Positions 1-34,211 of a stretch of DNA of 34,211 nucleotides are shown here, one piece after another. Numbering within the stretch: position 1 is the stretch's first letter; each line of letters opens with the position of its first letter. The DNA comes from Desulfobulbaceae bacterium (GTDB taxonomy: Bacteria > Desulfobacterota > Desulfobulbia > Desulfobulbales > Desulfobulbaceae), in NCBI GenBank assembly GCA_013201405.1, contig JABMJC010000012.1, forward strand, positions 1-34,211, written 5' to 3'. A model generated the notes under the pieces. That model saw nothing but the letters and a program-made list of their open reading frames with translations, made no database searches and was not told where the DNA came from. The translations under genes and the position numbers were made by a program.

Positions 1-150
1 GCTGCGTGGAAGGTTTCAACAACAAGGCCAAGGTGGTCACCAAGCGATCCTATGGTTTCCGAACCTATGATGGGTTAAAAATAGCCTTGTATCATGGGCT
101 TGGCGACCTGCCCGTGCCTAAGGCTACCCACAGATTCTGCTGAGGAGCCC
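1..150 (+). mobile_element. Right end of an ISL3-like insertion sequence (partial)
   Basis: The window opens inside an insertion sequence. It carries the end of a transposase reading frame (3-143) and a few bases after its stop. The element probably ends near 150. Reading inward from there, the minus strand begins GGGCTCCTCAGCA, which resembles the GG(G)CTCTTC-type termini I associate with the ISL3 family. Beyond 150 the DNA becomes AT-rich and codes, on the minus strand, for a chain-length-determinant protein. The left end and any target duplication lie outside the window, so the boundary is an inference. If 8-bp duplications apply, as is usual for ISL3, the expected repeat is AATTTCTT (151-158). 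Confidence 0.6.
3..143 (+). CDS. ISL3-family transposase, C-terminal fragment
   Basis: This is an open frame from the window edge to a TGA at 141-143, giving 46 residues. It contains EGFNNKAKVVTKRSYGFRTY, followed by an LKIALYHGLG stretch. The (E)G-x-NNK-x-K-x(4)-R-x-YGF pattern is typical of the very end of ISL3-type DDE transposases, whose catalytic glutamate region lies just upstream. The rest of the protein is outside the window. Family assignment is by recognition of this tail only; another DDE family with a similar tail is possible. The stop lies only about 7 bases before the inferred end of the element, so coding sequence runs almost to the terminus. Confidence 0.6.
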   Translation, partial: CVEGFNNKAKVVTKRSYGFRTYDGLKIALYHGLGDLPVPKATHRFC

Positions 151-1071
151 AATTTCTTTTTCTAATACTTCTTCCACTTGGAGAATAGCTGCATATTCAG
201 ATTGTATTTGTTGTGTATACTCGTTTGGTACCGTATTTTTGTTATCTTTAAGGTTTGTTTTGTATATATTTTCAAACAGTATACGGTCTGTATATGCTTG
301 GGCTGAAAGGAAATCTAATTCTTTAAGTTTATTTAATATGATTTCTTTTTCGATATCGTAGGAAGCAATAGAAAATTTTTCCGATAATTTTTCTTTTTGA
401 TCGTTGAGAGTTTGAATCTCTAATTCCGCATTATTTATTTGATCATTTAACAGGGCAATTTCTGTATCAATATTGTATTTTTCATCAATCTTTTTTTGGA
501 GTTTCGTTTTGTTTATTTTTATAAATTCATCTACAAATATATTTATTGCTTGAGCAGATAAATCTGGACTGGGTGAATTAAAAGTTAATTTAAATAATTC
601 TGTATTTTTGATAGAAGTAATTTTTAAATTATTTTTTAATAAATTGAATAAATAAATTTTCTTTTCTTCATAAGAAAGTATATTTGTTTGACTTTTATTG
701 GATATGGTTTTATTTATGTAGTTAATAACTTTATATAAAAAATTATTTTTATTAGTATTATCCTGTCTATTTTCTTCAAAAAATATGACATCATTTTTTG
801 ATAAAATAGATTCTGCAGTACGTTCTAGCAGTTGCGGATTTTTTAATATTTCTAATTGAGTTTGTTGGAATTCTGCTCGAGGAATTTTTATGGGTATGCT
901 TGAATCGCTAACTTTAATTGTACCAGATGCATGGAACTGTGGTATTTCCAATAACGAATAAAAAAAAGTTAATATTATTGTAGAAATAAACACAGTCAGA
1001 AATGTCCATTTACGCCGCCAAAAAGCAGATATAATCTCTTTGAGATCGATTTCATCATTTTGATCATGCAT
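124..1071 (-). pseudogene. Wzz-type polysaccharide chain-length determinant, 3' end removed by IS
   Basis: This is a polysaccharide co-polymerase of the Wzz/GNVR type, an inner-membrane protein that sets glycan chain length. The N-terminus has the typical DEIDLKEIISAFWRRKW cytoplasmic motif, then one membrane segment (about residues 22-42, TFLTVFISTIILTFFYSLL), then a long charged, helix-rich periplasmic part with heptad-like stretches. The family normally ends with a second membrane helix; here it is missing. The native sequence stops after ...EVLEKEI, and the last eight residues (GLLSRICG) and the stop are read from the insertion-sequence end. I place the start at 1071, where GGTGA lies 6-7 bases upstream. 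An ATG four codons earlier (1083) has no ribosome-binding site. The gene is strongly AT-rich. It is the last gene of the minus-strand polysaccharide cluster in the window and is probably non-functional. Confidence 0.72.
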
Positions 1072-1214
1072 CAAATTCACCATTCTATGGTTATTAAATT
1101 AATCTATTACTGTGATTAAAATTTCAAACGATGAGATATATATTTCTGCCTATTTTTGTCTTGAAATATATTCCACAATTAAAATTATGATAAAATAATC
1201 TGGTGCGACGGTGG

Positions 1215-1235
1215 TTGTTTGAAAATTTCAAACAA
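1215..1235. promoter_or_regulatory. 21-nt perfect palindrome upstream of the wzz-like gene
   Basis: The arms are TTGTTTGAAA (1215-1224) and TTTCAAACAA (1226-1235) around a single A. The right-hand half AAAATTTCAAAC occurs again in direct orientation at 1118-1129, close to the start of the wzz-like gene. No T-run follows on either strand, so a terminator is unlikely. A repressor or activator site with a second half-site is the simplest reading. No protein is identified. Confidence 0.35.
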
Positions 1236-1315
1236 AATGTACCTGAAAAATGGGTTGAGCTGCAAAATATACAACATCTACAGAGCAGATGGTCGAACTG
1301 CGCATTTAATATGTA

Positions 1316-2086
1316 TTATTCATTAGTTCTTTTATAAATATCATATAAGCCAATCCGGTTTTCTACCGTCCAACCCAGCTCATTCAACTTTTTTTCATGT
1401 TCATTATTATGTTCCAAAACCAGCACACTCATTTTACCCTTGAGGTAACTCGCTGCCATAGATTGCCACTGGGTTTGATTCAGTGCGTTTTCCAGCCTCC
1501 TGCCAGTTCCCCTGCCTGAGACCATGAGAATGCCCGCATCATACTGACGGATTTCTATATTCACCGCTTCGGTGAAATATCCCCATTCTCCAGCATGATT
1601 TTGCCTTAAATAGTCGGCGATAGCAATAGTCTCGTCCTGGAGCTTGAAACGGTTCGAGCTCTGGTAAAATTTGCCAGAAAAATGTATTTGTCCTGCAAAC
1701 AAAAACTGACCACTGGCAGCAATCGCAATCAAGACTGCAAGCAGTGCGACTCCTTTTTGCCATTTCCCTTTTTGCCGCCTTACCACTTCCGTGCCCACGC
1801 AGGCCAACATAATTTCCACCATCAACACCCAAACAAAGCGGGGATAATAAGGTGGCGCAAACACTTTTGTCAACAACAGCCACGCAACAGGCGGGCTGGC
1901 TATCAAAATAAACAGGATGAGCAAAGGCCCCGCAGTTGCCCGTAAATCGGGCCTGTCACTTGTATGCAGAAGGCAATAAAGCAGGGCCAAGAACCACAAT
2001 ACGTAATAATAACCACCACCTATGACCCTTTCCGCAATCCACACTAGGGTTGGCCAAAGCTGCGAGATTTCAGTCAGTCGGCCCAT
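1316..2086 (-). CDS. Membrane protein, C-terminal half (DUF6077-like; separated by an in-frame stop)
   Basis: This is a 256-residue frame with about three to four membrane segments in the first 130 residues (around 28-42, 50-72, 84-100 and 113-131) and then a soluble domain of about 125 residues with an FKLQDETIAIADYLRQN stretch. It lies in exactly the same reading frame as the 360-residue frame just upstream (2090-3172). Only TAA and one AAT codon separate them. Joined, they give about 618 residues, which fits large multi-pass glycosyltransferase-C-like membrane proteins of the DUF6077 kind. The family name is a recollection from the overall pattern and is uncertain. GGGG lies about 7 bases before the ATG, so re-initiation or a genuine separate gene cannot be excluded. 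The likely role is in surface-polysaccharide assembly, judged only from its neighbours. Confidence 0.55.
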   Translation of the reverse strand: MGRLTEISQLWPTLVWIAERVIGGGYYYVLWFLALLYCLLHTSDRPDLRATAGPLLILFILIASPPVAWLLLTKVFAPPYYPRFVWVLMVEIMLACVGTEVVRRQKGKWQKGVALLAVLIAIAASGQFLFAGQIHFSGKFYQSSNRFKLQDETIAIADYLRQNHAGEWGYFTEAVNIEIRQYDAGILMVSGRGTGRRLENALNQTQWQSMAASYLKGKMSVLVLEHNNEHEKKLNELGWTVENRIGLYDIYKRTNE

Positions 2087-2089
2087 ATT

Positions 2090-3172
2090 TTACCCCAGAA
2101 GATGGTAGGCAACGCCCTGCACCATGGCTGGCGTACCAGCAAGGGCCAAGATCAGGGTTTGAGCAAACTGCCTTTTTTGCCAACCTTTGAACAGACAAAA
2201 AGCAACCAGCAAAAATGGTACAAAAATAGAGGTCATAGTAGTGGTGACTACCGCAGCCATGGTCACCGTTGTTAGTGCACACCAAAGCGCTGCCTTCAAG
2301 CCCTGTTGTTGTTCCTGCACCAGCAGGAGGAACAACAGGGGCAAAAAAATGGCAGCCAGCAGGGCCTTGCCTTGCCAAATGCGCAAAAGCAGGAAAGAGC
2401 CGGTAGACCATGCCGAAAAACCCCCAAACACCAGGGCTGTGCACATAATCAACAAAAAAATCCAACGATCTTCTGGATCGAAAAAAAGCGTACGCGCCAG
2501 CAAATAATAGACCATGAAAGCCAAAGGAATCAGGACGCCTGGAAGAATGGTGTGGCTCATGATGGCGGGATGAATGGCAGACATTTTGGCATACCATGCA
2601 ACCAACAGAGGAAAAGGAGCAAGAATCCGCTGCCAGCCAATCAACCATGGCCTGCGGGTGCCATCCTTGTCAAGGCTGGCCCCTGTATAGAAGTGGTAGT
2701 CATAAAGGGTATCGGTCTGTACCACATCGGTCACCAAGGCCACATAGGTGGCGTCATCTGCATCTTGGTGTTTCAGGAGCACCGGCACGGCGGTCATTAC
2801 AATTATACATGTCAGCACAATAATGGGCAGTAGAGTAGGTCGGCGCATGCGTTTAGTCAAAGCATACAATGGAGCTAAAAGCTCCTTCTTCAGCAGTATC
2901 AGGGATGCTGCCACGCATAGCCCCCAGGCTAGCGCAACCAAGGCAACAAGGCCGTGGAATTTGCCCCACCACAGCGTACATGGAATAGAGATCAGCAAAA
3001 AGATGGCCCAGAGCAGGGCAGTGCCAAACACAATGGCTGAAGCTACGCCCGGTGTCTGCCATCTCCAACGCATTACCGGCAGACAACCCACAATGTAGGG
3101 AATGATAAAAAAAAGTGAAACAATGAGCGTGCCCTTTAGGGCCAGTTCACTTAGTCGCAGAATCGTATCCAT
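2090..3172 (-). CDS. Multi-pass membrane protein, N-terminal half (DUF6077-like, GT-C-type topology)
   Basis: This is a 360-residue, very hydrophobic protein with about eight predicted membrane segments. After the third or fourth helix comes a loop with an acidic motif, KHQDADDATYVALVTDV, followed by a polar YDYHFYTGASLDKDGTRRPW stretch. An acidic extracytoplasmic loop early in the protein is the hallmark of GT-C glycosyltransferases that use polyprenyl-phosphate sugars, but no specific family could be proven. The frame ends at TAA 2090-2092 and continues in the same frame into the next gene, so this may be the front of a broken 618-residue gene. The ATG starts 7 bases after the stop of the repeat protein upstream, which indicates one transcript. 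No convincing ribosome-binding site is seen. Confidence 0.6.
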   Translation of the reverse strand: MDTILRLSELALKGTLIVSLFFIIPYIVGCLPVMRWRWQTPGVASAIVFGTALLWAIFLLISIPCTLWWGKFHGLVALVALAWGLCVAASLILLKKELLAPLYALTKRMRRPTLLPIIVLTCIIVMTAVPVLLKHQDADDATYVALVTDVVQTDTLYDYHFYTGASLDKDGTRRPWLIGWQRILAPFPLLVAWYAKMSAIHPAIMSHTILPGVLIPLAFMVYYLLARTLFFDPEDRWIFLLIMCTALVFGGFSAWSTGSFLLLRIWQGKALLAAIFLPLLFLLLVQEQQQGLKAALWCALTTVTMAAVVTTTMTSIFVPFLLVAFCLFKGWQKRQFAQTLILALAGTPAMVQGVAYHLLG

Positions 3173-3179
3173 GCTGCTG

Positions 3180-6074
3180 TCAGTTCGTTGAAGGGTCGTT
3201 TGTTTTTAGGTGATGGTTGGAAATCGGTCGATTGACATCAGAATCAGCAGATGCACGTCTTCTTTCGTTACGTCCATAATGGATATAATGTTCAAGTGGG
3301 TTTATTCCGCTATCTCGAACATCATGATATTCTTCCAGGTACCAATTTGTATTAAATAATGGACTAGGGTTTTTCCCTTCAGCAGCGCCTTGGATTAAAT
3401 AATGAATTAACGGATCAACTCCATTTTTTTTCACTTCAGGATACATTGTTAGATACCATTCTGTATCAAAAAATTGGTTCGGATTTTTTTTGCCTATAGC
3501 CCATGAATTAATATAATTTAAAAGTGGTTGCTGATTGTGGGCAAGAACTTCAGGGTATTTGTTTATATACCATTCAGTATTAAACAGAGGATTAGGATCT
3601 TTTCCTTCTTTCCAACCGGTATATATATAATGGATTAATGGATCTATTTTTAATCTACGGACATCGCTATATCTATTCAAGTACCATTTTGTGTTGAAAT
3701 AGGGGCTAGGATTATTCCCTTCATGCCATCCAATAGTCATGTAGTGCAGTAAAGGTTCTATCCCGGAAAACTCTATTTCCGGATAATTTTCTTTATACCA
3801 TTGTGAATCAAAGTACGGATTAGTATTTCTTCCTTCTTTTGCACCATGAATTAAAAAATGGGTTAGAGGGTTTTTGTTACTTTTCTTGACGTCTGTATAT
3901 TTGTTTAAATACCAATCAGTATGAAAATAGAGACTAGGGTTTCTTCCCTCTTTGGCCCCAAATAAAATATAATGTACCAGAGGGTTTAAATGTTTTTCTT
4001 TAACATCGTTATATGCATTTATGTACCACAATGAATCGAAATATGGGTTTGGATTTGTATTTGTGTACCCAAAGTGAAGATAATAAATTATTGGTTCGAT
4101 AGGTAAATTTTTAATTAAAGGATATGTTTTGATGTACCATTCGCTACAAAAGAGTTTGCTTTTTTTAATAATTTTAACAATTTTATAATTGTATATTATA
4201 TTTTTTAGTTTAAATCTTTTAGAATAAAATTCTGCACTTAGAATGGCATTGTTGTGCACTATTTTTTTTATCTCTTCATTTTTTAATGTTAGCTCGTTTT
4301 CTTTATAGGATAGTTTTGATTCAGCTAATGAAATATGTTTTTCTAATTCTTCCAATAAATTTTGAAGGTTAAAAAAAGAATTTTTTGCTCCTGGATTCCA
4401 TGATGAAATGAGTGATAATTGATTGTCTGGATAAAAAATATCCGTTTGTATTTTGCTTTCCAGGATAGCAAACTCTTTTAGATTTTTTTCAGTAACTGAA
4501 AATCCAGCACTCTTAATAGATGCAATAAAAAAATCAAGACGAGTTTTTGGAAATATAGTAGAGCTCCTGCCAAATTTCGTAATATTAGATACAACTTGTA
4601 ATAAAGTTCGAAACAAAATCCATCCTAATGGAATATCATTTTTTAAACTCCACTCCTGATCAATTATTTTATATGTTCCATTAGATAAGCAAATAATATT
4701 TTGTGGAATAATATCAAAACATACTCCAGGCAAAAGCCTTGTTATAGAATCGAAGCAGACGAATGTCCCTTTTTCAGTGAGGTAAGAATCAATGATGTCA
4801 AGATATTGTTTCAATAAATCTCCTATTTCTTTAATGTCCCACTTGTCACGAGTTACGACTTTGAGAAATTTTAAGGCAAGCGATTCTCCATGTATATACT
4901 TTGCAGTTGCTGGAATATTGAACAGGATGTAGCGACCCTCCCTGCTGCGCACAGCATCCGGACTTAAGGGATTATATAATAATTCAATATTGTTAATGTC
5001 TTTTTGCACAAAAAGAGTTTCTTTGCAAAAATTACTATGGCGACCATTTGTACTGTAATGATAGGCAAGGATAGATGTATCATGCCCTACCTGAGCAGAT
5101 GTTCGGGCAAGCACCAAAAAAGAATTGGCAAGTTCAAGGGTGAGACCGTTGGCATCCACGACTGGCCAGGCAAGTTCTGGCGCAAAGACAAGGGGGGAGG
5201 CCAATTGAGGATCGCGCCGGGCACTTTGCCAGCACAGGGCTGCAGCATCAAATGTATCGCAGTTGAGGCCTTGTTCGGTGAGGATTGAGATTGGAAGTTT
5301 GTAGTCAGGGAATGGTGCCATGAATTGCTGATTAATAAACCCTGCCTGTTGGAGCTTTGTTGCTAAAACCTTTCGACCAAAGGTTCGCGGCCCTTTTGTT
5401 GAGTAGCGTCCTTCAATGCCAAGCATGGGTTCGCCCGTGTGGTCTTCTGCCGCACCAGCAAAATACTTAAGCCCCAACTGGTTCTCAATAGCCAGGATCA
5501 AGCGTCCTTCGGGTTTAAGCAACTCGCGAATCCGTGTGAGCATGCTAACCACAGGGTTTTCATCATCCGTAAATAGAGCTGCATATTCCAGCACCCCAAT
5601 CAGCGTGATGATATCAAAGCGCAAATCCAAATCACATTGAAACTGGTCGAATTTGTCGGCGACTATAGTCACATTTTCTAGGTCTCGCGTTCTTGAACGG
5701 GCAATGACCGCTCGCCTGGGCGAGCCTTCCAACGCAAGCACGTTGGCTCCACTCTCTCCTAAATATCGAGTGATAGCCCCGCAGCCGGCTCCTATTTCAA
5801 GCACATTAGCCTGCTTTAAGATTGAATGAAAAGGACGCAGAATATTGGCGCGCGTGCCAGAAAGATGATACAAAGAAGGCCAGTCTGTGCATTGAACTGC
5901 CAGTTCTCTGGAAAAGATGGAAAGATCTTGTGCTTCAGCAATTATGTTTGCAATGCGATTTTCTGTTTCATCACCGTCACTGTATGCAATACCTGCATAA
6001 CCGGGTTTCATAAAGATAGAAATTTTGTCGGCCAGCGTATAGCCGGAATCTATAAGCATGGAAGGGAAGTTCAT
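3180..6074 (-). CDS. Methyltransferase/kinase-like/coiled-coil protein with eight 38-residue C-terminal repeats
   Basis: This is a 964-residue modular protein. Residues 85-200 are a class I SAM methyltransferase (VLEIGAGCGA at 91-100, an acidic residue in LALEGSPRR, later RLILAIENQLGLKYF). Around 450-476 a VCFDIIPQNII...KIIDQEW pattern (D454, N459, D472) resembles the catalytic and metal-binding segments of small-molecule/protein-like kinases, but most kinase landmarks are not obvious. Residues about 568-605 form a short coiled coil. Residues 641-943 are eight repeats of 37-38 residues with consensus (Y/L)F-(D/N)-T-x-WYL-x-x-YP-(D/E)-V, then PLxHYxxxG-x-x-EG-x-NP. The first and sixth are divergent. 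Methyltransferase + kinase + coiled coil beside Wzt recalls WbdD, which caps and measures O-antigen chains in ABC-exporter systems. The repeat tail is not part of WbdD. Similar repeats occur in glycan-related proteins. The start overlaps the wzt stop by 4 bases (ATGA), so the two are translationally coupled. The 3' half is AT-rich. Confidence 0.75.
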   Translation of the reverse strand: MNFPSMLIDSGYTLADKISIFMKPGYAGIAYSDGDETENRIANIIAEAQDLSIFSRELAVQCTDWPSLYHLSGTRANILRPFHSILKQANVLEIGAGCGAITRYLGESGANVLALEGSPRRAVIARSRTRDLENVTIVADKFDQFQCDLDLRFDIITLIGVLEYAALFTDDENPVVSMLTRIRELLKPEGRLILAIENQLGLKYFAGAAEDHTGEPMLGIEGRYSTKGPRTFGRKVLATKLQQAGFINQQFMAPFPDYKLPISILTEQGLNCDTFDAAALCWQSARRDPQLASPLVFAPELAWPVVDANGLTLELANSFLVLARTSAQVGHDTSILAYHYSTNGRHSNFCKETLFVQKDINNIELLYNPLSPDAVRSREGRYILFNIPATAKYIHGESLALKFLKVVTRDKWDIKEIGDLLKQYLDIIDSYLTEKGTFVCFDSITRLLPGVCFDIIPQNIICLSNGTYKIIDQEWSLKNDIPLGWILFRTLLQVVSNITKFGRSSTIFPKTRLDFFIASIKSAGFSVTEKNLKEFAILESKIQTDIFYPDNQLSLISSWNPGAKNSFFNLQNLLEELEKHISLAESKLSYKENELTLKNEEIKKIVHNNAILSAEFYSKRFKLKNIIYNYKIVKIIKKSKLFCSEWYIKTYPLIKNLPIEPIIYYLHFGYTNTNPNPYFDSLWYINAYNDVKEKHLNPLVHYILFGAKEGRNPSLYFHTDWYLNKYTDVKKSNKNPLTHFLIHGAKEGRNTNPYFDSQWYKENYPEIEFSGIEPLLHYMTIGWHEGNNPSPYFNTKWYLNRYSDVRRLKIDPLIHYIYTGWKEGKDPNPLFNTEWYINKYPEVLAHNQQPLLNYINSWAIGKKNPNQFFDTEWYLTMYPEVKKNGVDPLIHYLIQGAAEGKNPSPLFNTNWYLEEYHDVRDSGINPLEHYIHYGRNERRRASADSDVNRPISNHHLKTNDPSTN
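3246..4154 (-). repeat. Eight tandem 38-residue WYL/HY/EG protein repeats
   Basis: This is the coding region for residues 641-943 of the methyltransferase/repeat protein. Eight units of about 114 bases follow each other without linkers. Each unit has a WY at positions 6-7, a Y at 11, V/I at 14, P at 21, HY at 24-25, G at 29, and usually EG-x-NP at the end. Protein identity between units is moderate and the DNA is well diverged, so this is an old expansion rather than a recent slippage event. Confidence 0.85.
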
Positions 6075-7462
6075 ATGTTTTGTACTTGTCTAGTTTTGAG
6101 TTCAAGATGTAGATTAATTAAGCCAAAAAAAGAGGTGTCGGAACGAACCTTGAGATAAATTGAATCGTAACGTCGATCATGCGGGATAATTTCCTCACCT
6201 TGTCGCGTAGCAACACCGAGCGATATAAAATAATCGCCTTCAGCAAGCCTACAGGGGAAACGAGCAACTGCAACTACTACTGTACCTTGTTTGCCGTATT
6301 GTTTGAATTCATCAAGAGAAAGTGATTCAGAATTTACTCCGTACAAGGTTACTCCCTCTTTGCTTTTGATAGTAATGCCAAGAATGGGGCGTACAAGATC
6401 TGCAAGGAAACGGATGGAAAGGGCAAGTGTCAGATGTTGTCCGCTGTTAACGAAGGATGGATAGGCTGTTTCCTCAGTAGCGAGATGAAAATCAAGAATC
6501 TGTGCAGCACCATCACCCCAGCGATATTCATAGGGGTTGTAACCAGCACGTTTGCAAAAAATGTCCTGACTACTGCTCAGATCATAGCCAAGCTGCACGT
6601 CTTCCTGTTCTGCATTATGTGCATCTGCATTGTTTACATCTGCATCATTTAATACTGTATCCGTTGGATTTGACCGCTTTTCCTTGCCAAACAGAATGTC
6701 CATGTAGCGATTCACCACCTGCCTTGGTTCGCCTTGTTCGACTACGGCACCATCATTAAGCAGGATGGCCTTGGTGCAATGGGTGACGATTTGCTCGCTG
6801 GAATGGGTAACCAAAAGAATGCTTGTGCCGTTTTCCTTGAGGAGTCTGAGGCGATCGAAGCACTTTGCTTGAAATTTAACGTCTCCTACTGCAAGGGCTT
6901 CGTCAACGACAAGTATATCTGGACCAACCATTGCTTGCACAGCAAAGGCCAAGCGCACAATCATGCCGCTGGAATAACTTTTGATCGGCTGATCGATGAA
7001 ATCACCTATATCAGCAAAAGCGACTATCTCCTCATAGCATTCGTCCATTTCTTCATGGGTGAAACCAAGGACAGCGCCGTTCATGTACACATTTTCTCGA
7101 CCAGTAAATTCAGGGTTGAAGCCTGATCCGAGTTCCAAGAGTGCGGTAATTCGTCCCTTGGTAAGGATTTTACCGCTAGTTGGCGTGAGTGTACCACAGA
7201 TCATTTGCAGCAGAGTAGATTTGCCACTCCCATTCTTGCCTATAATGCCAACTGTTTCCCCCCGTTTGACAGTTAAAGAGACATTGGATAACGCCCAAAA
7301 TTCGCGATAATACTGCCGATGGCCGCGGTAGAGCATCTGCAGGAGCCGCTGATGCGGTTTATCGTAAATTTGGTAGCATTTACTCAGGTTTTCAACCTGT
7401 ATGGCAAATTCTGCATCCATAGGGAAGGGCGAAGTACTGGCTGCCTGTTTGGCTGCATGCAT
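6071..7462 (-). CDS. wzt: O-antigen/polysaccharide ABC exporter ATP-binding protein Wzt
   Basis: This is the ATPase that, with a Wzm permease, moves undecaprenyl-linked polysaccharide across the inner membrane. The nucleotide-binding domain spans about residues 20-255: Walker A GKNGSGKST (75-83), signature SYSSGM (162-167), Walker B ILVVDEA (183-189), H-loop H220. A low-complexity D/N/A linker (about 265-290, NDADVNNADAHNA) leads to a C-terminal beta-rich domain (about 305-455) of the Wzt-C type, which in the family binds modified chain ends. That arrangement (463 residues) marks the chain-terminator-dependent type of exporter and fits the methyltransferase gene that overlaps its stop by 4 bases. 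No Wzm gene is adjacent on either side within the window. The start at 7462 has only a weak AGG upstream; M15 (7420) is an alternative. The gene is divergent from galU. Confidence 0.88.
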   Translation of the reverse strand: MHAAKQAASTSPFPMDAEFAIQVENLSKCYQIYDKPHQRLLQMLYRGHRQYYREFWALSNVSLTVKRGETVGIIGKNGSGKSTLLQMICGTLTPTSGKILTKGRITALLELGSGFNPEFTGRENVYMNGAVLGFTHEEMDECYEEIVAFADIGDFIDQPIKSYSSGMIVRLAFAVQAMVGPDILVVDEALAVGDVKFQAKCFDRLRLLKENGTSILLVTHSSEQIVTHCTKAILLNDGAVVEQGEPRQVVNRYMDILFGKEKRSNPTDTVLNDADVNNADAHNAEQEDVQLGYDLSSSQDIFCKRAGYNPYEYRWGDGAAQILDFHLATEETAYPSFVNSGQHLTLALSIRFLADLVRPILGITIKSKEGVTLYGVNSESLSLDEFKQYGKQGTVVVAVARFPCRLAEGDYFISLGVATRQGEEIIPHDRRYDSIYLKVRSDTSFFGLINLHLELKTRQVQNI

Positions 7463-7482
7463 GGGTGGGGCCTAAAAAGTGA

Positions 7483-7518
7483 CGGTCAGCCAGAAGTCTT
7501 AGCACTTCCAGTTGACCG
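7483..7518. promoter_or_regulatory. Imperfect inverted repeat in the wzt leader
   Basis: The arms at 7483-7497 (CGGTCAGCCAGAAGT) and 7504-7518 (ACTTCCAGTTGACCG) pair at 12 of 15 positions around CTTAGC. The repeat lies about 20-55 bases upstream of the wzt start, in the wzt-galU divergent spacer. No T-run follows. It could be an operator or an mRNA leader hairpin; which one cannot be told from sequence. Confidence 0.3.
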
Positions 7519-7713
7519 CATGAAATGGTATCTTGTGGCCGGGTAAAGAATACGATGTATACTTTTCTTGTCGCTGATATTTTTGATGAAATTTTTTGTG
7601 CAGGCTTTACGGACCTTGTCCATACTTAAAATAGCCGCATATGGCATCAAAAAATTTTCTTCAGGAACCTCATAATTTAATTCAACTTTTCCAATACAAT
7701 CAAGGAAGGTTTC

Positions 7714-8598
7714 ATGAAAATAATCCGCAAGGCTGTCATCCCCGTGGCTGGGCTTGGTACCCGTTTTTTACCGGCAACCAAGGCCATTCCCAAAGAGATG
7801 CTCACCATTGTCGACCGGCCCACCATTCAATACATTGTTGAAGAAGCAGTGGCATCTGGCATTGAGCAGATCATTCTGGTGACCAGTGCGGGCAAATCGG
7901 CCATAGAAAACCATTTTGACTACGACTTCCAACTCGACACCATTTTAAAGGAACGCAACAAGGTACTTTTGCGGGAAGAGCTGCGCCATATTTCCAACCT
8001 GATCGATGTAACCTCGGTACGCCAAAAGGAGCCCCTAGGTCTTGGCCATGCCATTCTCATGGCGCGCAACGTGGTGGGTGACGAGCCGTTCTTCGTGCTC
8101 CTTGGCGACGACCTGGTGCTCAGCAAGATAGCTTGCTGCAAGCAGATGATCAACCTTTATGAACAGGTGGGTTCATCGATTGTGGCGGTGCGGCGAGTTC
8201 CAGAGCAGGAAACCCACCAGTACGGCATTGTGGAAGGGGAGGAAAGCGAGTTTGAGCGCGCCCACAGAATCACCCGTATGATAGAAAAACCTGCCCCAGG
8301 TACTTCCAACTCAGATATGGCCATTATCGGCCGCTACCTGCTGATGCCGGAGATTTTTGATTTGCTGGAAAAAACCACGCCTGGCCATGGTGGCGAAATC
8401 CAGCTTACCGATGCCCTGCAGGCAATGTCTAAAAGGCAGGGTATGTTTGCCTACGAGTTTGAAGGTAGTCGCTACGATGCCGGCGACAAGCTTGGTTATT
8501 TGAAGGCAGTGGTTGATTTTGCCCTGATGCACCAGCAGTTGGGCCCGGCCTTCCGCGAATATCTCGAGTCTGTTTGCAAGCAATTGCCTGAAGAGTAA
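7714..8598 (+). CDS. galU: UTP-glucose-1-phosphate uridylyltransferase
   Basis: The enzyme makes UDP-glucose from glucose-1-phosphate and UTP, for polysaccharide and lipopolysaccharide synthesis. The N-terminus carries the nucleotidyltransferase signature AVIPVAGLGTRFLPATKAIP (residues 7-26), with the later lysine and acidic motifs of bacterial GalU (MLTIVDRPTIQYIVEEA, FFVLLGDDL, GRYLLMPEIFDLL, GGEIQLTDAL). The length, 294 residues, is normal for the family. The start is well supported by AAGGAAGG 6 bases upstream of the ATG. It is divergent from wzt and is followed after 7 bases by priA, with which it is probably co-transcribed. A TAAAAT at 7627-7632 could be a -10 element, but no good -35 goes with it. 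Together with Ugd (18270-19580) it gives the cell UDP-glucuronate. Confidence 0.96.
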   Translation: MKIIRKAVIPVAGLGTRFLPATKAIPKEMLTIVDRPTIQYIVEEAVASGIEQIILVTSAGKSAIENHFDYDFQLDTILKERNKVLLREELRHISNLIDVTSVRQKEPLGLGHAILMARNVVGDEPFFVLLGDDLVLSKIACCKQMINLYEQVGSSIVAVRRVPEQETHQYGIVEGEESEFERAHRITRMIEKPAPGTSNSDMAIIGRYLLMPEIFDLLEKTTPGHGGEIQLTDALQAMSKRQGMFAYEFEGSRYDAGDKLGYLKAVVDFALMHQQLGPAFREYLESVCKQLPEE

Positions 8599-8605
8599 GA
8601 CAAGG

Positions 8606-11164
8606 GTGGAGGAATCTGACAACAGCCCCTGCATAGACGATCGCCTTGGGGACCGCCTGTATGAAGTGGCGGTGGATGCACCGATCTTTTCTACACTGAC
8701 CTATGCTGCACCCATTGGTATTGCAGAGGAACTTTTGGTTGGTGCAATTGTGCTGGCTCCCTTGGGAAACAGGCAGATTACCGGGTATGTGCTTGGTGAG
8801 GCATCGACCCAAAGGGCTGATGCACAAGCTACGTACCAGGTGCGTCCACTGGTTGATATCCTGAGCCTTGAACCATTTTTTCCAGCAACGCTTGTTCCGT
8901 TCTACCGCTGGATTGCCCAATACTATCACTATCCCATTGGCGAAGTGATTCGCACAGCCCTGCCGCTTGCGCCAGGCGCACGCAGTGGTCGGCGTATCGT
9001 ACTCACTGACAAGGGTAAGGCACACTGTGCAGCCCAAGGCCTTGCGCTCATGCAGCAAATGCCCTGGTTATCCCGGCTTGTGGATAAAGGAGAGCTGAGC
9101 CCGGCAGCTGTACGGAAAATTTGGCGCAACCCGCAGAAGCAGCGCGCTGTGCTTGCACTGGAACAAAAAGGATTTGTTGACATTCTTCCAGAATTACTCA
9201 GCTCAGGTGGCCGCACAAGAACAGAAGCAGTGGTGCGCATTGGTGCGCAGCTGGTGCCACTGCTTGCGCAGCAGGGCAATTTTTGCAGCGACGAACTGAA
9301 CAGGTACCTGGAAGCAGAGAATTATCCCCCTCTACGCAAAAGCGAGCACAAGCTGCTGGAGATTTTTTTCACCATTGCTGAAAAGACAAACCTGGAGGTT
9401 GCCCGCTCCAGCCTGCGGCAGGCCTATCCCAATCATGGGCCTGCCTTAAAGCGGCTGCTTGCCCGCGATTTTCTTGGTCTGAGCCACAAACCGGTCTTCC
9501 GTGATCCCTTTGCCGGTCTGCAGCGCCAGCCTGTCACCACACACCAGCTGACAGAAGCGCAAAAAGATGTGCTTGGGCCGCTCGTAGGGGAAATTTGCAG
9601 GAACATCTTTGCCCCTTTCCTGCTTTTTGGTGTTACTGGCAGTGGTAAAACCGAGGTTTACCTGCTTGCTGTGGCCACCGCCCTTGACCAAGGGAAAAGT
9701 GCTCTACTGCTGGTGCCAGAAATTGCTCTGGCTGCGCAGCTGGAAACAGAATTGCGCGCGCGTTTTGACGATCAGGTGGCGGTTTTACACAGTGGCATGA
9801 GCGATGGCGAGCGGATTGGCCAGTGGCAGCGTGTGCTGTGGGGCAAGGCACGTATTGTTTTGGGTGCCCGTTCCGCAGTCTTTGCTCCGCTGAGCAATCT
9901 GGGCGTGATTGTTGTGGATGAGGAGCATGAGTCTTCTTATAAACAGGAAGACGGCCTGCCGTACCATGCCCGCGATTTGGCGGTACTCAGGGCAAAACAG
10001 GAAAAATGCCTGGTACTGCTCGGTTCAGCTACGCCCGCACTGACCAGCTATCACCACGCGATAACAGGCAAATACCAGCTGCTGCAGCTGCCCGAGCGGG
10101 TGAGTGCACACCCTCTGCCACAGGTTCAGCTCGTGGATATGCGAGCCGAAGAAATGCCCAGGGAACATCAGCTTTTTTCCAGGGCACTGCTCAGCGCCAT
10201 GCGGGAAAATCTCGAACTTGGCCGGCAAACCCTGCTTTTTCTCAACCGCCGCGGTTTTGCCACCTTCATGCAGTGCCGCGACTGTGGCTTTGTACTGGAG
10301 TGCAAGCATTGCCGGGTATCGCTTACCTGGCACCGCAGCCGCAATCAACTGCTCTGCCACTACTGTGGGTATCATCAGCATCCAGACACCTTGTGCCCGG
10401 CCTGTGGCTCCGGCCAGGTTATGGGCCGGGGACTTGGTACAGAGCGCATTGAAGAGGAAATAGCCGTACTCTTTCCCTTGGCACGGATTGCCCGGGTAGA
10501 CAGTGACAGCAGCAGAAACCGGCGGCAGTTGCTGGAGGTGCTCAAGGCAATGCAAGAGCGTGAGATCGATATCCTTGTCGGCACGCAGATGATTGCCAAG
10601 GGTCTGCATTTTCCGCATGTAACGCTTGTGGGTGTACTCTGGGCCGATGCTGGGCTGAATTTGCCGGATTTCAGGGCAGGGGAACGCACCTTTGCCCAAA
10701 TTGCGCAAGTGACAGGCAGGGCAGGGCGGGGAGAGAGTCCTGGCCGGGTGATTGTGCAAACCTACCAGCCCGAACACTATGCCGTGCGTTTGGCGCAAAA
10801 CCACAACTATGTGGGTCTGTACAACCAAGAAATAGCCCTGCGCCAGCCTTTGGGCTATCCGCCCTTTACCCGTTTGGTCAATGTGCGTATCAGCGGGCTG
10901 AACGAGGGAGAGGTGGAACAGGCAGCCATAGATACGGCGGCATTCCTGCGGCAGCAGGATACAGGCGGTAAGGTAGCAGTGCTTGGGCCTGTGCCTGCAC
11001 CATTGGCCAAGATTAAAAATCGGGTGCGCTGGCAAATCCTTTTAAAGAGTGCAGAAATTATCGCCCTGCACCGTTTGTGTGACCAGCTTAACAGCCAAAA
11101 AAAGACTCTGTGCCCCCGCAGTGTTGCGGTGCAAATGGATGTGGATCCGGAAAATATGCTTTAG
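8606..11164 (+). CDS. priA: Primosomal replication-restart helicase PriA
   Basis: PriA is the 3'-5' DNA helicase that reloads the replisome at collapsed forks. The N-terminal part is the DNA-binding region. A helicase core follows: Walker A GVTGSGKTE (about residue 343), DEEH box (VVDEEHESSYKQ, about 438), LLGSATP motif III. The zinc-binding insert has eight cysteines in CxxC-type pairs (CRDCG, CKHC, CHYCGYH, CPACG; about 556-603). The motifs GLGTERIEEE and GTQMIAKGLHFPHVTLVGVL (about 612-675) are diagnostic of PriA. At 852 residues it is longer than the usual 730 or so, mainly through a longer segment between the N-terminal domain and the helicase core. The start is GTG 8606; a strong GGAGGA at 8608-8613 overlaps this codon, so a slightly later non-ATG start cannot be excluded. 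Confidence 0.95.
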   Translation: MEESDNSPCIDDRLGDRLYEVAVDAPIFSTLTYAAPIGIAEELLVGAIVLAPLGNRQITGYVLGEASTQRADAQATYQVRPLVDILSLEPFFPATLVPFYRWIAQYYHYPIGEVIRTALPLAPGARSGRRIVLTDKGKAHCAAQGLALMQQMPWLSRLVDKGELSPAAVRKIWRNPQKQRAVLALEQKGFVDILPELLSSGGRTRTEAVVRIGAQLVPLLAQQGNFCSDELNRYLEAENYPPLRKSEHKLLEIFFTIAEKTNLEVARSSLRQAYPNHGPALKRLLARDFLGLSHKPVFRDPFAGLQRQPVTTHQLTEAQKDVLGPLVGEICRNIFAPFLLFGVTGSGKTEVYLLAVATALDQGKSALLLVPEIALAAQLETELRARFDDQVAVLHSGMSDGERIGQWQRVLWGKARIVLGARSAVFAPLSNLGVIVVDEEHESSYKQEDGLPYHARDLAVLRAKQEKCLVLLGSATPALTSYHHAITGKYQLLQLPERVSAHPLPQVQLVDMRAEEMPREHQLFSRALLSAMRENLELGRQTLLFLNRRGFATFMQCRDCGFVLECKHCRVSLTWHRSRNQLLCHYCGYHQHPDTLCPACGSGQVMGRGLGTERIEEEIAVLFPLARIARVDSDSSRNRRQLLEVLKAMQEREIDILVGTQMIAKGLHFPHVTLVGVLWADAGLNLPDFRAGERTFAQIAQVTGRAGRGESPGRVIVQTYQPEHYAVRLAQNHNYVGLYNQEIALRQPLGYPPFTRLVNVRISGLNEGEVEQAAIDTAAFLRQQDTGGKVAVLGPVPAPLAKIKNRVRWQILLKSAEIIALHRLCDQLNSQKKTLCPRSVAVQMDVDPENML

Positions 11165-11245
11165 CCAGGCAAACGCTGCTTGAACCTGCGCGGATGCAGG
11201 GCCAGAATCTAAAGAATCTAAGCAGGGGAGTTGGAGTGCCGGCAA

Positions 11246-11273
11246 AACAGGTGCGGAGAGTTCCGCACCTGTT
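11246..11273. terminator. Candidate terminator hairpin between convergent genes
   Basis: The perfect stem AACAGGTGCGGA (11246-11257) pairs with TCCGCACCTGTT (11262-11273) around a 4-base loop. On the minus strand the stem is followed by TTTTGCC after a shared T pair, a weak U-tract. On the plus strand no T-run follows. It could end transcription from either convergent side, more plausibly the minus strand. Confidence 0.4.
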
Positions 11274-11396
11274 GCGTGGCTTGTGTGAAGAGACGAGGGT
11301 GTCGGTTTTGTAGGGGGAATCTTGAGTTGTTTTGCAAGTGGCTCTCAAGGCTTTCAAGACTCTTAATAAACCTCGGCTCTTTTGTGGTCCACTTCT

Positions 11397-11484
11397 TGTT
11401 GGGCTTTGCTGCGCTCAGCCACAACCTGCACTATGGCATGATTTATTCGTATATCCAGCTGGTTGGGATAAGTTTTGGTAAAAT
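11397..11484 (+). repeat. REP-like palindromic repeat, copy 1 (long form)
   Basis: The core 11397-11429 starts TGTTGGGCTTTGCTGCGCTC and ends CACAACCTGC. Its two ends, GTTGGGCT and AGC(C)ACAAC, form an imperfect palindrome. Similarity to copy 2 continues about 55 bases past the core (ATTTAYTCGTATRTCC, then TTGGTAAA), so the repeated unit is close to 90 bases. Confidence 0.65.
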
Positions 11485-11505
11485 CCAACTTATGCCCTAA
11501 AGGGA

Positions 11506-12027
11506 TTAGCGGCCCATCCGTCCACCTCTACCTGGGCCAGGGCCAACAGGACCAGGGCCTGTTCCATCACAAGGACCCCACCAGGCTCCGCAAGGACCCC
11601 ACCAGGCTCCGCCACCCGCACCCATGCCCTTGCCCCTGCCCATGCCGCCACCCATCATACCCATGGGCAGGCCGTTTTCCTGGGCCTTGGCGCGCAGTTG
11701 TTCGCGCAGATCGAATATTTCGCCAGTGAGCTGGGAAACCTTGGCGCTGTCCACCTGGCTAGAGCGCATCATGCTGCGTTTTTCAGCCTGCTTAACAGCC
11801 ATCTGTTTGCGCAATGCGGTGGTCTCTTGCAGAAATTTATTGTGTTTTTCAATCATGGCCGGATCATTGCCCAGCCAAGGACAATTCCAGGTGCCTGCCT
11901 GCGGAGCAGGGGCTGGTTGGGTTACCGTGGTGTTTGCGGCAATACCGGTGTGGGCAAGTCCCATGGTGATGCCTGTGGTCAGAAGTGCTGCCAAAAGCAG
12001 CTTTTTTTTGTTACCCGATGTTTTCAT
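11506..12027 (-). CDS. ZraP/Spy-like periplasmic heavy-metal-responsive protein
   Basis: This is a small secreted protein (173 residues) with a signal peptide (KKKLLLAALLTTGITMGLAHTGIAA, cleavage near residue 31). A helical middle follows (about 55-115, with LRKQMAVKQAEKRSMM and LTGEIFDLREQLRAKA) of the kind that forms the hooked dimers of ZraP/CpxP/Spy chaperones. The C-terminal tail is rich in Gly, Met, Trp, Cys and Pro: GLPMGMMGGGMGRG, then GAWWGPC twice. The duplicated heptapeptide comes from a perfect 21-bp tandem repeat. Met and Cys suggest metal binding, which is an inference. I chose the ATG at 12027 because AGAGG lies 7 bases upstream; the ATG at 12033 is too close to it. A sigma-54-type promoter lies upstream, and the divergent neighbour is a sensor kinase, as in zraP-zraSR. 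Confidence 0.8.
   Translation of the reverse strand: MKTSGNKKKLLLAALLTTGITMGLAHTGIAANTTVTQPAPAPQAGTWNCPWLGNDPAMIEKHNKFLQETTALRKQMAVKQAEKRSMMRSSQVDSAKVSQLTGEIFDLREQLRAKAQENGLPMGMMGGGMGRGKGMGAGGGAWWGPCGAWWGPCDGTGPGPVGPGPGRGGRMGR
11571..11612. repeat. Perfect 21-bp tandem duplication in the ZraP-like gene
   Basis: Two identical 21-base units (11571-11591 and 11592-11612, each starting AAGGACCCCACC) lie in frame and encode GAWWGPC twice on the minus strand. Perfect identity at the DNA level points to a recent duplication or ongoing slippage. Confidence 0.9.
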
Positions 12028-12093
12028 GGTCATACCTCTTGTTAAGATGAATGTGAAAATACCCTTTTGGGCGTTTCCCTTTATCTTTATACG

Positions 12094-12109
12094 TGCGATA
12101 AGCGTGCCA
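12094..12109 (-). promoter_or_regulatory. Sigma-54-type -24/-12 promoter for the ZraP-like gene
   Basis: On the minus strand the sequence is TGGCACGCTTATCGCA. This matches the TGGCAC-N5-TTGCA consensus except for one base (TCGC for TTGC). It sits about 67 bases upstream of the chosen ATG, with a predicted start of transcription near 12083. ZraP promoters are sigma-54 dependent in enterobacteria, so position and neighbours agree with the motif. Confidence 0.65.
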
Positions 12110-12403
12110 GTTTAATTTTTTTTATCATAACATCTTGAAGTTGCATGTGTTTTTATTAAAAAAGAAAATAGGCTGCTTTTTTTCGCAGCGGAACATATGG
12201 AATGAAGTTTTACTGCTTGTATTGTTCTTACCCGCTTTTCCTGTCTGACTGGATAAAAAATACCCAGTGTCAAGGACTCGCTTCCTGATCCTGGCTCTTC
12301 TTGGGCCGCTTTTGTCGACAATAGCGCTGTCTATCTGGAGAAAAGCTCGAATTATGTTGAAAATGGCTCTCAATGGAACTCAGCTCCTTATTGAGTCCAT
12401 TTT

Positions 12404-12492
12404 TGTTGGGCTTTGCTGCGCTTAGCTCCAACCTGCGATATGGTGCGATTTACTCGTATGTCCGGCAGTTTGCGTTGAAATATTGGTAAAGT
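12404..12492 (+). repeat. REP-like palindromic repeat, copy 2 (long form)
   Basis: The core 12404-12436 is TGTTGGGCTTTGCTGCGCTT followed by AGCTCCAACCTGC. It differs from copy 1 at three positions in the first 33 bases. The extension GATATGGTGCGATTTACTCG ... TTGGTAAAGT matches copy 1 with scattered substitutions. A shared TGGCTCTCAA also precedes both copies (about 12364 and 11339), although the spacing differs. Confidence 0.65.
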
Positions 12493-12526
12493 GTAACAGT
12501 GGGGTTGTGTTGATCTCAGCCGCATC

Positions 12527-12559
12527 TGTTGGGCTTCGCTGCGCTCAGCTCCAACCTAC
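12527..12559 (+). repeat. REP-like palindromic repeat, copy 3 (core only)
   Basis: TGTTGGGCTTCGCTGCGCTC is followed by AGCTCCAACCTAC. Only the 33-base core is present; the downstream extension of copies 1 and 2 is absent. It ends about 20 bases before the ribosome-binding site of the sensor kinase gene, so it would lie in that gene's leader. Confidence 0.65.
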
Positions 12560-12593
12560 ATTCTGAACTGGCTTTGGCAGGAGTGTTTCTTGC

Positions 12594-14510
12594 ATGTACA
12601 ATTCCATGAAGTCTTTTTTGAAGAAGAAAATATATACCACCTATATTGACAGCTCTCCCTGGTTGTTGGCAGCCGCTGCCGCCATACTGGTCTTCATTGT
12701 CGCCACCTTTGCCCTGTATAATTACCGCCTGGAAAAGCGGGTGATGCAGACAAATTTGGAACAGAGAGCCGCGACCCTCGTACGCGTACTCCATGCCAAC
12801 CTGCGTATGGCTCTGGTCAATGAGTTACGCCAGCATCAGCAGTTAAGCAGCGGCTGGCCCGAACAGCTACAGCAGATAGTTACCCATGTTAGCGATGACA
12901 CAGACATTCTTTTTCTGAGCCTTGCAGACAATGAAGGTACAATCCTTGCTCATTCCGATCCGCACAAGGTGGGTACGCAGGCTTCTGCTGTGCCCTTACA
13001 ACAGACAGGTCTGGAAGGCAGAAACTGTGATAGTAGTATTTCTCCCCACCGAATCACCTTTAGCCTGGGGACTGACCAAGCCTTTACAGCGTGTACCTAC
13101 CTGGTCATTCAGCCCCAGGGGCGGGGCATGAATCGCATGCTGTCCAGGATGAATGATGGGCCAATGATGCGCAGGGGACCTGGCAGCTTTGAACATCACA
13201 GCCCGATGATGGGAAGGGGACGTGCGCTTCCTTCTGCCGTGGCGAATCAGGAATACCTGGTTGCAGTTGGGTTGAATATTCATGAACATGAGCAGGCATT
13301 GGCTAGAATGCAGTGGCAAATTTTGCTGCTCTCTCTGGCCATGCTTCTGGTGGGTTTGGGGGGATGGTTGTCGCTGGCTGCGGTACAAGGTTATCGTGTT
13401 TCCCAGAAAACCGTGGAAAAGGTGCAGGCCTATACAGCCCTGCTGGTTGCCCAGCTTCCCTTGGGGGTTATTGCCACTGCACCGGATGGCCGCATAGAAA
13501 CGTGGAATGGTGCAACCGCCGTACTTACTGGCTTAAGCGCTGCGGATGCCCTGGATAAATTCCCCCAAGAGGTGTTGCCTGCAGTACTGGCTGCGTTTTT
13601 TGATGAGTCAGACGTGGAAGAGGGGAGTCTGGCAGCCAAATCCCTTACCCTTACCCTGGCAGAGGAGCGCAAGGTACTCTTGTGCCAGCCGCTGAAAATA
13701 ACCGATGCAGTGCAAACCTATCGGGGCCGAGTGCTGCTGCTTTCCGATATTACAGAGTTGACAGATCTGGAACAGAAAATGCGGGAAAATGAACGCTTGG
13801 CAGCCATTGGCCGTATAGCGGGCGGGGTGGCCCATGAGGTGCGCAATCCCTTGAGTTCCATAAAAGGGTTGGCTTATTATCTGAAAAATCATTTTTCCGA
13901 GGGCAGTCGGGAACAGGAGAGCGCAGCCCTGCTTATTCAGGAAACAGAACGCTTAAACAGGACCATCACCGAGATGCTCGGCCTGACTCATCCCTCGCAG
14001 CTCAAGCTTGAGGAGGTGGACATGGTTGAATTACTCAGGCAAAGCCTGACCCTGATGCAGGCAGAGCTGGAGGAACACAATATCGAGGTGCAGTGGCACT
14101 GTGACCCGGCCTTACCCAGTATTCAGGGGGATACCGACCGCCTGCGCCAGGTGCTGATGAATGTGTTGCTCAATGCCCAGCAGGCCATGGACAGTGGAGG
14201 AACGCTCACCGTCAAGGCGAGCGCCTCGGCAGATCGGCTCTGGTTGGGCATCCAGGCGGTGGATACTGGTCGTGGTATAGCTCCGGAATTGCTCTCCCAA
14301 GTGTTTTATCCCTATTTTACGACGCGTGAGAGCGGTACTGGCATTGGCCTGGCCATTTCCCGCAAAATCATTATCGAGCACCAGGGCAGCATCGAAATTC
14401 AAAGTGAGCCGGGCAAGGGCACCTTGGTTGAAATCAGGCTGCCGGTGGGTACAGAAGCTGCTCCAATCAACACAGGGGACGAGCAGGGCCACAGTGCCCA
14501 GATGCTTTAA
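12594..14510 (+). CDS. PAS-containing sensor histidine kinase (ZraS/NtrB-like)
   Basis: This is a 638-residue membrane sensor kinase. A membrane helix at about 23-43 precedes a periplasmic sensor of about 200 residues, then a second helix (about 242-264), a PAS domain (about 277-390), a HisKA domain with GRIAGGVAHEVRNPLSSIKG (phospho-acceptor H414), and an ATPase domain with the N box (RQVLMNVLLNAQQAM, N527), G1 (DTGRGI) and G2 (GTGIGLAISRKII). The HEVRNPL form is typical of NtrB/ZraS kinases that partner sigma-54 activators. The sensor contains an unusual Met/His/Arg-rich insert (about 179-210: MNRMLSRMNDGPMMRR, HHSPMMGRGR), suggestive of metal contact. The start is supported by AGGAG 10 bases upstream. 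It diverges from the ZraP-like gene. No response regulator follows, which is odd for this type. Confidence 0.9.
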   Translation: MYNSMKSFLKKKIYTTYIDSSPWLLAAAAAILVFIVATFALYNYRLEKRVMQTNLEQRAATLVRVLHANLRMALVNELRQHQQLSSGWPEQLQQIVTHVSDDTDILFLSLADNEGTILAHSDPHKVGTQASAVPLQQTGLEGRNCDSSISPHRITFSLGTDQAFTACTYLVIQPQGRGMNRMLSRMNDGPMMRRGPGSFEHHSPMMGRGRALPSAVANQEYLVAVGLNIHEHEQALARMQWQILLLSLAMLLVGLGGWLSLAAVQGYRVSQKTVEKVQAYTALLVAQLPLGVIATAPDGRIETWNGATAVLTGLSAADALDKFPQEVLPAVLAAFFDESDVEEGSLAAKSLTLTLAEERKVLLCQPLKITDAVQTYRGRVLLLSDITELTDLEQKMRENERLAAIGRIAGGVAHEVRNPLSSIKGLAYYLKNHFSEGSREQESAALLIQETERLNRTITEMLGLTHPSQLKLEEVDMVELLRQSLTLMQAELEEHNIEVQWHCDPALPSIQGDTDRLRQVLMNVLLNAQQAMDSGGTLTVKASASADRLWLGIQAVDTGRGIAPELLSQVFYPYFTTRESGTGIGLAISRKIIIEHQGSIEIQSEPGKGTLVEIRLPVGTEAAPINTGDEQGHSAQML

Positions 14511-14715
14511 ATTATGCTGTGTTGTGGGCGGGCTGTTGTTACCAGTTGATCAGCATTTTGCTGGAGTTCGGGAAAAGCCGTTTGATGGAGGCAGCCAGCA
14601 GATACGAAAGGAAGAAAATAAGCAGAACGTTCAGCATCAGGCCTGGTGAGGGATGCAGGGGTATCCTTGTGCAGGCAGGTGGAGTGGAACGCAGTGTGGC
14701 GGAAAGTTCGGGAGA

Positions 14716-14737
14716 AGGTGCAGGAATGCCTGCACCT
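14716..14737. terminator. Hairpin between convergent sensor kinase and ihfA
   Basis: AGGTGCAGG (14716-14724) pairs with CCTGCACCT (14729-14737) around AATG. It abuts the ihfA stop codon. A poor pyrimidine tract follows on the minus strand (TTCTCCC). The rest of the spacer 14511-14715 shows nothing recognisable. Confidence 0.4.
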
Positions 14738-15027
14738 CAACCTTTGTTGACTTTATCACGCAAAAGACCGGAAGGCCTAAAGGTGACGACCCGGCGGGCG
14801 TCCAGTATCAGTGTGTCGCCTGTTTGCGGATTGCGGCCCCGCCGCGGCTTTTTATCGCGGACATTGAACTTACCAAAGCCGCTGAGGAGCAAATCATCGC
14901 CTTGAATGAGCGATGACTTGGCAAGAGATAAAAAGAGCTCCACAGCCTGTACCGCCTGCGACTTGGTCAAGGTGGGGTGGTTCGCGTAGATTTTTTCCAC
15001 CAAGTTGGCTTTTGTCAGGGTTCCCAT
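14737..15027 (-). CDS. ihfA: Integration host factor alpha-type DNA-bending protein
   Basis: This is a 96-residue HU/IHF-family protein. The N-terminal helices begin MGTLTKANLVEKIYANHP. The DNA-binding beta-arm region carries LSGFGKFNVRDKKPRRGRNP, then the RRVVTFRPS stretch. The GFGxFxVRDKxxRxGRNPxTG form and the ARRVVTFRP ending match IHF-alpha more than HU. IHF sharply bends DNA and assists, among others, sigma-54 promoters such as the one inferred upstream of the ZraP-like gene. I chose the ATG at 15027 because GGGGGA lies 6 bases upstream. The frame extends 19 codons further up without a ribosome-binding site, and the family has no such extension. It lies 95 bases downstream of eno on the same strand. 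Confidence 0.93.
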   Translation of the reverse strand: MGTLTKANLVEKIYANHPTLTKSQAVQAVELFLSLAKSSLIQGDDLLLSGFGKFNVRDKKPRRGRNPQTGDTLILDARRVVTFRPSGLLRDKVNKG

Positions 15028-15122
15028 GCAATTCCCCCATGCGTGTTGCTCTGTAGTCTTCAGGGCGAGCGGGGCTTTGTGCACCGCCCGCCCCTGATCT
15101 GTTTTCTGAATCTCAGCGCCTT

Positions 15123-16454
<1,332 letters not shown>

Positions 16455-17660
16455 TTAAACAACGCTTACAATTTTAAAAATGGGTAAATACATGGCAACC
16501 ACCAGTCCACCAATCATACCACCAAGAAAGACCATCATAAAGGGTTCTATCATGGCTGTCAGGTTTTCCACTGCCTGATCCACCTCTTCATCATAAAAAT
16601 CAGCCACTTTTTCCAACATGGTGTCCAACTCACCAACAGATTCGCCCACATTGATCATCTGCACCACCATGGGCGGGAACACGCCGGATTCCTCCAGGGG
16701 TTCGGCAATAGGCCGGCCTTCGGCAATACTGGCAGAAACCCGGAGTACAGCGCGTTCGATAACCTTGTTGCCTGCAGTGCGTGCGACCACAGTCAGGGCA
16801 TCGAGGATGGGTACGCCGCTTTGCAGCATGGTGCTCAGGGTGCGGGTAAATTTGGAGACCGCCACCTTCCGCACCAGGGTGCCGATAACCGGTGACCAGA
16901 GGATCATGCTGTCCATCTGGAAGCGACCCTTTTCCGTGTCGTAATATTTTTTAAAGAGCCAAATAAGGATAATGCCAGCCGGTAAGGCATAGACAATATA
17001 CGATTTAAAGTAACGGCTCAGATTGACAACCAGTTGGGTTGGCGCGGGCAGGGCCGAGCCGAAATCCTGAAACATTTTGTCAAAGATAGGAACAACAAAA
17101 ACCAAAATAACCGCCAGGATAAACAGGGAGAGAACCAAGCAGATGGCAGGATAGGTCATAGCGCCCTTGATGCGTTTCTGCAGGGTCATGCGCTTTTCCT
17201 TGAAAGTGGCCAGGCGGGAGAGAATGGTGTCGAGAATACCACCAAGCTCACCGGCCTCGATCATGTTGCTGTAGAGGTTGTCAAATATTTTTGGATGCTT
17301 ACGCATGGAATCCGCCAGGGTGGTGCCGGTTTCCACATCGTTTTGAATGGCTAGGAGTACCTTTTTGAAGGTAGCATTATTCTGTTGCCGGCCGAGAATC
17401 TGCAGGCATTGCACCAGGGGGAGGCCAGCATCGATCATGGTGGAGAGCTGGCGGGTAAACACAACCACATCCTTGCCAGTGACCTTGGGCTGGAATATGG
17501 ATATGTTTTCGAAAAGATCCTTTGGTTTTGGCTTGATGACTACGTCTTCAATGCGCAGCCGTTTCAGGTGGGCCCGAGCTCCTGCTTCGTCAACTGCTTC
17601 CAGTTGTCCCTTGCGCCTTTCGCCATGGATATTTTTTCCTTTCCAGACATAAATGGGCAT
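16455..17660 (-). CDS. pilC: PilC/GspF-family inner-membrane platform protein of type IV pili / type II secretion
   Basis: This is a 401-residue polytopic platform protein that couples the assembly ATPase to pilus or pseudopilus polymerisation. It has the two-fold GspF layout: soluble domain 1 (about 70-165, VVFTRQLSTMIDAGLPLVQCLQ), membrane helix (about 170-195), a second helix (about 220-238), soluble domain 2 (about 270-370, KFTRTLSTMLQSGVPILDAL), and a last helix (AMIEPFMMVFLGGMIGGLVVAMYLPIF). The N-terminus MPIYVWKGKNIHGERRKG is typical of PilC. It stands alone here: no pilB, pilT or pilin gene is next to it. AAGGA lies 8-9 bases before the ATG. GspF is possible, but PilC is favoured by the N-terminal form and the YLPIFKIVSVV end. 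Confidence 0.9.
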   Translation of the reverse strand: MPIYVWKGKNIHGERRKGQLEAVDEAGARAHLKRLRIEDVVIKPKPKDLFENISIFQPKVTGKDVVVFTRQLSTMIDAGLPLVQCLQILGRQQNNATFKKVLLAIQNDVETGTTLADSMRKHPKIFDNLYSNMIEAGELGGILDTILSRLATFKEKRMTLQKRIKGAMTYPAICLVLSLFILAVILVFVVPIFDKMFQDFGSALPAPTQLVVNLSRYFKSYIVYALPAGIILIWLFKKYYDTEKGRFQMDSMILWSPVIGTLVRKVAVSKFTRTLSTMLQSGVPILDALTVVARTAGNKVIERAVLRVSASIAEGRPIAEPLEESGVFPPMVVQMINVGESVGELDTMLEKVADFYDEEVDQAVENLTAMIEPFMMVFLGGMIGGLVVAMYLPIFKIVSVV

Positions 17661-17711
17661 GCACGTATTCCTTGATTAAAAAGGCACAGGGGGTGGAAAG
17701 GGGAGAATGGG

Positions 17712-17740
17712 TTGACAGAAGTGACTTTTTTATTTATACA
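17712..17740 (+). promoter_or_regulatory. Sigma-70-type promoter for the PxxKW gene
   Basis: TTGACA (17712-17717), a 17-base spacer and TATACA (17735-17740) form a near-consensus promoter. Transcription would start near 17747 and leave a leader of about 100 bases before the ATG at 17850. That leader contains a palindrome at 17804-17820. Confidence 0.65.
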
Positions 17741-17803
17741 CCGTTCCTTGCTCTATATGGCGAACAATTGCAAGGGTCAGGTAGGATATTGTAGGGAAAT
17801 ACA

Positions 17804-17820
17804 TTTCTTGATTCAAGAAA
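17804..17820. promoter_or_regulatory. Palindrome in the PxxKW leader
   Basis: TTTCTTGA (17804-17811) and TCAAGAAA (17813-17820) flank one T. The site lies about 15 bases ahead of the ribosome-binding site AGGAG. It could be an operator or a short mRNA hairpin. Confidence 0.35.
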
Positions 17821-17849
17821 AAGATTATATTTTTTCAGGAGTTGGTCTA

Positions 17850-18095
17850 ATGGCAACAGAGAAGACAACGAATTTTCAAAATGGAGTGTTTCAGGCGATA
17901 GTGGAGCAGTGTGAAGGATGTGAGCGCATTGTTGCCGTGGAGGAGACAAAGTATTGTGGCACCTATGTCAACCCCGGGGCAAAATGGCGGCAGGGCATGT
18001 GTAACTTCGCCACCCATGCCAAACCAGAAGTGGCTGTGGTAACCGCACGGATCAACCCTCTGAAGGCAGCCAAGAGGGCAAGCAAGCGCAAATAA
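17850..18095 (+). CDS. PxxKW-family small cysteine-rich protein
   Basis: This is an 81-residue basic protein with four cysteines: CEGC, then YCGTYVNPGAKWRQGMC, then a Lys/Arg-rich end (INPLKAAKRASKRK). The P-G-A-K-W motif with EQCEGC before it and NPLKAxKR at the end identifies the PxxKW family, which I know mainly from sulfate-reducing Desulfobacterota. Its function is unknown; a metal or redox site is plausible from the cysteines. The usual N-terminal cysteine cluster seen in longer members is absent here (ATEKTTNFQNGVFQ instead), so this is a shortened form. The start is the ATG at 17850 with AGGAG 8 bases upstream; the frame runs further up, but that part has no family likeness. It has its own promoter and terminator. 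Confidence 0.8.
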   Translation: MATEKTTNFQNGVFQAIVEQCEGCERIVAVEETKYCGTYVNPGAKWRQGMCNFATHAKPEVAVVTARINPLKAAKRASKRK

Positions 18096-18103
18096 GTTTT
18101 TTT

Positions 18104-18121
18104 GAGGAATTTCCTCTTTTT
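18104..18121 (+). terminator. Short hairpin with T-run after the PxxKW gene
   Basis: GAGGAA (18104-18109) and TTCCTC (18111-18116) lie around one T and are followed by TTTTT. It starts 8 bases after the stop. The loop is tight, so only about five pairs can form. The stronger terminator at 18187-18226 follows. Confidence 0.4.
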
Positions 18122-18186
18122 GAGGCGTTAGCCCCAGAGCTCGGTTGACTGGCCCCAAAGCTGTAGAGTTTTTTGCAAAGTTCCAT

Positions 18187-18226
18187 AAAACAATCCCGGA
18201 GGTGGTTTCGCCTCCGGGATTGTTTT
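18187..18226. terminator. Strong bidirectional rho-independent terminator
   Basis: AATCCCGGAGG (18192-18202) pairs with CCTCCGGGATT (18211-18221), extended by an A-tract on the left and TGTTTTTTT on the right, around an 8-base loop. It serves both the PxxKW gene (plus) and ugd (minus), which converge here. Confidence 0.9.
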
Positions 18227-18269
18227 TTTACCCTATTTTACCTTATGTTATCCTATTATTGTTAGCCTA

Positions 18270-19580
18270 TTATTGTCTACCCACCCCAGTATAGGTGAAA
18301 CCAAAGCGGCGCATGGTTTCGGGTTCATAGACATTGCGCAGATCAATAAAAACAGGCTGCCGCATGAGCCTGTATATCCTCTCCAGATCTAAGGCACGGT
18401 ACTGGTTCCACTCCGTCATCAAGACCACACAGTCTGCATTTTCTACTGCTTCATAGGCCGAGGATGTGTAGACAATATCGTCTGGTAGGTGTTTTTTGGC
18501 CTCTTCCATGCCCTGTGGGTCGTGCGCACGGATATACGCTCCCTTTTCCACCAGGGCAGGAAGAATGGTCAGGGAAGGGGCGTCACGCATGTCGTCGGTT
18601 TCCGGCTTGAAGGTCAGCCCCAAAACAGCGATGGTTTTTCCTGTTTCAGAGCCTCCAAGCATTCCCCTGATCTTACGTACCATTCTGGCTTTTTGCGCGG
18701 CATTGACCTCCACCGCTGCAGCAACAATATGCACATTTTCACCGTACTCCTGCACAATGCGCATCAGGGCCAGGGTATCCTTGGGAAAGCAGGAACCACC
18801 ATAGCCTGGGCCGGGGTGGAGAAATTTACGGCCAATGCGACCATCCATGCCCATGGCCTTGGCCAGGTCGACGACATTGGCGCCCACAACCTCGCAAATT
18901 CCTGCAATTTCATTGATAAAGCTGATTTTAACCGCAAGAAAGGCATTAGATGCGTATTTGGTGAGTTCAGCAGTCTCGATTCCGGTGCTGACGATGGGGG
19001 TGTCGCGCCGAAAAAGTGGTTTGTAGATTTCCCTGAGTACCTGCTCTGCCCGTTGGGATTCTATGCCAATAACCACTCGGTCAGGCCACATGAAATCGTT
19101 GATGGCCGCGCCTTCCCGTAGAAATTCCGGATTTGAAGCCATGTCAAAGTCTGCAGCCGGGTTGGTTTCCCGGATGATCCGCTCCACCTGGCGGGCGGTT
19201 CCCACTGGCACTGTGCTCTTGTCAACAACCACCGTATAATTATGCAATAGAGGGGCCAATTCCTTGGCAGCTGCATAGATGTAGGTGAGGTCGGCATAGC
19301 CGTCGCCACGTCGGGAGGTGGGAGTGCCCACAGCGATGAACACCGCATCTGCATCGGGAATGGCTTCGGCCATGTTGGTGGTGAAATGCAGCCGACCTTC
19401 GGCCGAGTTTTTCTGCACCATCACATCCAGCCCTGGCTCGTAAATGGGAATCTCCCCCTTGCGCAAGGCTGCAATTTTATCTTCGACCTTGTCGACACAG
19501 GTGACAACATGTCCGAATTCGGCAAAACAGGTGCCGGTAACCAGGCCAACATAGCCTGTGCCAATCATGGCAATGTTCAT
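18270..19580 (-). CDS. ugd: UDP-glucose 6-dehydrogenase
   Basis: The enzyme oxidises UDP-glucose to UDP-glucuronate with two NAD+. It is 436 residues. The N-terminal Rossmann motif is MIGTGYVGLVTGTCFAEFGH. Other family motifs are AVGTPTSRRGDGYADLTYI, DKSTVPVGTA, SNPEFLREGAAI, YASNAFLAVKISFINE (K218) and the catalytic-cysteine loop GPGYGGSCFPKDTLAL (C264). The C-terminal domain has LGLTFKPETDDMRDAPSL. AAGGAG lies 8-9 bases before the ATG. It is the last gene of a tatD-yggS-ugd run, 14 bases after yggS. With GalU it supplies uronic-acid precursors, consistent with the polysaccharide locus elsewhere in the window. Confidence 0.97.
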   Translation of the reverse strand: MNIAMIGTGYVGLVTGTCFAEFGHVVTCVDKVEDKIAALRKGEIPIYEPGLDVMVQKNSAEGRLHFTTNMAEAIPDADAVFIAVGTPTSRRGDGYADLTYIYAAAKELAPLLHNYTVVVDKSTVPVGTARQVERIIRETNPAADFDMASNPEFLREGAAINDFMWPDRVVIGIESQRAEQVLREIYKPLFRRDTPIVSTGIETAELTKYASNAFLAVKISFINEIAGICEVVGANVVDLAKAMGMDGRIGRKFLHPGPGYGGSCFPKDTLALMRIVQEYGENVHIVAAAVEVNAAQKARMVRKIRGMLGGSETGKTIAVLGLTFKPETDDMRDAPSLTILPALVEKGAYIRAHDPQGMEEAKKHLPDDIVYTSSAYEAVENADCVVLMTEWNQYRALDLERIYRLMRQPVFIDLRNVYEPETMRRFGFTYTGVGRQ

Positions 19581-19594
19581 TGCGTTTCTCCTTT

Positions 19595-20287
19595 TTAAGA
19601 GCGAGCGCCAAAGATGGCGGTACCCACCCTGATGATGGTTGCGCCTTCTTCTATGGCGGCGGTGTAGTCTCCCGACATGCCCATGGAAAGTTCAACCTGC
19701 TGGTTGTTGTAGAAAAGCTCCCTGCTGGCACAGTGCTCTGCCAGTTGGCGCAGCAGACGAAAATGCGGGCGGCTGGCCTCTGGATTGTCAAACACCGGGG
19801 GCAGGGCCATAAGCCCGCGGCAGGACAGGTGTTTACACGCGGCGATTGCCTCGAGCAGGGCTTTGGTTGCATCCGGAAACACCCCTGCCTTTTGTTCTTC
19901 CTCTCCAGTATTGACCTGCACCAGTACATTGAGCCGCTTGTTCAGAGAGGCTGCATACTCATCGAGCCGTTTTGCCACCTTGAGGCGGTCAACAGTTTCA
20001 ACCACATCAAAAAGCTCGACAACATCCCGGCACTTATTGCTCTGCAGGCGGCCGATAAAATGCCAGCTGACCTCCTTGCCCAGGTGCGGAATTTTTTCCT
20101 GTGCCTCTTGCAAATAATTTTCGCCAAAAAGAAGCTGTCCGTAGGATATGGCCTGTTTTATTTGAGCCACTGGCACTGTTTTGCTCACAGCCACCAGTTT
20201 TACGGACCCTGCTTGCCGTCCGGCTTGTTGTGCTGCCTGTTGGATGGTGTGGAGAATGTGGGTAAGGTTGGTATAAATTGGGGTCAT
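19595..20287 (-). CDS. yggS: YggS/PLPBP-family pyridoxal-phosphate homeostasis protein
   Basis: This is a 230-residue single-domain alanine-racemase-fold protein that binds PLP and helps keep vitamin B6 and amino-acid pools balanced; it has no racemase activity in known members. It shows the PLP-lysine motif KLVAVSKTVP (K36), then FGENYLQEAQEKI, WHFIGRLQSNK, VLVQVNTGEEEQKAG, GLMALPP and the C-terminal SMGMSGDYTAAIEEGATIIRVG, which holds the phosphate-binding residues. All signature parts are present. The start overlaps the tatD stop by 4 bases, which shows tight coupling. Confidence 0.95.
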   Translation of the reverse strand: MTPIYTNLTHILHTIQQAAQQAGRQAGSVKLVAVSKTVPVAQIKQAISYGQLLFGENYLQEAQEKIPHLGKEVSWHFIGRLQSNKCRDVVELFDVVETVDRLKVAKRLDEYAASLNKRLNVLVQVNTGEEEQKAGVFPDATKALLEAIAACKHLSCRGLMALPPVFDNPEASRPHFRLLRQLAEHCASRELFYNNQQVELSMGMSGDYTAAIEEGATIIRVGTAIFGARS

Positions 20288-21111
20288 GATTTATCTGAAT
20301 CGTTCAGGCGGAACAGGCGCTGAGTGTTGGCCGTAGTGTGCCTGGCCACCTCTTGGATGGAAGTTTTTTTGAGTTCGGCAACTTTTTGTGCGGTATGAAC
20401 GAGGTAGGCCGGTTGGTTGCGTTTGCCGCGGTAAGGGTTTGGGGCCAAAAAAGGGCCGTCGCTCTCCAGCATGAGATGGTTTAAATCGATTGCGCGCACA
20501 ACTTCGTGCATGAGCGTGGCGTTTTTGAAGGTGACAATGCCGGGAATGGAGAGCAGAAAACCCAGGGCAATCATTTCCTCTGCAAAGGCGCGGTCACCGG
20601 AATAGCAGTGCATGACCCCGCCCTGTGGCAGTGTTCCTCCCTGCTTGATGAGCGCTATGGTGTCTGCATGGGCGTCACGGTCGTGGATGATCACCGGTAA
20701 ATCCAAGGTAATGGCCAACTCCAGCTGACGACTGAAGGCACGCTGCTGCACCTTGGGTTCGGCATATTTTTTGGCATAATCAAGCCCGATTTCACCGTAA
20801 GCCACAACAGTATCATTGTTGGCCAGTTTGGCCAGCGCGGCCAGGGAGGCATCGGTGACAGCATTGGCCTCATGGGGATGAAAGCCAATGGTGGCATACA
20901 CACCGCGGTGTTGTTGGGCAATTTCGATGGCTGCCAGGGATGAAGCATGGTTGATGCCAACGGTAACAACCTTTTTTACACCGCAGTGCGCAGCATGTGC
21001 CAGCACTTGCGTAATTTCTCCGCGGTATGGTGCCATATCCAGATGGCAGTGGCTGTCGATGAGTTCCACTGCGCAACTCGCAGGGGTAGAGGAAATATGG
21101 GCTGTATTCAT
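20284..21111 (-). CDS. tatD: TatD-family metal-dependent deoxyribonuclease
   Basis: This is a 275-residue TIM-barrel hydrolase of the TatD type, a DNase/exonuclease in characterised members. Metal ligands are visible: DSHCHLD (H21, H23), GEIGLDY (E107), IIHDRDAH (H143), MHCYSGD (H168) and LESDGPF (D218). It resembles the YcfH branch in length. The first 15 residues (MNTAHISSTPASCAV) precede the conserved start and are probably an optional extension; no good ribosome-binding site is seen ahead of the ATG. It is first in the run tatD-yggS-ugd. Confidence 0.93.
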   Translation of the reverse strand: MNTAHISSTPASCAVELIDSHCHLDMAPYRGEITQVLAHAAHCGVKKVVTVGINHASSLAAIEIAQQHRGVYATIGFHPHEANAVTDASLAALAKLANNDTVVAYGEIGLDYAKKYAEPKVQQRAFSRQLELAITLDLPVIIHDRDAHADTIALIKQGGTLPQGGVMHCYSGDRAFAEEMIALGFLLSIPGIVTFKNATLMHEVVRAIDLNHLMLESDGPFLAPNPYRGKRNQPAYLVHTAQKVAELKKTSIQEVARHTTANTQRLFRLNDSDKS

Positions 21112-21416
21112 GGAAAGCAGGAAGTGGAAACAGAGGTGTGCAGACGGTTTATGCGTGGGGAATAAGTAGAATCGTCATTGACATCAGGTGGGTATTTTTT
21201 TACAACTTGGCCAATTGGTTGCTGGCCGCAAAATATAAAAAATACAGAAAGCGTCTTGCCGGCATGGCAAGGCTGAGTTTTTGCCTGCAGCGTGCTGCAA
21301 TGTAAACAAGCAATTGTACTCTGCACGCGCATTATCATGCAAGACCTTTATTTATCCATGAAAACAGGACAAATTGGTCTTCATCTTCCAGTACACTGTA
21401 TAGAAAAGGAGTGCCC
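21112..21416. other. Divergent spacer tatD / lipoprotein gene
   Basis: These roughly 300 bases contain no gene. They hold a candidate plus-strand promoter (21178-21206) and a small hairpin CTTGCC/GGCAAG (21254-21259 and 21265-21270) in what would be the leader of the lipoprotein gene. Nothing else stands out. Confidence 0.6.
21178..21206 (+). promoter_or_regulatory. Candidate sigma-70-type promoter upstream of the lipoprotein-coaBC run
   Basis: A perfect TTGACA (21178-21183), a 17-base spacer and TACAAC (21201-21206; four of six consensus bases) are present. The predicted leader would be about 200 bases, which is long. This is the best match in the spacer, but unproven. Confidence 0.4.
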
Positions 21417-21914
21417 ATGAACAAAAACACCCTCAGAACAATCCTGGTTTTTGCCCTGGCAGTCGTTCTTTTGGCTACTGCCGGTTGCGCCACCCGCAAG
21501 AGAACCAGTGTCACTGCAGATCCCTCTGGCCTGGATGGAATCATGCCACAGGTAAGCAGTTTTGCCGACGACATCAAGGACATCCCGATTCCCGCGGAAT
21601 TGAAATGGCAGCGGAACAAGTCGCAGGCCATCAAAACAGAATCATTCCGCGGTGGTGTGCTGGTCTATACCGGCAATGCAGGAATCATGTCCTTGAAGGA
21701 CTATATGGTTGCCGCCATGCGGGACAATCAGTGGCGCATGGTTGGCGAAACTTCTGCAAAGGACATCATGTTGGCCTTTGTCAAACCTAACAAGACCTGC
21801 ATGATGGTGCTCTCTGAATCGCTTTTCAGAAAGACAGAGCTGCGCCTCTATATAGCCATCGACAATGCCGGTACCGGTAATGTCAACCCGTTTGGGGAAA
21901 TCATTCCCCAATAA
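21417..21914 (+). CDS. Unrecognised lipoprotein
   Basis: This is a 165-residue protein with a lipoprotein signal: basic start, hydrophobic stretch ILVFALAVVLLATAGC, and a lipobox-like ATAGC that puts the lipidated Cys near residue 23. The mature part contains DDIKDIPIPAELKWQ, GGVLVYTGNAGIMSLKDYM, NQWRMVGETSAKDIMLAF and a final segment with ELRLYIAIDN. That pattern (a Pro-rich DIPIP strip, then a two-layer alpha/beta repeat) is familiar from small lipoproteins of sulfate reducers, but I cannot name a family. AAGGAG lies 5 bases ahead of the ATG at 21417. It is followed after 9 bases by coaBC, so the two are probably co-transcribed. Confidence 0.8.
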   Translation: MNKNTLRTILVFALAVVLLATAGCATRKRTSVTADPSGLDGIMPQVSSFADDIKDIPIPAELKWQRNKSQAIKTESFRGGVLVYTGNAGIMSLKDYMVAAMRDNQWRMVGETSAKDIMLAFVKPNKTCMMVLSESLFRKTELRLYIAIDNAGTGNVNPFGEIIPQ

Positions 21915-21923
21915 GGATATCAA

Positions 21924-23144
21924 GTGGCAGGTCTACAGGGTAAACGTATTCTTTTGGGCGTAAGCGGCTCGATTGCCGCCTACAAGGCTGCAGAGTGGAC
22001 CCGGGAGTTGGTTAAAGAAGAGGCCTTGGTGCAGGTAATCCTCACCGAGGCTGCGGAGCGCTTTGTGCCCGCACTCACCTTTGCCGCCCTGGCAGGGACA
22101 TCGGTGCATCGTGATATGTTTGCGGATGATCCCGAGGGCATGATGGCGCACATCAACCTCTCCCGGGAAGCAGACGCGCTGCTCATCGCTCCGGCAACGG
22201 CCCAGACCATCGCTCGTCTGGCTGCGGGCATGGCAGACAACCTGTTGAGCGCCGTGGTTTTGGCTGCCCGTATTCCGGTTCTGATTTGTCCGGCCATGAA
22301 CAGTGCCATGTTCAACCATCCTGCAACCCAGGACAACATCCGACGTTTACGCCAGTTCGGCTACCGGGTGCTGCAGCCTGGTTGTGGTGGCCTGGCCTGT
22401 GGCGAGGTGGGCGATGGTCGCCTGCCGGATTGGGACGAAGCCCGCGAAGCCCTGCTCAGTCTCTTTGCCCCCACGGATCTGCGGGGTATCAAGGTGTTGA
22501 TCACTGCTGGTCCTACCCGAGAAGCCATTGATCCGGCGCGCTATCTCAGTAACCGTTCCAGCGGTAAGATGGGTTTTGCCCTGGCGCGTACTGCCATGCG
22601 CCGTGGTGCTTCGGTGACCTTGGTTGCTGGCCCGGTGGCCCTGGCTGATCCGCCTGGAATGGAAGTGCTCAGGGTGGAAAGTGCCAAGGAGATGGCTGAA
22701 TGTGTTTTTGCGCGCAGTGCACAGTGTCGGGTAATCGTCAAGGCTGCGGCAGTGGCTGATTTTGCAGTGGAAGCAGCCGCAGAACACAAAATTAAAAAGA
22801 CCGGAACAGGGTTGCAGCTGGATCTGGTGAAAAATATTGATATCCTTGCCGAGCTTGGTAGCCGCAAAGGTCCTAGGCAGATACTGGTTGGTTTTGCTGC
22901 TGAAAGTCGGGAGCACTTGCAGGAAGGAACTCGCAAGTTGCAGGAAAAAAATCTGGATTTGATTGTGATCAATGACATTCTGGGCGCGCACAGCGGCTTT
23001 GATGTGGACACCAATCAGGTCACCCTGCTTGATCAAAACGGCAGCCAGGAGATACCACTGTTGAGCAAGGAGGATACTGCAGACCGTATTTGGGACGCGG
23101 TTTGCGCCTTGCTGTCTTCTGCAGGAGAAAAACGGTCCGGTTGA
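21924..23144 (+). CDS. coaBC: Bifunctional phosphopantothenoylcysteine decarboxylase / phosphopantothenate-cysteine ligase
   Basis: This enzyme catalyses two steps of coenzyme A synthesis. The N-terminal flavoprotein decarboxylase (CoaC, residues 1 to about 180) has GVSGSIAAYKAAE, active H76 in MAHINLSREAD, the PAMNSAMF motif (123-130) and the LACGEVGDGR cysteine (C159). The C-terminal synthetase (CoaB, about 190-400) has ITAGPTREAIDPARYLSNRS, SGKMGFALA, the NIDILAELG region and LVGFAAESREH, which close over CTP and phosphopantothenate. The length of 406 residues is normal. The start is GTG 21924, with AAGGAT about 7 bases upstream. Confidence 0.96.
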   Translation: MAGLQGKRILLGVSGSIAAYKAAEWTRELVKEEALVQVILTEAAERFVPALTFAALAGTSVHRDMFADDPEGMMAHINLSREADALLIAPATAQTIARLAAGMADNLLSAVVLAARIPVLICPAMNSAMFNHPATQDNIRRLRQFGYRVLQPGCGGLACGEVGDGRLPDWDEAREALLSLFAPTDLRGIKVLITAGPTREAIDPARYLSNRSSGKMGFALARTAMRRGASVTLVAGPVALADPPGMEVLRVESAKEMAECVFARSAQCRVIVKAAAVADFAVEAAAEHKIKKTGTGLQLDLVKNIDILAELGSRKGPRQILVGFAAESREHLQEGTRKLQEKNLDLIVINDILGAHSGFDVDTNQVTLLDQNGSQEIPLLSKEDTADRIWDAVCALLSSAGEKRSG

Positions 23145-23157
23145 AGGTGCTTGTGTT

Positions 23158-23724
23158 GTGATGCCAATGGAAATAAGCCGCTCAGAACAAAAAAGGCGTA
23201 TGCGGCAGCTTGAACAACTGGTGGACGCCCTGGTGGCTCTGCCCAGTCAGGTTCAGGCGCAATTGCCCTGTTCAGAAGAGATCATCTCCCAGATGCAGGC
23301 TGCCAACACCATGAAGGGTGGGGCGCGCAAACGGCAGATCAAATATCTAACCAAGCAGTTGAAGGGTCTGGATACGCTTGCAGACTTGTACAGCCTGGTT
23401 AGCCAGCACCAGGGCAAGGCCCTTGCCGCCCAAAAGGAGCGACATCTGCTGGAGCAGTACCGTAATGCCCTGATTGATGAAGCGTTGGAAGCCAGCAGGC
23501 AGGAGCACGGGGATGCTGACTGGAGTGAACAGTGGGAGAGTGAAACCCTACGGAAGCTTGTCGTGCAGATGCCCCAGATGGATGAAGCGGCCTTGCGTCG
23601 GCTTGCCTATCTCTTTGCCCAAACACACAATCCGCGCCACAGCCGCGAAATTTTTCGCGTACTGCAAGCGGCACACACGCTGTCGAAACGCCTGCAAAGG
23701 CAGAGCGACAGTGATCAGGATTGA
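23158..23724 (+). CDS. darP: DarP/YjgA-like ribosome-biogenesis factor (DUF615)
   Basis: This is a 188-residue, all-helical, charged protein. The opening EISRSEQKRRMRQLEQLVDAL, then KGGARKRQIKYLTKQLKGLD in the middle, and the C-terminal LRRLAYLFAQTHNPRHSREIFRVL match the YjgA/DUF615 family, now called DarP, which binds the large ribosomal subunit precursor during 50S maturation. The start is uncertain among GTG 23158, ATG 23161 and ATG 23167; GAAGG ending at 23147 favours the earliest. It lies 13 bases after coaBC and converges with the thioredoxin-reductase-like gene. Confidence 0.88.
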   Translation: MMPMEISRSEQKRRMRQLEQLVDALVALPSQVQAQLPCSEEIISQMQAANTMKGGARKRQIKYLTKQLKGLDTLADLYSLVSQHQGKALAAQKERHLLEQYRNALIDEALEASRQEHGDADWSEQWESETLRKLVVQMPQMDEAALRRLAYLFAQTHNPRHSREIFRVLQAAHTLSKRLQRQSDSDQD

Positions 23725-23758
23725 AGACAAGGTAAGCGCTTTTCTTCAGGTAGCTTCC

Positions 23759-24682
23759 TTACTCTTCATTTGTCTGCTTGCGCAGGGCCCGGGCATAGGC
23801 GGCCGCTGCTAGACCAGCAATACAACCTTCCCCCACAGCCTTGGCCATTTGGTAAGGGGGACCGGTGATATCGCCTGCGGCGTAGAGACCAACAATATTG
23901 GTTTCCTGCTGCCGGTTGACAGTGATGAACTGCATGGTTTCGCTATCCAGGTGCGCGCCTATTTGGGTGGCGAGCTGCAAGGCTCCCTTGGAGCCCAATT
24001 CGATAAAAAGGCCTTCCACAGGGAGGGTCTGTCCATTTTCCAGTTCAATGGATTGCACACCCTGTTGCCCGCCGTGAATGTGCATGATCTTGCTGTCAAT
24101 GCACTCCACCGTGCTGTTTGTCAAGCGGGTGAGCAGCTCTTCGGAGACATCCAGTTCGCTGGCCACCAAATACACCTTGGAGGCGATATCAAGCAGGGTC
24201 AGGGCGCCGTCCACTGCAGCACTGCGGTCACCTGTGACGCAGACCACCGCATTCCGAAAGAAGTTGGCATCGCAATCCACGCAGTAGCTCACCCCGCGAC
24301 CAAGAAATTCATTTTCGCCTGTTACGCCCAGCTTCTTTTTACTCACCCCCATACACAGAATGAGGGAATGGGCCCGAATTTCCTGGCCACTTTCCAACTG
24401 CAGGTGAAATGATGTTCCATCATGACTCAACTGCAGTAGATCTTCCTGAAGGAATTCAGCACCAAATCCCCTGGCTTGTTCCACTCCGATCTGTAGCATG
24501 TCGTGGCCCAGGGTAGTGCCGGCAACAAAGGCATAGTTTTCGATGTGGCCATGGTAGAGGGCCGAGTTTTCCGGTCTGCCCAGCACCAGCACGCTGGCTT
24601 TTCTGCGGGTAGCGTGGATGGCTGCCTGGATGCCGGCAGGACCAGTACCAACAATGGCAACGTCGTAGAGGGGCTGGCTCAT
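23759..24682 (-). CDS. Thioredoxin-reductase-like FAD disulfide oxidoreductase with altered NADPH site
   Basis: This 307-residue flavoprotein follows the TrxB plan: FAD-binding VGTGPAG (11-17), redox pair CVDC (C134, C137) in VSYCVDCDANFF, and the C-terminal FAD motif NIVGLYAAGDITGPPYQMAKA. The nucleotide-binding loop, normally GGGxSA, reads TGDRSAAVDG (150-159). The HRRxxxR motif that holds the NADPH phosphate is missing: the strand reads KVYLVASELDVSEEL. The electron donor may therefore be something other than NADPH, as shown for some atypical thioredoxin reductases. The start is the ATG at 24682 with TTGGAG 6 bases before it; the frame extends 18 codons upstream without support. No thioredoxin gene is adjacent. 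Confidence 0.85.
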   Translation of the reverse strand: MSQPLYDVAIVGTGPAGIQAAIHATRRKASVLVLGRPENSALYHGHIENYAFVAGTTLGHDMLQIGVEQARGFGAEFLQEDLLQLSHDGTSFHLQLESGQEIRAHSLILCMGVSKKKLGVTGENEFLGRGVSYCVDCDANFFRNAVVCVTGDRSAAVDGALTLLDIASKVYLVASELDVSEELLTRLTNSTVECIDSKIMHIHGGQQGVQSIELENGQTLPVEGLFIELGSKGALQLATQIGAHLDSETMQFITVNRQQETNIVGLYAAGDITGPPYQMAKAVGEGCIAGLAAAAYARALRKQTNEE

Positions 24683-24776
24683 GTGTTCTCCAACTTGCAA
24701 AGAGAGAAAGGGTACGGTACAAGAACTATCCTGCAAACAGGCCTGGTTAGCAAAAAGGCCTGTTTATTCTCGAAAA

Positions 24777-24794
24777 CAGGATCGACAGATCCTG
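24777..24794. promoter_or_regulatory. Operator-like palindrome overlapping the tolQ -35 box
   Basis: CAGGATC (24777-24783) and GATCCTG (24788-24794) flank GACA. The site covers the -35 hexamer of the tolQ promoter candidate and lies 95 bases upstream of the trxB-like start, so it could act on both divergent genes. A further hairpin, AAACAGGCC/GGCCTGTTT (24735-24743 and 24757-24765), lies on the trxB side. Confidence 0.4.
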
Positions 24795-24810
24795 GGTTGT
24801 TGTGTATATA
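24782..24810 (+). promoter_or_regulatory. Candidate sigma-70-type promoter for the tol operon
   Basis: TCGACA (24782-24787; one mismatch to TTGACA), a 17-base spacer and TATATA (24805-24810) are present, with a TG two bases before the -10. Transcription would begin near 24817, giving a leader of about 115 bases ahead of tolQ. Confidence 0.5.
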
Positions 24811-24825
24811 TTTGCGGTTAAAGTT

Positions 24826-24864
24826 GCCGTGCCAGCAAAGGAGCTTTGCCCGGCCTGGCAGGGC
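24826..24864 (+). other. Stem-loop at the 5' end of the tol mRNA leader
   Basis: TGCCAG (24830-24835) pairs with CTGGCA (24855-24860). Inside it CAAAG pairs with CTTTG around GAG, and GCC/GGC extend the base across one mismatch. No T-run follows, so this is not a terminator. It may stabilise the transcript or be regulatory. Confidence 0.35.
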
Positions 24865-24932
24865 TTAATTCGTCGGTTTTTATGACACATTACCTGCTTT
24901 AACTCAACAATCAACTCAAAAAAGGTTGTGAC

Positions 24933-25625
24933 GTGACACTCTCTATTTTTGAAATGATGGTCAACGCTGGGATCGTGGTGAAGTTTGTTATGATCCTGTT
25001 GCTGTTTTTTTCCGTGGGATCCTGGTCCATCGTTTTGATGAAATGGATCATGTTTCGCCGGGCCAAAAATTCATCCTCCGAGTTTTTGGAGGCTTTCTGG
25101 GAAAGCAAAACCTTCAACGAAGCCTATGATGCTGCCCGGGATTTTCCCCTGAGCCCGGAAGCGACAGTGTTTGTTATTGGCTACAATGAGTTGAAAAAAA
25201 TCAGCAGTGCACACAACACTGCCCAGTCTGCGCCCACACTGGAAATGCAGCTTGCCACCATGGACAACCTCAAACGTTCGGTGCGTAAGGCGCAGTTCTT
25301 GGAAAGTGACCGTATGGCAAAGTTTCTTTCCTTTCTGGCCACCACGGGCAGTTCCACTCCCTTTATCGGGCTCTTTGGCACGGTTTGGGGTATTATGACC
25401 TCGTTCAAGGATATTGGTGTACGGGGATCCGCATCCCTGGCCGTGGTTGCACCCGGTATATCTGAAGCCCTGGTTGCCACGGCAGCGGGCTTGGCCGTGG
25501 CCATTCCAGCAGTTATCTTTTACAATTATTTTTCCAGTAAGGTGGTCGAGGTCGAATCGGATATGGAGAGCTTCAGTACCGACTTCATCAACCTGATTGA
25601 GCGCGACATCCTCGCCAGGACGTGA
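24933..25625 (+). CDS. tolQ: TolQ proton-channel subunit
   Basis: This is a 230-residue inner-membrane protein of the MotA/TolQ/ExbB family. With TolR it converts the proton gradient into movement of TolA for outer-membrane constriction during division. Three membrane segments are visible: about 14-36, about 132-155 (ATTGSSTPFIGLFGTVWGIM) and about 170-193 (ISEALVATAAGLAVAIPAVIFYNYF). The FIGLFGTVWGIMxSF and EALxATAxGLxVAIPA motifs are diagnostic. The start is GTG 24933, with AAAGG 7 bases upstream. ybgC, which often precedes tolQ, is absent. Confidence 0.95.
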   Translation: MTLSIFEMMVNAGIVVKFVMILLLFFSVGSWSIVLMKWIMFRRAKNSSSEFLEAFWESKTFNEAYDAARDFPLSPEATVFVIGYNELKKISSAHNTAQSAPTLEMQLATMDNLKRSVRKAQFLESDRMAKFLSFLATTGSSTPFIGLFGTVWGIMTSFKDIGVRGSASLAVVAPGISEALVATAAGLAVAIPAVIFYNYFSSKVVEVESDMESFSTDFINLIERDILART

Positions 25626-25628
25626 TCT

Positions 25629-26057
25629 ATGGGCATGGGAAGTGTAGGAGGAAAGCGGGGCAGGCACGGGAGTGTCATGAATGAGATCAATGTCACCCCG
25701 CTGGTTGATGTCATGCTGGTTTTGCTGATCATTTTCATGGTGGCTGCCCCTATGATGAGCCAGGGTTTGGAGGTTGATTTACCGGAAGCCACCACCAGAT
25801 CCTTGCCGCAATCAGAAACACCCCTGGTGGTTACCATTGACAAGAATGGTGAGCTGTATCTGCGCAAGGACAAAGTCGCTACAACCTCTTTGCTTGCACA
25901 GTTGCAAGACATGCCTGCTGAACAAAAAAAAGAGCCGATCTATATCCATGCGGATAAAAGTGTATCCTACGGGGCGGTTATGTCTACGTTGAGCGCCATT
26001 CACCGCGCAGGTTTTGAAAAACCGAGCATGGTGACTTTGCCAGAAGAGAACAAGTAG
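25629..26057 (+). CDS. tolR: TolR proton-channel/peptidoglycan-binding subunit
   Basis: This is a 142-residue protein of the ExbD/TolR family. It has a short cytoplasmic start, one membrane helix (about 22-42) preceded by the MNEINVTPLVDVMLVLLIIF motif with the proton-relaying aspartate (D27), then a periplasmic domain with VDLPEATTRSLPQ, TIDKNGELYL and IYIHADKSVSYG. It begins 3 bases after tolQ. The Gly/Arg-rich first 15 residues (MGMGSVGGKRGRHGS) are typical of the family. Confidence 0.95.
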   Translation: MGMGSVGGKRGRHGSVMNEINVTPLVDVMLVLLIIFMVAAPMMSQGLEVDLPEATTRSLPQSETPLVVTIDKNGELYLRKDKVATTSLLAQLQDMPAEQKKEPIYIHADKSVSYGAVMSTLSAIHRAGFEKPSMVTLPEENK

Positions 26058-26071
26058 TAAGGAAGGTCCCC

Positions 26072-27256
26072 TTGGCTGGTCCCCGTTTTACCGAGAAGGA
26101 CTTCTTCAGTACGCAGCGGCGCGAAGATCAGCGCTGGTTCATCTGTTTGACCCTGGCCTTTTTGCTGCATGTGGGGTTGGGAGGACTGGTCTTGTTCATG
26201 CCCTCCCTGTTCGATGCCCGTATGCCCATTGAAGAGGCGGTCATTGTCAGCATTGCGCCTCCCACGCCTGAGACAGCACCCACCTTGGGGCCGCCATCTG
26301 CTGCGCCTGAACCTGCAGCGCAGAGAAGCGAGGCTGCTCCCGAACCTGCGCCTGCGCCAACCAAACCAGAACCCAAACCCGAGCCTACGCCACCCGAACC
26401 TGAATCCAGGCCCGAGCCGGTTCCGGAAAGGGTTGCGCCGCCGCCCGAACCTACGCCACCGCCGCCACCACCCAAGCCGGAGCTAAAACCCGAACCACCA
26501 CCGGAGCCAGTGGTGGCCGCCAAGGAGCCTATTTCCTTGGCACCGGTGCAGCGGAAGCAAAAAATTGCCCAAGATACTCGTCTTCAGGAAGAACGTGATC
26601 GGGCACGGCAGGAAGAGGAGAAAAGGCTCGCTCGGGAACTCCAACAGCGGGAACAGCGTAAGCGCGAGGCAGATGAGCGGGAACTTGCGAAAAAACTCGA
26701 AGAGCAGAAACGCAATGCTGAACGCCGTTTACAGGAGCAACGCGAGCAGGAACGACAGAAGGCCATAGCAGAGGCACGCAGACGGCAGGCACAGGAAGAT
26801 GCAAGAAGGGCTGAAGCGAATGCCCGCCGTGCCGAGGAAGATGCTCGTCGTGCCCGTGAGGCATTGGCCAGCACCCGTGCCGAGGCCAGCAGACAAACAG
26901 CCGCCATCCAGTCTGCCGCAACCCAGGCGGCAACCGGCCGGCAACAGGGAGCTTCGTCGGGTATTGAGCAACAATACTGGGCGCAGGTGGCGCAACGGGT
27001 GCGGAGCTATTGGGTGCTGCCAGAGATGAGGCGTTGGGATGCCTCTTTGCTTGCCCAGGTCGTCATTACCATCAACAGTGATGGTCAGGTAACCCGTATT
27101 GCCTTTGACGATCGCTCCAATGATCCGCTTTTCGACCAACTGGTGGAAAAAACCATCCGACAGGCCTCTCCCATGCCGCGTTTCCCTGCGGTTATGCAAC
27201 AGAGCAGCACCCAAGTCGGTTTCAAATTCAGACCAGGCGAACTTGGCAACATATAG
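26072..27256 (+). CDS. tolA: TolA periplasm-spanning protein
   Basis: This 394-residue protein links the TolQR motor to the outer membrane. Residues 1-25 are cytoplasmic; a membrane helix spans about 26-47 (CLTLAFLLHVGLGGLVLFMP). A Pro/Glu/Lys-rich segment (about 60-155) is followed by a long Arg/Glu/Ala/Gln helix (about 160-285), and the C-terminal TonB-like domain (about 300-394) has QYWAQVAQRVRSYWVLP and VVITINSDGQVTRIAF. The start is TTG 26072, with AAGGAAGG 5-6 bases upstream. The Pro-rich part comes before the helix, so the span is partly TonB-like in style. Confidence 0.92.
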   Translation: MAGPRFTEKDFFSTQRREDQRWFICLTLAFLLHVGLGGLVLFMPSLFDARMPIEEAVIVSIAPPTPETAPTLGPPSAAPEPAAQRSEAAPEPAPAPTKPEPKPEPTPPEPESRPEPVPERVAPPPEPTPPPPPPKPELKPEPPPEPVVAAKEPISLAPVQRKQKIAQDTRLQEERDRARQEEEKRLARELQQREQRKREADERELAKKLEEQKRNAERRLQEQREQERQKAIAEARRRQAQEDARRAEANARRAEEDARRAREALASTRAEASRQTAAIQSAATQAATGRQQGASSGIEQQYWAQVAQRVRSYWVLPEMRRWDASLLAQVVITINSDGQVTRIAFDDRSNDPLFDQLVEKTIRQASPMPRFPAVMQQSSTQVGFKFRPGELGNI

Positions 27257-27257
27257 A

Positions 27258-27290
27258 AGATAGTGTATACATAGGCTCGATATACTATCT
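27258..27290 (+). other. Hairpin in the tolA-tolB gap
   Basis: AGATAGTGTATA (27258-27269) pairs with TATACTATCT (27281-27290), with a two-base bulge. It begins directly after the tolA stop and is followed by ACAAAAAAT rather than T-residues. It may protect the upstream message end or tune tolB expression. Confidence 0.3.
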
Positions 27291-27325
27291 CCACAAAAAA
27301 TCTCTTTATTATTGGTAACAGACCT

Positions 27326-28618
27326 ATGCGACGCATACAGCCGGGCGCTCTCTTTTTAGTCTTTGTTTTTTCCCTTTTTTGTGCCTATCCCCTGACTGTT
27401 CGGGCTGAGACCACGTATTTTGATATCACTGCCTCCGAGGTGCGTAAAATTATTGTGGCAGTGCCCGGCTTTACCGGTTCTGCAGCAGCGCCGGGCAATG
27501 CCGGTATGACGGTTGCCAAGCTGATCACCGATGGCTTTGAACTCTACAGCTTTTTGAACACCATCGACTATGGAAGATATGGCGGTCGTAAAGATGCGGA
27601 TTGGAAGGCAATGGGCGTTGATTATGTGGTTATGGGCGAGGTAAACAGCGACTCTGCTGGCTTGGCGGTTGAGGGGCAGATCCTTGAAGTGGCCACCAAC
27701 CGCATGCTTCCCGGCCGGCGCTACAGGGGGGCATCGAGCCAACTGGAAGACATGGCGCTCAAGCTCTGTGACGCACTCATCGAAGATTTTACCGGCGAAC
27801 CAGGGGTTGCCCGTACAAAAATGGCCTACATCTCCGATGCTACCGGCAGAAAAGAGGTGTATGTTACCGATATTCTCGGTCGACATCCACGGCAAATTAC
27901 CAAACACAGGGCATTGGCTGTTTCACCTAGATTTACACCTGATGCCAACTCGCTGGCTTACACCAGTTACCATCGTGGCAACCAGGATCTGTATATCACT
28001 GATCTGAGGCAGAGTTCGCAGACCAGTTCCATCTCCCGTCGTCCTGGTTTAAATCTGGCCCCGGCGTTCACTCCAGATGGCAATATGATCGTCACCTTGA
28101 GTGTCGGCGGTAATCCAGATTTGTACCTGATTGATCGTCAGGGCAAAATCCTTAGCCAGCTGACTGAGCGGGCCGGCATCAATGTTTCACCGTCCATATC
28201 GCCAGATGGGCGGACTATTGCCTTTGCCTCCGATCGTTCCAGGGGTGGGCACCCCAAGGTCTATCTGATGGATTTGGGCAGTCGGCAAGTACGACTTCTA
28301 CAAAATTCAATTGGTGAGTGCAGCGAGCCGGCCTGGTCGCCCAAAGGTGATGAAATTGCCTTTACCGGTCTAGTGGGAGGGAGTTATCAAGTTTTTGTTT
28401 GTGATCGTAATGGTGGTAATGTTCGCCAGATATCAAGCGGCGGCGGAGATTTTGAATCGCCGACTTGGGCGCCAGACGGCCGCCTGATTGCAGCGACAAG
28501 AAAATCTGGAGGCCGCTCCCAAGTTTGTGTGCTGAGTAAAAATGGCAAGGATGTGCGCGTGTTGCTGAATATGCGCGGCAATCTTTCCTTCCCGCAGTGG
28601 TCTCCCAGGCTACCCTAG
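27326..28618 (+). CDS. tolB: TolB periplasmic beta-propeller protein
   Basis: This is a 430-residue periplasmic protein of the Tol-Pal system, normally bound to Pal. It has a signal peptide (ALFLVFVFSLFCAYPLTVRA, cleavage near 27), an N-terminal alpha/beta domain (about 30-165, with VDYVVMGEVN), and a six-bladed propeller with repeated PD-type WD-like units (FTPDANSLAYTSYHRGNQDLYI, SPDGRTIAFASDRSRGG, WAPDGRLIAATRKSGG; about 170-425). No good ribosome-binding site is seen before the ATG, so translation may depend on coupling or the hairpin upstream. The next gene is cpoB; pal is absent. Confidence 0.95.
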   Translation: MRRIQPGALFLVFVFSLFCAYPLTVRAETTYFDITASEVRKIIVAVPGFTGSAAAPGNAGMTVAKLITDGFELYSFLNTIDYGRYGGRKDADWKAMGVDYVVMGEVNSDSAGLAVEGQILEVATNRMLPGRRYRGASSQLEDMALKLCDALIEDFTGEPGVARTKMAYISDATGRKEVYVTDILGRHPRQITKHRALAVSPRFTPDANSLAYTSYHRGNQDLYITDLRQSSQTSSISRRPGLNLAPAFTPDGNMIVTLSVGGNPDLYLIDRQGKILSQLTERAGINVSPSISPDGRTIAFASDRSRGGHPKVYLMDLGSRQVRLLQNSIGECSEPAWSPKGDEIAFTGLVGGSYQVFVCDRNGGNVRQISSGGGDFESPTWAPDGRLIAATRKSGGRSQVCVLSKNGKDVRVLLNMRGNLSFPQWSPRLP

Positions 28619-28793
28619 CGGTGGCGAGACAGAGAGGGGATGATGGCAGAGTAGTGATTCCTGCGGCTGCTGAGCCTGTGTACTGATGTGTTTTTAATGC
28701 GTGTATAGGGCAAGGGATATCAAGATGGTTGCAGCACGTACACTGGTTGGTCGTGCACTGTAACGAGAAAGAGTATTGCAAGAGGGTGGGGAA

Positions 28794-29948
28794 ATGAGAG
28801 GCATTCGTTCTGTTTTTTATGCTGGTGGTGCGTTGATCCTGTTAAGTCAATGTACCATTCAGGATGATATATACCAGTTACAGAATCAGGTGAGGGTGGT
28901 CAACCAGAAGGTTGAAGCCTTACGGGCAGATGAAGTGGGCCAAATGGAAAGGCGCCAGGCTAGCTCGGTCAACAAACTGGGCCAGGTTGAAGATGAAACG
29001 CAACGCATTCGTTCCAGTATAGAGGAAAATATCGCCCAGAACGCCCAGTTCCAGACTGAAGTCAACGAGACCATGGCTGGCATGCGTTCTTCGCTGGAAT
29101 CCATGCGCCAGGAAAACAACGTTAAGATCGCTGAACTCAACGAAAAAATTGCAGATCTTGATGCCAAAATGCTGCGCATGGGCGAATCCCTGGGCAAGGC
29201 GCAGCAGGCACGGGTAGCGGAGGCAGAAAAACGTGCAGCTGAGGCTTCGCGACGGGCAGAAGAGGCGCGGCAAAAAGCTGCGGCCGCAGCCAGATCTGCA
29301 GAATCTGCAGCTCGCGCAAATACCCCGGTCCCGGCTCCGGCACGCAGCACGCAAGTTGCAGCAACCGAGACTACAGCCACTGCGGTGAAAATTACACCAA
29401 GCGGTGGTAAAACCAGGGTTGCAAGGGAAGATGTGCAAGTACAAAGTGCTCCAGCGACAACCCAGACAGCCACAACCGCGGCAGCACCTCCACCTGCTAC
29501 AGCCGCTGCCAAACCTGCGGCGTCCGCACCAGCACAGCAAACGCAGCAACCTGCCGCGGCTCCAGCACCTGCTGCACCAGCATCTGGTGATGTCTATGCG
29601 CAGGGCATGCAGCAGTACGGTAGTAAGCAGTACAAAGATGCCTACAAATCATTTGAGCGGGCCCTGGCTGCCAATCCGAATGGCCCCCAGGCAGCAGACA
29701 CGCTTTTCCACATGGGCGAAAGCCTGTACAATCAGGGTGAATACGACCTGGCCATTCTGGATTATCAAAAGGTCATCTCCAATCACGGTTCCAGTGCTCT
29801 GGCTTCCAAGGCCTTGCTCAAACAGGGCATGGCTTTTGAGAAGCTGACCGACAATGAAACCGCCAAAATTATTTACCGTAAACTGCTCAACGATTATAAA
29901 AAGAGTCCTGAGGCAAATCAGGCGCAGGAACGGTTGAATAAACTTTAA
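28794..29948 (+). CDS. cpoB: CpoB/YbgF-like Tol-associated TPR protein
   Basis: This is a 384-residue periplasmic protein. The N-terminus carries a membrane or lipoprotein-like signal (VFYAGGALILLSQC, Cys near residue 20; Gln before Cys is unusual for a lipobox). A coiled coil (about 25-160, rich in Gln, Glu and Ala) follows, then a low-complexity Pro/Ala/Thr linker (about 165-265), and C-terminal TPR repeats (about 267-384: YAQGMQQYGSKQYKDAYKSF, LFHMGESLYNQGEYDLAI, ALLKQGMAFEKL). This matches YbgF/CpoB, which coordinates peptidoglycan synthesis with Tol action. I chose the ATG at 28794, with GGTGGGG a few bases before it; a TTG six codons earlier overlaps that site. Confidence 0.88.
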   Translation: MRGIRSVFYAGGALILLSQCTIQDDIYQLQNQVRVVNQKVEALRADEVGQMERRQASSVNKLGQVEDETQRIRSSIEENIAQNAQFQTEVNETMAGMRSSLESMRQENNVKIAELNEKIADLDAKMLRMGESLGKAQQARVAEAEKRAAEASRRAEEARQKAAAAARSAESAARANTPVPAPARSTQVAATETTATAVKITPSGGKTRVAREDVQVQSAPATTQTATTAAAPPPATAAAKPAASAPAQQTQQPAAAPAPAAPASGDVYAQGMQQYGSKQYKDAYKSFERALAANPNGPQAADTLFHMGESLYNQGEYDLAILDYQKVISNHGSSALASKALLKQGMAFEKLTDNETAKIIYRKLLNDYKKSPEANQAQERLNKL

Positions 29949-29956
29949 CCACTGGT

Positions 29957-30712
29957 TTGACTAAAAAAAAACGGCTGGACGCGCTCTTGGTTGATCGCTG
30001 TTTGGCCGCAGATGTGGAAGAGGCGCGCCGACTCATTGGTGCAGGTCTGGTGCGCGTGGAAGAACAGCTGGCAGACAAGGCTGGCCAGCAGATCCTCGAA
30101 ACAAGTCGGGTTCAGGTCAAAGCTGTCCGCCGCTTTGTAAGTCGTGGCGGTGAAAAGCTCGAAGCCGCTTTGCACGCCTTTACCTTGTATCCTCAAGGCA
30201 TGGTCTGTGCAGACATCGGCTCCTCCACCGGTGGTTTTACAGATTGCCTGCTACACTATGGAGCAAGCAAGGTGTACTGCGTGGATGTGGGCTATGGTCT
30301 TTTGGCATGGAAACTGCGTACCGATCCGCGTGTTGTTGTGCGGGAACGGGTCAATGCTCGTTATCTGAGCGAAGAGCACATTCCTGAACCACTTGACTTG
30401 GCGGTCGTTGACGCTTCATTCATATCGTTGACCCTGCTCTTACCGCCTCTTTTTCCATTGTTTCAGGAAGATCTCCGCCTGCTTGTTCTGGTCAAACCCC
30501 AGTTTCAGCTTGCCCGGGAAAAGGTGGCAGCCGGTGGGGTCGTGCACAGCCGCACCCTACGGGATGAAGCAGTGGCCATGGTACAGGATTTTGCCCAAGG
30601 CCATGGCCTGACCTGTGCCCATCCCTTTGTCAGCCCTGTTCCTGGTGCCAAGGGCAATGAGGAAGTTTTTTTATATCTTACAGGACCTCAACCTGGAGAA
30701 TCGCGCCCATGA
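29957..30712 (+). CDS. tlyA: TlyA-family rRNA 2'-O-methyltransferase
   Basis: This 251-residue protein of the TlyA/FtsJ type methylates ribosomal RNA in characterised members; some homologues are called hemolysin A. It has an N-terminal S4 RNA-binding domain (about 5-65, KKRLDALLVDRCLAADVEEA), the SRGGEKLEAAL linker, and a Rossmann methyltransferase with VCADIGSSTGGFTDCLL (about 83-99) and VLVKPQFQLAREKVAAGGVV. The start is TTG 29957, 8 bases after cpoB; no clear ribosome-binding site is visible, so coupling to cpoB is likely. The end overlaps the next gene by 4 bases. Confidence 0.93.
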   Translation: MTKKKRLDALLVDRCLAADVEEARRLIGAGLVRVEEQLADKAGQQILETSRVQVKAVRRFVSRGGEKLEAALHAFTLYPQGMVCADIGSSTGGFTDCLLHYGASKVYCVDVGYGLLAWKLRTDPRVVVRERVNARYLSEEHIPEPLDLAVVDASFISLTLLLPPLFPLFQEDLRLLVLVKPQFQLAREKVAAGGVVHSRTLRDEAVAMVQDFAQGHGLTCAHPFVSPVPGAKGNEEVFLYLTGPQPGESRP

Positions 30713-31182
30713 AGCCTTTGCAATGGTTCGCTTTGGTCAATCGGCAGCTCGCGCCCCTGTTGCTCCTCACTGCAATAATGTTGACCACAGGTGTCCATAC
30801 CGTGTTTGCTGCCGAATATTTCAGTGTGGTTAAAAACGGTGTCAATCTCCGTTCCGGTCCTGGTACACACACAGAGGCTATCTTTCAACTGCCCGCAGGG
30901 TACCCCTTGCTTCTTTTAGAACGAAAGGGAAACTGGCTGAAAGTACAGGACTATGAGGGTGATAAAGGCTGGATTGAGCAGTCTTTGGTCGGTACTTCAC
31001 CCCGGGTCATTGTGCGGGTACGCGAAGCCAAGGTGCGCAGTGGCCCTAACACTTCCAGTTCAGAGGTGGGTAAGGCGGCAAAGGAAGTTATCCTGAGCAG
31101 AACAGGCCGTCAGGGAGATTGGGTGAAGGTATCTCATCCTGATTTGAGCGGTTGGATCCACAAAGATCTGTTGTGGCCCTGA
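30709..31182 (+). CDS. Secreted protein with two bacterial SH3 domains
   Basis: This is a 157-residue protein with a signal peptide (PLLLLTAIMLTTGVHTVFAA, cleavage near 35) and two SH3b modules: about 36-93 (SVVKNGVNLRSGPGTHTEAI, then GNWLKVQDYEGDKGWI) and about 98-155 (VREAKVRSGPNTSSSEV, then GDWVKVSHPDLSGWIHKDLLW). The NLRSGPGT and GWI motifs are typical. Such modules bind cell-wall peptides, so a periplasmic wall-associated role fits its place next to tol genes. No catalytic domain is attached. The start overlaps tlyA by ATGA. Confidence 0.9.
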   Translation: MKPLQWFALVNRQLAPLLLLTAIMLTTGVHTVFAAEYFSVVKNGVNLRSGPGTHTEAIFQLPAGYPLLLLERKGNWLKVQDYEGDKGWIEQSLVGTSPRVIVRVREAKVRSGPNTSSSEVGKAAKEVILSRTGRQGDWVKVSHPDLSGWIHKDLLWP

Positions 31183-31248
31183 TATCGGGAAGGTATGAGA
31201 ATAAATGAATTTGACAATAATATCATCAACAGACACCTGCTGTGTCGC

Positions 31249-31272
31249 TCCGGCCACCTTGACCGGATTTTT
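31249..31272 (+). terminator. Weak terminator-like hairpin after the SH3-domain gene
   Basis: TCCGG (31249-31253) and CCGGA (31263-31267) are followed at once by TTTTT (31268-31272). The stem is only five pairs. It lies 18 bases ahead of the next gene, so a partial stop or attenuation is as likely as full termination. Confidence 0.35.
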
Positions 31273-31289
31273 CTAAATAACACACCTAC

Positions 31290-32972
31290 ATGACACGTCT
31301 TGCTGTTGTCGGGACTGCAGGCTCTCTTGCCTGGCAGGCTGCCCGGCATTTTGATGCTGCAAAAACGATCCATCCCTGCGCAGACATGACTGCCCTGCTG
31401 GAAACCTTTACTGGTGGGCAGGCTGAATACGGTCTTTTTTCCGTGTACAACACACGAGAAGGGGAGCGTAAGCAGCATTTTCGTTTTTTTGACCGCATCA
31501 CCACCGGGTATTGGGTGGACAATGTGGTGCTGTATTCGCAGATTTCCCTGGGCGTTTTCGAGGAAACAGGTACTGTTGCCGACGTGCGCACTGTGGTGGG
31601 TACCAAGGAATCGCTCAGCCAGTGCGAAGAGTATATTGCCACACATCTATCTTTGGCCACGGAAATCAGTGTGGCAAATGTTAACATTGCCATTGAAGCA
31701 ATCAGACAGGGGCATGGTGCCGGACTTGCAGTCATAGACAGTGAGGAAAACCTGCGCAGCCTTGGTCTGCAGGTATTGGAACGGGAGATTGCGCCCTACA
31801 ACCGCACACGTTATGCGGTTTTTGGCCACGGTTTAGCGCCAGCCAGTGGTTATGACGCTACAGTGTTCATCACCGAGCCTTTGCCAGACCGAGTTGGGCT
31901 TTTGGTTGATATCCTGGGCGAATTTTCCCGTCGCGGTATCAATATCCTGGACCTACGCACGGAAAACGATGTAAAAACGCAACGGTTGCGCATTTATCTT
32001 GAGGTGGAGGGTCATATTGCCGAAAAGAACATGAGCTCTGCCATTGAACACATTGAGGCGCGGGTTATCCAACAGAAAGGGGCCTTGCGGCTTTTGGGCA
32101 GTTTCCCCCGGGTGGATATGCGCACCAAGCATATCAAGACTTTTGGCTTTATAGGGACTGGTGCAATGAGCCAGTGGTTTGCCGAGCGTTTGCGAGGCGA
32201 AGGCTACAATGTTCTACTCACCGGCCGCAAGAGTGAGCTCAGACCTGAGGAAATGGTGCAGCAGGCCGATGTGGTGGTTATCTGTGTACCCATCTCCGCC
32301 ACTTCGGCAACCGTGCAACACTATGGACCATTACTTACCCAGGGGCAAGCCCTGATTCTGTTGGCAGGGGAGTCGGAGGGAACTATACAAAGTGCCCTGG
32401 CTGCCACGGATCCTGGCGTAGAAGTGATGCTGGTGCACAATCTTTGGGGGCCCAAAGCCGCCACCATGCGGGACAAAAACGCCATTATCGTGCGCACTTC
32501 CCGCAGCGGCGTTTTTTGCAGTGAGTTCGAATCGTTTTTATACAAGCATGGTGCCGACATTTTTCATGATTCACCCAGCAAACACGACCTGCTTATGGGG
32601 GTGGGCCAGCGCCTGCCCACGATCATTTCCGTGGCTCTTGCCATGACCCTGCATGATAACCATATTACCAGTGAAGATATCGCCAGCCACTGCTCACTGA
32701 CTTCTCTGTATTCAATTTTAGCCATGGCCAGGGTTCATTCACAAAACGCACGAACCTATGCCGAGATCATGGCCACAGCAGGTGACAGCCGCAAAATCGC
32801 GTGGGACTTTGCCAAAAATTTGCATGCGGTTATGCGGTTGGCCGATGACTCCTCCATTGCGGCCCTGACTGAGCAGATTGATGAAAATGCCCGTAATTTG
32901 AGTGCGCATTTTCTTGAAGCCCGCATGCGCCAGGCAACAGCAGTGGATGAAGTGCTTACTCGCATGCTGTAA
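31290..32972 (+). CDS. Fused prephenate dehydratase-like / ACT / prephenate dehydrogenase protein
   Basis: This 560-residue fusion belongs to phenylalanine/tyrosine synthesis. Residues 1-180 resemble prephenate dehydratase: the opening LAVVGTAGSLAWQAARHF mirrors the family's GP-x-G-(S/T) start, N54 sits in YNTREG, Q111-C112 in SLSQC, and T173-R174-Y175 stand for the catalytic TRF. The usual PIEN and His-Pro residues are changed, so activity is uncertain. Residues about 188-268 are an ACT domain (DRVGLLVDILGEFSRRGINIL) for allosteric control. Residues 283-560 are a TyrA-type dehydrogenase: NAD motif FGFIGTGAMSQWFAERL, DVVVICVPISAT, and H383 in LVHNLWGPKAA, as in E. coli-type TyrA. No chorismate-mutase domain is present. 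No ribosome-binding site precedes the ATG. Confidence 0.88.
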   Translation: MTRLAVVGTAGSLAWQAARHFDAAKTIHPCADMTALLETFTGGQAEYGLFSVYNTREGERKQHFRFFDRITTGYWVDNVVLYSQISLGVFEETGTVADVRTVVGTKESLSQCEEYIATHLSLATEISVANVNIAIEAIRQGHGAGLAVIDSEENLRSLGLQVLEREIAPYNRTRYAVFGHGLAPASGYDATVFITEPLPDRVGLLVDILGEFSRRGINILDLRTENDVKTQRLRIYLEVEGHIAEKNMSSAIEHIEARVIQQKGALRLLGSFPRVDMRTKHIKTFGFIGTGAMSQWFAERLRGEGYNVLLTGRKSELRPEEMVQQADVVVICVPISATSATVQHYGPLLTQGQALILLAGESEGTIQSALAATDPGVEVMLVHNLWGPKAATMRDKNAIIVRTSRSGVFCSEFESFLYKHGADIFHDSPSKHDLLMGVGQRLPTIISVALAMTLHDNHITSEDIASHCSLTSLYSILAMARVHSQNARTYAEIMATAGDSRKIAWDFAKNLHAVMRLADDSSIAALTEQIDENARNLSAHFLEARMRQATAVDEVLTRML

Positions 32973-33024
32973 GAATTTGAAAAATGAACTTGTTTTGAAC
33001 AGAAAAAGCCGATTTACAGCAAGT

Positions 33025-33077
33025 TTCGTGAAAACATCGCGGTGATATTGCAGTATTTTTGTGTTCGTTTTCACGAT
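33025..33077. other. Inverted repeat upstream of the zinc-ribbon gene
   Basis: TCGTGAAAAC (33026-33035) and GTTTTCACGA (33067-33076) are perfect 10-base arms separated by 31 bases. This lies about 40 bases before the next gene, in an AT-rich spacer. A paired protein-binding site or a long-loop hairpin is possible. Confidence 0.3.
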
Positions 33078-33114
33078 GTCTCTATCAACTTCCTTCAATG
33101 GTTGAGGAAATATT

Positions 33115-33771
33115 ATGTTACAAACCGTTTTGCAGTACCTTGATGAAAAACATATTTGCCCGCACTGCCAGACGGAATTGACCTTGTGCCACAGTCCATC
33201 TATTCATGTTGGCGATGGTCTGGGTTGGGGGTCAGAATACCTTTTTATTTGCCTGAACAATGAGTGCTCCCTGTTCGTTAAGGGGTGGGAACATATTGAA
33301 CATCAATATGGACACGTGGGATCGTATCGCCACATGGAACTGCCGAACTCCAAGGAGAGTTTTTCCATGATGGTGGGCGGATATGACGCCTTTACCGGGA
33401 GTATTGTGGATGTGGATGACCTGCGCAGACAGGATGTTCGCTATCAGGAGTTGCAAAAGGCCCTGCAGCAATTGGATGAGTGCCTTGCGAAAAAAGACAT
33501 AAAACCAGTACTCACCGTGCTGCTTAATGACTCCGCCCGTCTGGATGACAGAAAGAGGGCGGTGATGCTGCTTGTACCGTTCAATGATCTGAATTGCGTA
33601 GAACTTCTACGCAATCATATCTTCAAAGATGAGCATCTCGGGTATGAGGTGAAACGGGCACTTGATACTATTTTGCAAAAGCATTTTTTGAAGGAATGTC
33701 CTTACTGTGCCGAACTCGTCAAACTGCGGGCAGTGGTGTGCAAGCACTGCCAGCGTGAGCTGTCGAGCTGA
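33115..33771 (+). CDS. Unrecognised protein with zinc ribbons at both ends
   Basis: This is a 218-residue soluble protein. N-terminal cysteines C15 and C18 (ICPHCQTEL), with C46 and C51 (ICLNNEC), form one zinc-ribbon-like set with a long loop holding GDGLGWGSEYLFICLNN. The middle (about 105-190) is helical, with HEAT-like acidic heptads (LLNDSARLDDRKRAVMLLVP, LLRNHIFKDEHLGYEVKRAL). The C-terminus is a classic rubredoxin-like knuckle pair, ECPYCAELVKLRAVVCKHC (C195, C198, C209, C212). I know no named family with this combination. It may bind nucleic acid or protein, but nothing shown here tells. GAGGAAAT lies just before the ATG. It is followed by tRNA-His. Confidence 0.75.
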   Translation: MLQTVLQYLDEKHICPHCQTELTLCHSPSIHVGDGLGWGSEYLFICLNNECSLFVKGWEHIEHQYGHVGSYRHMELPNSKESFSMMVGGYDAFTGSIVDVDDLRRQDVRYQELQKALQQLDECLAKKDIKPVLTVLLNDSARLDDRKRAVMLLVPFNDLNCVELLRNHIFKDEHLGYEVKRALDTILQKHFLKECPYCAELVKLRAVVCKHCQRELSS

Positions 33772-33821
33772 TTCTCCTTGCGTAAATTTGCTGTCATTGG
33801 TACAAATATAATTTCCGTGTG

Positions 33822-33898
33822 GTGGGCGTAGCTCAGCTGGTGGTAGCACCGGGTTGTGGCCTCGGAGGTCGTGGGTTCAAATCCCATCGCTCACCCCA
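33822..33898 (+). tRNA. tRNA-His (anticodon GTG)
   Basis: The acceptor arms GTGGGCG (33822-33828) and CGCTCAC (33888-33894) pair, with one G-T wobble. The anticodon stem CCGGG/CTCGG encloses TTGTGGC with anticodon GTG. The T arm is GTGGG-TTCAAAT-CCCAT. A C at position 73 and a G just before the 5' end (33821) give the extra -1 pair typical of tRNA-His, and CCA is encoded (33896-33898). The D stem is slightly irregular: GCTC faces AGCA, so three pairs form. Confidence 0.95.
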
Positions 33899-33908
33899 AA
33901 TACACATT

Positions 33909-33926
33909 CTGTACCGTTCGGTACAG
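33909..33926. repeat. Palindrome directly downstream of tRNA-His
   Basis: CTGTACCG (33909-33916) and CGGTACAG (33919-33926) flank TT. It lies 10 bases after the CCA end. With a 2-base loop it is better read as a protein-binding dyad than a hairpin, or as a processing element of the tRNA precursor. Confidence 0.4.
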
Positions 33927-33933
33927 TTCATAG

Positions 33934-33965
33934 ACCCGCATCCAACCAAGGATTGCGGGTTTTTC
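33934..33965 (+). terminator. Rho-independent terminator of tRNA-His
   Basis: ACCCGCA-TCC pairs with GGA-T-TGCGGGT (one bulged T) around AACCAA, followed by TTTTC. It ends the tRNA transcript. Confidence 0.85.
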
Positions 33966-34147
33966 TTGTGCTGGCAACGGTTACGCCTTTAGGCAGCTGT
34001 CAAGGGGGGTAAACGCTTATGGCCAACTGCTACATTCTACTGCCCTGCAAGAGGACATCTATCGTGACACAGGGGGGGCGTACACCCGTTTCATGAAAAT
34101 ATTCAAAAGAGACTCCTTTTGTAGTAGTTTGGCAGTGTGCCCCAGAT

Positions 34148-34168
34148 GGGCAGGATCTGATCCTGCCC
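34148..34168. repeat. Perfect 10-bp-arm palindrome
   Basis: GGGCAGGATC (34148-34157) and GATCCTGCCC (34159-34168) flank one T. If a minus-strand gene ends at 34188, this lies just beyond it and could be its terminator, though no T-run follows on that strand. Confidence 0.4.
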
Positions 34169-34211
34169 GTTATTTGAGGACATTTCGTTAAGCGAGTACC
34201 ATACCCTTAAC

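Follow-up and report, generated by a model that had tools for sequence, protein, structure and literature searches.

What does a single protein do that carries a prephenate dehydratase-like (PDT-like) domain, an ACT domain and a TyrA dehydrogenase domain in one chain, and does its front half still act as a dehydratase? The question is raised by an open reading frame in a 34,211-nt stretch of DNA from a Desulfobulbaceae bacterium (hereafter, the window), which is contig 157 of a 185-contig, 2.46-Mb assembly scored 99.99% complete. An initial annotation had described this frame as a PheA-like–ACT–TyrA fusion without a mutase, and had suspected that its drifted dehydratase domain may now be regulatory only. 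Here, we examine both halves of the fused protein, their relatives in the order and phylum, and the accounts of its function that these data permit.

The fused gene, its distribution and origin

Both the coordinates and the domain order of the proposed fusion turned out to be right, as judged from the reading frame, Pfam matches and profile searches (Table 1). The frame extends only three codons upstream of the start at 31290, which would give 563 residues. The PF00800 match lies over the Pfam cut-off of 25.2 bits (77.9 bits in the genome search), the ACT match (residues 198–229, 25.2 bits) under its cut-off of 27. In the dehydrogenase half, PDH_C (PF20463) matches residues 428–527 with 24.5 bits (cut-off 22), PDH_N (PF02153) matches residues 321–358 with 17.9 bits, under its cut-off of 26.5, and an F420_oxidored/Rossmann match covers residues 285–355. 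No Pfam match to a chorismate mutase domain (CM_2) was found in the fused protein. For fold assignment, a profile of 31 fused sequences was compared with PDB sequences. It matched solved PDTs (4lub, E 8.9e-27; also 3mwb, 6vh5, 2qmx and 2qmw) within positions 2–276, and H. influenzae TyrA (2pv7, E 2.9e-19) over positions 280–543. An AlphaFold2 model of the fusion built from four sequences was of poor quality, with a mean pLDDT of 57 and a pTM of 0.40. With the NCBIfam equivalog PRK11898 the fusion scored 65.9 bits, under the cut-off of 219, and the PheA of the same genome 283.1.

Table 1. Position of the fused gene, its domains and selected residues in the window
Feature	Position	Strand	Basis or remark
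Fused PDT-like–ACT–TyrA gene	31290..32972	+	560 aa plus stop
PDT-like domain, residues 5–180	31302..31829	+	PF00800, 75.3 bits
Altered PIENxxxG motif, residues 51–58, SVYNTREG	31440..31463	+	alignment
Altered SHxxxxxQ motif, residues 104–111	31599..31622	+	alignment
TRF motif as TRY, residues 173–175; Thr and Arg kept	31806..31814	+	alignment
ACT domain, residues ~190–278	31857..32123	+	Pfam and alignment
TyrA dehydrogenase domain, residues ~283–545	32136..32924	+	Pfam, alignment and profile
G360-E361-S362 (S176-V177-K178 in E. coli TyrA)	32367..32375	+	alignment
H383, counterpart of the catalytic His197 in E. coli TyrA	32436..32438	+	alignment; role from the available text of PMC2954222
T444 (His257 in E. 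coli TyrA)	32619..32621	+	alignment; presumed equivalent of Aquifex His217

A second dehydratase, which the initial annotation had proposed to look for, is indeed encoded in the same genome. Two PDT matches were found, the fusion (78 bits) and a PheA on contig 102 (212 bits); the latter is an intact chorismate mutase–PDT–ACT protein of 424 residues. CM_2 matches the genome once, within the frame of this PheA, and a search for a CM_1-type chorismate mutase gave no match. PDH_N and PDH_C each match the fused frame alone, and the fused protein is the only recognisable TyrA of this genome. Since a separate intact PheA is present, phenylalanine synthesis should not need the fused protein. Moreover, since PheA holds the only recognisable chorismate mutase, it is expected to feed both branches.

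The fusion is widespread in the order. We surveyed 115 genomes (the present one included), 112 of which had some match to it. According to the match table, read by hand, a full-length fused frame occurs in 97 of them, representing 43 of 45 genera and 14 of 15 families; two genomes (G074 and G075) account for the missing ones. Partial, contig-cut or frameshifted copies were found in 11 genomes (G003, G014, G016, G018, G020, G027, G028, G061, G067, G092 and G100), only weak, canonical PheA-like matches in four (G008, G062, G074 and G075) and no match in three (G042, G044 and G045). The four named loci of the fusion carry the names bacterium, Deltaproteobacteria bacterium, Desulfobulbaceae bacterium and uncultured Desulfobulbus sp. 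In a second sample of 117 order genomes, each at least 90% complete, PDH_C had one match each in 112 (over the cut-off in 110) and none in five (G074, G075, G092, G435 and G437). The frame bearing it is at least 558 residues long in 109 genomes, the exceptions being G027 (435), G443 (486) and G429 (263). PDH_N exceeded its cut-off in just three of the 117 genomes, twice in the fused protein and once in a separate TyrA. Thus, the fused protein is the only recognisable tyrosine-branch dehydrogenase in nearly all order genomes examined. The same 117 genomes hold exactly one CM_2 match in 112 cases, and two PDT matches in 97 cases, three in 14, one in five and none in one.

Several genomes depart from this pattern. 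The separate TyrA belongs to G437 (L145:3850-4614), where a TyrA-like frame of 254 residues has an intact DTCSVK and PDT, CM_2 and PDH_C are all without match; the whole branch-point set has possibly been replaced in this genome. In G072 (98% complete) and G419 (91%), the sole PDT match is the fused copy (E 1.7e-29 and 2.3e-29, respectively) and CM_2 has no match, which may reflect either phenylalanine auxotrophy or an assembly gap. Third PDT copies (L125–L129, in G035, G433, G407, G436 and G050) form a clade of their own; their frames of 287–327 residues are too short for an added mutase. Finally, G424 encodes a further PDT-like protein (L132, + strand, frame start near 562; a 308-residue frame) with NSRGG at the place of the ENSxEG of PDTs.

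Among the matches listed for a phylum sample of 296 genomes, only the 12 genomes of the same order have the full-length fusion, and four others (G125, G135, G144 and G268) show a single match that runs over both halves with an internal stop; weaker cases may lie outside this list. In G125 (L041), a pheA gene is followed by a tyrA gene in the same frame. In a quick tree of 75 rows, whose root is arbitrary and in which long branches elsewhere were flagged, the 29 fused PDTs group together in a single clade (SH-aLRT 100), separate from that of the PheA proteins of the order. The stem of this clade is long (3.79 changes per column), and the tree names no donor PDT. The simplest account is a single fusion event in the ancestor of the order. 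By analogy with L041, a plausible route would be the loss of the stop between adjacent pheA and tyrA genes, together with loss of the mutase.

The gene surroundings were considered as a clue to function but were of no help. In the window, FtsJ/TlyA-like and SH3 genes precede the fused gene, and a zinc-ribbon gene and tRNA-His (GTG; 33822-33898, + strand) come after it. Of 25 loci compared, the fused gene could be placed in 23, the window included (L115 and L121 being unplaced). Five recurrent families make up 29 of the 46 immediate neighbours: zinc-ribbon, helicase-like, DUF445-like, SH3 and FtsJ/TlyA-like, the helicase and DUF445 families having been named by eye. No aromatic-pathway enzyme was found among these families as named or, by Pfam, among ten of the 16 rarer neighbours listed (the other six being short proteins of 90–138 residues). 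Six of the ten had no Pfam match at E 1e-5, and the others were MCP signalling, PilZ, MFS and citrate transporter proteins. The sole hint of linkage comes from G089 (L071), where a canonical pheA lies ~3.5 kb downstream on the same contig and strand. Promoter-like sites near the gene number three against 3.1 expected, terminator-like sites six against 3.2 (sd 1.8). Elsewhere in the window, a Tol-Pal-like run upstream (24933-29948; MotA/TolQ, ExbD/TolR, TonB-C/TolA, PD40/TolB and a TPR protein by Pfam) has parts that recur close to the fused gene in several relatives. At 3180-6074 (− strand), a 964-residue protein combines a methyltransferase N-terminus (Pfam) with a C-terminal array of the repeat WY..YPDV...PL.HY...G..EGR.P, recognised by eye and without Pfam match.

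A rewritten dehydratase site and ACT loop

The alignment combines 57 distinct fused proteins of full length and 28 rows of canonical PheA, of which 22 come from the order, five from the phylum and one from E. coli. Left out of the 57 were the frameshifted copies of G027 and G028 (L078 and L079), L080 (a duplicate of L006), the partial or contig-cut copies of G003, G014, G016, G018, G020, G061, G067, G092 and G100, and full-length copies whose loci were not retrieved. In E. coli numbering, N160, G164, Q215 and R279 are kept in all 57 fusions, T278 in 56 and N276 in 55. N160, Q215 and T278 are three of four catalytic residues of E. coli PDT. Other site residues have changed. E159, S208 and T234 (the Thr of STA), each present in all 28 canonical rows, are largely or entirely gone: E159 is lost in all 57 fusions (Tyr in 53, Phe in two, His in two), S208 is kept in one and replaced with Gly in 55, and T234 is kept in one and replaced with Leu, Ile or Val in 52. 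In addition, H117 has become Trp in 51 fusions, D171 Arg in 46, E183 Asn in 56, and S233 Asp in 45 or Asn in eight; H209 is variable.

In the protein encoded in the window, Y53 and N54 are the equivalents of E159 and N160, G104 and Q111 those of S208 and Q215, and T105-K106 stand at the position of E. coli H209-P210. The change of PIEN to SVYN pointed out by the initial annotation is thus real, yet its two parts differ in scope. The Glu-to-Tyr change is shared with most of the order (consensus PVYNTREG), whereas Pro-to-Ser is private to this genome, Pro being kept in 56 of the 57 fusions. The reported loss of the His-Pro pair likewise stands as an observation, but Pro is no signature of PDTs, the PheA of the same genome having SHAQ. 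Wide presence of the same fusion with intact motifs had been named as evidence against a drifted domain; the fusion is widespread, but its motifs are altered (E159 in 57 copies, S208 and T234 in 56 each). Chance residue changes and assembly error were also considered as sources of these differences and are ruled out by order-wide conservation in 57 largely concordant copies.

"Drifted" is nevertheless only partly the right word. The site is altered, but several changes are fixed order-wide and catalytic core positions are kept, so that the domain gives the impression of having been put to a new use, not of decay. The same picture emerges from the domain as a whole. Without E. coli, the canonical rows number 27, and 49 PDT columns are invariant (at least 95%) in them; the fusions keep ten of these, have a new fixed residue in five and vary in 34. 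Outside the 49, 11 PDT columns are fixed to new residues and three to the canonical consensus in the fusions. The positions fixed at 90% or more in the fused PDT half thus comprise ten old and 16 new ones, plus the three shared with the canonical consensus. With such old and new fixed positions set among variable ones, this half resembles neither an intact enzyme nor a neutral relic.

Taken together with the intact second PheA, the altered site bears out the suspicion that the front part no longer serves as the dehydratase; dehydratase activity appears to have been lost, and a purely regulatory N-terminal half is plausible. On the other hand, the retained N160, Q215 and T278 mean that residual activity could persist. 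A truly bifunctional enzyme, whose altered PDT half would still dehydrate prephenate or arogenate, could also draw on R279, as these four residues are kept in 56 or 57 of the 57 copies, and on the related GqqA, which is described in the available text of PMC8192741 as complementing an E. coli pheA mutant with two of four such residues left. In G072 and G419, furthermore, the fused copy is the only PDT match at hand. Since these two assemblies also lack CM_2, PheA may merely be missing from them, and the G072 copy (L066) bears the same altered residues as the rest. Because E159, S208 and the STA Thr are lost throughout the order, and because most of its genomes hold a second PDT match that is strong, we regard bifunctionality as quite unlikely.

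The ACT domain has been rewritten as well. The ESRP motif, the phenylalanine-binding motif of ACT, occurs in all 28 canonical rows and in none of the 57 fusions. In the protein of the window it is replaced by RTEN (residues 223–226) followed by D227; the fused loops read mainly R-S/T-E-N/T/S and then Asp, D227 being present in 56 of 57. In E. coli numbering, E329 of ACT has become Arg in 49 fusions and R331 Glu in 50.

How strongly the domains are conserved was compared in 16 genomes that hold both the fusion and a canonical PheA. Mean PDT identity is 42% for the fused and 71% for the canonical proteins, the fused value being lower in all 120 pairs, while ACT identities are alike (62% fused, 61% canonical) and the fused TyrA stands at 62%. 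Median Nei–Gojobori dN/dS values for pairs at least 72% identical, with undefined or very small dS dropped, are 0.126 for PDT (115 pairs), 0.072 for ACT (115) and 0.086 for TyrA (121), from pairs that are not independent and with many dS values near saturation. The fused PDT domain is under purifying selection. In two genomes, G027 (L078) and G028 (L079), frameshifts split the fused gene inside or just past the PDT domain; conserved sequence goes on in the other frame, so these frameshifts look recent or like sequencing errors. A PDT half that is simply a neutral remnant on its way out would fit the 34 of 49 formerly invariant columns now variable, the highest median dN of the three domains and the two frameshifts. 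It fits poorly with the low dN/dS, with the old and new positions fixed in this half, with its retention in 14 of 15 families and with the probable nature of the frameshifts, and we consider it very improbable.

Another reading makes the PDT-ACT half mainly a docking module that pairs with the PDT-ACT part of PheA, bringing mutase, dehydratase and dehydrogenase into one complex in which mixed dimers set the flux. Such a mixed complex is possible because PheA holds the only recognisable mutase of this genome; a single CM_2 match is present in 112 of 117 order genomes. The conservation data agree with it in that the fused ACT is as conserved as that of PheA and the PDT half is not, and ACT is part of the dimer interface in GqqA according to the available text of PMC8192741. 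Against it, Geobacter and others carry aroQ-pheA beside a free tyrA, as given in the accessible part of PMC1173090, so docking is not required; we judge this reading unlikely.

An unusual dehydrogenase site

The initial annotation dealt with the dehydratase site; the dehydrogenase half has active-site changes of its own. Compared with 15 separate TyrA rows (14 from the phylum, and E. coli), all 57 fusions keep H197, H245, R294, Q298 and Y303 in E. coli numbering, and 54 keep D246. The catalytic Ser (S176), present in all 15 separate TyrA rows, is Gly in all 57 fusions. With K178 changed to Ser or Ala and D173 to Leu or Ile, the DxxSxK motif is erased. H257 is Thr or Ser in all 57, and this half, too, has gained many new invariant residues. 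According to the available text of PMC2954222, His200, Ser179 and Arg297 are key conserved residues of H. influenzae TyrA, the catalytic Ser is conserved across kingdoms, the Ser126Ala substitution in A. aeolicus TyrA lowers kcat 15-fold and raises Km tenfold, and A. aeolicus His217 is critical to tyrosine inhibition. The latter probably corresponds to E. coli His257 and H. influenzae His260. Given the effect of Ser126Ala, the loss of Ser in all fusions makes TyrA activity itself uncertain, and it is the sole-copy status of the fusion that points to such activity. As to specificity, Gly-Arg at 312–313, where an acidic residue is expected under the Asp rule for cofactor choice (in the part of PMC1173090 available), suggests NADP+ as cofactor. 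For the substrate, the presence of Gln instead of an acidic residue close to it points to prephenate (following the available text of PMC5681985), with Gln485 as the presumed decisive position.

Could the whole fusion then have left tyrosine synthesis for another substrate, with tyrosine taken up from outside or produced by an enzyme that escapes recognition? The Ser-to-Gly change in every copy, the lost Lys178, the erased DxxSxK and the many new invariants could be read in this way, as could PDH_N scores over the cut-off in only two fused copies of the 117-genome sample. This is difficult to reconcile with the retained core His, His-Asp relay, substrate Arg, Gln and Tyr, with the lack of any other TyrA over the cut-off in the 117 order genomes except G437, and with the presence of the fusion in 14 of 15 families. 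We therefore regard it as distinctly improbable.

A putative control module and its relation to known systems

On these grounds we consider it rather probable that the fusion is the order's tyrosine dehydrogenase, regulated through a pseudo-dehydratase–ACT module. The catalytic half would oxidatively decarboxylate prephenate (arogenate being less likely), probably with NADP+, and would do so without the Ser and presumably without tyrosine feedback at the active site. The PDT-ACT module would, on the simplest account, have become attached to TyrA a single time, in the order's ancestor. It has lost residues expected for efficient dehydration and phenylalanine sensing, and both these motifs and the ACT loop have gained invariant residues peculiar to the fusion. 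Most likely, it would bind a ligand from the pathway (in the former catalytic cleft, prephenate; on ACT, tyrosine or some other amino acid) and would set the activity of the attached dehydrogenase. It would thereby take the place of tyrosine feedback at the active site, for which the key His appears to be gone; a PDT-ACT unit with its core motif residues kept and its ACT ligand loop rewritten would be a natural replacement regulator. Phenylalanine would be made by the separate intact mutase–PDT–ACT PheA, the source of chorismate mutase for both branches. Both the regulation and the ligand are predictions. A wider version, in which a pseudo-dehydratase decoy copied from the phenylalanine branch senses prephenate in the old cleft and/or pairs with PheA throughout the order, so that the branch point is not governed by tyrosine at the dehydrogenase active site, is offered tentatively.

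If the favoured account is true, an ancient branch-point enzyme became the control domain of its competitor and was kept through an order. Because the His presumed to mediate tyrosine inhibition is replaced in all 57 fusions, the family would amount to a natural experiment on how a fused module may take over the feedback of an active site. There are also practical consequences for annotation. Automatic procedures could label the fused protein a dehydratase, and since PDH_N is under the cut-off or absent in 114 of the 117 order genomes, a false gap in tyrosine synthesis could arise when pathways are called automatically. Sequence databases may already annotate the fused protein; in the open-access literature searched, we found no description of a PDT-ACT-TyrA protein in Desulfobulbus relatives.

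The fusion resembles several known systems, each in a different way. With PheA (the E. coli P-protein and the one on contig 102) it shares the PDT and ACT folds, their order and the equivalents of N160, Q215, T278 and R279; it differs in having no mutase, E159, S208, T234 or ESRP, and in bearing TyrA at its C-terminus. The available text of Song et al. 2005 (PMC1173090) names AroQ, AroF, HisHb, ACT and REG as fusion partners of TyrA, besides the four-domain protein of Archaeoglobus; PDT-ACT-TyrA is not among the fusions found there. The Archaeoglobus fulgidus protein (TyrA-AroQ-PheA-ACT; same source) likewise unites TyrA, PDT and ACT in one chain, but it begins with TyrA and also contains a mutase, whereas here the order is PDT-ACT-TyrA, without mutase and in a bacterial order. 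As far as the accessible part of a 2024 archaeal survey goes (PMC11237513), the mutase–PDT–dehydrogenase fusion appears unique to two archaeal lineages. Bacillus-type TyrA-ACT and archaeal TyrA-REG proteins, as described in the available text of PMC1173090, also couple TyrA to a regulatory small-molecule domain; in them this domain is C-terminal and without PDT, unlike the N-terminal PDT-ACT unit of the fusion. AroQ-TyrA of E. coli and H. influenzae (2pv7) provides the closest solved TyrA by profile, with the His, His-Asp pair, Arg, Gln and Tyr in common; its partner is a mutase, and its catalytic Ser and His257/His260 are both absent in the fusion. The fused protein is thus a further variant of the known fusions of aromatic-branch enzymes, with an unusual TyrA site.
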